The position numbers were made by a program, and so were the translations under genes. The notes below the pieces were generated by a model that was not told the DNA's origin, searched no databases, and saw only the letters and a program-made list of their open reading frames with translations. Positions 1 through 64,000 of a stretch of 64,000 bases of DNA are shown piece by piece. Source of the stretch: Streptomyces lincolnensis (GTDB taxonomy: Bacteria; Actinomycetota; Actinomycetes; Streptomycetales; Streptomycetaceae). Each line of letters starts with the position of its first letter. The first letter of the stretch is position 1. The stretch covers positions 6,944,001 through 7,008,000 of the forward strand of contig NZ_CP016438.1 in assembly GCF_001685355.1 (NCBI RefSeq). The letters run 5' to 3'.

Positions 1-1593
1 TGGCGGGAGATCGCGACGATACTGGCCGACCGGGACCCGGACCACGCCCGCGACCTGCTCACCGAGACCGCCCGCGGCCTGCTGGCCGAGGCCGGACATC
101 TCGCCCGGACCGATACGAGCACCAGCACCGGTACCCCCCTCATCGACTTCAGCAGTCCCAGGCGATGGAGGTGGTCGCGGTGGCGGAAAGCGATGACACC
201 GACCGTTCGACGGGCAGGGACGGAGGCGGGTGCGCTGAGGGCGGCCTTCCTGTCTGGCGTCCCGCGCCCGCGCACACGGTCCGAAGTGCGATACGAGCTG
301 ACACAGACCACGGAAGCGCTGGCCGGGCTACATCCCGTGGGGGCCGAACGCCTCGCCCTGGCAGCCGCTCCCGACGACCCCCGAGCACAGGCCAGAGCGT
401 TGGCGGGAGTCGCCGGGATGCTCACCGACAGGGACCCGCAGCAGGCACAGCGGATCCTGGCCAAAGCCGAACGCCTCGTCCGCACTCTCATCGGCCCGTA
501 CGAGCAGGCCGGTGCGTTGGCGCCGGTCGCAGCAGTGCTGGCAAGACTGGACCCGACGCAGGCCAAGCACCTGGCTGGCACCATCCCCGAGCCATACATG
601 ACTTCAGCGCTGGTAGAGATCATCAAAGTGGTGCTTGAGCGTGACCCCGACCAAGCCGAACGCCTCGCGAGTACCGTCCCCCAGGGGGACGGTCGTGCCC
701 AGATGCTGGCGCAGATCGCAGACGTGCTCGCCCCCGAGCACCCGGACCGGGCCCGCACCCTGCTCACCGAAGCCCGCACGCTCACCGCATCGCCTCTGAC
801 GTCGATCAAGGTCTTGACCGCGCTCGCGAAGATGACAGCCGGGCAGGATCCACGCCAGGCCACCGAACTGCTGGTCGAGGCCGAACACCTCGCCCTCGGT
901 CACGACCTCGGTAGGTACGTCATCCAGGAGATCGTGGAAGCGCTGGCCACCCTGGACGCCGTCGAGGCCGAACGCCTCGCCCGTACCCTCACCGACCCTT
1001 CCCTCCAGACCTGGGCCTTGACGAGCATCGTCAAGGCCCAGGCCAAGCACGACCTCGTCGACGCTGTCTACCTCGCGCAAACCATCCTCCAGTCACCCGA
1101 ACTGGCCACACGAGGAGGGGCGGAGGCAGTGGCAGCGGTGGCCGAGCAGGACACCGCCCAGGCCGAACGCCTCGCCCGTACCCTGCCCGACCCGCGTAAC
1201 CGGCTCAAGGCACTGATGGCGATCGCGAAGGTGACAGCAGGGAAGGATCCACGCCAGGCCACCGAACTGCTGGTCGAGGCCGAACGCCTCGCCCTCGATC
1301 ACGATCTCGGCGAGTACGTCATCGGGGGGATCGCGGAAGCGCTGGCCCCCCTCGACACCGCCCAGGCCGAACGCCTCGCCCGCACCCTCACCGGCCCGTA
1401 CATCCGCATCGAGGCGCTGATCGCGATCGCGAAGGAGAGGGCCGAACCCGACCCGGACCATGCCCAGCAACTCCTCGCCGAGGCCGAACACCTCGCGCAC
1501 GCTCTCCCCGGCCCCCTCCGGCAAGCCTCGGCATTGGTGAAGATCGCACAGCTGCACGCAAGCTGCCCCCCTCAGGACCCACCGCAGGCCTAG
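1..1593 (+). CDS. Helical-repeat protein, 5'-truncated by window edge
   Basis: The frame is open from base 1 to a TAG stop at 1593, so this is the C-terminal 530 residues of a longer protein whose N-terminus lies outside the window. It consists of repeated helix pairs with a recurring core of the form AERLARTL followed by a proline-containing turn and ALxxIAK, as in TPR/HEAT-type alpha-solenoids. Roughly residues 37-100 do not fit the repeat and are Arg/Trp/Ser-rich, so a frameshift or a linker there is possible. An internal ATG at 193 has no ribosome binding site. Two stretches 396 bp apart (about 830-905 and 1226-1301) are nearly identical at DNA level, showing recent internal duplication. 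No catalytic motif is visible. Such solenoids usually bind proteins, but the function here is unknown. Confidence 0.75.
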   Translation, partial: WREIATILADRDPDHARDLLTETARGLLAEAGHLARTDTSTSTGTPLIDFSSPRRWRWSRWRKAMTPTVRRAGTEAGALRAAFLSGVPRPRTRSEVRYELTQTTEALAGLHPVGAERLALAAAPDDPRAQARALAGVAGMLTDRDPQQAQRILAKAERLVRTLIGPYEQAGALAPVAAVLARLDPTQAKHLAGTIPEPYMTSALVEIIKVVLERDPDQAERLASTVPQGDGRAQMLAQIADVLAPEHPDRARTLLTEARTLTASPLTSIKVLTALAKMTAGQDPRQATELLVEAEHLALGHDLGRYVIQEIVEALATLDAVEAERLARTLTDPSLQTWALTSIVKAQAKHDLVDAVYLAQTILQSPELATRGGAEAVAAVAEQDTAQAERLARTLPDPRNRLKALMAIAKVTAGKDPRQATELLVEAERLALDHDLGEYVIGGIAEALAPLDTAQAERLARTLTGPYIRIEALIAIAKERAEPDPDHAQQLLAEAEHLAHALPGPLRQASALVKIAQLHASCPPQDPPQA

Positions 1594-2489
1594 GCCGACA
1601 GGCCCCGGAACTCCAGGTCCAACCGCGCCACCTCCCCCTCCGTCAGTTCCAGCTCCGTCGCGGCGGCCGAGGAGCGGATCGTCTCCGGGCGGCTCGCTCC
1701 CGGGATGGGGATGACGGTCGGGGATCTCGTCAACAACCAGGCGAGGCAGACCTGTTGGGGGCTCGCACTACGCTCCCGCGCGACGGAGTGGAACGCCGCG
1801 TGGCGGTCCCGCTCCTCGGTCCGGGACGGTCCGTCCAGGGAGCTGCGGGAGATGCCGCCCAGCGGGCTCCAGGGGAGGAACGCGAGGCCCAGTTCGGCGC
1901 AGAGGGTGAGTTCGGCCTCGCTGTCGCGGACGGCGGGGGAGTACTGGTTCTGCACGCAGACCAGGCGCTCGCCGAGGATCTCCCGGGCCACCCGGATCTG
2001 TCCGGTGTCGGCGTTGGAGATCCCGGCGAGCCGGATCGTGCCCGCGTCGAGCAGGTCGCGCAGCGCGCCGACCGAGTCCTCGAAGGGCACCGCGGGATCG
2101 GGCTTGTGCAGCTGGTAGAGGCCGATCGCGTCGACACCGAGCCGCTTGCGGGAGGCCTCGGCGGCGGCCTTGAGATGCCGTGGGGTGCCGGTCACCGTCC
2201 AGCTGCCGTCGGCCGGCCTGCCCCGGCCGCCCTTCGTCGCGACCAGCACGTCGGAGGTGTCACCGCCGTAGGCAGCGAGGGCGCGGGCGACCAGCAGTTC
2301 GTTGTGCCCGGGGTCGGCCCCGGGCAGGTGGTAGGAGTCGGCCGTGTCCAGGAGGGTCACGCCCTCGTCCAGCGCCGCGTGCACGGTGGCCAGGGCGCGG
2401 GCCTCGTCCGGCCGGCCCTCGATGGACAGCGGCATGGCACCAAGTCCTACGGCGCTCACGCGCAGGCCGCCCAGGGTGCGGTACCGCAT
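1590..2489 (-). CDS. Aldo/keto reductase
   Basis: A 299-residue protein of normal length for the aldo/keto reductase superfamily, which reduces carbonyls with NADPH in a (beta/alpha)8 barrel. It opens with a typical strand (RYRTLGGLRVSAVGLG). The catalytic tetrad is recognisable: Asp48 (LLDTADSY), Tyr53, Lys86 (VATKGGRG) and His128 (LYQLHKPDP). The C-terminal WLLTRSPTVIPIPGASRPETI matches the cofactor-binding end of the family. Its ATG shares one base with the stop of the upstream epimerase gene (TGATG), so the two are probably co-transcribed and translationally coupled. Its 3' end overlaps the end of the convergent repeat-protein gene by four bases. The substrate cannot be predicted. Confidence 0.93.
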   Translation of the reverse strand: MRYRTLGGLRVSAVGLGAMPLSIEGRPDEARALATVHAALDEGVTLLDTADSYHLPGADPGHNELLVARALAAYGGDTSDVLVATKGGRGRPADGSWTVTGTPRHLKAAAEASRKRLGVDAIGLYQLHKPDPAVPFEDSVGALRDLLDAGTIRLAGISNADTGQIRVAREILGERLVCVQNQYSPAVRDSEAELTLCAELGLAFLPWSPLGGISRSSLDGPSRTEERDRHAAFHSVARERSASPQQVCLAWLLTRSPTVIPIPGASRPETIRSSAAATELELTEGEVARLDLEFRGLSA

Positions 2490-3403
2490 CAGGCGTCACC
2501 CTTCCCCAGGGTCTCGGCCACGGCGCGCGGCAGCCATCGCCGTACGTCGTCGAAGGCGAATCCGAGCCGGGTGGCACGGGAGTTGTCCATGCCGTAGGAG
2601 CGGGCGAAGGAGAAGGGGGAGACCTCGCCGACCTCGACGGGGCCCAGGAGCACCTTGCCGTCCGGGACGTGCGCGGTCACGGCGTCGCAGATCTCCCCGG
2701 TGGTCAGCAGGCCGTGGGAGGCCGCGTTGACCGGGCCGGTGAAGTCCTCGCCGACCGTCCAGGCCAGGAAGCCGGCGATCTCCTCGACGTGGATGTAGGT
2801 GGCGGGCCGGTTCACCACCGGCACGGCGATCGGCGCACCGGCGCGGATCCGGTCGGCGTAGTGCGCGAGCCGTCCGGTGAAGTCGTCGGCGCCGCCCAGG
2901 ACATGGGCCACGCGCACGGCCACGTACGGGAACCCGGGGTCGGCCGCGAGGACCGCCTCGGCCTGCCGCTTGCCCTCGCCGTAGTGGGTGTCGAGGAACT
3001 CCGGTTCGTCCCAGGGGAGTTCGAGGCCGACGGACACGGTGGCCGGGTCCACCGCCTCCTCCCGGACGAGCGCGGGGGAGTCCTCGTACTCGTACACCTC
3101 GACCGTCGAGGTCATGACGTAGCGGCGGGTGCGGCCGGTGAAGACCCGGCGGGCCACGGCCGCCTGGCGCGGGGTGTAGCAGACCTGGTCGACCACCACG
3201 TCGAACGTGCGCGAACCGAGCGCCTGCGTCAGGGAGTTCTCGTCATCGCGGTCGGCGACCAGATGTGCCGCCCCGTCCGGTGGCCGCGACGAGCCGCGGT
3301 TCATCACCGTCACGTGGTCCCCGGCGGCCAGCAGACGTGCGACAAGCCGCTTTCCGAAGTAGCGGTTACCGCCGATGACCAGTATCTCTCGCCCCTTTTC
3401 CAT
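2489..3403 (-). CDS. NAD-dependent epimerase/dehydratase (extended SDR)
   Basis: A 304-residue Rossmann-fold protein starting MEKGREILVIGGNRYFGKRL. The glycine pattern GGNRYFG is the atypical/extended SDR nucleotide-binding loop, and the protein resembles the plant and bacterial CSP41-like or reductase branch rather than classical sugar epimerases. The frame continues upstream without homology. I chose the ATG at 3403 because GGGAGA lies nine bases before it; an ATG at 3409 is only three bases from that site. The gene precedes and just overlaps the aldo/keto reductase gene and is divergent from the Lrp/AsnC regulator across 45 bp, which suggests that regulator may control the pair. The substrate is unknown. 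Confidence 0.87.
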   Translation of the reverse strand: MEKGREILVIGGNRYFGKRLVARLLAAGDHVTVMNRGSSRPPDGAAHLVADRDDENSLTQALGSRTFDVVVDQVCYTPRQAAVARRVFTGRTRRYVMTSTVEVYEYEDSPALVREEAVDPATVSVGLELPWDEPEFLDTHYGEGKRQAEAVLAADPGFPYVAVRVAHVLGGADDFTGRLAHYADRIRAGAPIAVPVVNRPATYIHVEEIAGFLAWTVGEDFTGPVNAASHGLLTTGEICDAVTAHVPDGKVLLGPVEVGEVSPFSFARSYGMDNSRATRLGFAFDDVRRWLPRAVAETLGKGDA

Positions 3404-3448
3404 GACCATAATTCTCCCGGCGTACATCCCGGTCATGAAGGGGGAACC

Positions 3449-3958
3449 ATGGGAGTTCAGGCCGCCGCACCAAAAGAACCACGGCATCTGCGCGCCGCCG
3501 CCGACGAAACCTCGGTGGCCTTCGACGCGCTGGACCGGCAGATCCTCGAACTCCTCCAGAGCGACGGCCGGATCAAGCTCAGCGAACTGGGCCGCCGGGT
3601 CCGGCTCAGCCCGGCGGCGGTCACCGAGCGGGTGCGCCGGCTGGAGGCGGCGGGTGTGATCAGCGGTTACGGAGCCCGGGTTGTCCCGGCCCGGCTCGGT
3701 TACGGCATCCAGGCGTTCATCCGGGTCAACCCGCACGGCGGCTACACCCTCAAGCACCCCAGGACCCTGGAACTGATCGAACGGCCCGAGATCACCGAGG
3801 TGCATCACGTGGTCGGCGAGGACTGCTGGATCCTCAAGGTCGCCGTGCGGGACACCGTCCACCTGGAGGAGGTCCTGGAGAAGGTCTCCGCCCTCGGCCG
3901 CACCACGACGTCGATCGTGCTCACCTCCCCCGTGGAGCGGAAACCGCTGTTGCCTTGA
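3449..3958 (+). CDS. Lrp/AsnC family transcriptional regulator
   Basis: A 169-residue one-component regulator. An AsnC-type winged helix-turn-helix occupies about residues 25-85 (ALDRQILELLQSDGRIKLSE ... VTERVRRLEAAGVISGY), followed by the RAM ligand-binding domain (VRxxGYGIQAFIRVN, then HHVVGEDCWILKV and LGRTTTSIVLTSP). Members bind amino acids or other small effectors and form octamers that bend DNA. The ATG at 3449 is preceded by a strong AAGGGGG ribosome binding site; the same frame extends far upstream only as antisense of the epimerase. Being divergent from the epimerase/aldo-keto reductase genes across 45 bp, it plausibly regulates them and itself. That is inference from position. Confidence 0.92.
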   Translation: MGVQAAAPKEPRHLRAAADETSVAFDALDRQILELLQSDGRIKLSELGRRVRLSPAAVTERVRRLEAAGVISGYGARVVPARLGYGIQAFIRVNPHGGYTLKHPRTLELIERPEITEVHHVVGEDCWILKVAVRDTVHLEEVLEKVSALGRTTTSIVLTSPVERKPLLP

Positions 3959-3988
3959 CGTCGGGGTGAAGGCTTACGTTCGTACCCA
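3950..3988 (+). promoter_or_regulatory. MerR-type promoter with 19-bp spacer (predicted)
   Basis: TTGCCT (3950-3955) and TACGTT (3975-3980) are separated by 19 bp, the lengthened spacer typical of promoters untwisted by MerR-family activators. The spacer carries an imperfect dyad (CCTTGAC ... GTGAAGG). Transcription would start within a few bases of the ATG at 3988, so the regulator mRNA is probably leaderless; no ribosome binding site precedes it. This suggests autoregulation of the MerR-thioredoxin pair. Confidence 0.55.
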
Positions 3989-4377
3989 TGCGAATCGGTG
4001 AGCTGGCCGAGCGGGCCGGGACGACGACCCGGACGCTCCGGTACTACGAGTCCCGGGGTCTGCTGCCCGCGCGGCGCGCCCACAACGGCTATCGGAGCTA
4101 CGACGAGAGCGACCTGAAGCTGCTGCGGCAGATCAGGACGCTCCAGGACTTCGGGTTCGACCTGGAGGAGACCCGGCCGTTCGTGGAGTGCCTGCGGGCC
4201 GGGCATCCCGACGGGGACTCGTGCCCGGCCTCCCTCGCGGTCTACCGGCGCAAGCTGGACGAACTCGACGCGCTGATCGGCGAGTTGCGGGCCGTGCGGG
4301 CGCAGATCGGGGTGCGGCTCGCGGCGCTGGACGAGACGGAGGAACCGTTGTGCGACATGGGAGGACAGACACGGTGA
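3988..4377 (+). CDS. MerR family transcriptional regulator
   Basis: A 129-residue MerR regulator beginning MRIGELAERAGTTTRTLRYY, with the winged-helix DNA-binding domain in residues 1-70 and a dimerisation coiled coil at about 80-118. Cysteines at 68, 79 and 122 could serve redox or metal sensing, but their spacing does not match a sensor I can name. The stop overlaps the thioredoxin start (GTGA, four bases), so regulator and thioredoxin are translationally coupled. A 19-bp-spaced promoter with a dyad lies immediately upstream and no ribosome binding site is present, pointing to a leaderless, self-regulated transcript. A role in thiol or oxidative stress is inferred from the partner gene. Confidence 0.93.
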   Translation: MRIGELAERAGTTTRTLRYYESRGLLPARRAHNGYRSYDESDLKLLRQIRTLQDFGFDLEETRPFVECLRAGHPDGDSCPASLAVYRRKLDELDALIGELRAVRAQIGVRLAALDETEEPLCDMGGQTR

Positions 4378-4706
4378 TCAAGGCAGCCGGAGTGGCCGAG
4401 GTGACGGACGCGGACTTCGAGGCGGAGGTGCTCGGGGCGGATCTGCCGGTGCTGGTGGAGTTCACCGCCGACTGGTGCCCGCCGTGCCGGCAGATGGGGC
4501 CGGTGCTCAGCGCCCTCGCGGCGGAGGAGGGCGAGCGGCTGAAGGTGGTCCAGCTCGATGTGGACACCAATCCGGACACGACGAACGCGTACCGGGTTCT
4601 GTCGATGCCGACCTTCATGGTGTTCCGGAACGGAGAGCCGATGAAAGCGGTCGTGGGAGCGCTCCCCAAGAGGCGTTTGCTGGAAGAGATTTCCGAGTTT
4701 TTCTGA
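4374..4706 (+). CDS. Thioredoxin
   Basis: A 110-residue thioredoxin that reduces protein disulfides in the cytoplasm. The active site is WCPPC (Cys35 and Cys38), with proline-proline instead of the usual glycine-proline between the cysteines; this should shift the redox potential. The conserved cis-proline loop is present as SMPTFMVF, and VLVEFTADWCPPC gives the standard beta3-alpha2 entry. The GTG at 4374 overlaps the MerR stop by four bases and follows a GGGAGGAC ribosome binding site. No signal peptide is seen. The gene is the effector half of a regulator-thioredoxin pair. Confidence 0.94.
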   Translation: MIKAAGVAEVTDADFEAEVLGADLPVLVEFTADWCPPCRQMGPVLSALAAEEGERLKVVQLDVDTNPDTTNAYRVLSMPTFMVFRNGEPMKAVVGALPKRRLLEEISEFF

Positions 4707-4874
4707 CATTTGATTTCCTCAACTCCCTTCTGGAAAAAGGATGTTAGGAATTCAATCAAGAAGTTAATCGTCGGTAAGGACTCTTTGCGTTTACTTTGCG
4801 GAAGAAAACCTTTTCTCGGCCGGAATGGGTGCCTTAACTTTCAAGCACACCCCCCACAGAGGAAAGGTCGGGAA

Positions 4875-5636
4875 GTGAACACACTCTTCACTGGACGCAA
4901 GCGCCGCTCGGCGGCTGTCGCGGTCACGGGAATGGCGATGCTCGGCGGAATGTTCGCCGGAATAGGCACCGCGAACGCGGCGGACGACAACTGGTACGAC
5001 CAGTCGGCGCTGCTCACCTCCTGCCAGCAGAACGTGGACGGTCTCGGCAAGGCGGACCGGTGCCGCTTCGAGCCCGCCAAGCGGGAGATCTTCACGGGCC
5101 CGGCACGTCAGGTCGGCCCGACCGTGCACGCCTGTGCGACCAAGATCACGCTCGGCCGTCAGACGACTTCGGGACGCACCGAGGAGAACAGCATCGGTGT
5201 CTCGGTCGGCGTCGAGGCGGGGCTGTCGAAGGTCTTCAGCGCCTCCATCCAGACGACGTACAACCACACCTGGTCCTACTCGACCTCGGAGACCACCGAG
5301 ATCGGCGGCGAGGTGCCCGAGTACTCGGTCGGGTACGCGACGCTCGCCCCGGCGATGCAGCGCGTGACGGGTCGCATGGTCATCAACTACCCGAAGCGCC
5401 GGCACGGCCACTACCTGTGGTACGCGTATCCGACGCTCACCCAGTACGACCCGGACGAGATGCAGTACTCGACGACCACCGTCTACAGCCGTCCGATGAC
5501 CGCGCAGGAGCGCCAGAGCATGTGCAACGGCGCAGGCGGCACGGTCTCCGCCCCGCCGGCCACGCACACCACGATCCACCTGGCACAGCCGCCCACGTCG
5601 CAGGGTGCGGGCCTGTCCGGGCGGCCCCGGAACTGA
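4875..5636 (+). CDS. Secreted protein with aerolysin/ETX-MTX2-like pattern
   Basis: A 253-residue exported protein. A basic, then hydrophobic signal peptide (residues 1 to about 35) ends at ANA-ADDNW. Residues about 105-185 alternate Ser/Thr with small hydrophobic residues (SIGVSVGVEAGLSKVF, then TTYNHTWSYSTSETTE), followed by a VPEYSVGYATLAPAMQRVTG stretch. This matches the general layout of aerolysin/epsilon-toxin-MTX2 beta-pore-forming proteins: an amphipathic insertion hairpin, then a proline-containing strand pair. The similarity is by pattern only and is my inference. The GTG at 4875 follows GGAAAGG with seven-base spacing. The 168 bp upstream is unusually AT-rich and probably holds the promoter. 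A strong terminator follows the gene, so it is monocistronic. Confidence 0.8.
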   Translation: MNTLFTGRKRRSAAVAVTGMAMLGGMFAGIGTANAADDNWYDQSALLTSCQQNVDGLGKADRCRFEPAKREIFTGPARQVGPTVHACATKITLGRQTTSGRTEENSIGVSVGVEAGLSKVFSASIQTTYNHTWSYSTSETTEIGGEVPEYSVGYATLAPAMQRVTGRMVINYPKRRHGHYLWYAYPTLTQYDPDEMQYSTTTVYSRPMTAQERQSMCNGAGGTVSAPPATHTTIHLAQPPTSQGAGLSGRPRN

Positions 5637-5673
5637 CCGGGCAGGACCGGCAGGCCTGGCCGGACCGGAAATA

Positions 5674-5709
5674 GGAAATCCCCCGAGCGATTGCGCTCGG
5701 GGGATTTCC
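5674..5709. terminator. Strong hairpin terminator
   Basis: A perfect 16-bp inverted repeat (5674-5689 with 5694-5709) with a four-base loop, beginning GGAAATCCCCCGAGCG. There is no U-tract, as is usual in Streptomyces. It lies 38 bp past the stop of the secreted-protein gene and before the helicase gene, so it most likely ends the former transcript. Confidence 0.85.
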
Positions 5710-5789
5710 CTGCGTATATTTAATGGTTCGCGACTTCGCATGGGTCAGGTCGCGGAGAAGCTCAGTAGGCACAGTATATCCGGGCGGGA

Positions 5790-8096
5790 GTGGAATTGTC
5801 AAACACCGGGTTTCCAGACCATGAATTGAAGCGCGAACAGGAATTCATCGACGGGCTGTACGCACGCGTGGACGCGCTGCGCGGTGACACCGAGACCTCC
5901 GTCACACATGCCCTCGCCCAGGGCAACACGCCCATGCAGGCCCGCCTGGAGCGGGACATCCTGGTCGCCGAACGGTCGGGGCTGCTGGCCGCACTGAACG
6001 CGGTGGACGGCTCGCTGTGCTTCGGTCGCCTCGACCTCACTTCGGGTGTCGTGCACCATATCGGCCGGGTCGGTCTGCGCACCGACGACGCCGAGCGCAC
6101 CCCCATCCTGATCGACTGGCGGGCGGACGTCGCCCGCCCCTTCTACCTGGCCACCGGCCACACTCCGATGGGCCTGCGCCGCCGCCGGCACATCACCACC
6201 GAGGAGCGCCGGGTCACCGCCCTGCACGACGAGATCCTCGACCTCGGCGACGACGAGCGCACCGGCCACGAGGACCCGACCGGCGACGCCGTGCTGCTCG
6301 CCGCGCTGAACTCCGCGCGCACCGGGCGGATGGGCGACATCGTGCAGACCATCCAGGCCGAGCAGGACGAGATCATCCGCGCCCCGCACCGGGGGATCAT
6401 GGTGGTCGAGGGCGGCCCCGGCACCGGCAAGACGGCCGTCGCCCTGCACCGGGCCGCGTACCTGCTGTACGAGCACCGGGAACTGCTCGCCAAGCGGGCC
6501 GTCCTGATCGTCGGCCCCAACCCCGCCTTCCTCGGCTACATCGGCGAGGTCCTGCCCGCGCTGGGCGAGACCGGCGTCCTGCTGGCCACGGTCGGGGAGC
6601 TGTACCCCGGGGTGAAGGCCACGGCGACCGACACCCGCGAGGCCGCCGCGGTCAAGGGGCGCGCCGACATGGCGGACGTCCTCGCCGACGTCGTACGCGA
6701 CTGGCAGGCACTGCCCGATCCGGTGATCACGATCGAGCACGACCGCGAGGTCCTGATGCTCGACGACGGCCTGGTGAAGGTGGCGCGCGAGCGCACCCGT
6801 GAGGCGCGGCTGCCGCACAACGTGGCCCGGGAGCACTTCGAGGGCCACATCCTCAACACGCTCACCGACATGGTCGCCGAGCGCATCGGCACGGACCCCT
6901 TCGACGGTACGAACCTCCTCGACCCGAGCGACATCACCCAGATCCGCGACGAGCTCGCCGAGAACCCCGAAGTCTGGTCCGCCATCGACCAGTTGTGGCC
7001 GCGGCTGACCCCGCAGCGGCTGGTCGCGGACTTCCTCGCCGACCCCGTCGGCTACCTCCCCGACGAGGACGCGGCCGCCATCCGCCGCCCGGTGACCCGG
7101 GCGTGGACCGTGGCGGACGTACCCCTGCTGGACGAGGCGGCCGAACTGCTCGGCGTGGACGAACGGGTGGCGCGGGCGCGGGCCGAGCGCGAACGCGAGA
7201 CCCAGGTCGCCTACGCGCAGGGCGTGCTGGACGTGTCGTACGCCTCGCGCACCTACGAGTTCGAGGACAAGGAGGAGGGCGACCCCGAGAGCAGCGAGGT
7301 CCTGTCCGCGCACGACATCATCGACGCCGAACGCTTCGCCGAGCGCCAGGAGGAGGACGACCACCGCAGCGCCGCCGAGCGCGCGGCGGCCGACCGCACC
7401 TGGGCGTTCGGGCACATCATCGTCGACGAGGCGCAGGAACTGTCGCCGATGGCCTGGCGGCTGCTCATGCGGCGCAGCCCGACCCGCTCGATGACCCTGG
7501 TCGGCGATCCCGCGCAGACCGCCGAGCCGGCCGGTGTCGGATCGTGGGCGGGGATCCTGGAGCCCTACGTCGAGGACCGCTGGGAGCACACCCGCCTCGG
7601 CGTCAACTACCGCACCCCGGCCGAGATCATGGAGCTGGCGGCGGCCGTGGTGCGCGCCGAGAACCCCGGCTTCGAGCCGCCGAGCTCGGTCCGGTCGACC
7701 GGGGTACGGCCCTGGGTGCGCGCCACCGACGACCTGCCCGGCGCGGTGACCGAGGCGGTCAAGGAGCTGACCCCCGAGGAGGGGCGGCTCGCGGTCATCG
7801 CCCCGCGCCATCTGCACCGCAGGCTCGCCGCCCGGCTCGACGGGGTGACGGCCGGCGCGGAGCCCGACCTCACGCGGACCGTCGTCCTCCTCGACCCCCG
7901 CCAGTCCAAGGGGCTGGAGTTCGACTCGGTCCTCGTCGTCGAGCCGGGGCTGTACGGCACCAGCGACCTCTACGTCGCGCTGACCCGGGCTACCCAGCGG
8001 CTGGGGGTGCTGTACGCCGGACGGCTGCCGAAGGCGCTGGCGGGCGCGCTGGCGGGCGCGTCGGAGGGGCCGCTCGCGGGGGACGCGAGCGACTGA
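5790..8096 (+). CDS. helD: HelD-type UvrD/Rep-like helicase (RNA polymerase recycling factor)
   Basis: A 768-residue superfamily 1 ATPase resembling actinobacterial (class II) HelD proteins, which pull RNA polymerase off nucleic acid. A long N-terminal helical arm (ELKREQEFIDGLYARVDALR) precedes Walker A GGPGTGKT (208-215). Walker B is IIVDEAQEL (Asp546-Glu547). Later motifs are LVGDPAQTAE, the NYRTP motif, DPRQSKGLEFDSVLVVEP and YVALTRATQRLGVLY. Length and architecture fit the family. The GTG at 5790 begins inside GGGAG; a TTG at 5796 with better spacing from GGGCGGGAG is a possible start. Some HelD relatives confer rifamycin tolerance, but I saw no rifamycin-associated element upstream. Confidence 0.88.
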   Translation: MELSNTGFPDHELKREQEFIDGLYARVDALRGDTETSVTHALAQGNTPMQARLERDILVAERSGLLAALNAVDGSLCFGRLDLTSGVVHHIGRVGLRTDDAERTPILIDWRADVARPFYLATGHTPMGLRRRRHITTEERRVTALHDEILDLGDDERTGHEDPTGDAVLLAALNSARTGRMGDIVQTIQAEQDEIIRAPHRGIMVVEGGPGTGKTAVALHRAAYLLYEHRELLAKRAVLIVGPNPAFLGYIGEVLPALGETGVLLATVGELYPGVKATATDTREAAAVKGRADMADVLADVVRDWQALPDPVITIEHDREVLMLDDGLVKVARERTREARLPHNVAREHFEGHILNTLTDMVAERIGTDPFDGTNLLDPSDITQIRDELAENPEVWSAIDQLWPRLTPQRLVADFLADPVGYLPDEDAAAIRRPVTRAWTVADVPLLDEAAELLGVDERVARARAERERETQVAYAQGVLDVSYASRTYEFEDKEEGDPESSEVLSAHDIIDAERFAERQEEDDHRSAAERAAADRTWAFGHIIVDEAQELSPMAWRLLMRRSPTRSMTLVGDPAQTAEPAGVGSWAGILEPYVEDRWEHTRLGVNYRTPAEIMELAAAVVRAENPGFEPPSSVRSTGVRPWVRATDDLPGAVTEAVKELTPEEGRLAVIAPRHLHRRLAARLDGVTAGAEPDLTRTVVLLDPRQSKGLEFDSVLVVEPGLYGTSDLYVALTRATQRLGVLYAGRLPKALAGALAGASEGPLAGDASD

Positions 8097-8186
8097 CGGG
8101 ACGACAGGAACAGGTTCGTATAAGAGCCGTAACAGTTCGTGACGCGATCACTGCGTGTGTACGGCCGGTGCGGTAAGCGTTGCGGT

Positions 8187-9581
8187 ATGGAAGCCCAGCC
8201 ACGCCCGACCGCACCGGCCGACAGCCCCGCCCTCGGTTCGCTGCCCGTCGAACCGCTGCTCACCTCCGAGTTCGACGTCGACCCGGGCGCGGTCTACGAG
8301 CGGCTGCGGGCCACCTACGGGCCGGTCGCGCCGGTCGGCCTGCTGGGCGTGCCGGTGTGGCTGGTCCTCGGCTATCCCGAGGTCACCGAGGTGCTCAGGA
8401 ACGAGAGCCAGTGGCGGCGGGACATCCGCTACTGGCGGGCCCGGGCCGAGGGGCGGCTGCCGCCGGACTGGCCGCTGGCGGCCGGCTACGAGGTACGGCA
8501 GATGATGTTCATGGACGACGAGGAGCACCTGGCGGCCCGCCGCACCCACCACGCGGCACTCAGACCCTTCTCCGGGAGCCCCGAGGGCTGGGAGCTGCGG
8601 GCGGCCGTCGAACGCTACGCCGACGAACTCATCGCCCTGCTCGCGTCGGAGTCGGGCACCACCGGCTTCGCCGACCTCGGCGCGCAGTACACGCGGCCGC
8701 TGCTCCTCATGGTCACCACCCGGCTGTTCGGCTGCCCCGTCGAACTCGGCGACGAACTGGTCATGGACCTGTGGCGGATGCTGGACGGCGGCCCGGGCGC
8801 GGGTCCCGCCACCGGGCGGGCGCTGGCCTCGTTCACCCGGCTCGCCGCGCACCGGCGGGCCCGCCCGGGGGACGACCTCACCTCCTACATGCTCCTCGCC
8901 GACCCCGACCTGACCGACGAACAGCTCGGCCGGGAGCTGTTCATGAACGCCGTCTACCTCAACGACATCACCGGCAACATGGTCCTCAACACCCTGCTGG
9001 AGGTGTTGCGCGGCAACGCCACCGTCCGCCGCAGCCTCTCCGCCGGGCAACTCGGCGAAACGGTCGACCGTGCCGCCCTCGCCAATCCGCCCGTCGCCAA
9101 CATGTGCTTCCGCTTCGCCGCGCGGGACGTCCGGCTCGGAGGCTTCTGGATCCGCGCCGGTGACGCCGTGTCCCCGTCCGCCGCGTCCGCCCACCGTGAC
9201 CTGCTGGCCATCGGCTCCTCCCACCTGGTCGGGTCCGCCGTGTCCACCCACGCCCACCTGGGGTGGGGTGCCGGGCCCCACCAGTGCCCCAGCGCGGCGC
9301 GTGAACTCGGTGGCCAGATCGTGAGTACGGCTGTCGGGCGGGTCTTCGACCACTTCGTCCGGGCGGAACTCACCCTGCCTCCGGACCAGTTGCCCTGGCG
9401 CTCCGGGCCGGTCGTGCGGGGGTTGCGGTTGCTGCCTGTGCGGTACGAGTTGTCCCCGGGCCACGCGAAGACGCCTCGTCACGCCGCCCCCGTCCCGACC
9501 TCGCCCACCCACACACCGGACGGCCAGGCGAAGCGGCTCCTGTCGGCCTTGCGGCGGTTGATGTTCGGCGGGCGCGACTAG
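8187..9581 (+). CDS. Cytochrome P450 with degenerate conserved motifs
   Basis: A 464-residue P450-like protein. The haem-ligand loop is present as WGAGPHQCPSA with Cys367, but the glycine after the cysteine is replaced by proline. The I-helix motif AGxxT is absent (VYLNDITGNMVLN in its place), and where the K-helix ExxR should be, before NPPVANMCFRFAARDVRLGG, I find neither the Glu nor the Arg. Loss of ExxR is known in the Streptomyces CYP157 family. The ATG at 8187 was chosen because homology begins soon after; a GTG at 8139 is the alternative and neither has a good ribosome binding site. The stop overlaps the convergent gene. Electron-transfer partners are not encoded nearby. Confidence 0.85.
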   Translation: MEAQPRPTAPADSPALGSLPVEPLLTSEFDVDPGAVYERLRATYGPVAPVGLLGVPVWLVLGYPEVTEVLRNESQWRRDIRYWRARAEGRLPPDWPLAAGYEVRQMMFMDDEEHLAARRTHHAALRPFSGSPEGWELRAAVERYADELIALLASESGTTGFADLGAQYTRPLLLMVTTRLFGCPVELGDELVMDLWRMLDGGPGAGPATGRALASFTRLAAHRRARPGDDLTSYMLLADPDLTDEQLGRELFMNAVYLNDITGNMVLNTLLEVLRGNATVRRSLSAGQLGETVDRAALANPPVANMCFRFAARDVRLGGFWIRAGDAVSPSAASAHRDLLAIGSSHLVGSAVSTHAHLGWGAGPHQCPSAARELGGQIVSTAVGRVFDHFVRAELTLPPDQLPWRSGPVVRGLRLLPVRYELSPGHAKTPRHAAPVPTSPTHTPDGQAKRLLSALRRLMFGGRD

Positions 9582-10006
9582 GGCCGCGACGAGTCGGTGG
9601 TGTGGTGGATCGTCAGGTCGCCGTTCTGGACGGAGGTCACGGTGCCGTGGTCGTACGCCTGGTTGACCTGGTGGTTCGTGGCCGTGGACGCGGATCGGGG
9701 CGGGGGCAGTTCGGCGATGGCGGAGCGCAGTTCGTCGGCCGCGTCCGGGTGTTCCTCCAGCAGGTCCTCTAGTCGCTGCCGCCAGGCGCGGCGGGCTTCG
9801 GCCAGTGCACGTTCGTTGCCGGGTTCCTGTGCGATGTGCCGCAGATCGTCCAGGCGCCGGGCCGCCGTCTCGGTACGGCCGGTGTCGTCCCGGCCCAGCA
9901 GCCGGGCGAAACGGTCGCGGGCGGACTGCCATACGTCGGTGGAGGCCGCGTTGACCAGCGCGGCGGAGCCGGCGGCGGCGAGGGTGGTCAGCCAGTCGGG
10001 GATCAC
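9578..10006 (-). CDS. Small protein with helical domain and amyloid-like motif (putative adaptor)
   Basis: A 142-residue protein of unknown function. Residues about 5-100 are predicted helical, with the pattern VWQSARDRFARLLG ... WRQRLEDLLEEHPDAADELR. The C-terminal tail (residues 120-134) reads HGTVTSVQNGDLTIH, almost the same as a segment of the neighbouring larger protein (HGTVNAVQNGNIYYQ). The motif resembles the short Gly/Asn/Gln/Val pseudo-palindromes of bacterial amyloid signalling sequences and RHIM-like motifs. The GTG start follows AAAGG. The gene lies 16 bp after the stop of the larger gene, so they form an operon. A shared motif plus shared helical domain suggests partner proteins. 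Confidence 0.8.
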   Translation of the reverse strand: MIPDWLTTLAAAGSAALVNAASTDVWQSARDRFARLLGRDDTGRTETAARRLDDLRHIAQEPGNERALAEARRAWRQRLEDLLEEHPDAADELRSAIAELPPPRSASTATNHQVNQAYDHGTVTSVQNGDLTIHHTTDSSRP

Positions 10007-10022
10007 CAGGGTGCCTTTCTTG

Positions 10023-11837
10023 TCAGGAGCCGGAGCGTCGTGCGTTCCAGGAACCGGCGGCGCCGCCGCAGTCGGTCTCGAAGGTGCCGCTCATCGTCGT
10101 GCCCTCCACACTCCCGCTGAACGTGATCTTCCGCTCGCTGTTCACGTTGCCGAAGCTGATGCGGTTGCCTTCGAGCCTGCCGCTGAGGGACCCGTCGAGG
10201 GGGCAGGGCGCTCCGTCGACTGTCAGGTCTCCGGTGATGCGGTCTCCGTCCTGGGACAGGGAGGCCCGGAGGTGGCCGGAGGCGTAGACCACGGACCAAC
10301 TCCCCGTCCAGTCACCGGCCAGGGTGGCGGCGTCGGACGAGGGCTCGGGGGTGCCGCCCGACGGGGGTGCCGACGCGGTCACGGTCAGTCCGAAGTCCCA
10401 GTAGCGGGCGGTGGCGCGCGGCCGGGCCCGGGTCGCGTCGGTGGTGAGGTGGACGAGGCGGCCCCGGTCGTCGATACGTGCCGTGAAGGTGGCGGCGGAA
10501 CGGCCGGCCGCCGGGGCCGAGGAGGCCGCGGCCGGTTCGACCCGCCCCGCGCCGGACCGTGCCACGGCCGGTTCGGCGGACCCGGCCGGTTCGGTCGTGG
10601 GAGCCAGCGTTCCCGTGAAGGTGCAGTCCTTGCGCCGGGCCTGTGCCACCGACCGCAGTTCCCGCGCCGGGGCGGCAGGGTCGACGGCGTCGGTGAAGGC
10701 CCCGTCGGCCCGCACCCACCGGGGGTCCACCCCGTCCGGCGCCGTCGCGTCGGCGGGCAGCACGACCTTGCCCCGGTCGATCGTGCCACTCGTGACCGCG
10801 CCGCCGGTGAGGCCCTGCCGGAACCAGGCCGTACGCGCGTGCGGGTCCGCCGCTCCGACGACATGGTGCCGGCCGCGCGTGACGTCGTAGCGGAAGCTCG
10901 TCAGCTCCACGCGCCGGGCGGCCTCCGCCAGTACCGCGGGGGCCGAACGGCCCTCGGCGGCCGCGTCGCACGAGGTCTGGTTCATGACGCGCGGCACGAA
11001 GACGGTCACGGTGGTGGTGACGACGGCCACGACCGTGACCACGGTCGCCACGACGGGCACACTGACCCCGGCGGCGCCCGCACCGCCCAGGCCCACGGCC
11101 TTGGCGACGGCTGCGCCGGCCTTGGCGAGGACGGTCGTACCGCTCTTGGCCGCCACCGCCGCTCCCGGCGCCGAGGCCCCGGCGGTCGAGACGGAACCCG
11201 TGGTCTGTGTGGCCGTGCCGGCCGCCTGGACCGGGTCGGCGAGCGGTGCCTGCGGCACCTGACCGATACCGGCCTCGTTCACGGCGTCGGTGGCCAGACG
11301 GTCCGCGGCGACGAGACCGCCGCCCGCCGACCCGGCGGCCGCGATCGTCGTGATAGCGGCCGCCTTGCGCAGGCTTGTCCTCCGGGGCCGTGGGGCCAGG
11401 CCCAGGACGACCTGGTAGTAGATGTTGCCGTTCTGTACGGCGTTGACGGTGCCGTGGCCCGTCGCCATGGCGACCTGGGGCGTGGTGCCGCCGTCGGGTG
11501 CGGGCAGGAGCGACTGCACGGAGTCGGCGAACCGGCGGGCCTCCTCTGCCCGTTCCGGGTCGTCCGCGAGGGCCGCTTCGATCCGCTCCCGCCACTCCGG
11601 GAGCGAGTCCGTCAGATACCGGCTCAGCTCCTCGCCCTCGTGACGCGCCGCGTCGGCCGCCCACGCCTCGATCCGCTCGCTCACCCGTCGGTCGTCGCCC
11701 GGGAGCAGCCCGAGCATCCCGTCCCGGGCCTCCGCCCAGGCCGGTGTCCCGATCGCCGCGGCCAGGTGCTCGGCCGCGTCCACGGCCGGGTCCGCCGACC
11801 TTCCGTATGCCTCGTCGTCCTGCGTGCCTTCGGCCAT
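10023..11837 (-). CDS. Membrane protein: helical domain, amyloid-like motif, TM helix, lipocalin-like C-terminus
   Basis: A 604-residue protein not assigned to a named family. From the N-terminus it has a helical region (about 15-112; TPAWAEARDGMLGLLPG ... LPEWRERIEAAL) similar to the small neighbour, an amyloid-like motif GHGTVNAVQNGNIYYQ (127-142), an Ala/Gly-rich linker, one transmembrane helix (about 258-281), then an extracytoplasmic region. Its last ~90 residues (LAGDWTGSWSV ... ITGDLTVDG ... GTMSGTFETDCGGAAGSW) look like a small beta-barrel. The ATG at 11837 follows GGGGGAGGG. The layout, with a cytosolic assembly motif on a membrane protein, recalls amyloid-triggered cell-death effectors, but that is speculation. 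Confidence 0.8.
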   Translation of the reverse strand: MAEGTQDDEAYGRSADPAVDAAEHLAAAIGTPAWAEARDGMLGLLPGDDRRVSERIEAWAADAARHEGEELSRYLTDSLPEWRERIEAALADDPERAEEARRFADSVQSLLPAPDGGTTPQVAMATGHGTVNAVQNGNIYYQVVLGLAPRPRRTSLRKAAAITTIAAAGSAGGGLVAADRLATDAVNEAGIGQVPQAPLADPVQAAGTATQTTGSVSTAGASAPGAAVAAKSGTTVLAKAGAAVAKAVGLGGAGAAGVSVPVVATVVTVVAVVTTTVTVFVPRVMNQTSCDAAAEGRSAPAVLAEAARRVELTSFRYDVTRGRHHVVGAADPHARTAWFRQGLTGGAVTSGTIDRGKVVLPADATAPDGVDPRWVRADGAFTDAVDPAAPARELRSVAQARRKDCTFTGTLAPTTEPAGSAEPAVARSGAGRVEPAAASSAPAAGRSAATFTARIDDRGRLVHLTTDATRARPRATARYWDFGLTVTASAPPSGGTPEPSSDAATLAGDWTGSWSVVYASGHLRASLSQDGDRITGDLTVDGAPCPLDGSLSGRLEGNRISFGNVNSERKITFSGSVEGTTMSGTFETDCGGAAGSWNARRSGS

Positions 11838-12039
11838 GACGCCGCCCTCCCCCGCTCGCCGCACGCTGCGTTGGCGCGAAGCTAGCAGCCGCGAAAGGCG
11901 GCCCGAGAGGCTTCACGGGAGGCCCGTCCGGCGGCTCGGGGTGAGGGAGCACGCAGGGGGCGCACACCGTTGTGACCGCCCCGTTCGCGCGGTGCGGTGT
12001 GCGGAGTGCGTCCTGGCGTGCGGACCGGCGCTCGGGATG

Positions 12040-14898
12040 TCAGGCCGGGCGCAGCCACACCGTTGCGAGTGGGGGCAGGGTGAGGTGGATGCTGGCCGGG
12101 CGGCCGTGCCAGGGGGTTGCTTCCGGTTTGACGGTGTCGGGGGTGGTGAGGTCGGTGCCGCCGTAGGCGGTGGCGTCGGTGTTGAGGGTTTCGTGCCAGG
12201 CGGGGATGTCGTCGGGGACGCCGAGGCGGTAGTCGTGGCGGACGACGGGGGAGAAGTTGGAGACGGCGAGGAGGGGGGTGCCTTGGGCGTCGTAGCGGAG
12301 GAAGGCGAAGACGTTGTCCTCGGCGGCGTCGCCGACGATCCACTGGAAGCCGGCGGGGTCGGTGTCGCACTGCCACAGGGCGGGGCAGTCCCGGTAGACG
12401 GTGTTGAGGTCGCGGACCAGGTCGCGGACGCCGCGGTGGTCGGGTTCGGCGCCGTAGGCCGGGTCCAGGAGCCACCAGTCGGGGCCGTGGGCCTCGGACC
12501 ACTCGGCTCCCTGGGCGAACTCCTGGCCCATGAAGAGGAGTTGCTTGCCGGGGTGGGCCCACATGTAGGCGAGGTAGGCGCGGTGGGTGGCGCGTTGCTG
12601 CCACCAGTCGCCGGGCATCTTGGAGACGAGGGAGCGTTTGCCGTGGACGACCTCGTCGTGGGAGATCGGCAGGACGTAGTTCTCGCTGTAGGCGTAGACC
12701 ATCGAGAAGGTCATCTCGTGGTGGTGGTACCGGCGGTGGATGGGGTCGTGCTGGACGTAGCCGAGCGAGTCGTGCATCCAGCCCATGTTCCACTTCAGGC
12801 CGAAGCCCAGACCGCCGAATCCGCCGGGCCCCTTGTGGTGCGTGGCGCGGGTGACGCCGTCCCAGGCCGTGGACTCCTCGGCGATGGTCACCACGCCGGG
12901 CACCCGCCGGTAGACGGTGGCGTTCATCTCCTGGAGGAAGTCGACAGCGTCCAGGTTCTCCCGGCCGCCGTGCACGTTCGGGATCCACTGACCCGGTTCG
13001 CGCGAGTAGTCGAGGTAGAGCATCGAGGCGACCGCGTCCACCCGCAGGCCGTCGATGTGGAACTCCTCGCACCAGTAAATGGCGTTGGCGACCAGGAAGT
13101 TGCGCACCTCACGGCGGCCGTAGTCGAACTCCAGGGTGCCCCAGTCGGGGTGGGCGGACCGCAGCGGGTCCTCGTGCTCGTAGAGCGGGCGGCCGTCGAA
13201 CTCGGCCAGCGCCCAGTCGTCGCGCGGGAAGTGCGCCGGCACCCAGTCCATCAGGACACCGATCCCGGCCTGGTGCAGCGCGTCCACCAGGTACTTGAAG
13301 TCGTCCGGCGTTCCGAGCCGGGCCGTCGGCGCGTAGAAGCCGGTGACCTGGTAGCCCCAGGAACCGCCGAAGGGATGCTCGGCGACCGGCATCAGCTCGA
13401 CGTGGGTGAAACCGAGGTCCCTGACGTACGCCGGGAGCTGCTCGGCGAGTTGACGGTACGTCAGACCCGGCCGCCAGGACGGGAGATGGACCTCGTAGAC
13501 GGAGAAGGGCGCCTCGTGGGCGGGGGCCTTCCCGCGGCGCGCAAGCCACTCCTCGTCGTGCCACTCGTGGCGGGAGGCGTGGATGACGGACGAGGTGTTG
13601 GGCGGGACCTCGGTACGGCGGGCCAGCGGGTCGGCGCGCAGTGTCTTCGAACCGTCGGGCCGGGTGATCTCGAACTTGTACAGCTCGCCCTCGCCGATCC
13701 CGGGCACGAACAGCTCCCAGACGCCCGTGCCGCCGAGCGAGCGCATCGGGAACGCCGACCCGTCCCAGAAGTTGAAGGTGCCCGCCACCCGCACACCCCG
13801 AGCGTTCGGCGCCCACACCGTGAACCGGGTGCCGGTCACGCCCTGGTGGGTCATCGGCTGCGCGCCCAGCGCCGTCCACAGCTGCTCGTGCCGGCCCTCG
13901 CCGATCAGATGCAGATCGAGATCACCGAGCGCCGGCAGGAACGCGTACGCGTCCTCGACGTCCTGGGCCGTCCCCTCGTACGTCACGAGCAGGCGGTACG
14001 CCGGGACCTCTCGCAGCGGCAGCAGGCCGGAGAAGAAGCCGTCCCCGTCGTCGTGCAGTTCGGCCCGCAGGTCACCGGCCACGACCGTGACGGACAGCGC
14101 GTACGGCCGGAACGCGCGGAACGCGATCCCGCCGGGCACGGGGTGGGCACCGAGCACGCCGTGCGGCTCGTGGTGGGTACCGGCCAGCAGCCGCCCGCGG
14201 TCGCTGGCGTCCAGGGCGGGGGACACGGCGACCTCGTCGAGGGGCGCGGGGGCCTCCGGCGGTTCGGCGGCAGACGGGGCGGCGATCTTCTCGGCGACCA
14301 CCTTCTTGGGGGTCACCTTCTCGGCGGGCACCCTCTTGGCGGTGACTTTCTTGGCGGCGGCCTTCGTCGTGGCCGCCTTCGTCGCTGCCGCCTTTGTCGT
14401 GGTCGCTTTCGTCGTGCTCGCCTTTGCCGTGACGGCCTTCTTCGCGGTGGCCTTCTTGGCCGGGCTCTTCGCGGCGGTGGTCTTCGCCGGGACGGGCGCC
14501 GGGGCCCTCTTAGCCGGGACCGGCTTCGTGGTGCCGGTCTTCGCCGCGGTGGTTTTCGCCGTGCCGGTCTTCGCGGGCGTGCGCTTCGCCGCGCCCGTCT
14601 TCACGGCGGGTGTCTTCTTCGCGGTGGCCTGCTCCGGCGTCGCCTTCTTCGCGGCGCTCTTCTTCGGCGCCGCGACCGCCTTGGTCGTCGTGGTCTTCTT
14701 CGCCACGGACTTCTTCGCGGTGGCCTTCTTGGTCACGGTCTCCTCGGCGGCAGCCTTCTTCACCGCCGCCTCCTTCGCCGTTTTCCTGGGAGCGGTCACC
14801 TTCTCCGCTGCCTTCTTCACCACCGCCTTCTTCACACTCTTCGCGGCTTTCGCAGCCTTCTTCTTCGGATCCGAACCGCTGGGCGTGGGCGGGGTCAC
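12040..14898 (-). CDS. glgB: 1,4-alpha-glucan branching enzyme GlgB with long Lys/Ala-rich N-terminal extension
   Basis: A 952-residue enzyme that cuts alpha-1,4 glucan and rejoins it as alpha-1,6 branches (GH13). The catalytic part starts near residue 232 ([20 protein letters not shown]). It contains the CBM48-type domain, the barrel with nucleophile Asp621 ([10 protein letters not shown]), acid/base Glu674 (TIAEEST) and [12 protein letters not shown]. Typical GlgB is about 730 residues; the extra ~220 N-terminal residues are nearly pure Lys/Ala/Thr/Pro (repeated [12 protein letters not shown] units), resembling histone H1-type tails. It is the last gene of the GlgE-pathway run, 40 bp after the maltokinase gene. 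The ATG at 14898 was kept because the Lys/Ala tail is in frame and follows a GGAGG-like site. Confidence 0.95.
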
Positions 14899-14938
14899 GG
14901 GTGGAGCCTCCTCGGCGCAAGTGCGAACGTCTGGTGGA

Positions 14939-16336
14939 TCAGATCAGGTCGGATGTCACATACCGCTCTATCGCGGCCATCGGTACCGGCAGCCACTCGG
15001 GGCGGTGCCGGGCCTCGTAGACGACCTCGTAGATCGCCTTGTCGGTCTCGTAGGCCCGCAGCAGTACCGGGTCGGTACGCGGATCCGCGCCGCTGACCTC
15101 GGCGTATCCCGAGCAGTAGGCGGCCCGGCAGGCCTCGGCCCAGCCGGTCACCGTGGGGTCGGCGCAGTGGGCGGCGTAGTCGAAGGAACGGAGCATCCCG
15201 GCGATGTCCCGTGCCGGCGGCTGCGGCATCCGCCGTTCGGCGAGCGGTTTGGACGGCTCGCCCTCGAAGTCGATCAGCGACCACTGCCCGGCAGGCGAGC
15301 GCAGGCACTGGCCCAGGTGCAGATCGCCGTGGATGCGCTGTGCGGTCCAGGTACGGCCCTCGGCGGCCAGGTCGGCCAGCGCGGTGAACGAGGAGTGCAG
15401 CCCGGGCGCGTAGGGCCGCAGTCCGGGCACCGCCTGCACGGCCGCCTCCAGGCGCTCGATCATGCCGTCGACCAGCAGTTGGAGCTGGGCGTGGCCGAGT
15501 GTCACCGTGGGCAGCGCCCGGGCGAGCGCCGTGTGCACCTCGGCGGTGGCCCGGCCCAGCGACCGCGCCTCGGCGCCGAAGTCCTCCCCCTTGGCCAGCT
15601 CCCGCAGGGCCAGCTCCCAGCCGTCGGACGCGCCCTGCACGAACGGCTGGAGCACCCCGAGGACGTACGGCTCACCGGCCAGCTCCGCCCCCAGCCAGGC
15701 CGTCGGCGCGGGCACCCGGGGGCAGCCCTCCCGGGCCAGGGCCAGCGGCAGTTCCAGGTCGGGATTGGTGCCGGGCACGATCCTGCGCAACAGCTTCAGA
15801 ATGAACGTATCTCCGTAGACGATCGACGAGTTGGACTGCTCGGCGGTCATCAGCCGGGGGACGAGCCCGTCCCGGATCTCCTGCCCCGTGTCCCGCTCGA
15901 AGCGCAGGTCGCCGATGCGGGCCCGGGTGCGCAGGGCCTCCAGGAGCAGTTCGGCGGGGCGGGGGTCGTACAGCGCCTCGTACACCGTGTGCCCGGCGAG
16001 CGGGCCCTCGTCGAGATGGCCGATCAGCGCGGGTGCCAGCCGGGGCGGCAGCGCCCCGCGCACCCCGATGAGGAGCTGGTAGCAGTCGCCGGGATGGGGT
16101 GGCGCGCCGAGTGTGAGCGGCTGGTGGGCGCGGACCAGCAGGTGGTAGAGGCCGAGCTTCCCGGTGGGTGGCAGCAGTTCGGTGGCCGCCACCAGGGAGA
16201 ACCCGGTGACCGGGCGCCCCTTGCCCGCGAACCAGCGCTGCCGTGGCAGCCACTCCCGCAGCAGCGGATCCAGTGAAGCAAGGAGGCCGGGGCTGCCAGA
16301 ACTTGCGGTGTCGCTGCGTATGACGACTTCCGACAT
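14939..16336 (-). CDS. mak: Maltokinase (ATP: maltose 1-phosphotransferase)
   Basis: A 465-residue kinase that phosphorylates maltose to alpha-maltose-1-phosphate, the GlgE substrate. The eukaryotic-kinase-like core shows [12 protein letters not shown] as catalytic loop and [17 protein letters not shown] as metal-binding loop; the N-terminal [13 protein letters not shown] is characteristic of Mak/Pep2. Length fits the ~455-residue family. The ATG at 16336 follows GGGGAAAGGA. It is separate from treS here, unlike the TreS-Mak fusions of some actinobacteria, and sits between treS and glgB. A GC hairpin lies in the 128-bp gap after treS. Confidence 0.95.
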
Positions 16337-16383
16337 GGCGTCGCGTCCTTTCCCCGGGGTGGTCGGGGTGTTACTGATGCGTG

Positions 16384-16419
16384 CCCCGGGCGGGACGGGA
16401 GAAACCGCCCCGCCCGGGG
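16384..16419 (-). terminator. GC-rich hairpin between treS and mak
   Basis: An 11-bp perfect inverted repeat (CCCCGGGCGGG at 16384-16394 with its complement at 16409-16419) around a 14-base loop, inside the 128-bp gap between treS and mak, the widest gap in the run. It may attenuate, terminate or protect the mRNA, giving less mak-glgB than glgE-treS transcript. No U-tract is present. Confidence 0.5.
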
Positions 16420-16464
16420 TTGGAGCCGCCGCCGGACAGACCCTGTGCCGGGCCGCCGGCTGCC

Positions 16465-18161
<1,697 letters not shown>

Positions 18162-18165
<4 letters not shown>

Positions 18166-20258
18166 ATTGTGGGTGACCCTCCGGTCTGCGGGGTGGACGG
18201 TCGCAGGACGGTGAGGATGTGCGCGGGGCGAGTGCCCGGTTCGAGGCGCACATAGTTCGCCCTGCCCCAGTGATAGGTCTCGCCGGTGAGCTCGTCGCGC
18301 ACCGGCACCGACTCGTGCCAATCCAGGCCGAGTTGCGGCATGTCCAACGAGACCGTGGCCTCCTGGGTGTGGTGGGGGTCGAGGTTGGCGACCACCAGAA
18401 CCGTGTTCGATCCCTGCCGCTTCGAGTACGCGATCACCGCGTCCTGGTCCGCGTGGTGGAAGTGCAGATCGCGCAGTTGACGCAGGGCCGGGTTCGCCCG
18501 CCGGATCGCGTTCAGCCTGGTGACGAGCGGTGTGATGGTGCGCCCCTCGCGTTCGGCGGTGGTCCAGTCACGGGGTTTGAGCTGGTATTTCTCGGAGTCG
18601 AGGTATTCCTCGCTGCCGTCGCGCAGGGGGGTGTTCTCGCACAGTTCGTAGCCGCTGTAGATGCCCCAGGTGGGGGAGAGGGTGGCGGCCAGCACGGCGC
18701 GGACCTCGAAGGCGGGCCGGCCGCCGCGCTGGAGGTAGGCGTGCAGGATGTCGGGGGTGTTGGCGAAGAAGTTCGGCCGCATGTAGGCGGCCGCCTCCCC
18801 CGACAGCTCGCTCAGGTAGGCGGTGAGTTCGTCCTTGGTGGTGCGCCAGGTGAAGTAGGTGTAGGACTGCTGGAAGCCGATCTGGGCCAGGGTGTGCATC
18901 ATCGCCGGCCGGGTGAACGCCTCGGCCAGGAAGATCACGTCGGGGTCGGTGGCGTTGATGTCGGCGATCACGCGTTCCCAGAACAGCACCGGTTTGGTGT
19001 GCGGGTTGTCCACGCGGAAGATCCGCACGCCGTGGTCCATCCAGTGCCGCAGCACCCGCAGCGTCTCGGCGATCAGGCCGTCGAGGTCGGTGTCGAAGGC
19101 GATGGGGTAGATGTCCTGGTACTTCTTGGGCGGGTTCTCGGCGTAGGCGATGGTGCCGTCGGGGCGGTGGTGGAACCACTCGGGGTGTTTGTGCACCCAG
19201 GGGTGGTCGGGGGAGCACTGGAGGGCGAAGTCCAGGGCGATCTCCAGGCCCAGTTCCCGGGCGCGGGCGACGAAGTGGTCGAAGTCGTCGATGGTGCCCA
19301 GGTCGGGGTGGATCGCGTCGTGGCCGCCTTCGGGGGAGCCGATCGCCCAGGGCACGCCGACGTCGTCGGGGGTGGGGGAGAGGGTGTTGTTGCGGCCTTT
19401 GCGGAAGGTCTGTCCGATGGGGTGGATGGGGGGCAGGTAGACGACGTCGAAGCCCATCGCGGCGATGGCCGGGAGCCGGTGTGCGGCGGTGCGGAAGGTG
19501 CCGTGCGGCTGCTGGGGGGTGCCCTCGGAGCGGGGGAAGAACTCGTACCAGGAGCCGTACAGGGCGCGTTCGCGTTCCACCAGCAGCGGCAGGGTGTCGG
19601 AGGCGGTGACCAGCTCCCGCAACGGATGACGGGCCAGCACCGCGTCCACCTCCGGCGTCAACGCCGACGCCAGACGGGCGGCGGGAGGCCGGGTCTCGTC
19701 GCGGAGGGCCTCGACGGCCGTCACGAGGACCTGCTGTGTGTCCTTCTCCGGAACGCCGTCGGCCGCCCGTTCGTACAGCCGCGCACCCTCCTCCAGGACC
19801 AGCTCGATGTCCATTCCGGCCGGGATCTTGATCTGGGCGTGGTGCCGCCAGGTGGCGATCGGGTCGCCCCAGGCCTCCACGGTGTAGGTCCAGCGGCCGG
19901 GGTCGCCGGCCGTGACGGTGGCGCCCCAGCGGTCGGTGCCCGGGGCCAGTTCGCGCATCGGCGTCCACGGGCCGGGGCGGCCTTGGGGGTCCTTCAGTAC
20001 GACGTTCGCGGCGACGGCGTCGTGGCCCTCACGGAACACGGTGGCCGAGATCTCGAACGACTCGCCGGTGACCGCCTTGGCGGGCCTGCGGCCTTGCTGG
20101 ACGACCGGGCGGACATCGAGCACGGGTATGCGCCCGATGGCCGGGATGCCGTGCGCGGAGGGTGGCTCCGGGGTCGGCGGCCCGGGGTCGGCCGGGCGCG
20201 TGGAGGGGGCGTCGGTCCCGGGTGTCGGGGGTGCTGACGAGTGGTGCGTGGCGGGCAT
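18162..20258 (-). CDS. glgE: Alpha-1,4-glucan: maltose-1-phosphate maltosyltransferase GlgE
   Basis: A 698-residue GH13_3 enzyme that adds maltosyl units from maltose-1-phosphate to alpha-1,4 glucan. Asp417 ([10 protein letters not shown]) is the nucleophile and Glu446 (FLAEAFTRP) the acid/base; their 29-residue spacing equals that known for S. coelicolor GlgE (D394/E423). [15 protein letters not shown] and [15 protein letters not shown] are family signatures. A Pro/Ala-rich N-terminal tail (residues 1-45) precedes the domain. The ATG at 20258 follows AGGAG. It heads the glgE-treS-mak-glgB run. A short perfect dyad lies 67-83 bp upstream and could be an operator. Confidence 0.97.
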
Positions 20259-20324
20259 GACCGCTCCTGTCCGCGTCAACGTGGGTGGGCGGATGGCTGT
20301 GGGGAGGTGGGTCCTGCGTGGTGC

Positions 20325-20341
20325 TCCTGAGTTTCTCAGGA
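20325..20341. promoter_or_regulatory. Perfect 7-3-7 dyad upstream of glgE (possible operator)
   Basis: TCCTGAG-TTT-CTCAGGA is a perfect inverted repeat 67 bp upstream of the glgE start codon, in the only non-coding stretch able to carry the operon promoter. Its compact symmetry suits a dimeric repressor, but I do not recognise the regulator. An alternative is a weak RNA hairpin. Confidence 0.4.
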
Positions 20342-20424
20342 ACGTACCGGAGGAGCCTTCCCACCCTATTCGGGTGAGCAATCCGGCACTTTGTTAACTA
20401 CTCACGCGTATGTCTACACACAAG

Positions 20425-20455
20425 ACCGGCCCCGTTCAGGCCGAACGGGGCCGGT
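20425..20455 (-). terminator. Terminator after subtilisin gene
   Basis: A perfect 13-bp stem (ACCGGCCCCGTTC with its complement) and five-base loop, 16 bp downstream of the protease stop and between the protease and glgE. It should end the protease transcript before the glgE promoter. Confidence 0.8.
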
Positions 20456-20470
20456 GCCGGGAGTCAGCCG

Positions 20471-21673
20471 CTACGAGCCCGGTACATGCAGAAGTTTGTT
20501 CGGCGAGGCGAGCCCCCGGCCGGACACCTTCCCCGACGAGGCCTCGGCGACAAGTGCCTTGCCGACCTCGGCCGGAGTGGCTTTGCGGTGGTCCGCGAGA
20601 TAGAGCGCGGCGGCGCCCGCCACGTGCGGCGACGCCATCGACGTACCGGAGAGGGTCGCCCGGCCGGTGCCGCTGGCGTGGGACGCCGAGGTGATCGTCA
20701 CACCCGGGGCGAACAGGTCGACGGCGGCGCCGTAGTTGGAGAAGCCCGGTTTCCTGTCGGCCGCGTCGGTCGCGCCGACCGTGACCGCCTCCCGCACGGC
20801 CGCGGGGGAGTAGAGACCGGCCGGCATCCCGTCGTTGCCCGCCGCGATCGTGTACGTCACACCCGACCTGATCGAGGCGCGTACGGCGGCGTCCAGCTGG
20901 GCGTTTCGGTAGCCGCCGAGACTCAGATTGGCGACCGCGGGCTTCTTGGCGTGCCGGGTCACCCAGTCGATGCCCGCGATGACCCGGGCGGTGGTGCCCG
21001 CCCCCGCGTTGTCGAGGACCCGTACGGCGACCACCCTGGCCTTCTTGGCGACGCCGTACCTGGTGCCGGCGACGGTCGCGGCGACATGGGTGCCGTGGCC
21101 GTTGCCGTCGCCCGCGGACCGGTCGTTGCCGACGAAGTCCCAGCCGTTGCCCGCCCGGCCGCCGAAGTCCTGGTGGCCGATGCGGATGCCGGTGTCGATG
21201 ACGTAGACCGTCACGCCCGCGCCCCCGGACTTCGGCCAGGTGTAACGGCGGTCGAGCGGCCGGTTGCGCTGGTCGATCCGGTCCAGGCCCCAGGACGGCG
21301 GGTTCTTCTGTACGTGGTCGAGGGTCACGCGGGTGTCCTGGACCACCGAGGCGACCCGTGGGTCCGCCGCGAGCTGCCTGGCCTGTCTTTCGTTCGCCCT
21401 GATCGCGTAGCCGTTGAGAACCGTGCCGTAGGTGTGGCTGATTCTCGCCCCGTACTTCTCGGCGAGGCCCTTTCCGGCCGCCGAGGGAGCCGTCGTTCCC
21501 CCCTTGAGTGTCACCAGGTAACTTCCGCCGACGGAACCGGGCTCTCCGGCACCCAGTATCCGCCCCTGAGGTGCGGCGTGCGCGGGCAGGGTGATGGCCG
21601 AAAGCACCGCGGCACAGCTCACCGCGGTCAGGCCCCCCGCCACGCGCAGACGCCGTGTTCGCGTCTGTGCCAT
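20471..21673 (-). CDS. Secreted subtilisin-like serine protease (S8)
   Basis: A 400-residue secreted protease. Residues 1-33 form a signal peptide ending AHA-APQG. An I9-type inhibitor propeptide follows (SYLVTLKGGT ... YAIRANERQARQLAADPRVASVVQD). The catalytic triad is Asp160 (VIDTGI), His196 (NGHGTHVAAT) and Ser345 (SGTSMASPHV), with the oxyanion Asn280 in IAAGNDG. There is no C-terminal anchor or extra domain. The ATG at 21673 follows AGGAGGGGG. It is divergent from glgP and interrupts what would otherwise be a contiguous glucan gene set; no functional link to glucan metabolism is evident. Confidence 0.95.
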   Translation of the reverse strand: MAQTRTRRLRVAGGLTAVSCAAVLSAITLPAHAAPQGRILGAGEPGSVGGSYLVTLKGGTTAPSAAGKGLAEKYGARISHTYGTVLNGYAIRANERQARQLAADPRVASVVQDTRVTLDHVQKNPPSWGLDRIDQRNRPLDRRYTWPKSGGAGVTVYVIDTGIRIGHQDFGGRAGNGWDFVGNDRSAGDGNGHGTHVAATVAGTRYGVAKKARVVAVRVLDNAGAGTTARVIAGIDWVTRHAKKPAVANLSLGGYRNAQLDAAVRASIRSGVTYTIAAGNDGMPAGLYSPAAVREAVTVGATDAADRKPGFSNYGAAVDLFAPGVTITSASHASGTGRATLSGTSMASPHVAGAAALYLADHRKATPAEVGKALVAEASSGKVSGRGLASPNKLLHVPGS

Positions 21674-21991
21674 GGCTGTGTACCCCCTCCTCAACACGAC
21701 GTACGGCACGTCCGGGACATCGCACGCGCGACACCCCGAACCGGTACGCCACTTGGCAGCCTCTCGTGTGCTGTGAAGCACCACAAGGAGGCCTACAGGG
21801 GCGGAATCGGCCATATCGGCCAAGAGGGCGTGGGAAGGTTGCGGCGTTTTTCGGACGGTCCGCGACCGGGCGGCGCCGTAGTGGCCGAGGCCCCCTCACG
21901 GATACCGTCGACGGTGACGCGGGACGCACACCGCCGTGCGTTTCTCATCGCGTGTCTTCCGCACGTCTTCCGCACGTCTGACGAGGTCGCA
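21674..21991. promoter_or_regulatory. Divergent promoter region of subtilisin and glgP
   Basis: A 318-bp stretch with no credible gene, which must hold both divergent promoters. An 11-bp direct repeat GTCTTCCGCAC occurs twice in immediate tandem (21954-21964 and 21965-21975), with a partial third copy, just upstream of the glgP ribosome binding site. I could not assign -35/-10 boxes with confidence. Confidence 0.5.
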
Positions 21992-24610
21992 ATGAAGGCT
22001 ATCCGTCGATTCACTGTCCGACCCGTGCTGCCCGAACCCCTCCGCCCGCTCAGTGACCTGGCCCGCAACCTGCGCTGGTCCTGGCACGCCGAGACCCGTG
22101 ACCTCTTCCAGGCCGTCGATCCGGAGCACTGGGCGGAGGTGAAGGGCGATCCGGTGCGGCTGCTGGGGAGTGTGCGGTCGGAGCGGCTGGCCGAGCTCGC
22201 CGAGGACCGTCGTTTCCTGCACCGGCTGGCCGAGGTCACGGACGATCTGAACGACTATGTGACCGGGGACCGCTGGTATCAGGCGCAGCCGGGTGAACTT
22301 CCCGCCGCGGTCGCGTACTTCTCGCCCGAGTTCGGGATCGCGGCCGCGCTGCCGCAGTACTCCGGCGGGCTCGGGATCCTCGCCGGGGACCATCTGAAGG
22401 CGGCCAGTGACCTGGGAGTACCGCTGATCGGTGTCGGGCTGCTCTACCGGCACGGGTACTTCCGGCAGTCGCTGAGCCGGGACGGCTGGCAGCAGGAGCA
22501 CTACCCGGTGCTGGATCCCAACGAGCTGCCCGTCGTCCCGCTGAGGGAGGCCGACGGCTCCCCGGCCGACGTCGCCCTCGCGCTGCCCGGCGGCAAGCGG
22601 CTGCGGGCCCGGATCTGGCTGGCGCAGGTCGGCCGGGTGCCGCTGCTGCTGCTCGACTCCGACGTCGAGGAGAACGACCTCGGCGAACGCGGGGTGACCG
22701 ACCGGTTGTACGGCGGCGGCAGCGAGCACCGGCTGCTCCAGGAGATGCTCCTCGGCATAGGGGGAGTGCGGGCCGTACGGACGTACTGCCGGCTGACCGG
22801 GCATGCCGCGCCCGAGGTGTTCCACACCAACGAGGGGCACGCCGGGTTCCTCGGCCTGGAGCGGATCGCCGAACTGTGTGCCGAGGGGCTGGACTTCGAC
22901 CCGGCGCTGGAGTCGGTGCGGGCGGGGACCGTCTTCACCACGCACACGCCCGTCCCGGCCGGGATCGACCGGTTCGACCGGGAGCTGGTCGCCCGCCACT
23001 TCGGGCCCGACGCCGAGCTGCCGCGCATCGACGTCGGACGGGTCCTGCAACTGGGCATGGAGACCTACCCCGGCGGTGAGCCCAACCTCTTCAACATGGC
23101 CGTGATGGGGCTGCGTCTCGCCCAGCGCGCCAACGGGGTCTCGCTGCTGCACGGCCGGGTCAGCCGGGAGATGTTCTCCGGACTGTGGCCGGGATTCGAC
23201 CCCGAGGAGGTGCCCATCACCTCCGTGACCAACGGGGTGCACGCCCCGACCTGGGTCGCCCCCGAGGTCTTCCGGCTGGGCGCCCGGCAGATCGGTGCGC
23301 AGCGCACCGAGGACGCGATGACCGTGGGCGCCTCGGACCGGTGGGACGCGGTCGGGGATATCCCCGACCAGGACATCTGGGAGCTGCGCCGCAGTCTGCG
23401 CGAGCAGCTGGTCACCGAGGTGCGGGAGCGGCTGCGGGCCTCCTGGCGGCAACGCGGCGCCGGGACGGCCGAGCTGGGCTGGGTGGACCAGGTGCTCGAC
23501 CCGGACGTGCTGACCATAGGGTTCGCGCGGCGCGTGCCGTCGTACAAGCGGCTCACGCTCATGCTGCGGGACCGCGACCGGCTGATGGACATGCTGCTCC
23601 ACCCCGAGCGGCCGATCCAGATCGTGGTCGCCGGCAAGGCACATCCCGCGGACGACGGCGGCAAGCGGCTGGTGCAGGAGCTGGTCCGGTTCGCCGACGA
23701 CCCGAGGGTCCGCCACCGCATCGTCTTCCTGCCCGACTACGGCATGGCGATGGCGCAGAAGCTCTATCCCGGCTGCGACATCTGGCTGAACAACCCGCTC
23801 CGGCCGCTGGAGGCGTGCGGGACCTCCGGGATGAAGGCCGCGCTCAACGGATGCCTCAACCTCTCCGTCCTGGACGGCTGGTGGGACGAGTGGTTCCAGC
23901 CCGACTTCGGCTGGTCGATCCCCACCGCGGACGGCGCCGGGACCGACCCGGACCGGCGGGACGACATAGAGGCCGTCGCCCTGTACGACCTGCTCGAACA
24001 GCGGGTGGCGCCGCGCTTCTACGAACGCGGTGGGCAGGGCCTGCCCGACCGCTGGATCGAGATGGTCCGCCAGACCCTCACCCTGCTCGGCCCCAAGGTG
24101 CTGGCCGGCCGCATGGTCCGTGAGTACGTCGAGCGGCTCTACACCCCGGCCGCCCACGCCCACCGCGCCATCGGCCCGGACCCCGCGCGCGACCTCGCCG
24201 CCTGGAAGTCCCGGGTGCGTGCGGCCTGGCACGGCGTGACCGTCGACCACGTCGAGACGACCACCGCCACGGCCTCGGCGGAACTGGGCGCCACGCTCGG
24301 GCTGCGGGTGCGCGTCGCCCTCGGCGACCTGAGCCCGGACGACGTGGAGGTCCAGGCGGTCTCCGGCCGCGTCGACGAGGAGGACCGCATCGCGGACGCC
24401 TCGACGGTCCCGCTGAAGTCGGCGGGCGGCCCGGACGAGGAGGGACGCTGGCTGTACGAGGGCCCGCTGTCCCTGGACCGCACGGGCCCCTACGGCTACA
24501 CGGTCCGCATCCTGCCCGCCCACCGACTCCTCGCGTCCGGCGCGGAGTTGGGGCTGGTGGCGGTGCCTTCGGAGGACGCGGTGGAGGGGGCCGGCGTGTT
24601 GATGCGGTGA
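21992..24610 (+). CDS. glgP: Alpha-glucan (glycogen/maltodextrin) phosphorylase
   Basis: An 872-residue phosphorylase that releases glucose-1-phosphate from alpha-1,4 glucan. It begins with the DUF3417-type N-terminal domain (LSDLARNLRWSWHAETRDLF) of the actinobacterial GlgP branch. The pyridoxal-phosphate lysine is Lys615 in GTSGMKAALNG. Other landmarks are FSPEFGIAAALPQYSGGLGILAGDHLK, EVFHTNEGHAGFL and RRVPSYKRLTL. The ATG at 21992 follows GAGGT; the frame stays open far upstream only as antisense of the protease. It degrades the glucan built by the neighbouring GlgE pathway, or trims acceptors for it. Confidence 0.96.
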   Translation: MKAIRRFTVRPVLPEPLRPLSDLARNLRWSWHAETRDLFQAVDPEHWAEVKGDPVRLLGSVRSERLAELAEDRRFLHRLAEVTDDLNDYVTGDRWYQAQPGELPAAVAYFSPEFGIAAALPQYSGGLGILAGDHLKAASDLGVPLIGVGLLYRHGYFRQSLSRDGWQQEHYPVLDPNELPVVPLREADGSPADVALALPGGKRLRARIWLAQVGRVPLLLLDSDVEENDLGERGVTDRLYGGGSEHRLLQEMLLGIGGVRAVRTYCRLTGHAAPEVFHTNEGHAGFLGLERIAELCAEGLDFDPALESVRAGTVFTTHTPVPAGIDRFDRELVARHFGPDAELPRIDVGRVLQLGMETYPGGEPNLFNMAVMGLRLAQRANGVSLLHGRVSREMFSGLWPGFDPEEVPITSVTNGVHAPTWVAPEVFRLGARQIGAQRTEDAMTVGASDRWDAVGDIPDQDIWELRRSLREQLVTEVRERLRASWRQRGAGTAELGWVDQVLDPDVLTIGFARRVPSYKRLTLMLRDRDRLMDMLLHPERPIQIVVAGKAHPADDGGKRLVQELVRFADDPRVRHRIVFLPDYGMAMAQKLYPGCDIWLNNPLRPLEACGTSGMKAALNGCLNLSVLDGWWDEWFQPDFGWSIPTADGAGTDPDRRDDIEAVALYDLLEQRVAPRFYERGGQGLPDRWIEMVRQTLTLLGPKVLAGRMVREYVERLYTPAAHAHRAIGPDPARDLAAWKSRVRAAWHGVTVDHVETTTATASAELGATLGLRVRVALGDLSPDDVEVQAVSGRVDEEDRIADASTVPLKSAGGPDEEGRWLYEGPLSLDRTGPYGYTVRILPAHRLLASGAELGLVAVPSEDAVEGAGVLMR

Positions 24611-24641
24611 TCCGAGGGGGGCGCGGGCCGGGGCCGTTCGT

Positions 24642-25151
24642 TCAGCCCGCGTCCTCCCCGCCGCACAGCTTCCGCAGCACGGTCCCGCACCGGCGGGCGT
24701 ACGCGTGCTGCAAGCCCCGGGTCGCCGGGCCGCCCGCCCGTGCGTACCACTTGGCGCCCTTGCTGAAGGCGGACACGGTGAGCCAGACCGTGCCGTCGCC
24801 GGTGCGGTCCACGAGGAAGGACTCCTCGCCGCATTCCGGGTGGCCGGTGAGCGTGCCGTAGGCCCAGCCCGCGCGGCGGGGTTCCTCGACCGTCCAGACC
24901 ACGCGGCAGGGGGCCTTGATCATGCCTGCGAGGGTGACGGTGACGTCCACGTCGGGAGCGGCGCGTTCGGCCGTCGCGTCGATGCCCACGCCCATCGCGC
25001 GGTGCATCTCCCAGGTCAGGACCGCGTCGGTGGCTCTGCGGAAGACGGCCTCGCCCTCGCCTATACGGCTGCGGACGTGCAGGGGATGGAAGCCGGGCGG
25101 GCAGTAACCCTGCTGACGGGTCGCGCCGACCTCGTCGTACGTGAAGTGCAT
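24642..25151 (-). CDS. DUF1990 family protein
   Basis: A 169-residue protein of the DUF1990 family, function unknown. Recognisable features are the N-terminal FTYDEVGATRQQGYCPPGFHPLHVRSRIG, FRRATDAVLTWEMHRAMGV in the middle and WAYGTLTGHPECGEESFLV later, the usual family landmarks. No signal peptide or catalytic motif is visible. The ATG at 25151 is the only start giving the complete domain. It lies between glgP (convergent, 31 bp apart) and the M4 protease terminator, probably as a single-gene transcript. Confidence 0.85.
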   Translation of the reverse strand: MHFTYDEVGATRQQGYCPPGFHPLHVRSRIGEGEAVFRRATDAVLTWEMHRAMGVGIDATAERAAPDVDVTVTLAGMIKAPCRVVWTVEEPRRAGWAYGTLTGHPECGEESFLVDRTGDGTVWLTVSAFSKGAKWYARAGGPATRGLQHAYARRCGTVLRKLCGGEDAG

Positions 25152-25165
25152 GGGACCCAAGAGTA

Positions 25166-25204
25166 GGGCGGCACCCGGGAATGCCTTCGTCCCGGGTGCC
25201 GCCC
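25166..25204 (-). terminator. Terminator after M4 protease gene
   Basis: A perfect 15-bp stem (GGGCGGCACCCGGGA with its complement) and nine-base loop, 27 bp past the stop of the first metalloprotease gene and directly upstream of the DUF1990 start. It should separate the two minus-strand transcripts. Confidence 0.8.
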
Positions 25205-25231
25205 GCGGGCCGCCTGCGCGACCGAACAGCC

Positions 25232-26896
25232 CTAACTCACGTTGACCGCGGACCAGGCCGCCGCCACCGCCTTGTACTCGGTGCTGCCGGAGCCGTACAG
25301 GGCCGCGGTCGCGCTGAGGGTGCCGGTGCGGGCGCCCACGTAGGTGGTGGTGGAGGTGAAGTACTCGGTCAGCGCCTTGTACCAGATCTGGACGGCCTTG
25401 GCGCGTCCGATGCCGGTGACCGTGGAGCCGTTGGACGTCGGGGAGTTGTAGGACACCCCGTTGATGGTCTTGGCGCCGCTGCCCTCGGAGAGGAGGTAGA
25501 AGAAGTGGTTCGCCGGGCCGGACGAGTAGTGCACGTCCAGGTTCTTCAGCGACGAGGACCAGGAGTCGGCCGAGTTGCCGTCCTTGCTCGGCTTGTCCAT
25601 GTAGCGCAGCGGGGTGCCGTCGCCGCGGATGTCGATCTTCTCGCCGATGAGGTAGTCGCCGGGGTCGGAGGAGTTGGCCGCGTAGAACTCGACCGCCGTG
25701 CCGAAGATGTCCGAGGTGGCCTCGTTCAGGCCGCCGGACTCGCCGCTGTAGTTCAGGCCCGCGGTGTTGGACGTGACGCCGTGGGTCATCTCGTGCCCGG
25801 CCACGTCGAGCGAGGTCAGGGGCTTCACGTTGCCCGTGCCGTCGCCGTACGTCATGCAGAAGCAGCCGTCGTCCCAGAACGCGTTGACGTACGCGTTGCC
25901 GTAGTGGACGCGGGAGTAGGCGGCCTTGCCGTCGTTCTTGATGCCGCTGCGGCCGAAGGTGTTCTTGTAGAAGTCCCACGTGGTCTGGGCGCCGTAGGCG
26001 GCGTCGACGGCGGCGGTCTGGTCCGAGGAGGAGCTGGACGCCGCGCCCGTGCCCCAGGTGTCGTCCGCGTCGGTGAACAGGGTGCCGGTGCCGGAGGTGC
26101 CCCGGGCCAGGTTGTACGTCCGGTGGCTGCCGCGCGAGGTGTCGTTCAACTGGTAGGCCGAGCCCGACAGGGCGGTGCCGAGGGTGACCGTGCCGGAGTA
26201 GAGGCTCTTGCCGGTGCCGGTCTCGATGCCCTGGTACTCGTACAGCTTCTCGCCGGTGGCGGCGTCGGTGACGACGTGCAGTTCGTTCGGGGTGCCGTCC
26301 TCCTGGAGGCCGCCGACGACCGTCTCGTAGGCGAGGACCGGCTTGGAGCCGTTGCCCGCCCAGATCACCTTGCGGGGCGCCTCGGAGGCCTCGGTCTTCT
26401 CCGAACCGGCCGCCTTCGCCAGGGTCACGGCCTGCTTCTCGGCCTTGGCGGTGGTCACGGCCGGGGTGAGGGAGGCGACCTTCACGGTCTGCCGCGTCGC
26501 CCTGGTGACGCCCTCGGTGGCGCCGGACCTCGACGTGTGGACGACGAGGTCGCCGCCGAGGACCGGCAGGCCCGCGTAGGTGCGCTCGTACCGGGTGTGG
26601 ACGGTGCCGTCGGCGTCCTTGACGACGTCTCTGACGACCAGCTTCTCCTGGGCGCCGAGGCCTATCTCCCGGGCCGTGGCGCCGGCCGTGCCCTGCTGCT
26701 CCCGGATGAGCGCGGTGCGGGCGGCGGGCGCGAGGGTCAGGGGGACGGCCGAGGGCGTGGCGGCCGTGGCGGTCTCCGTCGCGAACTCGGCGGCCGAGGA
26801 CCCGGTGGTCAGGCCGGTGGTGAGCAGCGCTCCGGCGGCGACCGCGGTGGCGATGGCGAGCGTGGTGCGCCGGTGACGCGCGTAGAGGGGGTTCAC
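25232..26896 (-). CDS. Secreted M4 (thermolysin-type) neutral zinc metalloprotease
   Basis: A 554-residue preproprotease. A signal peptide (residues 1 to about 36, ending SSAAEF) is followed by an FTP/PepSY propeptide (about 50-230, with YAGLPVLGGDLVVHT and AYETVVGG). The catalytic domain has zinc ligands His368 and His372 with catalytic Glu369 (GHEMTHGV) and the downstream GGLNEATSDIFG glutamate. It ends with the M4 C-terminal helical domain (YFTSTTTYVGARTGTLSATAALYG) and has no added domain. GTG 26896 follows AAGGAG. It is a close paralogue of the next gene upstream, which suggests tandem duplication. Confidence 0.96.
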   Translation of the reverse strand: MNPLYARHRRTTLAIATAVAAGALLTTGLTTGSSAAEFATETATAATPSAVPLTLAPAARTALIREQQGTAGATAREIGLGAQEKLVVRDVVKDADGTVHTRYERTYAGLPVLGGDLVVHTSRSGATEGVTRATRQTVKVASLTPAVTTAKAEKQAVTLAKAAGSEKTEASEAPRKVIWAGNGSKPVLAYETVVGGLQEDGTPNELHVVTDAATGEKLYEYQGIETGTGKSLYSGTVTLGTALSGSAYQLNDTSRGSHRTYNLARGTSGTGTLFTDADDTWGTGAASSSSSDQTAAVDAAYGAQTTWDFYKNTFGRSGIKNDGKAAYSRVHYGNAYVNAFWDDGCFCMTYGDGTGNVKPLTSLDVAGHEMTHGVTSNTAGLNYSGESGGLNEATSDIFGTAVEFYAANSSDPGDYLIGEKIDIRGDGTPLRYMDKPSKDGNSADSWSSSLKNLDVHYSSGPANHFFYLLSEGSGAKTINGVSYNSPTSNGSTVTGIGRAKAVQIWYKALTEYFTSTTTYVGARTGTLSATAALYGSGSTEYKAVAAAWSAVNVS

Positions 26897-27042
26897 ACAA
26901 GCTCCTTGGTGGGGGGAGGGGCTGGGAAGTTGTGCGGCGGGTGAGGGAAGAGTGACATTCGTGCCGCGTACATGTCATTGCCTGCGATGATGTTGGCCGA
27001 AAGTTGACTGTCCGGTAAACGTTTCGGGCATGTGAACGAGGA

Positions 27043-27076
27043 CGCCGCCCCGGGGAGTCGAACCTCCGGGGCGGCG
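27043..27076 (-). terminator. Terminator after second M4 protease gene
   Basis: An 11-bp GC stem (CGCCGCCCCGG at 27043-27053 with its complement at 27066-27076), 32 bp past the stop of the P-domain metalloprotease. The loop resembles a tRNA T-arm by chance; no tRNA body is present. Confidence 0.7.
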
Positions 27077-27108
27077 CCCTGTCCTGAGCCCCTCGCGGGG
27101 CGTACGGC

Positions 27109-29166
27109 CTACGGGAAGGTGAGCTTCCAGCCGTTGATGCGGCCGGTGTCCCGGGCCGCGTTGTCCTGAACCCTCAACTGCCAGGCTCCGTTGGCGACTT
27201 CGGAGGAGGCGTTCACCGTGTACGTGGTGTTGATGTTGTCCGCGCTGCCGCCCGTGTTGTACCCCTTCAGCGTGTACGCGGTGCCGTCGGGGGCGACCAG
27301 CTGGACCTGGAGGTCGCCGATGTAGGTGTGCGTGATGTCCACCGCGACCTGGAGGTTCGAGGGCGCGTTGCCCGTCCGGCCGGACACGGTGACCGACGAG
27401 GTGACCGCCGCGCCGTTGTCCGGAATCGCCACGTCGGCGGTGTTCTCGAAGGAGGTGCCGCCACCGCCCCCGCCGCCGTCGGACCGGGCGCCGACCGCGA
27501 CACCCGCCCACGCGTCCTGCACCGCCTTGTACTCGGCGCTCGTGGTGCCGTAGAGCTCACCGGTCGCCGCGAGGGTGCCGGTGCGGGCCGCCGCGTAGTT
27601 GGTGGTGGACGTGAACTTCGTGGTCAGCGCCCGGAACCAGATCTTCTCGGCCTTGTCCCGGCCGATACCGGTGACCGGAAGGCCGTCCGCGGTGGGCGAG
27701 TCGTAGCTGACGCCGTTGATGGTCTTGGTGCCGCTGCCCTCCGACAGGAGGTAGAAGAAGTGGTTGGCGGGACCCGAGGAGTAGTGCACGTCGATCGAGC
27801 CGAGGCCGGAGTACCAGCTGTCCTTGGACGCGCCGTCCCTGCTCGGTTTGTCCATGTAGCGCAGCGGGGTGCCGTCGCCGTTGATGTTGATCTCCTCGCC
27901 GATGAGGTAGTCACCGACGTCGGAGGAGTTGGCCGCGTAGAACTCGACCGTCGAGCCGAAGATGTCCGAGGTGGCCTCGTTCAGGCCGCCGGACTCGCCG
28001 CTGTAGTTGAGGCCGGCCGTGTTGGAGGTCAGGCCGTGCGTCATCTCGTGGGCGGCCACGTCGATCGACGTCAGCGGGTTGGCGTTGCCCGAGCCGTCGC
28101 CGTACGTCATGCAGAAGCAGCTGTCCGACCAGAACGCGTTGACGTAGTTGTTGCCGTAGTGGACGCGCGAGTAGGCGCCCACGCCGTCGCCGCGGATGCC
28201 GGAGCGCCCGTGCACGTTCTTGTAGTAGTCCCAGGTCAGGGCGGCGCCGTAGTGCGCGTCGGCGGCGGCCGACTCCAGGTTGGACGCGCTGCCGTTGCCC
28301 CAGATGTCGTCGGGGCCGGAGAAGAGGGTGCCGGTGCCGGAGGTGCCGCGGTTGAGGTTGTACGTCTTGTGGTTGCCGCGTGCCCCGTCGGTGAGGTTGA
28401 ACGTGGAACCGGACTGTGTGGAGGTCAGGTCGACCGTGCCGGAGTACACCGTGTTGCCGGTGCCGGTCTCGATCGCCTCCCACTCGTACAGCTTCTCGCC
28501 GGTCGCCGCGTCGGTGATGACGTGCAGTTCCTGCGGGGTGCCGTCGTGCTGGAACCCGCCCACGACCGTCTCGTACGCCAGGGTCGGGGTGCCGCTCGCC
28601 GCCCAGATCACCTTGCGCGGGGCGCGGTTGACGTCGGGGCTCTTGGCGTCCTCGGCCTTCGCGGCGGCCAGGGCCTGCGTCTCGGCCTTCGCGGCGGGCA
28701 GCTTGGCCGTGGTGGTCGCCGGCTCGACGGCGGCCCGGCTGGCCTTGACGACGGACGCGGTCGCGTCGGTCTTCGTGCTCTCCACGACGAGGTCGCCGCC
28801 GAGGACGGGCAGCCCGTCGTAGGTGCGCTCGTAGCGGGTGTGGACCGTGCCGTCGCCGTCCTTGAGGACGTCACGCACGACCAGTTTCTCCTTGGCGCCG
28901 AGACCCAGGTCCTTCGCGGTGGCCGCCTTGGAGGCGTCGGCCGCGCGGATCAGTTCGGCGCGCTGGGCGGGGGTGAGCTTGACGGATTCCGCGCCCGGTA
29001 TCACCTTTCCCGCGGCCGACGGTGCCTTCTCCGGGGCTGCGGTGGCGGCGCCCGACTGGACGGCCGCGGCGATGAGGGCGGAGACACCGACGAGGGCCAC
29101 TGCGGCGGCCCGTCGGGTGGTGCGGGTGTGGGAGGTGCGTCTGTGGGAGGAACTGTCTCTCAACAC
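27109..29166 (-). CDS. Secreted M4 metalloprotease with C-terminal P-domain
   Basis: A 685-residue preproprotease paralogous to its neighbour. It has a signal peptide (about 1-43, after a twin-Arg-rich n-region), an FTP/PepSY propeptide and a catalytic domain with HEMTH (catalytic Glu374) and GGLNEATSDIFG. A Gly-rich linker leads to a proprotein-convertase P-domain (about residues 565-685; TYIGDLQVQLVAPDGTAYTL and GAWQLRVQDNAARDTGRINGWKLTF). P-domains stabilise or target secreted proteases. Start: GTG 29166 is three bases from AAGGAG, and TTG 29163 has better spacing, so the exact start is uncertain. Confidence 0.95.
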   Translation of the reverse strand: MLRDSSSHRRTSHTRTTRRAAAVALVGVSALIAAAVQSGAATAAPEKAPSAAGKVIPGAESVKLTPAQRAELIRAADASKAATAKDLGLGAKEKLVVRDVLKDGDGTVHTRYERTYDGLPVLGGDLVVESTKTDATASVVKASRAAVEPATTTAKLPAAKAETQALAAAKAEDAKSPDVNRAPRKVIWAASGTPTLAYETVVGGFQHDGTPQELHVITDAATGEKLYEWEAIETGTGNTVYSGTVDLTSTQSGSTFNLTDGARGNHKTYNLNRGTSGTGTLFSGPDDIWGNGSASNLESAAADAHYGAALTWDYYKNVHGRSGIRGDGVGAYSRVHYGNNYVNAFWSDSCFCMTYGDGSGNANPLTSIDVAAHEMTHGLTSNTAGLNYSGESGGLNEATSDIFGSTVEFYAANSSDVGDYLIGEEININGDGTPLRYMDKPSRDGASKDSWYSGLGSIDVHYSSGPANHFFYLLSEGSGTKTINGVSYDSPTADGLPVTGIGRDKAEKIWFRALTTKFTSTTNYAAARTGTLAATGELYGTTSAEYKAVQDAWAGVAVGARSDGGGGGGGTSFENTADVAIPDNGAAVTSSVTVSGRTGNAPSNLQVAVDITHTYIGDLQVQLVAPDGTAYTLKGYNTGGSADNINTTYTVNASSEVANGAWQLRVQDNAARDTGRINGWKLTFP

Positions 29167-29431
29167 TGACTCCTTCTGCGGGCCGCGGGTCACGCGGCCG
29201 GGGGAGACCGGCCGGCGGGTGGGCCGTCCGGGCAGAACGGGGCGTACGAAAGCCATGTGCGGGAGTTCGGCCGGGGCACGGCGATGTGATGGAGCTGTGG
29301 GGTTGCTGTGACCTGGCCGTGGGAAGAGTGGCACCAGATCACGGTTTCTGTCAGGAGCGCGTCAGGAATTTGGCCGGAAATCGTTCGTTGTCCGGGAGTT
29401 CATGTTCGGTATACGGACCATTGAGGCCATC

Positions 29432-31189
29432 TCAGCCACGCGACGCGGGCTCCCCGTGCCACGACGCCCACAGCGCCGCGTACGCCCCGTCCGCCGCCAC
29501 CAGCTCGTCGTGCGTGCCGAGTTCGGTCAGCCGGCCGTCCTCCATCACGGCCACCCGGTCCGCGTCGTGCGCGGTGTGCAGCCGGTGCGCGATGGCGATG
29601 ACCGTCCGTCCCTCCAGTACGGCGGCCAGGGCGCGCTCGGTGTGCCGGGCGGTCGTCGGATCCAGCAGGGCCGTCGCCTCGTCCAGGATCAGCGTGTGCG
29701 GGTCGGCCAGCACCACCCGGGCCAGGGCGAGTTGCTGGGCCTGGGACCCGTCCGTACGGCACCCCCCGTCGCCCAGCGCGGTGTCCAGCCCTTCGGGCAG
29801 CTCCCGCACCCAGCCGTCGGCACCGACCGCCGTCAGCGCCTCCCACACCCGCTCGTCCGAGGCGGCGGGCTCGGCGATCAGAAGGTTGTCCCGGACCGTA
29901 CCGAGGAAGACGTGGTGCTCCTGGGTGACCAGGACGACCTGCCGGCGCAACCGCTCCGGACCCAGGGCCACCACGGGCACCCCGCCCACCGTCACGCTCC
30001 CCGAGGTCGGTGCGTCGATGCCCGCGACGAGCCTGCTCAGCGTGGTCTTCCCGGCACCGGACGGACCGACCACGGCCAGCCGCTCCCCGGGCCGCACGGT
30101 CAGGTCGACGCCGTGCAGCACCTCACGGCCCTTCCCGTAGGAATACCGGGCCCCGCGCACGTCGATCCGGTCGCCCCGCGGCTCCGGGGAGTCGGCCTCG
30201 ACCGCCCGAGGGGCCCCGGCCAGCCCCTCCACCCGGGCGAACGAGGCACCGCTGCTCTGGAGTTGCTCCACCCGGACCAGGATCTCGTCCAACGGCCCCT
30301 CGAACTGGCGCAGATACAGCCCCGCCGCCACCACCGCGCCCAGCGTCACCGCGCCGTGGGAGTGCAGCACCCCTCCGACCAGCAGCACGCCCGCCACCGG
30401 GAAGAGGTACGACACCTCCACGACCGGGAAGAACACCGAGCGCAGGAACAGGGTGTACAGGCGCCGCGCCCGGGACCGCTCCAGCGCCTGACGGCTCGCC
30501 ACGACCCGGTGCTCCTGGAGCCGGAACGCCTCCACCGTGCGGGCGCCGGCCGCGGTCGCCGCGAGGATCTCGGCGACGTCCGAGTTCGCCGCGCCCTCGG
30601 CGAGATAGGCGTCCCGGGCCCGCCGCAGGTACCAGCGCAGGGCGAACCAGATCGGGGTGAGGCCGAACACGCCCACGGCCCCGAGCAGCGGGTCGATCAG
30701 GAAGACCGCGCCCAGCAGGAACAGCGCCTGCACGATGTTGATCAGCAGCTCCGGGCCCGCGTCCCGCAGGGTGGTGCCGACGGTCGCCACGTCCGCCGTA
30801 CCGCGTGCCGTCAGATCACCGGTACCGGCCCGCTCCACGACGGAGGTCGGCAGGGCCAGCGCGCGGTCGACGAACTCCTCACGGACGCGGGCGAGGGTGC
30901 GCTCGCCGAAGCGGTGCCCCGCGTAGCGGGCCCAGCGGGCGAGCAGGAGCTGGGCGGCGGCGCAGGCGAGGATGCCCAGCGCTGCGCGGTCCACGGCGGT
31001 GACTCCGGCGCCTGCTCTCACCTCGTCGATGATGTGGCCCAGGAGGTAGGGGCCGGCGAGGCCGACGGCCGCGGCGGCGGCGTTCAGCGCGATGACTTTG
31101 GCGAAGGCCTTTCTGTCGGCGCGTACGAGGCGGAGGGAGGCTCGGCGGACGGTGGGGGCGTCCGCGATCGGGAGGTGTCCGTCGCTCAT
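29432..31189 (-). CDS. ABC exporter half-transporter (catalytically complete subunit)
   Basis: A 585-residue type IV ABC exporter subunit: six transmembrane helices (about 1-310) then a nucleotide-binding domain. Walker A is VVGPSGAGKTTL, and Walker B with catalytic Glu is TLILDEATALLD. The signature is replaced by TDGSQAQQLALARVV (LSGGQ to DGSQA), a degenerate C-loop. The ATG at 31189 overlaps the preceding stop (ATGA). It pairs with the next gene, whose Walker A and B are degenerate but whose signature LSGGQ is intact; together they make one good ATP site. Substrate unknown; drug, lipid or peptide export is typical. Confidence 0.93.
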   Translation of the reverse strand: MSDGHLPIADAPTVRRASLRLVRADRKAFAKVIALNAAAAAVGLAGPYLLGHIIDEVRAGAGVTAVDRAALGILACAAAQLLLARWARYAGHRFGERTLARVREEFVDRALALPTSVVERAGTGDLTARGTADVATVGTTLRDAGPELLINIVQALFLLGAVFLIDPLLGAVGVFGLTPIWFALRWYLRRARDAYLAEGAANSDVAEILAATAAGARTVEAFRLQEHRVVASRQALERSRARRLYTLFLRSVFFPVVEVSYLFPVAGVLLVGGVLHSHGAVTLGAVVAAGLYLRQFEGPLDEILVRVEQLQSSGASFARVEGLAGAPRAVEADSPEPRGDRIDVRGARYSYGKGREVLHGVDLTVRPGERLAVVGPSGAGKTTLSRLVAGIDAPTSGSVTVGGVPVVALGPERLRRQVVLVTQEHHVFLGTVRDNLLIAEPAASDERVWEALTAVGADGWVRELPEGLDTALGDGGCRTDGSQAQQLALARVVLADPHTLILDEATALLDPTTARHTERALAAVLEGRTVIAIAHRLHTAHDADRVAVMEDGRLTELGTHDELVAADGAYAALWASWHGEPASRG

Positions 31190-32991
31190 CCCACGACCTC
31201 CTCGGAGTCGCGGGCCACGAGGGCGCGGTAGCCGGGGGTGTCTTCCAGGAGCTGCTGGTGGGTGCCGGTTGCTGTGACCTTGCCGTCGACGAGGTAGTGG
31301 ACTGTGTCGGCGTGGGTGAGCAGGAGGGGGGAGGTGGTGGTGACGACGGTCGTGCGGCCCTTGCGGGTGTGGTGCAGCCGGGTCGCCACGAGGGACTCCG
31401 TGTGGGCGTCGAGGGCCGAGGTGGGTTCTATGGCGAGCAGGATCTCCGGGTCGGTGAGGAGGGCTCGGACCAGGCGGATGCGTTGGCGTTGGCCGCCGGA
31501 GAGGTTGCGGGCCTGGGCGTCCATGGGGGAGTCGAGGCCGTCGGGGAGGGCCTGGACGATCTCGTCTGCCAGGGCTGCGTGTAGGGCGGCTGCGGCTGAG
31601 TGGGGGCTGGTCGCGCAGTTCCCCGCGCCCCTTAGGTTGGGGATGGCGGCGCCTATTACCTCGTGCAGGGGGCCTGCGAACAGGTCCGCCTCGTGGTCCG
31701 CCACCAGGATGCGGGACCGCACCTGGGACAACGGGATGTCCGTCAGGCGTACTTCGCCCCACAGCGCCTCTGTCGGCCCGTACCGGCCCAGGCGGTCCAC
31801 GACGGCCGCCGTGTCCGCCGGTGTCGCGCCGACCAGGGCCGTCAGGCGGCCCGGTGTCACGCGCACTCCGGACTCCGGGTCGTACAGGACCGACGGTTCC
31901 GCCGGGGCCTCGCGCGTGCCCTCGTCCGGTTCCGGCTCCAGCCGCAGCAGGCTTACGACCCGTCTCGCCGCCACCACGCCCCGGCCGAGCTGGTAGCCCC
32001 AGTCGACGAAGTAGGAGACCGGGCGGACCAGGACGGCGACATAGCCGTAGACGGAGACCAGCTCGCCGACGGTGATGGTGCCCTGGACGGCCATGCGGGC
32101 GGCCAGCCAGGTGACCACCGCGAGGTAGAGGGTGGGCAGACCGAGGCCGAGGGCCTGCATCCAGCTGGTGACCGCGCCGACGCGGTAGCCCTGTTCGCGC
32201 AGACGGGTGGAGTCGCGGCGGAAGGCGTCGGCGACCAGGCCCTTGCCGCCGAGGCCGTTGAGGACGCGCAGACCGCTCGCGAGGTCGCCGATACGGGCGG
32301 TGAGGACGCCCTGGCGTTCCCGGTACTCCGCCTCCGTGCCCTGGAGGCGGCGCATCAGCGGGCCGACGAGCAGGGCGATCAGCGGCATGCCGAGCAGGAC
32401 GATCACGGTGAGCCGGACGGAGACGGTCAGCAGCAGGGCGGAGACCGCGAGGTAGGCGACGATCGCGCCGACGCCGGGGCCGATCACCGTGAGCGCGGAC
32501 GCGATCTGCTGGACGTCTCCCACCCCGATGGTGACGACCTCGCCGGCCGAGACCTGCCGGGGCAGGGCGGCACCGAGCCGGACCGCGTGGCCCACGACGA
32601 CCTTGACCGTGCGGAAGTTGGCGTCCATGCGCACCCGCGTCATCGTGCGGTGCCGCAGGATGCTCAGCCAGGCGTTGAACGACCCGACCACGACCAGCAG
32701 TCCGGTCCACAGGGCCAGCGCGCCCATGTCGTCCTTCGCCAGCCCCTCGTCCACGGCCTTCGCCATCAGCAGGGGCGTCGCCGCGAGCAGCACCATCCAC
32801 ACGCTGCCCAGCAGCGCGCCCGCCGCCGACCGCCACGGCTGGCGCAGCACCAGCCACCCCAGGTACCGCCAGCCGCCGCGGCGGTCGGGTGTGCCGGGAT
32901 CCTCGTACGCGTCGATCACCTGTCGCCCGCCCAGTCCGCCCAGTCCGCCTGGTCCGCCTCGTCCCCCTGTGTGCCCCGGCCCCGCGATCAC
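31186..32991 (-). CDS. ABC exporter half-transporter with degenerate Walker motifs
   Basis: A 601-residue partner subunit with six transmembrane helices and an NBD. The P-loop reads LVGATPADTAAV in place of GxxGxGKS/T, and Walker B is ILLAIEPTSALD, lacking the usual Asp. The signature LSGGQRQRIRLVRALL is intact. This mirrors heterodimeric exporters with one dead ATP site, but the loss of the P-loop lysine is more extreme than usual. A dispersed Streptomyces repeat is embedded in frame at about 31598-31636. I prefer GTG 32991, which overlaps the upstream stop (GTGA); GTG 32919 would remove a Gly-rich leader of 24 residues. Confidence 0.88.
   Translation of the reverse strand: MIAGPGHTGGRGGPGGLGGLGGRQVIDAYEDPGTPDRRGGWRYLGWLVLRQPWRSAAGALLGSVWMVLLAATPLLMAKAVDEGLAKDDMGALALWTGLLVVVGSFNAWLSILRHRTMTRVRMDANFRTVKVVVGHAVRLGAALPRQVSAGEVVTIGVGDVQQIASALTVIGPGVGAIVAYLAVSALLLTVSVRLTVIVLLGMPLIALLVGPLMRRLQGTEAEYRERQGVLTARIGDLASGLRVLNGLGGKGLVADAFRRDSTRLREQGYRVGAVTSWMQALGLGLPTLYLAVVTWLAARMAVQGTITVGELVSVYGYVAVLVRPVSYFVDWGYQLGRGVVAARRVVSLLRLEPEPDEGTREAPAEPSVLYDPESGVRVTPGRLTALVGATPADTAAVVDRLGRYGPTEALWGEVRLTDIPLSQVRSRILVADHEADLFAGPLHEVIGAAIPNLRGAGNCATSPHSAAAALHAALADEIVQALPDGLDSPMDAQARNLSGGQRQRIRLVRALLTDPEILLAIEPTSALDAHTESLVATRLHHTRKGRTTVVTTTSPLLLTHADTVHYLVDGKVTATGTHQQLLEDTPGYRALVARDSEEVVG
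31598..31636. repeat. Dispersed Streptomyces repeat inside ABC gene
   Basis: The sequence around GGGGCTGGTCGCGCAG and TTCCCCGCGCCCCT is, from my knowledge of Streptomyces genomes, a very common intergenic repeat. Here it lies in frame within the ABC coding region and is translated as part of NLRGAGNCATSPHS, between the Q-loop and the signature of the NBD. Confidence 0.65.
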
Positions 32992-34841
32992 GCCAGACTG
33001 TCCCGCCACGCCCGGTGCAGATCCGCGAACCTGCCGGTGCCCGCGACGAGTTCGGCCGGTGTGCCGTCCTCGACGATCCGGCCGTGCTCCATGACCAGGA
33101 CCCGGTCGGCGATCTCGACGGTCGACAGCCGGTGCGCGATCACCACCGCCGTACGTCCCTCCAGGACCGTCGCCATCGCCCGCTGCACCGCCCGCTCGCC
33201 CGGGACGTCCAGCGAGCTGGTCGCCTCGTCCAGGATCAGCACGGCCGGGTCGGCGAGCAACGCCCGCGCGAACGCGACCAGTTGGCGCTGGCCCGCGGAG
33301 ATACGGCCGCCCCGCTTGCGGACGTCCGTGTCGTAGCCGTCGGGCAGGGCGCTGATGAACTCGTGCGCGCCGATGGCCTTCGCGGCCCGCTCGACGTCCT
33401 CCCGCAAGGCGTCCGGGCGGCCGATCGCGATGTTCTCGGCGACCGTGCCGGAGAACAGGAACGCCTCCTGCGTCACCATGACCACCCCGCGCCGCAGTTC
33501 GGGCACGGCCAGGTCGCGCAGGTCGACGCCGTCGAGCAGGACCCGCCCCTCGGAGGGGTCGTAGAAGCGGGCGAGCAGCTTGGCCAGGGTCGACTTGCCG
33601 GCGCCGGTCGAGCCGACGACCGCGACGGTCTGCCCGGCCGGGAGGGTCAGGTCGAAGCGGGGCAGCACCTCGCCGCCGGTGCGGTAGGCGAACCGGACGC
33701 CGTCGAAGACCACCTCGCGGCCGGGGTGCGCGGAGGCGAGCGGCGGCAGCTGCCGGGGCGTGGACGGCTCCGGGACGGTCGGCTTCTGCGCGAGCAGGCC
33801 CGCGATCTTCTCCAGTGAGGCCGCCGCCGACTGGTAGGAGTTGAGGAACATCCCGAGCCGGTCGATCGGGTCGTACAGCCGCCGCAAATAGAGCACTGCC
33901 GCCGCCAGCACACCCAGCTCCAGCGAACCGTCCGCCACCCGGTAGGCGCCCCACAGCACGATCAGCGCGACCGCCGTGTTCGCCACCAGCCGGGAGCCGA
34001 TCACATAGCGGGCCATCTCCAGCAGCGCGTCCCCGTTGGTGCGCTCGTGCCGGGCGTTGAGCGCGCCGAAGTCGGCGTCGTTGACGGCCTCGCGGCGGAA
34101 CGCGCGCACCGGCCGGATGCCGTTCATGGTCTCGACGAACTTCACGATCACGGCCGCGATCGCGGTCGACCGCCTGCGGTACACCTCGACCGCCCGCCGC
34201 TGGTAGAGCCGGACCAGGAGGTACAGCGGCACGAAGGACGCCATCGCGACCGCGCCGAGCCCCAGGTCCAGCCAGAGCAGCAGGGCCGAGATGTACACGA
34301 GGGACAGGATCATCGTGACCAGTTCCTGAAGTCCCTCGTCGAGCAGCTCGCGCAGGGCCTCCACGTCGGTCGTGGAGCGGGAGATCAGACGACCGCTGGT
34401 GTACCGCTCGTGGAAGTCGATGCTCAGCGCCTGCGCGTGCCGGAAGATCCGGCCGCGCAGATCCAGCAGCACGTCCTGGTTGACGCGGGCCGAGACCAGG
34501 ATGAAGACGTACTGGAGCCCGCCGGAGGCCAGCGCGCACAGCAGGTATCCGGCCCCCACCGCGATCAGCGGCCCGTGGTCGGCCCGGCGGAACGCCGGTA
34601 CGGCGCTGTCGATGGCGTACGCCACCAGCAGCGGGCCCGCCTGGACCGCCGCCTGCTGGAGCAGCAGCAGGAGCGTGGTCACGGTGACCCGCGCCTTCAT
34701 CGGCGCGAGCAGGGAGCGCAGGAGGGCGAGGGTGGCGCCCGGGGGAGTGGGCAGGACGTCCCGGTCGAACGGGTCGCCCGCCCCCGGGGAGTCCCCGGGC
34801 GGCTGCTTCCGGTCCGGTGCGGTCGTCGTGGGTGCCGTCAT
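32988..34841 (-). CDS. ABC exporter half-transporter (catalytically complete)
   Basis: A 617-residue exporter subunit with a Pro-rich N-terminal tail, six transmembrane helices (about 45-335) and an NBD with Walker A VVGSTGAGKSTL, signature ISAGQRQLVAFARALL (ISAGQ in place of LSGGQ) and Walker B AVLILDEATSSLD with catalytic Glu. The ATG at 34841 overlaps the upstream stop (ATGA), so translation is coupled. It forms a second heterodimeric pair with the gene before it, whose Walker B Glu is Asp. Substrate unknown. Confidence 0.94.
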   Translation of the reverse strand: MTAPTTTAPDRKQPPGDSPGAGDPFDRDVLPTPPGATLALLRSLLAPMKARVTVTTLLLLLQQAAVQAGPLLVAYAIDSAVPAFRRADHGPLIAVGAGYLLCALASGGLQYVFILVSARVNQDVLLDLRGRIFRHAQALSIDFHERYTSGRLISRSTTDVEALRELLDEGLQELVTMILSLVYISALLLWLDLGLGAVAMASFVPLYLLVRLYQRRAVEVYRRRSTAIAAVIVKFVETMNGIRPVRAFRREAVNDADFGALNARHERTNGDALLEMARYVIGSRLVANTAVALIVLWGAYRVADGSLELGVLAAAVLYLRRLYDPIDRLGMFLNSYQSAAASLEKIAGLLAQKPTVPEPSTPRQLPPLASAHPGREVVFDGVRFAYRTGGEVLPRFDLTLPAGQTVAVVGSTGAGKSTLAKLLARFYDPSEGRVLLDGVDLRDLAVPELRRGVVMVTQEAFLFSGTVAENIAIGRPDALREDVERAAKAIGAHEFISALPDGYDTDVRKRGGRISAGQRQLVAFARALLADPAVLILDEATSSLDVPGERAVQRAMATVLEGRTAVVIAHRLSTVEIADRVLVMEHGRIVEDGTPAELVAGTGRFADLHRAWRDSLA

Positions 34842-36643
34842 CGGGCGTCGGCCTCCTCGATGTCCTCGCCGGCCTCGGTGATCTCGGCGCCGGCCATCAG
34901 ATGGGCGTACTCGGCGTTGGTCCGCAGCAGTTCGTGGTGCGTGCCGACCGCGGTGATGCGGCCTCCGGAGAGCAGCGCGACCCGGTCGGCGAGCAGGACG
35001 GTCGAGGGGCGGTGCGCCACGATCAGCGCGGTGGTGTCGGCGAGGACGTCCCGCAGCGCCGCCTCGACGGCGGCCTCGGTGTGCACGTCCAGCGCGGACA
35101 ACGGGTCGTCCAGCACGAGGAAGCGGGGCCGGCCGACGACCGCGCGGGCCAGCGCGAGCCGCTGCCGCTGCCCGCCGGACAGACTCAGCCCCTGCTCACC
35201 GACCTGCGTGTCCGTGCCCTGCGGCAACGCGTACGCGAAGTCGGCCTGCGCGACCGCCAGCGCCCGCTCCAGCTCCGGCCCGCCCGCGGTGCCGTCGGCG
35301 CCCATGAGGACGTTCTCGCCGACGCTCGCGGAGAAGAGCGTGGGTTCCTCGAAGGCCACAGCTACTTCGGAGCGCAGTTCCTCCCGGGACATCGTGGTGA
35401 TGTCCCGGCCGTCCAGGGTGATCCGCCCGGCCGTCACCTCATGCAGCCTCGGCACCAGCGCGGTCAGCGTGGTCTTGCCGCTGCCGGTGGTCCCGACGAG
35501 GGCCATGGACTCACCCGGGCGTATGTGCAGATCGACACCGTCGAGAACGGGAGGGGAGCCGGCCGGGGCGTCGGGGTAGCGGAAGGAGACGGCGTCGAAC
35601 CGTATGCCCCGCTGCCCTGTTGACGACCGCCCGCCGGAAACCCCCGGCTCCTCGGCCTCCTCGTCCATCACCTCGAAGTATCGTTCCGTCGCCGTCGCCG
35701 CCTCCTGGCTCATCGCCAGCAGGAAGCCGATGGACTCCACCGGCCACCGCAACGCCAGCGCCGTGGAGAGGAACGCGACCAGCGTCCCCGCCGACAGCTC
35801 CCCGTCCGCGACCTGCACGGTCCCCAGCACCAGGGCGGCCCCGATGGCGGCCTCCGGCAGCGTGACGATGACGCCCCAGATGGTCGACAGCAGCGAGGCC
35901 TTGCGCAGTTCGGTGCCCCGCAGGGTCTGCGAGAGCTCGCGGAACGCCCGGGCCTGGCTGCGGTGCCGTCCGAACCCCTTGATGATCCGGACACCGAGGA
36001 CGCTCTCCTCGACGAGCGTGGTCAGATCGCCCACCTGGTCCTGCGCGCGCCGCGCCACCTGGGCGTAGCGCCTCTCGAAGACCACGCACGTCACCATCAC
36101 GGGGACGGCCGGCCCCAGGATCACCAGCCCCAGCGTCCAGTCCTGCGCCAGCATGATGATCACGCCGACGACGATCGTGACACTGTTGACCAGCAGGAAC
36201 GTCAGCGGGAACGCGAGGAACATCCGCAGCAGCATCAGATCCGTGGTGCCCCGGGACAGCAGCTGTCCGGACGACCACCGGTCGTGGAAGGACACCGGCA
36301 GCCGCTGAAGACGCCGGTACAAAGCCCCCCGCATCCTCGCCTCGACCCCCGCGAGCGGCCGCGCCACCAGCCACCGCCGCAGCCCGAACAGCAGCGCCTC
36401 CCCGAGCCCGAGCAGCAGCAGGTACAGCGCCCCGAGCCAGACGCCCGCCGGATCCCGGTGCGCGACCGGACCGTCCACCACCCACTTCAGGACGAGCGGG
36501 ATCACCAGCCCCACGCAGGAGGCGAGGACCGCGACGAACGCGGCACCGAACAGCCGCACCCGCACGGGCCGCACATACGGCCACAGGCGCAGCAGAGTCC
36601 GTACGGAGGAGCGGTCCTTGGTCGCTACAGGTGTCGTCGGCAT
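34838..36643 (-). CDS. ABC exporter half-transporter (Walker B Glu to Asp)
   Basis: A 601-residue exporter subunit, first gene of the four-gene run. It has six transmembrane helices (about 25-310) and an NBD with Walker A LVGTTGSGKTTL, signature LSLSGGQRQRLALARAV and Walker B FLVLDDPLSALD, where Asp replaces the catalytic Glu as in the degenerate half of TM287/288-like heterodimers. I placed the start at ATG 36643, where the family similarity begins; no strong ribosome binding site precedes it and it may be leaderless. It is divergent from another ABC system across 227 bp. Confidence 0.93.
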   Translation of the reverse strand: MPTTPVATKDRSSVRTLLRLWPYVRPVRVRLFGAAFVAVLASCVGLVIPLVLKWVVDGPVAHRDPAGVWLGALYLLLLGLGEALLFGLRRWLVARPLAGVEARMRGALYRRLQRLPVSFHDRWSSGQLLSRGTTDLMLLRMFLAFPLTFLLVNSVTIVVGVIIMLAQDWTLGLVILGPAVPVMVTCVVFERRYAQVARRAQDQVGDLTTLVEESVLGVRIIKGFGRHRSQARAFRELSQTLRGTELRKASLLSTIWGVIVTLPEAAIGAALVLGTVQVADGELSAGTLVAFLSTALALRWPVESIGFLLAMSQEAATATERYFEVMDEEAEEPGVSGGRSSTGQRGIRFDAVSFRYPDAPAGSPPVLDGVDLHIRPGESMALVGTTGSGKTTLTALVPRLHEVTAGRITLDGRDITTMSREELRSEVAVAFEEPTLFSASVGENVLMGADGTAGGPELERALAVAQADFAYALPQGTDTQVGEQGLSLSGGQRQRLALARAVVGRPRFLVLDDPLSALDVHTEAAVEAALRDVLADTTALIVAHRPSTVLLADRVALLSGGRITAVGTHHELLRTNAEYAHLMAGAEITEAGEDIEEADAR

Positions 36644-36870
36644 CAGCAGGAGCCTACGGACCGGCACCGACGACGCCCACCGAGTTTTGGCCGGACCTGT
36701 ATCGGCCGTCAGACCTACGACCTGCGCGTTCGAGGGGCCGCACCGGTGGACGCGGGGGTTTGGTGAAGGCTTGTGGGGGAGGTCGTACGACGGCATCCAC
36801 CGATCGGCTGATGCCGCTTCGAGCGCGACGGCCGATGTGGCCGCGGGGCCCGCACCGCGACGCTGAGGCC

Positions 36871-37800
36871 ATGTCCTTCATAGAGGTAAGCGATCTGCGG
36901 AAGTCGTACGGCGGCCGGGCCGTCGTCGACGGTGTCTCCTTCACCGTCGAGGAGGGCGAGATCTTCGGGATCCTCGGCCCGAACGGTGCCGGCAAGACCA
37001 CCACGGTCGAGTGCGTCGAGGGGCTGCGCGTCCCGGACGCGGGCCGGGTCAGGGTGACCGGCCTCGACCCCGTCGCCCAGCACGAGGCCACCCGCCGGGT
37101 GCTCGGCGCCCAGCTCCAGGAGAGCGAGCTCCAGGCCAAACTCACCGTGCGCGAGGCGCTGGAGCTGTACAGCGCCTTCTATCCGAACCCCCTCGACTGG
37201 CGGCCGCTGGCCGAACGCCTCGGCCTGACCGCCAAGCTCACCACTCGGTTCGCCAAGCTCTCCGGCGGCCAGAAGCAGCGGCTGTTCATCGCGCTCGCCC
37301 TGGTCGGCAACCCGAGGGCCGTCGTCCTGGACGAGCTGACCACCGGCCTCGACCCGCGCGCCCGCCGCGACACCTGGGAGCTGATCGAGGACGTCCGCAC
37401 GGGCGGTGTGACCGTCCTCCTCGTCACCCACTTCATGGAGGAGGCGCAGCGGCTCTGCGACCGGATCGCCGTGATCGACAAGGGCCGGGTCGCCGCCCTG
37501 GACACCCCGGCCGGTCTGATCCGCCGCTCGGCGGGCGCCACCGTCATCAGCTTCACCCCGTCCGGCCCGCTCGACGACGGCGACCTGAACGCGCTGCCCG
37601 CGCTCGCCTCCGTCGAGCACCGGGACGGCCGTATCACGCTCTCCGGCACCGACGAGACGGTCAACGCCGTCCTCACGCTGCTCGCCCGCAACCACATCAC
37701 GGCCCATCAACTCCGGGTCCACGACGCGACGTTGGACGACGCGTTCCTCGACCTCACGAAGAGCGACACCAACAACAACACGCAGGAGGCAGCGGCATGA
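36871..37800 (+). CDS. ABC transporter ATP-binding protein (drug-export type)
   Basis: A 309-residue DrrA-like ATPase. Walker A is GILGPNGAGKTTT, signature LSGGQKQRLFIALAL, and Walker B AVVLDELTTGLDPRARR, followed by the H-loop LLVTHFMEEAQRLCDR. A C-terminal accessory domain (about 225-309) is typical of DrrA/CcmA-like exporters. The ATG at 36871 is preceded by GAGG at short spacing. It overlaps the permease start (ATGA). The two-component genes that follow probably regulate this transporter, as is common for this gene arrangement. Confidence 0.95.
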   Translation: MSFIEVSDLRKSYGGRAVVDGVSFTVEEGEIFGILGPNGAGKTTTVECVEGLRVPDAGRVRVTGLDPVAQHEATRRVLGAQLQESELQAKLTVREALELYSAFYPNPLDWRPLAERLGLTAKLTTRFAKLSGGQKQRLFIALALVGNPRAVVLDELTTGLDPRARRDTWELIEDVRTGGVTVLLVTHFMEEAQRLCDRIAVIDKGRVAALDTPAGLIRRSAGATVISFTPSGPLDDGDLNALPALASVEHRDGRITLSGTDETVNAVLTLLARNHITAHQLRVHDATLDDAFLDLTKSDTNNNTQEAAA

Positions 37801-38546
37801 GCACCGCACTCGTCCACCCCGCCGTACTCAAGTCGGAGATCCGGCTGTTCCGCCGGGAGCCCGGCTCCCTCTTCTGGATCCTGGGGTTCCCCACCCTGCT
37901 GCTGGTGATCCTCGGCTCGATCCCGGCCTTCCGGGAGACCGACCCGGACTTCGGCGGGCTGCGCCCGATCGACGGCTATGTCCCGGTGGGGGTGCTGCTC
38001 GGCCTGATCGTCGGCGGGATCCAGGCGATGCCGCAGACCCTCACCGGCTACCGCGAGCGCGGCATCCTGCGCCGGATGTCCACGACACCGGTCCGCCCCC
38101 CGGCCCTGCTCTCCGCGCAGATGCTGCTCTTCGGCGGTGCCGCCCTGGCCTCGGCCCTGCTCGCCCTCGTGGTCGGCCGGCTCGCCTTCGACGTACGACT
38201 GCCCGAGCAGCCCTTCGGATACGCCCTGGCCCTGCTGCTGGCGGTCCTGGTCGCCCTCGCGCTGGGCGCGGTGATCTCCGCGCTGTCCGGCACGACGAAG
38301 ATCGCGGGCGCCATCGGGTCCGCGGTGTTCTTCCCGGCGATGTTCTGCGCGGGCGTGTGGATGCCGGTGCAGACCATGCCCGACGCCCTCGCCCGCGCCG
38401 TCGGGTTCACCCCGTTCGGCGCGGCCGCGGAGGCCCTGAACCAGGCGGCGGCGGGGAACTGGCCGGGCTGGGACCACCTGGGCGTGCTGGTGGCCTGGAC
38501 CGTGCTGTTGACGGCCGGCGCCGCGCGCTGGTTCCGCTGGGAGTAG
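37797..38546 (+). CDS. ABC-2 type permease
   Basis: A 249-residue integral membrane protein with about six transmembrane helices (LFWILGFPTLLLVILGSI, VGVLLGLIVGGIQAM, LALLLAVLVALALGAVISAL and others). GIQAMPQTLTGYRERGILRRMSTTPVRP is the conserved cytoplasmic loop of ABC-2 permeases and interacts with the ATPase. Its ATG overlaps the ATPase stop by four bases, so the two form one transporter. Substrate unknown; cell-envelope-active compounds are typical when a NarL-type system follows. Confidence 0.94.
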   Translation: MSTALVHPAVLKSEIRLFRREPGSLFWILGFPTLLLVILGSIPAFRETDPDFGGLRPIDGYVPVGVLLGLIVGGIQAMPQTLTGYRERGILRRMSTTPVRPPALLSAQMLLFGGAALASALLALVVGRLAFDVRLPEQPFGYALALLLAVLVALALGAVISALSGTTKIAGAIGSAVFFPAMFCAGVWMPVQTMPDALARAVGFTPFGAAAEALNQAAAGNWPGWDHLGVLVAWTVLLTAGAARWFRWE

Positions 38547-38556
38547 GGGACGGCCC

Positions 38557-39816
38557 GTGGAGACTGAGGGCATGACCGCGGTGGACACGCAGATCGACCG
38601 GCGCTGGGAGCAGATGCGCGCCCTGGGACCGTACGGGCTGCTCGCCGTCGGCGCCGTCCTGTCGGCCGGCGCCGCCGACCTGATGGACGGCCCCGCCGAC
38701 TGGTACGGGGCCGGGGCCCTGGTCGTCGCCGCGATCGCGCTCCAGCTGTGGTGGAACGCCGTCCGGCGACGCCGTCCCGACCGGGGCCGTACGCCGTCCC
38801 CGGCCGGGACGGCGTACTACGTCGTCCGCTGGGTGATCGCCTTCGCGCTCACCTGGATCAACCCGCTCTTCGGCTTCTACGCGGCCACCGGCCTGATGGA
38901 CGCCGACGAACTGCTCCCGGGCCGGTGGCGACGGATCGGCGTGTTCGCCGCCGCCGTCACCCTGGCCGGTTCGCAGTCCGGCGGGCTGCCGCCCAAGAGC
39001 ACCGGCCAGTGGGCCCTGTTCGCCGGGCTCATCGTCGCCAACGCCGCCCTGCAGCTGGTCATCGCCCACATGGTGGAGCAGGAGGAACACCGCTCGCGGG
39101 AACGCGTCGAGACCATCACCGCGCTGCAACAGGCCCTCGACGAGAACGCCGCCCTGCACGCCCAACTCCTCGTCCAGGCCAGGGAGGCGGGCGTCGCGGA
39201 CGAGCGGCGGCGGCTGGCCGCCGAGATCCACGACACCATCGCGCAGGGCCTGACCGGGATCATCGCCCAGCTCCAGGTCGTCGCGAACACCCCCGACGAG
39301 AACCAGGCCCGCGAGCACGTCGGCCGCGCCATGGACCTGGCCCGGCACAGCCTCGGCGAGGCCCGCCGCTCCGTGCACAACCTCGCCCCGGTCGCACTGT
39401 CCGACGCCGGACTCCCGCAGGCCCTCAAGGCGACGGTCACCGACTGGGGCGAACGCACCGACATCCGCGCCGAGTTCACGGTCACCGGCGCCACGGAACA
39501 ACTCCACGACGAGGTCGCCGCCACCCTCCTGCGCATCGCCCAGGAAGCCCTCTCCAACGCCGCCCGGCACGCGCGCGCCACCCGGCTCGGCGTCACCCTG
39601 ACCTTCCTTGGGGACGAGGTCATCCTCGACATCCGCGACGACGGCGTCGGCTTCGACCCCCTCACCCTCCCGCCCCGCACCCACGCCGGCGGGTTCGGCC
39701 TCGACGGCATGCGCGCCCGCGCCGAACGCATCGCGGGCGCCCTCACCGTCGAGTCCGAGCCGGGGCACGGCACGGCGGTGTCGGCTCGCGTACCGTTGGT
39801 ACGCCATGACCAGTGA
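38557..39816 (+). CDS. NarL-type sensor histidine kinase
   Basis: A 419-residue membrane kinase. Five or so hydrophobic helices (about 25-180) form a membrane sensor without a large extracellular loop. The HisKA_3 dimerisation motif RRRLAAEIHDTIAQGLTGII carries the phosphoacceptor His225. The HATPase domain shows EALSNAARHARA (N box), DIRDDGVGFDP (G1) and GGFGLDGMRARAE (G2). GTG 38557 follows AGGGGAC; ATG 38572 is an alternative. It lies 10 bp after the permease gene and overlaps the response regulator by 11 bp. It may sense membrane perturbation or transporter flux; that is inference. Confidence 0.94.
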   Translation: METEGMTAVDTQIDRRWEQMRALGPYGLLAVGAVLSAGAADLMDGPADWYGAGALVVAAIALQLWWNAVRRRRPDRGRTPSPAGTAYYVVRWVIAFALTWINPLFGFYAATGLMDADELLPGRWRRIGVFAAAVTLAGSQSGGLPPKSTGQWALFAGLIVANAALQLVIAHMVEQEEHRSRERVETITALQQALDENAALHAQLLVQAREAGVADERRRLAAEIHDTIAQGLTGIIAQLQVVANTPDENQAREHVGRAMDLARHSLGEARRSVHNLAPVALSDAGLPQALKATVTDWGERTDIRAEFTVTGATEQLHDEVAATLLRIAQEALSNAARHARATRLGVTLTFLGDEVILDIRDDGVGFDPLTLPPRTHAGGFGLDGMRARAERIAGALTVESEPGHGTAVSARVPLVRHDQ

Positions 39817-40450
39817 CGCGGGTATCTCGGTGCTGATCGTCGACGACCATCCCGTCGTACGGGACGGTCTGCGCGGCATGTTCGCATCGGCACCCGGATT
39901 CAGGGTCCTCGGCGAGGCGGCCGACGGAGTGGAGGCGGTCGCGAAGGCCACCGCCCTCGATCCGGACGTCATACTGATGGACCTGCGCATGCCCGGCGGG
40001 GGAGGCGTCGACGCCATCCGCGAACTGACACGCCGGTCCGCACGCGGCAAGGTCCTGGTCCTCACCACGTACGACACCGACTCCGACACCCTGCCGGCCA
40101 TCGAGGCCGGCGCCACGGGCTATCTGCTGAAGGACGCCCCGCGCGACGAACTCTTCACCGCGGTCCGGGCCGCCGCCGAGGGTCGCACCGTCCTCTCCCC
40201 GGCCGTCGCCTCCCGCCTGGTCTCCGCCGTCCGCACCCCCAGAACTCCCGGCAAGGAACCCCTCTCCGCCCGCGAGCGCGAGGTACTGGCCCTGGTCGCC
40301 AAGGGCACCTCCAACCGTGAGATCGCCCGCGAACTCTTCATCAGCGAGGCCACCGTCAAGACCCACCTCACCCACCTCTACGCCAAGCTGGGCGTCAAGG
40401 ACCGCGCGGCGGCCGTGGCGACGGCGTACGAGCGCGGGATCCTCGGCTGA
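39806..40450 (+). CDS. NarL/FixJ-type response regulator
   Basis: A 214-residue regulator. The receiver domain (6-120) has acidic residues DD13-14 and the phosphoacceptor Asp59 (VILMDLRMPG), with Lys107 in GYLLKDAP. A LuxR-type HTH follows (about 148-210; LSAREREVLALVAKGTSNREIA ... TVKTHLTHLYAKLGVKDR). The ATG overlaps the kinase gene. It is the cognate partner of the kinase and probably controls the upstream ABC genes. Confidence 0.95.
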   Translation: MTSDAGISVLIVDDHPVVRDGLRGMFASAPGFRVLGEAADGVEAVAKATALDPDVILMDLRMPGGGGVDAIRELTRRSARGKVLVLTTYDTDSDTLPAIEAGATGYLLKDAPRDELFTAVRAAAEGRTVLSPAVASRLVSAVRTPRTPGKEPLSAREREVLALVAKGTSNREIARELFISEATVKTHLTHLYAKLGVKDRAAAVATAYERGILG

Positions 40451-40476
40451 GTCCCCGGGCCCTCAGGGCGGGGGAC
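40451..40476. terminator. Hairpin between convergent genes
   Basis: Complementary arms GTCCCC and GGGGAC enclose an inner GCCC/GGGC pairing, immediately after the response regulator stop and overlapping the end of the convergent sulfatase remnant. It may act as a bidirectional terminator. Confidence 0.45.
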
Positions 40477-41082
40477 AGGGCAGCAGACCGCCGGCGATCC
40501 TCTCCCACGCCTTCTTCAGGTGGTCCTTGCCCGCGGAGTCCTGGTAGTACTTCCACCTCCCGCGCCTGAGCGCCCGGTTGGCCCGCACCCGCCAGAACAG
40601 GTCCCGCTCCGGCAACTCCTCGCCGCGCAGCAGGTAGCCGGTGAGGCTGGTGCCGTCCAGGGGATACGCCGGATCGGGGCGGGCGCCCCCCAGTTGCAGC
40701 AGGGTCGCGGTCCAGTCGGGGGAGAAATTCGGCTCGTGGCTGACCTGGTGGCCGTCGATACGGGCCGGCCGCCGCACGATCGTGGGGACCCGGATGCCGC
40801 CCTCCTGGAGCACGAACTTCTCACCGCTCAGCGGCCACAGGTACGACCAGCGCTCGCCTCCGTTGTCGCTGGCGAACAGCACCAGCGTGTTCTCCTCCTG
40901 CCCCGACCTGCGCAGCGCGGCGAGCACCTCGCCGACGGCCGCGTCCAGGCTCTCCACCATCTGCGTGTACTTGGCGACCGAGCCGCCGTCGTAGTGGTTC
41001 AGCGCCGCGCTGACCTCCGCCCGCGTCTTCGCGGCCCTGATCCGCGCCGCGATCCGCGCGCCGGTCTCCTCACGGTCGTGTA
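40463..41082 (-). pseudogene. Sulfatase, C-terminal fragment
   Basis: About 206 residues matching the C-terminal third of bacterial arylsulfatases: ALNHYDGGSVAKYTQMVESLD, NTLVLFASDNGGERWSYLWPL, FVLQEGGIRVPTIVRRP and FWRVRANRALRRGRWKYYQD. The N-terminal catalytic region with the formylglycine CxPSR motif and its metal ligands is missing, so no sulfatase activity is expected. A matching Tat-type N-terminal fragment survives at 41236-41349, and the material between is replaced by a structured insert. The open frame runs into the insert up to 41128, but with no credible start. Confidence 0.8.
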
Positions 41083-41235
41083 TTGACGCCCTCTCCTGTC
41101 GAGGACAGGAGATTCCGGTCCGTACCACTGCGCGGTACCACCTCGGGTTCCTGTTTCACAGGCCACTGCCGACCGGTGAGGGTCGGTCTTACACGGCCTG
41201 CACAGGCCTGACCTACCGCCGGAGGCCGCGGGGCG
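41083..41235 (-). mobile_element. IS200/IS605 (tnpB-type) right-end / omega-RNA-like remnant
   Basis: A structured segment that breaks the sulfatase gene. On the minus strand it shows successive hairpins (GGCCTG/CAGGCC; GACCG/CGGTC; CCTGT-GAA-ACAGG; GTACC/GGTAC), then GGAATC, a perfect 9-bp hairpin (41092-41112) and finally AGGGCGTCAA at 41083. This is the layout I know from the right end and omega-RNA 3' part of Streptomyces tnpB-carrying IS605-group elements: GGAATC, hairpin, AGGATGTCAA. No tnpA or tnpB is present, and the left boundary (about 41235) is only approximate. The same stretch contains GGTGGTACCGCG, the T-box riboswitch core, so a T-box leader is the competing reading. Confidence 0.5.
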
Positions 41236-41349
41236 GGCCTTGAAGGGGCGTTCGGCGGGGGTCGTCTCGGCGGCCGTCGTACCGGCGACGGCGGTCACGG
41301 CACCGCCGCCGACGAGAGAGCCGAAGGCACGGCGTGACATCTCGGGCAT
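41236..41349 (-). pseudogene. Sulfatase, N-terminal (Tat signal) fragment
   Basis: Begins MPEMSRRAFGSLVGGGAVTA and continues to ERPFK. SRRAFG plus the following hydrophobic stretch is a twin-arginine export signal typical of secreted sulfatases. After about 38 residues the similarity ends where the structured insert begins. It presumably belonged with the C-terminal sulfatase fragment downstream; about 200 or more residues of the enzyme are gone. Confidence 0.6.
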
Positions 41350-41423
41350 GCGCCTCAGTCGATCAGCACGCCGATCTCAGGGCCAGGAATCACGGGGAGA
41401 GTTCATGATCCTTCAACGCCGCC

Positions 41424-43667
<2,244 letters not shown>

Positions 43668-43818
43668 CGTTCAGCCTCCCACGGCTCACGGAACGACGTG
43701 GAAAAGGGTGACGGCGTCCCGGTCCCGGCACCCTCTCGCGTCGTTCTCCCCACTGTTCTGCCCAGCGTCGGGCTCGCACTCACGTTTCCCCAGCACGGGC
43801 CCGGTCGTTGGGCAGCCC

Positions 43819-45045
43819 GTGAGGCACGTAACTGGGCGCGCACGGCGCGTGGGGGTCGCACTGGCCGCCGTACTGACATGGGCAGGGCTGCTGGCCGGAG
43901 CCGCCGGCTGCACCGGGGACACGGGCGGGATCGGCATGGGTGGCCTCGGCAAACCCGCCTCGCCCGAGGACGTCATCCGGATCACTCCGGACGACGGCGA
44001 CAAGGGGGTGCGGCCCGAGCGGAAGCTGCGGGTCCGGGTGCCGGACGGGCGGCTGGAGTCGGTGAGGGTCGTCAAGTCCCAGGACGCGCAGGAGTCCCCG
44101 GTGCCCGGCCATCTCTCCGAGGACGGGCTGAGCTGGGAGCCCGACGAGTCCCGCCTCGCGCTCGCCGCCGAGTACACCGTCGACGCCGTCGCCCTGGACG
44201 GCCACGGCCGCCGCTCCGCCCGCCACACCACCTTCACCACGTACGTCCCCGACGAACGCTTCATCGGCTACGTCAGCCCCGAGAACCGCTCCACCGTCGG
44301 CACCGGAATGATCGTCTCGTTGGAGTTCAACCGGGAGATCGAGCACCGCGCCGCCGTCGAACGCGCCGTCCACGTCACCGCCCGGCCGCCCGTCGAGATC
44401 CGCCCGCACTGGTTCGGCAAGGACCGCCTCGACTTCCGCCCCGAGCACTACTGGAAGCCCGGCACCCAGGTCACCGTCTCGCTGCGCCTGCGGGACGTCG
44501 AGGGAGCGCCCGGCGTCTACGGTTCGCAGTACAAGACGTTCTCCTTCACCGTCGGCCGCAGCCAGGTCTCCCTCGTCGACGCCGCCAGGCACACCATGGA
44601 GGTACGCCGGGACGGCGACCTGCTGGCCACCGTGCCGATCACCGCCGGCGCCCCCAGGACCACCACCTACAACGGCAGGATGGTCGTCACCGAGATGCTC
44701 GAAGTGACCCGGATGAACAGCCGCACGGTCGGCTTCGGCGGCGAGTACGACATCCCGGACGTCCCGCACGCCCTGCGCCTCACCGACTCCGGCACCTTCC
44801 TGCACGGCAACTACTGGGCGCCCGACGCCCCCGGGCGGGTCAATGTCAGCCACGGCTGCATCGGCCTCCGGGACGTCAAGGGCGGCGGCGCGGACACCCC
44901 CGCGGGCTGGTTCTTCGACCGCAGCCTCGTCGGGGACGTCGTCGAGGTCGTCCACAGCAATGACAAAAAGGTCGCTCCTGACAACGGCCTCGGTGGGTGG
45001 AATATGGGCTGGAAGCAGTGGAAGGCGGGCAGTGACCTGAAGTAG
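43819..45045 (+). CDS. L,D-transpeptidase lipoprotein (YkuD domain), first copy
   Basis: A 408-residue envelope enzyme that makes 3-3 peptidoglycan cross-links or anchors proteins. An N-terminal signal ends in a lipobox-like GAAGC (-T). Two Ig-like/BID domains (about 45-240; SVRVVKSQ and YVSPENRSTVGTGMIVSLEFNREIE) precede the YkuD domain with HGNYW and the catalytic motif SHGCIGLRD, Cys347. The C-terminal tail WNMGWKQWKAG is shared with the next gene. GTG 43819 was chosen to include the basic n-region; GTG 43849 is possible. Neither has a clear ribosome binding site. It is paralogous to the next gene. Confidence 0.93.
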   Translation: MRHVTGRARRVGVALAAVLTWAGLLAGAAGCTGDTGGIGMGGLGKPASPEDVIRITPDDGDKGVRPERKLRVRVPDGRLESVRVVKSQDAQESPVPGHLSEDGLSWEPDESRLALAAEYTVDAVALDGHGRRSARHTTFTTYVPDERFIGYVSPENRSTVGTGMIVSLEFNREIEHRAAVERAVHVTARPPVEIRPHWFGKDRLDFRPEHYWKPGTQVTVSLRLRDVEGAPGVYGSQYKTFSFTVGRSQVSLVDAARHTMEVRRDGDLLATVPITAGAPRTTTYNGRMVVTEMLEVTRMNSRTVGFGGEYDIPDVPHALRLTDSGTFLHGNYWAPDAPGRVNVSHGCIGLRDVKGGGADTPAGWFFDRSLVGDVVEVVHSNDKKVAPDNGLGGWNMGWKQWKAGSDLK

Positions 45046-45186
45046 ACCGACAGTCGGTACAGAACAGTGACAACTGCGGGCCGTCGAGGGCCCTGACCTT
45101 GTGGTTAATATGCGCCGGTGCACGCGCTGCATGCGTGGGGGGAGCGGGCCCGACCAGGCCCGACGAGGGGAGTAGGGACTTTGAAC

Positions 45187-46446
45187 GTGCGACCGATATC
45201 GGGGGCGTCGGTTGACGCGCGCGCGGGGCGGAACAAGGGCCGGGGCGGCACGGGGCTGTTGGCGCTGATACTCGGCGTCCTGCTGCTGGCCGTCACCGCG
45301 TGCGGCGGGGGAGGGGGCTCCGGCTCCGGGTCCGAGGGGAAGGGCGAGGGGAAGGGCGCGGACTCCTCCCAGGCGGAGACCAAGCAGTCGGAGGCGGTCG
45401 TCTCCATCGCCCCGAAGAACGGCGCCCGGTCCGTCGACACCAGCGGCGCCCTCAAAGTCTCCGCCGCCAAGGGCAGGTTGACCCAGGTCGAGGTCAAGGA
45501 CGCCAAGGGCGCCGCGATCGCCGGGAACATCGCCGCCGACGGTGCCACCTGGACGCCGTCCACCCACCTCGCCTCCGGCACCAAGTACACCGTGCACGCG
45601 ATCGCCAAGGACGCCGAGGGCCGTACGGCGGCCGAGGACTCCAGCTTCACCACCCTGACGCCCGAGAACACCTTCCTCGGCAACTTCACCCCCGAGGACG
45701 GTTCGAAGGTCGGCGTCGGAATGCCGTTCTCGATCCGCTTCACCCGGGGCATCACCAGCCCCGAGGACGTCGAGAAGGCCATCAGGATCAGGACCGAACC
45801 GGCCGTCGAGGTCGCGGGCCACTGGTTCGGCAACGACCGTCTGGACTTCCGCCCCGAGAAGTACTGGAAGGAAGGCACCAAGGTCACCGTCGACCTCAAC
45901 CTCGACGGCGTCGAGGGCCGCGAGGGCGTCTACGGCAAGCAGGACAAGACCGTCTCCTTCACCATCGGCCGCGACCAGGTCTCCGTCGTGGATGTGAAGA
46001 CCAAGAAGATGAAGGTCATGCAGGACGGCAAGACCATCAGGACGATCCCCGTCACCACCGGCAAGCCCGGCTACGACACCTGGAACGGCCAGATGGTCAT
46101 CAGCGAGATGCTCGCCGTCACCCGCATGAACGGCGAGACCGTCGGCTACGGCGGCGAGTACGACATCAAGGACGTCCCGCACGCCGCCCGCCTCACCACC
46201 TCCGGCACCTTCCTCCACGGCAACTACTGGGGCGGCGACGCCTTCGGCAACTACAACGCCAGCCACGGCTGCATCGGCCTGCGCGACGTCAAGGGCGGCT
46301 ACGACAGCGACGTCCCGGCCGCCTGGTTCTTCAACCACTCGATGGTCGGCGACGTGGTGGTCGTGAAGAACTCCAACGACGCGACGGTCGCCCCGGACAA
46401 CGGCCTCAACGGCTGGAACATGTCCTGGAAGAAGTGGAAGGCGTAG
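45187..46446 (+). CDS. L,D-transpeptidase lipoprotein (YkuD domain), second copy
   Basis: A 419-residue paralogue of the preceding gene. It has a signal peptide with lipobox VTAC (-G) and a Gly/Ser/Glu/Lys linker, then Ig-like domains (VVSIAPKNGARSVDTSGAL and NTFLGNFTPEDGSKVGVGM). The YkuD domain has GTFLHGNYWGGDAFGNYNAS and SHGCIGLRD with catalytic Cys362. GTG 45187 has AGGGAC nine bases upstream; TTG 45181 is the alternative. A TAATAT sequence at 45107-45112 could be a -10 box. A strong terminator follows, so the gene is transcribed alone or ends the pair. Confidence 0.95.
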   Translation: MRPISGASVDARAGRNKGRGGTGLLALILGVLLLAVTACGGGGGSGSGSEGKGEGKGADSSQAETKQSEAVVSIAPKNGARSVDTSGALKVSAAKGRLTQVEVKDAKGAAIAGNIAADGATWTPSTHLASGTKYTVHAIAKDAEGRTAAEDSSFTTLTPENTFLGNFTPEDGSKVGVGMPFSIRFTRGITSPEDVEKAIRIRTEPAVEVAGHWFGNDRLDFRPEKYWKEGTKVTVDLNLDGVEGREGVYGKQDKTVSFTIGRDQVSVVDVKTKKMKVMQDGKTIRTIPVTTGKPGYDTWNGQMVISEMLAVTRMNGETVGYGGEYDIKDVPHAARLTTSGTFLHGNYWGGDAFGNYNASHGCIGLRDVKGGYDSDVPAAWFFNHSMVGDVVVVKNSNDATVAPDNGLNGWNMSWKKWKA

Positions 46447-46458
46447 TCGCTCCGCGGT

Positions 46459-46496
46459 CCGCGGCCCCGGTGTGAGCTACGGCACCGGGGCCGCGG
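46459..46496 (+). terminator. Terminator after second L,D-transpeptidase gene
   Basis: A perfect 14-bp GC stem (46459-46472 with 46483-46496) around a ten-base loop, 13 bp past the stop and just before the crotonase gene. Confidence 0.85.
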
Positions 46497-46523
46497 CCGT
46501 TAATGATGGTTAACCTGACCTGC

Positions 46524-47291
46524 ATGACCGTGAATCTCGAAGTCGCCGAAGGGGTCGGCACGCTCCGGCTCGACCGTCCGCCCATGAACGCGCTGGACGT
46601 GGCCACGCAGGACCGGCTCAAGGAACTCGCGGAGGAGGCCACGCGGCGCGCGGACGTGCGTGCCGTCGTCGTCTACGGCGGGGAGAAGGTGTTCGCGGCC
46701 GGCGCGGACATCAAGGAGATGCAGGCCATGGACCACACGGGGATGGTCCTGCGCGCCCGCGCCCTCCAGGAGGCGTTCACCGCGGTGGCCCGCATCCCCA
46801 AGCCTGTCGTGGCGGCGGTGACCGGGTACGCGCTGGGCGGCGGCTGCGAGTTGGCGCTGTGCGCCGACTTCCGTATCGCCGCGGACAATGCCAAGCTCGG
46901 CCAGCCCGAGATCCTGCTCGGCCTGATCCCGGGCGCGGGCGGCACCCAGCGCCTGTCCCGGCTGATCGGCCCCTCCAAGGCGAAGGACCTGATCTTCACC
47001 GGCCGCATGGTGAAGGCGGACGAGGCGCTGACCCTGGGCTTGGTGGACCGGGTCGTCCCGGCCGCCGAGGTGTACGAGCAGGCGCACGCCTGGGCGGCCA
47101 AGCTGGCCCAGGGCCCGGCGCTCGCGCTGCGCGCGGCCAAGGAGTCCATCGACACCGGCCTGGAGACCGACATCGAGACGGGTCTCGCGGTGGAACGGAA
47201 CTGGTTCGCGGGCCTGTTCGCCACGGAGGACCGGGAGCGGGGCATGAAGAGCTTCGTCGAGGAGGGACCCGGCAAGGCGAAATTCCTCTGA
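46524..47291 (+). CDS. Enoyl-CoA hydratase/isomerase (crotonase) family protein
   Basis: A 255-residue crotonase-fold enzyme. The oxyanion-hole segments are KVFAAGADIKEM and ALGGGCELALCADFRIA, and the catalytic Glu region is LGQPEILLGLIPGAGGTQRL, as in true enoyl-CoA hydratases. The C-terminal AAKESIDTG helix follows. It acts on acyl-CoA in fatty-acid or branched-chain degradation. I chose ATG 46524 because similarity starts there; ATGs at 46503 and 46506 are alternatives. No ribosome binding site is seen, so translation may be leaderless. Confidence 0.93.
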   Translation: MTVNLEVAEGVGTLRLDRPPMNALDVATQDRLKELAEEATRRADVRAVVVYGGEKVFAAGADIKEMQAMDHTGMVLRARALQEAFTAVARIPKPVVAAVTGYALGGGCELALCADFRIAADNAKLGQPEILLGLIPGAGGTQRLSRLIGPSKAKDLIFTGRMVKADEALTLGLVDRVVPAAEVYEQAHAWAAKLAQGPALALRAAKESIDTGLETDIETGLAVERNWFAGLFATEDRERGMKSFVEEGPGKAKFL

Positions 47292-47553
47292 ACCGCTTGC
47301 AATTGACACGGTGTCTGACCCGGGTCCCTCGTTGGGGCGGTTTATGGGAGCCTTAAGGCACCCTTAAGTCTGGTGCGCCGAGGAAGCGGGCCGCTTGCCT
47401 CCGACTGAGCCGTCACCGCAGGTCGGCAGGGGTCTTCGCGCCTCCGAAATGCCCCTGTCATATGCCGTCCGCTCCCTGCGGAATGATGGATTCCGGGGGG
47501 CGTATTCGCCGGGAACGCCCCCGCAGGGCGGCCTGGGCGGCCATGATGGGGGC

Positions 47554-48057
47554 ATGGCGGGGCTGGAGGGTATCGAACAGCCGCGGGGAGAGAGCCGTGC
47601 GACCGCGGCGCGCTGGTCTCCGGCGGTCGAGGACGAACACGCACTCAAAGCACTCGAACTGTTCGGCAACCCCACGGACGCCGAGGTTCCGCTGCCGTCC
47701 CGGCCGGAGTCCGCCGCCACGGCCCGCAGACTGGCCCAAGTGGTCGTCCTCCGCGAATGGGGCCTGACCCCCAAGATGGCCGAGGACGCCGTCCTGCTCG
47801 TCTCCGAACTCGTCGGCAACGCCGTCCGCCACACCGGCGCCCGCGTCTTCGGCCTCCGCATGCGCCGCCGCCGCGGCTGGATCCGCGTCGAGGTCCGCGA
47901 CCCCTCCCGGGGGCTGCCCTGCCTCATGCCCGTCCAGCACATGGACATCAGCGGCCGCGGCCTCTTCCTCGTAGACAAACTCTCCGACCGCTGGGGCGTC
48001 GACCTGCTCCCCCGCGGCAAAACAACCTGGTTCGAAATGCGAGTAGCGGAACGCTGA
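47554..48057 (+). CDS. ATP-binding protein (anti-sigma-like HATPase_c_2)
   Basis: A 167-residue GHKL-fold protein of the large Streptomyces family of stand-alone RsbW/SpoIIAB-like ATPases. The N box is AVLLVSELVGNAVRHTG, followed by RVEVRDPSRGLP (G1) and SGRGLFLVDKLSDRWGVD (G2). Such proteins are thought to act as anti-sigma factors or serine kinases on anti-anti-sigma factors; no partner is encoded beside it. The ATG at 47554 has GGGGG just upstream. The open frame to 47395 looks non-coding. Confidence 0.9.
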   Translation: MAGLEGIEQPRGESRATAARWSPAVEDEHALKALELFGNPTDAEVPLPSRPESAATARRLAQVVVLREWGLTPKMAEDAVLLVSELVGNAVRHTGARVFGLRMRRRRGWIRVEVRDPSRGLPCLMPVQHMDISGRGLFLVDKLSDRWGVDLLPRGKTTWFEMRVAER

Positions 48058-48088
48058 GGGGCCCATCCCGATCTCCACCCCGACCACT

Positions 48089-48184
48089 TTCAGCCCGTCC
48101 GGCGTTTGAGGACGAGGCCCCTCAAGGGCCGATACGGGGGTCCAGGGGGCGGAGCCCCCTGAGGATGGGACGGGTAGGGGCGGC
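48089..48184. repeat. Streptomyces dispersed palindromic repeat
   Basis: The 208-bp gap after the ATP-binding gene contains CAGCCCGTCCGGCGTTTGAG continuing as GACGAGG (48091-48117) and GGGGGTCCAGGGGGCGGAGC followed by CCCCTGA (48136-48162). I recognise these as units of a repeat scattered through Streptomyces genomes in intergenic regions. The second unit is self-complementary and could form a hairpin acting as a terminator. Confidence 0.75.
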
Positions 48185-48265
48185 GGGGGCGAGGAAACTC
48201 GGCCCACGACCCGCACCAGCCACCGTTCGGACGAATCGCCGCTTTTCCACCCGTACCCCCCTTAA

Positions 48266-49045
48266 ATGGTGCAGGTGACCACGCCCGACCGCCGGACGGC
48301 AATCCGCACCGCCGCCGCCCTAGTCGCCACAGGCACCCTCGCCCCCCTCACCGCCGGCTGCACACCCCCCACAGCCGCCGCAAAACCACCCCCCACCCCC
48401 ACCCCCTCCAGACCTCAAGCCCCCACCCCCCGCCACTATCCGGCCCACCCCACCCACCTCACCCACGGCCCCCGCACCCACCCCCGCGTGGCCCTCACCT
48501 TCCACGGCGCCGGCAACCCCACCACCGCCCACACCCTCCTCACCGAAGCCGAACGCCACGGCGCCCACGTCACCGTCCTCGCCGTGGGCACCTGGCTCGA
48601 CGCCCACCCGGACCTCGCCCGCCGCATCCTCGACGGCGGCCACGACCTGGGCAACCACACCCTGAACCACCGCGACATCAACGCCATGCCGGAGGCGGAG
48701 GCGACCGCCGAGATCACCGGCTGCGCCACCCGCCTCACCCGCCTCACCGGCTCGATCGGCACCTGGTTCCGCCCCTCCCGAGCGGCCCGAGCCTCCCCCC
48801 TCGTCACACGGCTCGCCCAGGACGCCGGCTACCCGCACGTCCTCTCCTACGACGTCGACTCCCTCGACTTCACCTCGCCCGGCGCCCCCGCCGTCACCCG
48901 CAAGATCCTCGGCGAGATCCGCAACGGATCCGTGGTGAGCCTGCACTTCGGCTACGCGGACACGGTCACCGCCCTCCCCGCCGTACTGGAAGAACTCGAC
49001 CGCCGCGGACTGCGCGCGGTCACCACCACGGAGCTGCTGAGCTGA
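48266..49045 (+). CDS. NodB-like polysaccharide deacetylase lipoprotein, atypical metal site
   Basis: A 259-residue exported lipoprotein (RRTAIRTAAALVATGTLAPL then lipobox TAGC). A Pro/Thr-rich linker precedes a NodB homology domain (about 78-258). Motif 1, normally TFDDG, is VALTFHGAGNP, so the catalytic Asp and metal Asp are absent; motif 2, HDLGNHTLNH, with the His pair is present; motif 3 is FRPSRA. This variant is common in Streptomyces. Metal binding or catalysis may differ, and deacetylation is unproven. The stop shares a base with the next start (TGATG), so it is translationally coupled to the beta-propeller gene. Confidence 0.88.
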   Translation: MVQVTTPDRRTAIRTAAALVATGTLAPLTAGCTPPTAAAKPPPTPTPSRPQAPTPRHYPAHPTHLTHGPRTHPRVALTFHGAGNPTTAHTLLTEAERHGAHVTVLAVGTWLDAHPDLARRILDGGHDLGNHTLNHRDINAMPEAEATAEITGCATRLTRLTGSIGTWFRPSRAARASPLVTRLAQDAGYPHVLSYDVDSLDFTSPGAPAVTRKILGEIRNGSVVSLHFGYADTVTALPAVLEELDRRGLRAVTTTELLS

Positions 49046-50232
49046 TGCACCGCACCCTGACCACGCGCACCCTCGTCGCAGGCGCCGCCCTGACGGCTCT
49101 CACCGCCCTCGCCGCCTGCGGCACCGACACCAGGGACCGGGCGACCGAGGCCCGCGGCACGAAGGCCGCGATGCCGGCCCCGGTGAAGAAGAAGACCGTC
49201 CAGGGCCTGCCCGGCATGCCGCCCGTCCTCGACCCGCAGGACGTGTACGCGGCGGACCGCCCGAACAGACTCTCCCCGGTGGTCAAGGACTTCCCGTCCC
49301 GCGTCTACGTCCCCAACACCGAGTCCGACACCGTCTCGGTCATCGACCCGAAGACGTACGAGGTCATCGAGACGATCCCGGTCGGCCGGCAGCCCCAGCA
49401 CGTCGTGCCGTCCTGGGACTTGAAGACCCTCTGGGTCAACAACAACCGCGGCCACACCCTCACCCCCCTCGACCCGAAGACCGGCAAAGCGGGCAAGGAG
49501 ATCGAGGTCCACGACCCGTACAACCTCTACTTCACACCCCACGGCAAGTACGCCGTCGTGATGGCCTCCCTCGACCGCGAACTCGTCTTCCGCGACCCGC
49601 ACACCATGAAGCGGATCAAGACCGAACCGGTCACCTGCTACGGCGTCAACCACGCCGACTTCTCCCTGGACGGCCGGTACTTCATCGTCTCCTGCGAGTT
49701 CAGCGGCGAACTCCTGAAGGTGGACACGGAGAAGATGAAGGTCGTCGGGCAGCAGAAGCTGCCCTTCGAGGGCGCGATGCCGCAGGACGTGAAGATCTCG
49801 CCGGACGGCAAGAAGTTCTACATCGCCGACATGATGGCCGACGGCATGTGGGTCCTGGACGGCGAGAAGTTCACCGAGCCGAAGCTCCTGCCCACCGGCA
49901 AGGGCTGCCACGGCCTCTACATCAGCCGCGACTCCCGCGAGATGTACGTCTCCAACCGCGGCGAGGGCACCGTCTCCGTCTTCGACTTCACGCAGGACAG
50001 GCTCACCAAGAAGTGGCACCTGCCCGACGGCGGCAGCCCCGACATGGGCGGGGTCTCGGCCGACGGCAAGGTGCTGTGGCTGTCGGGGCGTTACGACTCC
50101 GAGGTGTACGCCATCGACACCCGCACCGGCACCCAGCTCGCCCGCATCAAGGTCGGCAGCGGCCCGCACGGCCTCGCGGTGTATCCGCAGCCGGGGCGGT
50201 ACTCGCTGGGGCACACCGGCATCTTCCGCTGA
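49045..50232 (+). CDS. YVTN-type beta-propeller lipoprotein
   Basis: A 395-residue exported lipoprotein with lipobox LAAC (-G) at residue 25. Seven-bladed-propeller repeats run from about residue 85 to the end, with YVTN-like strands: SRVYVPNTESDTVSVIDPKT, KTLWVNNNRGHTLTPLDPKT, KKFYIADMMADGMWVLD, REMYVSNRGEGTVSVFDF and KVLWLSGRYDSEVYAIDTRT. It probably acts as an extracytoplasmic binding scaffold. It is co-transcribed with the NodB-like gene, so a joint envelope role is plausible but unproven. Confidence 0.92.
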   Translation: MHRTLTTRTLVAGAALTALTALAACGTDTRDRATEARGTKAAMPAPVKKKTVQGLPGMPPVLDPQDVYAADRPNRLSPVVKDFPSRVYVPNTESDTVSVIDPKTYEVIETIPVGRQPQHVVPSWDLKTLWVNNNRGHTLTPLDPKTGKAGKEIEVHDPYNLYFTPHGKYAVVMASLDRELVFRDPHTMKRIKTEPVTCYGVNHADFSLDGRYFIVSCEFSGELLKVDTEKMKVVGQQKLPFEGAMPQDVKISPDGKKFYIADMMADGMWVLDGEKFTEPKLLPTGKGCHGLYISRDSREMYVSNRGEGTVSVFDFTQDRLTKKWHLPDGGSPDMGGVSADGKVLWLSGRYDSEVYAIDTRTGTQLARIKVGSGPHGLAVYPQPGRYSLGHTGIFR

Positions 50233-50301
50233 GGCGGCGAAGCGGCGGACACGCCGCCGGACGAGTGAACGTCCACAACGCGCCGTCGTGGAACCGGAAT
50301 T

Positions 50302-50937
50302 GTGCTCTCCGTGATCACAACTCGCCTGCGGCGGCGCGCCGCTGCCGCCGTCCTGTCCCTGGCCGCCGTCCTCACCACGACCGCGGCCACCGCACCCGCC
50401 ACCGAACTCACCACCACGGCCGCCGGCACCCCCGCCAAGGCCCCGGCCCCCGCCGACTGTCCCGTCCAGTACGACGACCCGATCAAGGCCGCCGCCGATC
50501 GCGGCGTCGACGTCGACCGCATCACCCCCGACCCGTCCTGGCGCACGACCTGCGGCACGCTCTACCGGGCCGACGGCCGCGGCCCGGACATCGTCTTCGA
50601 GCAGGGCTTCCACCCCAAGGACATCGACGGCCAGTACGACATCGAGAAGTACGTCCTGGTCAACCAGCCCTCCCCGTACGTGTCCACGACGTACGACCAC
50701 GACCTGTACAAGAAGTGGTGGAAGTCGGGCTGGAACTACTACATCGACGCCCCCGGCGGCATCGACGTCAACAAGACCATCGGCGACACCCACAAGTGGG
50801 CCGACCAGGTCGAGGTCGCCTTCCCCGGCGGTGTCGCGCGGCAGTACGTCATCGGCGTCTGCCCGGTCGACAAGAAGACCAAGGTCGAGATCATGAGCGA
50901 CTGCGAGAGCAACCCGTACTACGAGCCCTGGCACTGA
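50302..50937 (+). CDS. Secreted Scabin/pierisin-like ADP-ribosyltransferase
   Basis: A 211-residue exported protein (signal peptide about 1-33). It carries the R-STT-QxE signature of the pierisin/Scabin branch, which ADP-ribosylates guanine bases or nucleotides: Arg89 (GTLYRADGRGPDIVF), Ser128-Thr-Thr (SPYVSTTYD), and Gln169-x-Glu171 (ADQVEVAFPGG). The spacing closely matches Scabin (R77, S117, Q158, E160). Four cysteines (53, 84, 187, 201) could form two disulfides. It corresponds in sequence type and neighbourhood to S. coelicolor SCO5461 as I recall it. Its 3' end overlaps the convergent GNAT gene by 47 bp. No immunity gene is obvious. Confidence 0.9.
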   Translation: MLSVITTRLRRRAAAAVLSLAAVLTTTAATAPATELTTTAAGTPAKAPAPADCPVQYDDPIKAAADRGVDVDRITPDPSWRTTCGTLYRADGRGPDIVFEQGFHPKDIDGQYDIEKYVLVNQPSPYVSTTYDHDLYKKWWKSGWNYYIDAPGGIDVNKTIGDTHKWADQVEVAFPGGVARQYVIGVCPVDKKTKVEIMSDCESNPYYEPWH

Positions 50938-51559
50938 GCAGCAGCGCCTCCGCCCCCACGGGGCGGTAGCCGGCCGCCTGGAACGCCCGCGTGCTGCGGG
51001 CGTTCCCCGGCGCGACCTGCGCCCACAGCGGCTCCGCGACGAGGTGCCGGGCCGCCGTCGCCAGCGCCCGGCCGAGCCCCCGGTGCCGTACCCCCTCGTC
51101 CACCTCCACGGAGACCTCCGGCCGTCCGGCGATGCCGCGCCCCACGACCACCACACCGCCCTCGGTCTCCCACGCGCGCACGTCGTCGCGCCGCCCGCGG
51201 GCGTAGGCGATGCGGGGATGGCCGCCGTCCTCGATCTCCTTGAGGGCGAGCGGCGGTTCACCCGGCAGCGGGCCGGCGACCAGCATCGCGTCGATGGTCT
51301 CGGCCGTCCGCCCGGTCCGCTCCAGCAGCGCCGACAGGAACCGCGGGTTCATCGTCGCCGCCAGCGCGTCGCACTCCAGGCCGCCGAGCGTCTCGTACAC
51401 CCACGCCGGATCCTCGTCCGTGAAGACCACGGAGTGCGCCGTGAAGGCCAGCACCCCCGCGTCCCGGTGGGATGCCTGCGGCACGACGGTGGTCCGACCG
51501 TCCGCGGGCGGGAAGACTCCGCGGGCCGCCGCGTCGAGAATGTCCCGCAAGGTCTCCAT
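50891..51559 (-). CDS. GNAT-family N-acetyltransferase
   Basis: A 222-residue protein with a GNAT fold in its C-terminal half: VSVEVDEGVRHRGLGRALATAARHL supplies the acetyl-CoA binding motif (Q/R-x-x-G-x-G/A as RHRGLG), followed by LWAQVAPGNARSTRAFQAAGY. The N-terminal 100 residues (VVPQASHRDAGVLAFTAHSVVF) resemble a GCN5-like partner domain. ATG 51559 follows AAGGAG. The end overlaps the convergent ADP-ribosyltransferase gene. Substrate unknown. Confidence 0.87.
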   Translation of the reverse strand: METLRDILDAAARGVFPPADGRTTVVPQASHRDAGVLAFTAHSVVFTDEDPAWVYETLGGLECDALAATMNPRFLSALLERTGRTAETIDAMLVAGPLPGEPPLALKEIEDGGHPRIAYARGRRDDVRAWETEGGVVVVGRGIAGRPEVSVEVDEGVRHRGLGRALATAARHLVAEPLWAQVAPGNARSTRAFQAAGYRPVGAEALLLSARARSTGCSRSRS

Positions 51560-51570
51560 CGCCGCGCTCC

Positions 51571-51602
51571 TTGAGTCTCCACCCGCTGGAAGGCCCAGAC
51601 TC
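51571..51602 (+). promoter_or_regulatory. MerR-type promoter with dyad, leaderless (predicted)
   Basis: TTGAGT (51571-51576) and CAGACT (51596-51601) are separated by 19 bp, and GAGTCT ... AGACTC forms an inverted repeat across the spacer. The expected start of transcription coincides with the ATG at 51609, and no ribosome binding site lies at normal spacing. This fits an autoregulated MerR-family promoter. Confidence 0.6.
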
Positions 51603-51608
51603 GCAGAC

Positions 51609-52520
51609 ATGATCGAAGACGGCACCGGCCTTTTCACCATCGGCGAGCTGGCCCGCGCCACCGGACTGACCGTGCGCACCATCCGCTACTGGTCGGACGA
51701 GGGCGTGCTGCACCCCGTGACCCGTTCCGCCGGCGGCTACCGGCTCTACGACGCCGAGGCCGCCGCCCGCCTGGAACTGATCCGCACGCTGCGCGAGCTG
51801 GGCCTCGGCCTGGACGTCGTACGCAAGGTGCTGGACGGGGAGCGGACGGTCGCGGAGGTCGCGGCCGCGCACGTGGCGGCGCTGGACGCGCAGATCCGGT
51901 CACTGAAGGTGACCCGTGCGGTGCTGTCGAGCGTGGCACGACGAGGATCCACGGCGAAGGAGATGACGTTGACGAACAAACTGGCGAGGCTGTCCGCGGC
52001 CGAACGGCAGCGGATCATGGAGGAGTTCGTGGAGGAGGCCCTGGCCGGGCTCGACACCGTCGACCCGGACATCCGGGAACGGATGCGGCGCACCGCCGTC
52101 GACCTCGCGGACGACCCGACGCCCGAGCAGGTCGACGCCTGGATGGAGCTGGCCGGGATGCTCCAGGATCCCGTGTTCCGGCGGCAGATGCGGCGGGCCG
52201 TCGAGTTCAACGCGGCCGACCGGGTCCCGGACGCCCCGCGCGGACAGTCCGTGTGGTTCGCCAAACGCCTGGTGGAGCTGGTGGCCCCGCTGCGGGAGCG
52301 CGGTGTCGAGCCAGGGGCACCCGAGGCGGAGCAGGCGCTGCGGGACCTGTTCGGGGACGCCGACCGGACCGCCGTACTGGAACGCATGACGGCCGGGTTC
52401 AACGAACGGGTCGCCCGCTATCGCGAACTGCTCTCCGTCGTGAACCGGCAGCCCGCGCCACCGCACGCCGAGGACTTCGCGTGGGTGGTCGCCGCACTGC
52501 GCGCTCGTACCGCCGGTTAA
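51609..52520 (+). CDS. MerR family regulator with long effector domain (TipAS-like layout)
   Basis: A 303-residue regulator. The N-terminal winged helix (about 8-75; FTIGELARATGLTVRTIRYW) and coiled coil (about 80-115) are followed by a ~190-residue all-helical domain (LSAAERQRIMEEFVEEAL ... ADRTAVLERMTAGFNERVARY) that probably binds an effector. The layout resembles drug-sensing MerR proteins, but the sensor domain is not one I can name. It is divergent from the GNAT gene across a 49-bp interval that carries the MerR-type promoter, so it may control both. Confidence 0.9.
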   Translation: MIEDGTGLFTIGELARATGLTVRTIRYWSDEGVLHPVTRSAGGYRLYDAEAAARLELIRTLRELGLGLDVVRKVLDGERTVAEVAAAHVAALDAQIRSLKVTRAVLSSVARRGSTAKEMTLTNKLARLSAAERQRIMEEFVEEALAGLDTVDPDIRERMRRTAVDLADDPTPEQVDAWMELAGMLQDPVFRRQMRRAVEFNAADRVPDAPRGQSVWFAKRLVELVAPLRERGVEPGAPEAEQALRDLFGDADRTAVLERMTAGFNERVARYRELLSVVNRQPAPPHAEDFAWVVAALRARTAG

Positions 52521-52570
52521 TCTGACCTTCGTCAGCACACGGCAAGGAACGAAGAAAAAGGGGCGGCTCG

Positions 52571-52783
52571 GTGGCGAACATCGACGAAGCGCGCAAGCAG
52601 TTCGAGCGGATCGATACGGACGGTGACGGATTCATCACCGCTGCCGAGTTCAAGACCGCCCTCGCTCAGGAAGGTGACTGGAACGTCACCGAGTCCGTGG
52701 CCGAGGTCATCATCAGGACCCGCGACCTCAACGGGGACAAGGTGCTGTCCTTCGACGAGTTCTGGGTGTACCTGAGCAAGTGA
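52571..52783 (+). CDS. Small EF-hand calcium-binding protein
   Basis: A 70-residue calmodulin-like protein with two canonical EF-hand loops: residues 15-26 (DTDGDGFITAAE) and 52-63 (DLNGDKVLSFDE), each with Asp/Asn/Ser ligands at positions 1, 3, 5 and Glu at 12. Such proteins occur in Streptomyces and buffer or sense Ca2+. GTG 52571 follows AAAGGGGCGG. A strong terminator follows at once, so it is monocistronic. Confidence 0.95.
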   Translation: MANIDEARKQFERIDTDGDGFITAAEFKTALAQEGDWNVTESVAEVIIRTRDLNGDKVLSFDEFWVYLSK

Positions 52784-52793
52784 GACGCCGCAG

Positions 52794-52824
52794 GGGGCGC
52801 CCGTCCGGGCCGGACGGGCGCCCC
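52794..52824 (+). terminator. Terminator after EF-hand gene
   Basis: A perfect 13-bp stem (GGGGCGCCCGTCC with its complement) with a five-base loop, ten bases past the stop. Confidence 0.87.
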
Positions 52825-52849
52825 TTCGTCATGTCCGGCGCACGCAGCA

Positions 52850-53110
52850 CCATGGCGTGAGGGGAGGCGCTCCCGGTCCGGCAGGTCCAGGCCCGTCGCC
52901 GGGGGAGCGGGACGACCGAGTTCGTCAGCCCCGTCAGGACGGCGTCCCGCACCCGCAGGGGCGCGGTGAGCGGATGACGCGGGTCCACATGACCGACGTA
53001 CGCGCGCAGCACCCGGCTCACCGCATCGCCCGGTTCAACAGCGCGTCGACGAAGGCGTGGGCCAGGCTCCCTCCCGTGCCCTCGGGAGTGGGGCGGGCGT
53101 GCGTGCGCCG
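52850..53110 (-). pseudogene. Possible decayed coding fragment
   Basis: The 339-bp stretch 52784-53122 has no intact gene. On the minus strand, pieces such as SLAHAFVDALLNRAM and, after a stop and in another frame, AYVGHVDPRHPLTAPLR and VLTGLTNSVV have the flavour of an alpha/beta-hydrolase (DPRxPLxSPL, LTGLPP) broken by frameshifts. The similarity is by eye and weak. Confidence 0.25.
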
Positions 53111-53122
53111 AAGGGGCCGTGT

Positions 53123-53665
53123 TCAGACGATCTCCAGGGGCCGGTGCGGCCCCTCCGGCAGCACGATCCCGATGCCGTCCCCGGGCCGTACGACCCCGCC
53201 CGCGAGCACGACACCCATGATTCCGGACTTGAACCGCACGCTCCCGTCGGCGTCCCGGCCGACGACCTGCTTCATCAACCCCTGCCGGAACGTGTCGATC
53301 TGGGCGCAGGGATTCCGCAGCCCGGTCACCTCGACGACGGCCTCGTCGCCGAGACGCAGCCGGGTCCCGACCGGCAGCCCCAGCAGATCGATCCCCCGCG
53401 TGGTGACGTTCTCCCCGAGCTCCCCGGCCGCCACCTCGAACCCGGCTCCGCGCACCTCCTCGAACAGCTCCTCATGGATGAGGTGCACCTGCCGAAGGTT
53501 CGGCTGCGAGGCGTCCCGCTTCATCCGGAACCGATGCTTCACCGTCACTCCGGCGTGCACGTCCCCCTCCACTCCGAGCCCGGCGAGCAGCCTGATGCTC
53601 TCCCGATTCGGCTTGGTGAAGGAATACGTGCCACTGCTGCTGACCGCGCTGACCGTCCCACTCAT
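53123..53665 (-). CDS. MOSC domain protein
   Basis: A 180-residue single-domain MOSC protein (molybdenum cofactor sulfurase C-terminal fold). GVEGDVHAG, RQVHLIHEELFEEV, GELGENVTTRGIDLLGLPVGTRL and GLRNPCAQID are family landmarks, and Cys120 in RNPC is the conserved cysteine. Relatives include YiiM-type molybdoenzymes, which reduce N-hydroxylated compounds. The ATG at 53665 is the natural start. It sits between the decayed region and the lysozyme gene, on the same strand as the latter. Confidence 0.93.
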   Translation of the reverse strand: MSGTVSAVSSSGTYSFTKPNRESIRLLAGLGVEGDVHAGVTVKHRFRMKRDASQPNLRQVHLIHEELFEEVRGAGFEVAAGELGENVTTRGIDLLGLPVGTRLRLGDEAVVEVTGLRNPCAQIDTFRQGLMKQVVGRDADGSVRFKSGIMGVVLAGGVVRPGDGIGIVLPEGPHRPLEIV

Positions 53666-53691
53666 GGGGCAAGACTAGGCGAGGCCGCAGA

Positions 53692-54249
53692 TCAGGCGTC
53701 CGCCGCCCACTTCCGCAGCGCCGCCTTGCTCTCGAAGTCGGCGACGTTCTTGTCCAGCGGGTCGGACGTGTACTGGTGGAAGCGCCACTTGGCCTTGATG
53801 CGGGGCTTGCCGGCGGTGACGTAGTCGGCGATCCAGAGGCCGTCGCCGGCGTAGGAGGTCGTGTCGACGTTGAGCCAGAAGTTCCTGTTGCAGTAGAGGA
53901 TGACCCGGTTGTTGGGCCGCAGGGCCCTCACCTTGCGGATGAAGCTGTCCTTCTCCGCGTTGGAGGCGTGGGTGCCCTCGCCCGTGGTCTCCCAGTCGAC
54001 GGCGAGGATGTCGCCGCCCTTCTCGGGGGCGTGCTTGACGAAGTACTCGGCCTGGGCGGTCAGGTTGCCCGGCCAGAGGAAGTGGTAGAAGCCGACGGTC
54101 AGACCGGCCTCGCGGGCGCGCTTGGTCTGGGCGGCGAGTTTGGGGTTGATGTACGAGCGGCCCTCGGTGGCCTTGATGAAGACGAAGGCGAGGCCGTCGG
54201 TGTTGTAGGCGGAGGACTGGTAGGCGCTCACGTCGATGCCGCGCAGCAT
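53692..54249 (-). CDS. GH25 lysozyme-like protein without signal peptide
   Basis: A 185-residue glycosyl hydrolase family 25 domain protein. The strands and catalytic acids are recognisable: GIDVSAYQ (Asp6), AFVFIKATEG, TVGFYHFLW and ILAVDWETTGEG (Asp85, Glu87). GH25 enzymes cleave peptidoglycan, yet no signal peptide precedes the domain and the frame upstream is not hydrophobic. ATG 54249 follows GGGAG. It is divergent from the NRPS-PKS gene across 237 bp. It could be released by lysis or a holin-like route, or be a non-exported remnant. Confidence 0.88.
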   Translation of the reverse strand: MLRGIDVSAYQSSAYNTDGLAFVFIKATEGRSYINPKLAAQTKRAREAGLTVGFYHFLWPGNLTAQAEYFVKHAPEKGGDILAVDWETTGEGTHASNAEKDSFIRKVRALRPNNRVILYCNRNFWLNVDTTSYAGDGLWIADYVTAGKPRIKAKWRFHQYTSDPLDKNVADFESKAALRKWAADA

Positions 54250-54486
54250 TGGGAGACTCCCTGAAGTGTCAGTGGGGTGACAGGAGTTGGCGTGTCCCCA
54301 CCTTGGCATGAGCAGGACGCGTGTGACGTGGAAATGCCGACTGCGCCCGAGCCGTGCCGCCTTGTGGGGCGGTTGTGACTCCAGTGACGTGTGATGCGTG
54401 CCATACCGAAGATGAGTGCAGCTTGAATCGACCCTGGGCACATAGCCCTCCAGGCACCACGATCTTCAGCGTCCACGGGGGACACG

Positions 54487-57400
54487 ATGAGCGCGTTGGC
54501 CGGCACAGGGCCGTTGAGTTTTGCCCAGGAGCGTCTCTACGTCGCACGCGAGGCGGCGGGACAGGACGACGCCTACCTGGTGATCGTGGCGATGCACATC
54601 GACGGCGATCTCGACGTCGAGGCGCTGCACCGGGCCGTTCGGCGGGTGACGGACCGCCATGACTCGTTACGGGCCACCTTCGCCTTCGAGGACGGCCGGC
54701 TGGTGCAGCGCATACCCCGGCGCGGCGCCGAGCCCTCGTGGACGGTCACCGGGTCCGAGGCGACTGTCGAGCCGGCCGCCGAGCCGGCGGAAGCGGTGCG
54801 CGCTCTGGTGCGTCGGCTGAGCGAGACGCCCTTCGACCTGGCCGCCGGTCCGCCGGTCCGCTGGGGACTGACCCGGATCGGGCCGGGGGAGTACGGGCTG
54901 GTCCTGGTGGCCCATCACATCGTGTGCGACGGCTGGTCGCTCGGTGTGATCTTCCGCGACCTGGAGACGGCCTACCGCACGCCCCCGGAGAGCGAGCCCT
55001 TCGACGGCGAGGCCCCCGGTCCGCTCACCTGGGCGGTACGCGAGCGGGACCGCTGGACGGCGGGCGGGGCCGCGTCGGCCGATCTGGACTTCTGGCGCGG
55101 CTACCTGGCGGACATGAACCCGCTGGCCCTGCCGACCGACCGGCCCCGCCCGGCGGTCCCCAGCGGCGCCGGCGGCACCGTACTGGTCCCCCTGGACGAG
55201 GAGTTGGTGACCCGGCTGCGAGAGACCGCGCGGCGGGCGGGCGCCACCGTCTTCATGGCCTTCGCCGCGCTGTACGCGTCCGTCCTCGGCCGCTACGCCC
55301 GTCAGGACGACGTGGTGATCAGCAGCCCCGTCGCGGGCCGGCACTCCGAGGAGGAACAGGGCCTCGTCGGCTGCCAGGTGAACATGGTCCCGCTGCGCCT
55401 GGACGTCTCCGGCCGCCCGGCCTTCACCGACCTGCTCCGCAGGACACGCACCGCCGTGCTGCCCGCCATGGCCCGGCAGAACGTACCCGTCGACGTGCTG
55501 GTCAGGGACCTCTCCCTGCGCGGCGCCGCCGGACGGTCGCCGCTCATGCAGTGCTCACTGGCGGTGCAGAACTTCGACGCCGCGCTGCCCGACCTCCCCG
55601 GGACGACGGTCACCCCGGTCGAGGTGTACGGCGACCGCGCGAAGTGGGACCTGGCCCTGACCGTCGACCTCTCCGGTGAACACCCCTCCCTGCGGCTGGA
55701 GTACGACGCCGACATCCTGCTGGCACCGACCGCCGAGACCCTCGTACGCCACCTGGAGGCGGCGCTCCGGCACGCGGTCGAGGCGCCCGACGAGCCGGTG
55801 GGAATGGTGGACGCACGGGAGACCGTCCACCTCACCCTCGAAGTGAACCCGGCGCCCGCCGCGGCCGAGACCGAGACCGTGCTCTCCCGGTTCCGGCGCG
55901 CCCGCGCGGCCCGCCCCGGCCACCCGGCGCTGACCGACGGGACGACCACGCTGACGTACGCCGAACTCGACGCCCACGCGGACCGCGTCGGTCGGCGGCT
56001 GCGGGCCGCGGGGGCCGGGCCGGGCACCAGGGTCGGCGTCTGCGGGCGGCGCACCCCCTGGACCGTCGTCGCGATGCTGGCCGTGTGGAAGGCCGGCGCG
56101 ACCTACGTCCCGCTCGACCCGGCCGGGCCGAGCGAGCGCCTGCGGTCCATCGCGGAGCGCGCCGGGATCGGCCTCGTCCTGGTGGACCGGGCGAGCCGGC
56201 CGGTCCTGGCGGAGTGGCTGCCGACCGCGGAACTGCTGGTCGTGGACGCGCCGGAGACGGAGGGGATCACCGAGGCCGCGCCCTTGGCGCACGGCGGTCC
56301 TGACGTCTCGCTGGTGATCGACGGTGGTCCTGGCGTCTCGCCCCTGGCCGACGGCGTTCCCGGCGTCTCGCCCGTGGCCGGCAAAGGCTCGGCCGCCTCG
56401 CCCGACAGCACCCCTGACGCCCTGCCGCTGGAAGCGAGCGATCCAGGGCAGAGCGCGTACGTCATCTTCACCTCGGGCTCGACCGGGCTGCCCAAGGGCG
56501 TCGAGGTGCCGCACTCCTGTCTCGCCCAGCTCTTCGCCGACCGGCCCGCCGGGCTGGAGGTGGACGGGACGGACGTCTGGCTCTGCGCCCACTCCTTCGC
56601 GTTCGACTTCTCGGTGTGGGAGATCTGGGGCCCGCTGACCACCGGCGGCACCTGTGTCCTCGCGACCGACGACCAGGTGCGCGACCCGGCGGCGCTCGCC
56701 GCCCTGGTGCGCGGGAGCGGGGTGACGGTCCTCAGCCAGACCCCGGGATCGCTGCACCGCCTGGCCCCGGCCCTGACCGCGACGCCCGGCCCCGGGCCGC
56801 GGTACATCGTGCTCGGCGGCGAGGCACTCGACTGGGACCGGCTGGCCCTGTCGCTGGGCGACGGCGCTCCCGACACCACGGTCGTGAACATGTACGGCAT
56901 CACCGAGGGGACCGTCCACGTCACCGCGCACCCGGTGCCCGGCGACGCACTGGCCTCGGTGCGGGCGAACACGATCGGCGTCCCGCTCCCGCAGGCCCGC
57001 TGCTACGTCCTCGACGAGGACGGCGCACCCACCGGACTCGACGTGCCCGGCGAGCTGTACATCGGCGGCGGCCACGTGGCCCGCGGATACCTGGGCGACG
57101 CCGAACAGACCGCGCGGCGCTTCACCCCCGACCCGTTCCACCCCGGCGGGACGATGTACCGCACCGGCGACCTCGCCCGGTGGCGCACCGGCGGCACGCT
57201 GGAGTACCTGGGACGCGTCGACGACCAGCTGAAGGTGCGGGGCTATCGCGTCGAGCCGGCGGAGGTCGAACGGGCCGTGCTCGGGCTGCCCGGCCCGCGT
57301 CGGCCCTCGGCCTGCCGCGTCCTGGCCCACGACGACACGCTGGTCGCCTTCGTCGTCGTGGCGGGACCGCTGCCGGAGAACGAACTCCGCGACCACCTGC

Positions 57401-60400
57401 GGACGGTCCTGCCGCCGTATCTCCGGCCGGGGCGGTTCGTGCAGGTCGACGAGATCCCGCTGACCGCGAACGGGAAGGCGGACCGCGCACGGCTCCTGGC
57501 ACTGCCGGCCCGGGAGGGGACGGCGGCCGGCGCGCCCGCCCCGGACGCCCAGGACCTCACCAGGACCGTGCTCGCGATCTGGCAGGAGGTGCTCGGACGG
57601 TCCGACATCGGCCTGGACGACAACTTCTTCGACGCCGGCGGGCACAGCTTCGCCCTGCTGAAGGTCCACGAGGCACTGGGCCGGGCCGGACTGGAGATCA
57701 GCGTCACCGATCTCTTCCACCACACCACCGTCGAGGCATGCGCCCGTTTCCTGCACGGGGCGAGCGAGGCGAACAGGGGTGGCGCCGAGGTCTTGTCGGA
57801 ACCCACGAGCGGCCCGGGCCCCGGTCGTCGGCGCCCCGGCGACGGGCGGATCGCCGTGGTCGGGATGGCGGCACGCCTGCCCGGCACCGGGGAGGATCTG
57901 GACGCGTTCTGGCGGATGGTGCGGTCCGGCGGGCACGCCGCCGCCCGCTTCGACGAGGCCGAACTGCGCGCGGCGGGCGTACCCCTCGGCATCCTCGAAC
58001 AGCCCGGCTACGTCCCGGTGCGCGCCGTCGTGGAGGACATCCCGGGATTCGACCGGAAGCTGTTCGGCTACTCCCCGCTGGAGGCCTCCCTGCTCGACCC
58101 GCAGCAGCGGATGCTGCTGGAGTGCGCCTGGAGGGCGCTGGAGGACGCCGGGTACGCGCCGGCCGGGCCGGACGAGAACCGCATCGGTGTCTTCGCCGGC
58201 GTCGGGAGCAACTCCTATCTCCTGGAGGAGCTGCTCGCCCACCCGAAGGCCCTGGACAGCGCGGGCCCGCTGCAAGCGGTCATCGCCTCCGAGAAGGACT
58301 TCGCCGCCACCCGGATCTCCTACAAGCTCAACCTCCAGGGGCCCGGCGTCACGGTCCAGACCGCGTGTTCGACCTCGCTGGTCGCCACGCACATGGCCGT
58401 GCAGAGCCTGCTGTCGTACGAGAGCGATCTCGCCCTCGCCGGCGGCTGTTCCCTCGCGCCGCCGTCCCGGCACGGCTACGTCCACGAGCCCGGCGGCATC
58501 TTCTCGCCCGACGGTCTGTGCCGGCCGTTCGACCAGGAGGCCGGGGGCACCGTGCCGGGGGACGGCGCGGGTGTCGTCGTACTGAAGCGGCTGGAGGACG
58601 CGCTCGCCGACGGGGACGTGATCCACGGGGTGATCCTCGGGTCGGCCGTCAACAACGACGGTGCCCGGAAGGTCGGTTACACCGCTCCCGGGCCGGCCGC
58701 CCAGGCCGGCGTCATCAAGGCGGCCCTGGAGACGGCGGGTGTGCCGGCCGAGTCGATCGGTCTGCTGGAGGCGCACGGCACCGCCACCAGGCTCGGCGAC
58801 CCGGTCGAGATCTCCGCCGTGCGCGAGGTCTTCCTGACCGGGACGCGCGACGCCGAGCACGCCCCGCTGTACGTGACCGCCGTGAAGTCCAACGTGGGGC
58901 ACCTCGACGCCGCGGCGGGAGTGGTGGGTCTGATCAAGACCGTGCTCGCGCTGCGCCACGGCACGGTGCCCCCGATCGCGCACTTCACCCGCGCCTCCGA
59001 ACGGCTCGGGGCGGAGGGGACCGCGCTGCGCTTCCCGGCCGCCGCCCGGCCCTGGCCCCAGGGCGGCACGCCCCGCCGGGCGGGGGTGAGTTCCTTTGGT
59101 ATCGGCGGGACCAACGCCCATGTCGTCATGGAGGAACCGCCCGCCGCCCCCGTCACCCCCACCGCGCCCGCCACGGTCGCCGAACCCCAGCTGCTGACGG
59201 TCTCGGCCGCCGATGAAGCCGCGCTGGACCGGGCCGTGCGGCGGCTGGCCGACCATCTGGAGCGGCACCCGGACCTCCCCCTGGCCGACGTGGCGTACAC
59301 CCTGCGGACCGGCCGGGCCCGGCTGCCGTGGCGGGCGGCGGTCGTCGCCCCGGACACCGCGGGGGCACCGGCCCTGCTGCGTCGCGCCGCGACCGGCCGT
59401 GTCCGGGTCCCGGCCGGCTCCGGCGCCGTCCTGATGTTCCCCGGGCAGGGCACCCAACGACCGGGCATGGGTCGCGCACGCTACGACTCCGACCCCGTCT
59501 ACCGCGCCTCGGTCGACGAGGGGCTGGCGGCCCTTGACGAGGCGCTGCGCGGGCAGGTGGCCGACGCGCTGCTCAACCCGGAGGCGCCCGGGACGGGTTC
59601 CGAGACGGACGGGACGGGTTCCGAGGCGGACGGGGCCATGAGCACCCTGCTCGCCCAGCCCTGTCTCTTCCTCGACCAGGTCGCCACGGCCCGCGGCCTC
59701 ACCACCCGGGGGCTGGAACCGAGCGCGCTCCTCGGGCACAGCCTGGGCGAGCTGACCGCCGCGTGCGTCGGCGGCGTGCTGACCCTCGCCGACGGCATGA
59801 CCGCGGTCGCCGCGCGGGCACGGCTGATGCACGCCGCGCCCCCGGGCGCGATGACGGCCGTCGTCGCCCCGGCCGAGGAGGTGGCCGAGTTGCTGCCGGA
59901 CGGTCTGGTCGTCGCGGCGCTCAACGGACCGCACTCCGTGGTCGTCTCCGGTCCCTTCGACGCCATGGCCGCCTTCGTGGAGTCCTGCCGGGCGGCCGGC
60001 CGGCCGACGGTGCCGCTGCGCACCGCGCGGGCGTTCCACTCGCCGAGCATGGACGCGGCGGCCACCGAGTTCGCCGAGGTGATGGCGGGCCTCGCCCTGC
60101 GGGCGCCGCGGATCCCGCTGTTCTCCGGCGCGACCGGGCGCGGACTCGCCGACGAGGAGGCCGTGGACCCGCGGTTCTGGGCCTCGCAGATCCGGCTGCC
60201 CGTGCGCTTCGCCGAGGCGGTTCGCGCCGCCGCGGACGATCTCGCGCCCGCCGTCTGGTTCGAGACGGGATCGGGCACCACGCTCCAGGGCCTGGTCGGC
60301 GACATCCTCCGCGACCGCAAGCCGCTGATCGGCGGGTTCGACCGGGCCCGGCAGAGCGGCTCCCCGGCCTCGGGCCCGGACGCAGTCGGGCTGCTGTGGA

Positions 60401-62064
60401 GCTGGGGGCTCGGCGAGCTGTGGCGCGGGGACGGCGAGGGCGCCCGGCGGGTGCCGCTGCCGACGTACTCCTTCTCGCGCGAGCGCTGCTGGATCGAGCC
60501 GCAGACCGGGCCGCCACAGCCGCGCACACCGGCGGCCCCGCGGCCCGGGGACGTTCCCGTACGGCACATGGAGACCGATGAACGGAGCGACGTGACACAG
60601 CAGGAGACGGCCGCGAGCGCGGCCACCACGGAGACCGGAACGACCGGCGGCACGGACACCGACGCGGTGCTGGGCGCCCTGTGGTGCGAGGTCCTGGGCG
60701 TCGACGAGGTGGGCCCCGAGGACGACTTCTTCGACCAGGGCGGCCACTCCCTCGCCGCGCTGCGGCTGAGCGCCCGGGTCCGTGACGCGCTGGGGCTGGA
60801 ACTGAGCCTGGACTCCTTCTTCGACGAGTCCACCTTCGGCGGCCTGGCCCGCGTCGTACGGGACCGGCTGGGCGTCCCGGCCCGCCCCGCACCGGCGCCC
60901 CGGACCCCGACGCCCCAGGCCCAGGCCCAGGTCCAGGCCCGGGCGACCGAGGCCGTACCGGTCACGACGGCCTCCACCCCCACCGACGCCCTCTCCACCA
61001 GCGTCTACTTCTTCTCCTCCGCCGAGGGCCCCCTCGGATCCGACTACGACCTCGTCCTCGCCGCCGCCCGGGAGGCGGACGCCCTCGGCTACGAGGCGAT
61101 CTGGACGCCGGAGCGGCACTTCCACGAGTTCGGGGCGCAGTACCCCAACCCCGCTGTGCTGGGCGCGGCGCTGGCGACCGCGACCGAGCGGATCCACATC
61201 CGCGCGGGCAGTGTCATCCCCGCCCTGCACAACCCGCTGCGCCTGATCGAGGACTGGCGGATCGTCGACCGGCTCTCGGGCGGCCGGATCGGGGTGTCCT
61301 TCGCCCCCGGTTTCCACCCGGCCGACTTCGCGCTGGCGCCCGACCGGTTCGCGGGCCGCCGGGACACCTTCGAGGACGACGTACGGCGGCTGCGCGCCCT
61401 CTGGTCCGAGGGGGTCGTGCCCGACGCCCTCGACGGCACCGGCGGCCGGACCCGGGTGTCGCTGTACCCGAGGCCCGTACAGCCGGAGCTGCCGACCTGG
61501 CTGACCGCGACCTCGAACGACGAGAGCTTCCGCCGGGCCGGCGCCCTCGGGGCCAACCTCCTCACCGCGCTGCTGGAACTGCGGGTCGACGAACTCGCCG
61601 ACAAGGTCCGGATCTACCGCAAGGCGCGCGAGGAGGCCGGGCACGATCCCGCGACCGGCCGCGTCACGCTGATGGTCCACACCTACGTGGGCGAGTCGGA
61701 GGACATGGTCGAGGAGGTCTGCCACGACCCCTTCATCCGCTATCTGCGCAGCCACACCCACCTGGTGGGCACCCTCACCACCGCCCTGGCGGAGGAGCGG
61801 ATCGACCTGGCAGGGGCCAGCCCGAAGGACATCGACGCGATCCTGCGGCGCGCCTACCGCAAGTTCCGCACCGACCGCGCCCTGCTCGGCGACCCGGACG
61901 CGGTGCGGCGGCGCTGCGCACTCCTGCGGGAGGCGGGGGTGAACGAGATCGGCGCCCTCGTCGACTTCGGCCTGACCGAGCGCCAGGTGCTCGGCAGCCT
62001 GCGGCGGCTGGCCCGGCTGCGGGACGAGATGGCGGGAGCCGGCGCCGGAACCGCCGCCCGATGA
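54487..62064 (+). CDS. Hybrid NRPS-PKS: C-A-T-KS-AT-ACP-luciferase-like monooxygenase
   Basis: A 2525-residue megaenzyme. Condensation domain (1-450) has HHIVCDG at 143-149. Adenylation domain (about 470-1010) has FTSGSTGLPKG at 661; my pocket reading D-F-W-S-V-G-M-V-H-K resembles threonine-activating domains. Carrier protein Ser1054 (GGHSF). Ketosynthase (about 1120-1560) has active-site Cys1294 (TACSTS), EAHGTAT and NVGHLDAAAG. Acyltransferase has GHSLG Ser1752 and RAFHS (about 1849), suggesting malonyl-CoA. There is no KR, DH or ER. A second carrier protein has Ser2088. A C-terminal MupA/Atu3671-type luciferase-like flavin monooxygenase domain spans about 2170-2515. The ATG follows GGGGGA and the stop overlaps the MFS gene (ATGA). 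There is no thioesterase, so the chain passes to another protein. The product is unknown. Confidence 0.95.
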   Translation: MSALAGTGPLSFAQERLYVAREAAGQDDAYLVIVAMHIDGDLDVEALHRAVRRVTDRHDSLRATFAFEDGRLVQRIPRRGAEPSWTVTGSEATVEPAAEPAEAVRALVRRLSETPFDLAAGPPVRWGLTRIGPGEYGLVLVAHHIVCDGWSLGVIFRDLETAYRTPPESEPFDGEAPGPLTWAVRERDRWTAGGAASADLDFWRGYLADMNPLALPTDRPRPAVPSGAGGTVLVPLDEELVTRLRETARRAGATVFMAFAALYASVLGRYARQDDVVISSPVAGRHSEEEQGLVGCQVNMVPLRLDVSGRPAFTDLLRRTRTAVLPAMARQNVPVDVLVRDLSLRGAAGRSPLMQCSLAVQNFDAALPDLPGTTVTPVEVYGDRAKWDLALTVDLSGEHPSLRLEYDADILLAPTAETLVRHLEAALRHAVEAPDEPVGMVDARETVHLTLEVNPAPAAAETETVLSRFRRARAARPGHPALTDGTTTLTYAELDAHADRVGRRLRAAGAGPGTRVGVCGRRTPWTVVAMLAVWKAGATYVPLDPAGPSERLRSIAERAGIGLVLVDRASRPVLAEWLPTAELLVVDAPETEGITEAAPLAHGGPDVSLVIDGGPGVSPLADGVPGVSPVAGKGSAASPDSTPDALPLEASDPGQSAYVIFTSGSTGLPKGVEVPHSCLAQLFADRPAGLEVDGTDVWLCAHSFAFDFSVWEIWGPLTTGGTCVLATDDQVRDPAALAALVRGSGVTVLSQTPGSLHRLAPALTATPGPGPRYIVLGGEALDWDRLALSLGDGAPDTTVVNMYGITEGTVHVTAHPVPGDALASVRANTIGVPLPQARCYVLDEDGAPTGLDVPGELYIGGGHVARGYLGDAEQTARRFTPDPFHPGGTMYRTGDLARWRTGGTLEYLGRVDDQLKVRGYRVEPAEVERAVLGLPGPRRPSACRVLAHDDTLVAFVVVAGPLPENELRDHLRTVLPPYLRPGRFVQVDEIPLTANGKADRARLLALPAREGTAAGAPAPDAQDLTRTVLAIWQEVLGRSDIGLDDNFFDAGGHSFALLKVHEALGRAGLEISVTDLFHHTTVEACARFLHGASEANRGGAEVLSEPTSGPGPGRRRPGDGRIAVVGMAARLPGTGEDLDAFWRMVRSGGHAAARFDEAELRAAGVPLGILEQPGYVPVRAVVEDIPGFDRKLFGYSPLEASLLDPQQRMLLECAWRALEDAGYAPAGPDENRIGVFAGVGSNSYLLEELLAHPKALDSAGPLQAVIASEKDFAATRISYKLNLQGPGVTVQTACSTSLVATHMAVQSLLSYESDLALAGGCSLAPPSRHGYVHEPGGIFSPDGLCRPFDQEAGGTVPGDGAGVVVLKRLEDALADGDVIHGVILGSAVNNDGARKVGYTAPGPAAQAGVIKAALETAGVPAESIGLLEAHGTATRLGDPVEISAVREVFLTGTRDAEHAPLYVTAVKSNVGHLDAAAGVVGLIKTVLALRHGTVPPIAHFTRASERLGAEGTALRFPAAARPWPQGGTPRRAGVSSFGIGGTNAHVVMEEPPAAPVTPTAPATVAEPQLLTVSAADEAALDRAVRRLADHLERHPDLPLADVAYTLRTGRARLPWRAAVVAPDTAGAPALLRRAATGRVRVPAGSGAVLMFPGQGTQRPGMGRARYDSDPVYRASVDEGLAALDEALRGQVADALLNPEAPGTGSETDGTGSEADGAMSTLLAQPCLFLDQVATARGLTTRGLEPSALLGHSLGELTAACVGGVLTLADGMTAVAARARLMHAAPPGAMTAVVAPAEEVAELLPDGLVVAALNGPHSVVVSGPFDAMAAFVESCRAAGRPTVPLRTARAFHSPSMDAAATEFAEVMAGLALRAPRIPLFSGATGRGLADEEAVDPRFWASQIRLPVRFAEAVRAAADDLAPAVWFETGSGTTLQGLVGDILRDRKPLIGGFDRARQSGSPASGPDAVGLLWSWGLGELWRGDGEGARRVPLPTYSFSRERCWIEPQTGPPQPRTPAAPRPGDVPVRHMETDERSDVTQQETAASAATTETGTTGGTDTDAVLGALWCEVLGVDEVGPEDDFFDQGGHSLAALRLSARVRDALGLELSLDSFFDESTFGGLARVVRDRLGVPARPAPAPRTPTPQAQAQVQARATEAVPVTTASTPTDALSTSVYFFSSAEGPLGSDYDLVLAAAREADALGYEAIWTPERHFHEFGAQYPNPAVLGAALATATERIHIRAGSVIPALHNPLRLIEDWRIVDRLSGGRIGVSFAPGFHPADFALAPDRFAGRRDTFEDDVRRLRALWSEGVVPDALDGTGGRTRVSLYPRPVQPELPTWLTATSNDESFRRAGALGANLLTALLELRVDELADKVRIYRKAREEAGHDPATGRVTLMVHTYVGESEDMVEEVCHDPFIRYLRSHTHLVGTLTTALAEERIDLAGASPKDIDAILRRAYRKFRTDRALLGDPDAVRRRCALLREAGVNEIGALVDFGLTERQVLGSLRRLARLRDEMAGAGAGTAAR
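56291..56380 (+). repeat. Three 30-bp tandem repeats in adenylation domain
   Basis: Three consecutive 30-bp units (56291-56320, 56321-56350, 56351-56380) encode a Gly/Pro/Val/Ser-rich insertion (GGPGVSPLAD-like) between core motifs A2 and A3 of the adenylation domain. The length is in frame. It looks like a surface-loop expansion by slippage. Confidence 0.8.
59590..59631 (+). repeat. Two 21-bp tandem repeats in acyltransferase domain
   Basis: Two nearly identical 21-bp units (59590-59610 and 59611-59631) encode GTGSETDGTGSEADG, an in-frame loop expansion in the N-terminal part of the acyltransferase domain, before GHSLG. Confidence 0.8.
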
Positions 62065-63335
62065 GCGGGGTGTTCCGCAGGTTCCTGACCGCCACCGCGG
62101 TCTCGGACACCGCCAACGGCGTCTTCGCGGTGGCCGCGACGATGACGGCGGCCACCACCGCGCACTCCGCGGCGGCGGTCGCCGCGGTCACCGTCGCCGC
62201 CACCCTGCCCTGGCTGATCGCCGCGGTGCCGGCCGGCGTGCTGGTCGACCGCCTCGACCCGGTCCGGGCCGTCACGCTCGCCAACCTCGGGCGCGCCGCG
62301 GCGATGCTCGGCCTCGCGGCGCTGATCTGGGCCGACGTGGCGCTCACCGTCACCGTGCCGGTCCTGGTCTTCGTGGTGTCCTGCTTCCAGACCGTCGTCG
62401 ACACCGCGGCCGAGGTCGTCACGGCGAACGCGGTCGACGACGCGCGCCGCACCCGGGCCAACGGTCTGCTGGCCGTGTCGACCCGGCTCTTCTACCAGTT
62501 CCTGGGCCCGGCCCTGGCGGGCGTCCTGGTCGACGTCGACCAGGTGCTGCCCGGCCTGCTGTCCGGGCTGGCGTGCCTGGCCGCCGCACTGGTCGCCGCC
62601 CAACTGCCGCGCACCGCGGCCCGCGTGGACACCGCGGAGGCGTCCACCGGCTTCTGGGACGGGGCCCGGATCGTCTTCTCCCGGCCGATCCTCGCGACCA
62701 TCGTCGCCGTGGGCGGTCTGACGACGATCGCCAACAGCATCTTCTTCACGGTCCTCGTGGTGTACGCGATCACACCGGGCCCGCTCGCCCTGTCCGCGTC
62801 GCAGTACGGCTTCCTCGTGGGTGCCATCGGCGTGGGCGCGGCCGTCGGCGCCCTGACCACCCACCGGGTGGAGCGGTGGGTGGGCCGCAGCACGACCCTC
62901 ACCCTCACCCGGGTGGGCTGGGCCCTGGTGTTCGCGGGCCCGCTGTTCGCCGAGGGCGTCCTGCTGACGGCCGTGATGACGGTCGGCAGCGCGCTCGGCG
63001 GGATGTGGTCGGTCGAGTCGATGTCGGTACGGCAACTCACCGTCAGCCGGGGCGACCTGGGCCGCGTCAGCGGTGCCTCGCGGATGCTGACGTACGGGAT
63101 GACACCGGTCGGCGCGGCGATCGGCGGCACCGTCGCGCTCGCCGTCGACGCCACGACGCTCTTCGCGGTGTCCACCGTCCTGACCCTGCTCACCGTCATC
63201 CCGATCCGCGTGTATCTGTCCGACCGGGCGATCGAGGCGGCGACCCGGCCGCCCGAGCCCGGCCTTGAGAAGGAACCGGTGTCCGGCAACGAGAAAGAAC
63301 CGGTGTCCGGCGACGAGGGGGAGAACGACCGGTGA
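62061..63335 (+). CDS. MFS exporter (EntS-like)
   Basis: A 424-residue major facilitator with about 12 hydrophobic helices. The first loop, PAGVLVDRLDPVRAVTLANLGRA, is the cytoplasmic loop 2-3 motif (GxLaDRxxxR-like), and SVRQLTVSRGDLGRVSGASRML is typical of the enterobactin-exporter-like branch. Its ATG overlaps the megaenzyme stop (ATGA) and its stop overlaps the next start (GTGA), so it is embedded in the biosynthetic operon and probably exports the product or gives self-resistance. The C-terminal tail contains two 24-bp direct repeats (63267-63290, 63291-63314) encoding EKEPVSGN and EKEPVSGD. Confidence 0.92.
   Translation: MSGVFRRFLTATAVSDTANGVFAVAATMTAATTAHSAAAVAAVTVAATLPWLIAAVPAGVLVDRLDPVRAVTLANLGRAAAMLGLAALIWADVALTVTVPVLVFVVSCFQTVVDTAAEVVTANAVDDARRTRANGLLAVSTRLFYQFLGPALAGVLVDVDQVLPGLLSGLACLAAALVAAQLPRTAARVDTAEASTGFWDGARIVFSRPILATIVAVGGLTTIANSIFFTVLVVYAITPGPLALSASQYGFLVGAIGVGAAVGALTTHRVERWVGRSTTLTLTRVGWALVFAGPLFAEGVLLTAVMTVGSALGGMWSVESMSVRQLTVSRGDLGRVSGASRMLTYGMTPVGAAIGGTVALAVDATTLFAVSTVLTLLTVIPIRVYLSDRAIEAATRPPEPGLEKEPVSGNEKEPVSGDEGENDR
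63267..63314 (+). repeat. Two 24-bp direct repeats in MFS C-terminal tail
   Basis: Two adjacent 24-bp units differing at a few bases encode a charged eight-residue repeat at the cytoplasmic end of the exporter, after its last transmembrane helix. Confidence 0.8.
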
Positions 63336-64000
63336 GCACCGACACACCACACCAGACGACGACCGCCGAGGACTGGGCGCCGCTGCTCGACGAGGCGCTG
63401 CGCCCCACCGCGCGCCCGCCCGGCGCCTGGACCGACGCCTCCTTCGGCGCCCTCGGCGGCTCCTCGCTCCAGGCGTACCACCTGGTGGCGCTCGGCGAAC
63501 GGCGGCTCGGCCGGGCACCGGACCTGCCACGGCTGCTGAGCGACGCCCCGCTGGGCGAGGTGCTCACCGCCGCCCGGCCGGTGGACGCCCGGCCCGCGCC
63601 GCCGCCCCCGCCCGGCGACCGGCCGCTCCTGCCCGGACAGGAGCCGATGCTGACGGCCCATCTGGCCGGCCGCGACGCGGCCTACCGGCTGATGTTCTCC
63701 CTCACGGCCCCCGACCTGGACAGCACCCGCGTCGCCGCGGCGCTGCGGGCGCTCACCACCCGGCACGAGTCCCTGCGCACGCGGTTCGCCACCGAGGGCG
63801 ACACCTTCGTACGACGTGTCCTGCCCCAGTGGCGGGTCCCGTTGCGCGAGCTGGAACTCCCCGCGGGCCCCGGCGACCCGGCCACCCGGATGGAGGCGCT
63901 GCTCGCGCCGGCCGCAGGCGGTCACCTCCGGCCGTTCGAGCAGCCGCCCTGGTGCGCCTTCGTCGGCCGCTCCGCCGAGGACGACGACGTGCTCACCCTG
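63332..64000 (+). CDS. NRPS, 3'-truncated: carrier-protein-like then condensation domain
   Basis: The GTG at 63332 overlaps the MFS stop (GTGA) and follows GAGGGGGAGAAC; the frame is open to the window edge (223 codons). Residues about 10-75 resemble a carrier protein with SFGALGGSSLQAYHLV (GGSS holding the phosphopantetheine serine). A Pro-rich linker leads to the start of a condensation domain (LLPGQEPMLTAHLAGRDAAY and LRALTTRHESLRTRFA). An N-terminal carrier followed by a condensation domain is unusual for the start of an NRPS protein and suggests loading of a building block in trans. The rest, including any adenylation or release domain, lies outside. Confidence 0.88.
   Translation, partial: MSTDTPHQTTTAEDWAPLLDEALRPTARPPGAWTDASFGALGGSSLQAYHLVALGERRLGRAPDLPRLLSDAPLGEVLTAARPVDARPAPPPPPGDRPLLPGQEPMLTAHLAGRDAAYRLMFSLTAPDLDSTRVAAALRALTTRHESLRTRFATEGDTFVRRVLPQWRVPLRELELPAGPGDPATRMEALLAPAAGGHLRPFEQPPWCAFVGRSAEDDDVLTL

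Follow-up and report, generated by a model that had tools for sequence, protein, structure and literature searches.

The sulfatase gene described here is a pseudogene, and the segment that interrupts it is very probably the remnant, truncated at its 5' end and no longer mobile, of a PATE/MITE-type element of the IS200/IS605 group that had inserted into the gene. The gene lies in a 64,000-nucleotide stretch of the Streptomyces lincolnensis genome (the window; positions 6944001 to 7008000 of a single contig of 10.3 Mb). As the first-pass annotation had described, a Tat-type start and the C-terminal part of a sulfatase, recognized by its PF00884 match, flank a structured segment on the minus strand. 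That segment is present, although it measures 138 nt and not the ∼150 bp proposed, and its open reading frames and sequence contain neither a tnpB nor a tnpA gene, in agreement with the earlier description of an insert without tnpB. Coordinates are collected in Table 1.

Table 1. Features of the interrupted sulfatase gene, in positions of the window
Feature	Positions	Strand	Basis or remark
Sulfatase 5' fragment	41218..41349	-	Tat-type leader by eye; ATG at 41349; homology to relatives
GGC common to sulfatase and element at the left junction (short microhomology)	41218..41220	-	Sulfatase homology ends at 41218, element homology starts at 41220
Right-end module of a tnpB-less IS605-type element (PATE/MITE)	41083..41220	-	tnpB 3' tail remnant and omega-RNA-like scaffold; ends GTCAA
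Candidate pseudoknot 5' strand, GAC	41186..41188	-	Sequence position, -106 to -104 from element end
Right-end hairpin, 9 bp, 3-nt loop	41092..41112	-	Folding; both-side changes in 5 of 8 consensus pairs across the family
Candidate pseudoknot 3' strand, GTC	41085..41087	-	Sequence position, -5 to -3
Would-be guide, flank at right end	41063..41082	-	Starts TACACGACCGTGAGGAG; recognizable sulfatase from about 41071
Sulfatase 3' fragment	40463..41071	-	PF00884 match; ∼72-nt further loss at about 40519/40520

The two sulfatase pieces are encoded on the minus strand, between what we take from their translations to be a response-regulator gene and a glycogen-debranching-type gene, and they are read in unlike frames (41349 to 40999 and 41128 to 40463). 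The 3' piece covers profile positions 199 to 300 of the 301 in PF00884 (E = 4.5e-17), has some match in 98 of the 199 genomes of our search of relatives, and shares 83 to 88% amino acid identity with its 11 best relatives outside the host. When the sulfatase genes of 13 relatives were translated, the frame proved unbroken in 12, with a shifted N-terminal frame in the other (L031). Comparison with intact loci of this kind had been proposed as a check on the insertion, and by both translation and DNA alignment the 138-nt segment is absent from all 13. At the DNA level, eight of these loci align together with both neighboring genes, three with one neighbor (L028, L035, and L037), and two with neither (L030 and L036).

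Homology to these orthologues ends at about 41218 and restarts at about 41071. The first of these points is reached exactly in five of the eight aligned relatives, while in the remaining three homology ends at 41220 (L035), 41221 (L027), and 41228 (L032). In the relative L025 the same two points correspond to subject positions 912 and 1504, 591 nt apart; because the window holds only 11 nt of flank besides the element, ∼580 nt of sulfatase (∼193 codons) are missing, and the earlier view that a deletion accompanied the insertion was borne out. Those 11 nt (41082 to 41072), which separate the right end from recognizable sulfatase, have no clear homology to relatives. The lost part contains the CSPTR motif of the relatives, presumably the sulfatase signature. 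A second loss of ∼72 nt is seen within the 3' fragment (40519-40520, minus strand) against four relatives, and it marks ongoing decay of the pseudogene.

On its own strand the insert reads GTGTAAGACC ... GTGAAACAGGAACCC ... GGAATC-hairpin-GGGCGTCAA, and its closing arrangement, GGAATC followed by a 9-bp hairpin with a 3-nt loop and then GGGCGTCAA, is as the first-pass annotation gave it. Its extent was delimited by a search across 392 congeneric genomes, which returned, among the matches listed, 13 element-only matches in 11 genomes; all 13 start at query position 201 (41220) and run to 338 or 339, and so span the non-sulfatase part. Alone, the 138 nt fold to -64.2 kcal/mol (z = -3.0), a value equaled by 1 of 200 dinucleotide shuffles, and with 25 nt added on the left the fold has a z of -2.2 (6 of 200 shuffles as good). 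Folds of two PATE copies gave a z of -2.8 for L098 (4 of 200) and -1.65 for L069 (11 of 200). Folding of this strength would also suit a non-mobile structured RNA, an attenuator or terminator of the sulfatase gene, but we regard this explanation as highly improbable: the segment is absent from the genes of the 13 relatives, copies are dispersed at other sites, and no Rfam family reached its gathering score within the window. A permissive Rfam search of 40400 to 41500 gave only one irrelevant match, on the plus strand, and a scan for tRNA and tmRNA gave none.

A DNA search of the host genome with 251 bases recovered the window copy alone; a covariance model was needed to reveal the relation to tnpB. 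The model, R1, was built from 34 right ends, namely the window copy and 33 tnpB-less copies. The host genome has 10 matches to PF07282. R1 found only three places in this genome: the window, at 145 bits (itself one of the 34 rows), and the 3' ends of two tnpB genes, L002 (50.4 bits, E = 7e-9) and L005 (29 bits, E = 0.0012). R1 was also run on eight additional genomes (two from the genus, six from other genera), and five of them had matches. TnpB matches were present in 26 of the 30 loci returned from those genomes and lacking in 4, and in all of the 26 but one (L241) the TnpB match runs into the module. A GTAAGAC-type motif occurs in all 21 of the tnpB loci examined (of 29), at -100 to -110 in 17 of them; the distances found by script had other values at L161, L162, and L233, and L242 gave none. 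Judged from sequence, the insert is an IS200/IS605-type right end consisting of a tnpB 3' tail and a putative omega-RNA-like scaffold. The first-pass annotation had assigned it to this class, and similar sequence does lie directly behind the two host tnpB genes and behind tnpB genes of other genomes. The host tnpB element L002 (G000:C1:137746-137946) has GTAAGAC, GAARCAGGAACCC, the hairpin, and GTCAA in common with the insert, but of 122 positions aligned with the window element no more than 90 are identical.

The nearest relatives of the insert are of another kind. A search of the 199 genomes with the insert found homologues in 7, host included, and an exact-pattern scan of genome contigs gave 36 loci, all of them in Streptomyces. 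With three TnpB queries, no TnpB match was found before the element in any of the 36 loci up to 2 kb upstream (fewer than 420 bases at L084, L097, and L099). Ten TnpB queries run over the 36 whole loci likewise placed no tnpB behind any element, their matches being confined to a separate tnpB on the other strand in L100 and a distant fragment in L074; the same ten queries found a tnpB at 0 of 11 further right ends. Full-length copies are ∼278 bp long and run from GCTACCGAAC-CTTGCCCAGTGCTCC-hairpin to GTCAA, some of the 36 loci being cut short. These full-length copies have near-terminal palindromes at both ends (identified by eye on the left and by folding on the right), whereas the window copy has the right palindrome only.

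Could the window copy nevertheless descend from a full-length, tnpB-bearing element, with a later deletion taking away the left end and the bulk of tnpB along with some of the sulfatase? The insert is homologous to tnpB 3' ends, that of host L002 included, and a deletion from the sulfatase into the element is required either way. Yet the window element shares 128 of 137 positions with the tnpB-less copy L098 and 125 to 126 of 137 with three more such copies, compared with the 90 of 122 for L002, and the closest copies found, 91 to 93% identical to it, are all tnpB-less. The model scores divide in the same way. Across 11 genomes, 44 R1 matches exceeded 110 bits (hand count), and in the 27 of these that had loci, tnpB lay behind the module in none, L146 having a nearby tnpB on the other strand; tnpB-borne right ends reached at most 88 bits, in a model that was built from tnpB-less copies and whose scoring favors tnpB-less ends. 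We therefore consider descent from a tnpB-bearing element improbable and prefer the PATE-type remnant.

The left end offers a further view of the family. A left-end pattern allowing up to 3 mismatches occurs at 42 places in 14 of 16 genomes searched, and 39 of the 42 lie, by coordinates, just before a known right end. No autonomous partner emerged by this route, as the other three places have no tnpB behind them (L222 is another PATE; L223 and L224 are cut short). The host has no PATE-type left end (0 matches at up to 3 mismatches), and for this reason the PATE origin of the window copy rests on its right half.

Several individual genomes and copies merit description. One genome (G322, with loci L137, L140, and L170) has 17 R1 matches: two at 149 to 157 bits, six at 114 to 125 bits, and nine at 29 to 64 bits. 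The middle six are perhaps a second PATE subfamily. S. colonosanans accounts for 10 of the 36 exact-pattern loci (L068, L073, L074, L075, L076, L079, L081, L083, L088, and L090), and the very similar right ends of its copies suggest a recent amplification. In S. humidus (L100), a tnpB at 398-1606 (plus strand), 69% identical to host L002, lies less than 0.6 kb from a convergent PATE at 2182-2460 (minus strand), and the right end of that tnpB is unlike the PATE's. Many copies, such as that at L098:3956-4234 (minus strand), have in their interior an inverted repeat, GTCCGACAAC...GTTGTCGGAC, directly before the tnpB tail, with what by eye seems to be compensatory variation. Promoters were also sought by eye in the PATE interior, and we claim none because the TAAGAT-like letters fall in the least conserved block (0.66).

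From these comparisons, an intact element of the family is ∼278 bp long. Its left end forms a hairpin and is followed by a short interior and then by the final ∼140 nt of a tnpB-type element, which represent the tnpB C-terminal tail, an omega-RNA-like scaffold, the right-end hairpin, and GTCAA. Since the element encodes no transposase, it would have moved in trans, with a Y1-type TnpA as the most likely mover.

How such an element enters its target can be read from a relative copy, L140, which sits in a conserved gene for which 11 empty loci were inspected. Ten of these run from the site straight into right-flank sequence (six with CGCTAC, two with CGTTAC, and two with CGGTAC); the eleventh, L175, was taken at a wrong offset and was left out of the count. 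At the occupied site, GCTA(T) is followed by the element with its GTCAA end and then by the right flank. Because the empty sites read directly into the flank, L140 went in 3' of a GCTAC-like site and neither duplicated nor removed any sequence there, in the manner of ISDra2 and IS608, for which insertion 3' of the target site without duplication is described (PMC8612924). This evidence for clean insertion comes from one family copy, the left junction of the window copy being deleted.

The window copy would have inserted likewise, 3' of a GCTAC-like site and without duplication. With a GCTAC target rebuilt, the window has 18 nt from TGG to GAGGAGACC (hand count), equal to the spacing in L025, and on the strength of this agreement its right junction looks original. 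A deletion, which we place after the insertion, would then have joined sulfatase to element across a 3-nt overlap, removing the ∼580 nt of sulfatase together with the left half of the element and the target site. The left end, target site, and left half are indeed gone from the window copy. Given the loss of its left half, the copy should be immobile, and it is probably inactive.

If the remnant were read from upstream, it could give at most an omega-RNA with a sulfatase-derived guide, one with no detectable target: searched against the host with up to 3 mismatches, target site plus guide gave 7 matches, one of them its own locus, versus 8 for a reversed-pattern control. The first-pass annotation had also suggested that a TnpB elsewhere could serve the unit in trans. 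This idea drew no support beyond being possible, given the guide matches and the 90 of 122 identical positions in the host's best tnpB scaffold.

To what extent the scaffold has been maintained can be judged across the family. The structure was taken from the consensus of the alignment itself, which favors the covariation result. Over 28 distinct rows, pairing holds in 97.5% of cells; double changes occur in 11 of the 35 pairs, and compensatory cells number 50. None of 500 shuffles reached either the number of double-change pairs or that of compensatory cells. Further pair types numbered 26 versus 22 in shuffles, and 11 of the 500 shuffles reached 26; slid structures lowered pairing to 33 to 48%. 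Conservation was measured in 22 full-length copies, which remained of 25 candidates once L062, L096, and L139 had been dropped. By mean pairwise identity in 20-nt blocks, the right module scored 0.80 to 0.89 except for one block at 0.67, the left tip 0.84 to 0.85, and the left interior 0.66 to 0.78. Such conservation fits selection on the scaffold, short of proof of TnpB use.

In the omega-RNA of ISDra2, positions -105 to -103 pair with -5 to -3 in a pseudoknot (PMC10097598), and candidate strands of the Streptomyces element are placed alike. The candidate GAC/GUC pairs in 98.8% of cells of the 28 distinct rows and is nearly invariant, the row of L082 breaks its middle pair, and its GUC has other possible pairing partners. 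Because the strands hardly vary, the alignment is consistent with the pseudoknot and amounts to no covariation proof.

These observations bear on a wider reading, in which PATE copies act as trans-acting guide units: an omega-RNA together with a TnpB from elsewhere would cut the empty donor site, and recombination would restore the copy, the window copy being disabled. The compensatory pairs kept in the scaffold, pseudoknot strands at ISDra2-like positions, and scaffold blocks about as conserved as the left tip all speak for it, and the part that was kept probably exceeds what TnpA requires of a right end. On the other hand, DNA hairpins used in transposition can also yield compensatory changes, the further pair types stand only modestly above shuffles, the pseudoknot pairs lack covariation and are broken in L082, and the fold of L069 is weak. 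Moreover, no cognate TnpB came to light; three tnpB ends from these genomes were tested and scored just 50 to 66 bits. We hold this reading to be possible but tentative. Within the PATE-remnant account that we prefer, the scaffold may have been kept because a TnpB uses it, or formerly did.

Solitary omega-RNAs and PATEs have both come up in work on IscB and TnpB. A paper on the Streptomyces family was not found among open-licence PMC papers, which is weak as a sign of absence; PMC12558985 and PMC11870625 gave no hit to terms for standalone, non-autonomous, or in-trans units, and two passages of PMC10711439 are not on such elements. The palindrome-associated transposable elements of Haloquadratum walsbyi, as presented in PMC3119063, include some that arose from IS605-type elements by core deletion. 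Like the Streptomyces family, they have near-terminal palindromes of the IS605 kind, cause no target duplication, and are too short for a transposase; unlike them, the Streptomyces family keeps a right end of ∼140 nt with a complete omega-RNA-like scaffold, while the window copy is without its left half. A second parallel is the ends-only IS605 sequence of Halanaerobium hydrogeniformans, which, according to PMC7290912 (section 3.8), combines a left-end hairpin, the last 58 nt of tnpB, and the whole 160-nt right end in ∼271 nt. It is one sequence in one genome, in contrast to the Streptomyces family with its multiple copies, many genomes, and compensatory changes. In ISDra2 the reRNA or omega-RNA scaffold is likewise formed from the tnpB 3' end and the right end, with a guide from the flank and a target motif on the left (PMC8612924 and PMC10097598). 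The Streptomyces element differs in having no tnpB, in its GCTAC-like target as opposed to TTGAT, and in being known here from sequence alone.

The family accounts for a sulfatase pseudogene. Whether or not the scaffold functions, it also provides 22 aligned full-length copies and a clean empty site for the study of IS605-type ends in Streptomyces. Taken further, the findings might mean that Streptomyces genomes carry dispersed, protein-free mobile guide-RNA genes that take their guide from the flank and parasitize TnpA and TnpB in trans, with the TnpB of another element cutting the empty site and so restoring the copy, and with the sulfatase copy disabled; we think this unlikely on present evidence. 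The idea of a guide acting in trans is the interesting part, and intact copies from other Streptomyces are the better material for it. If the scaffold is functional, those copies would amount to natural guide units that act in trans and would allow a direct test of whether non-autonomous elements exploit TnpB for their own retention.
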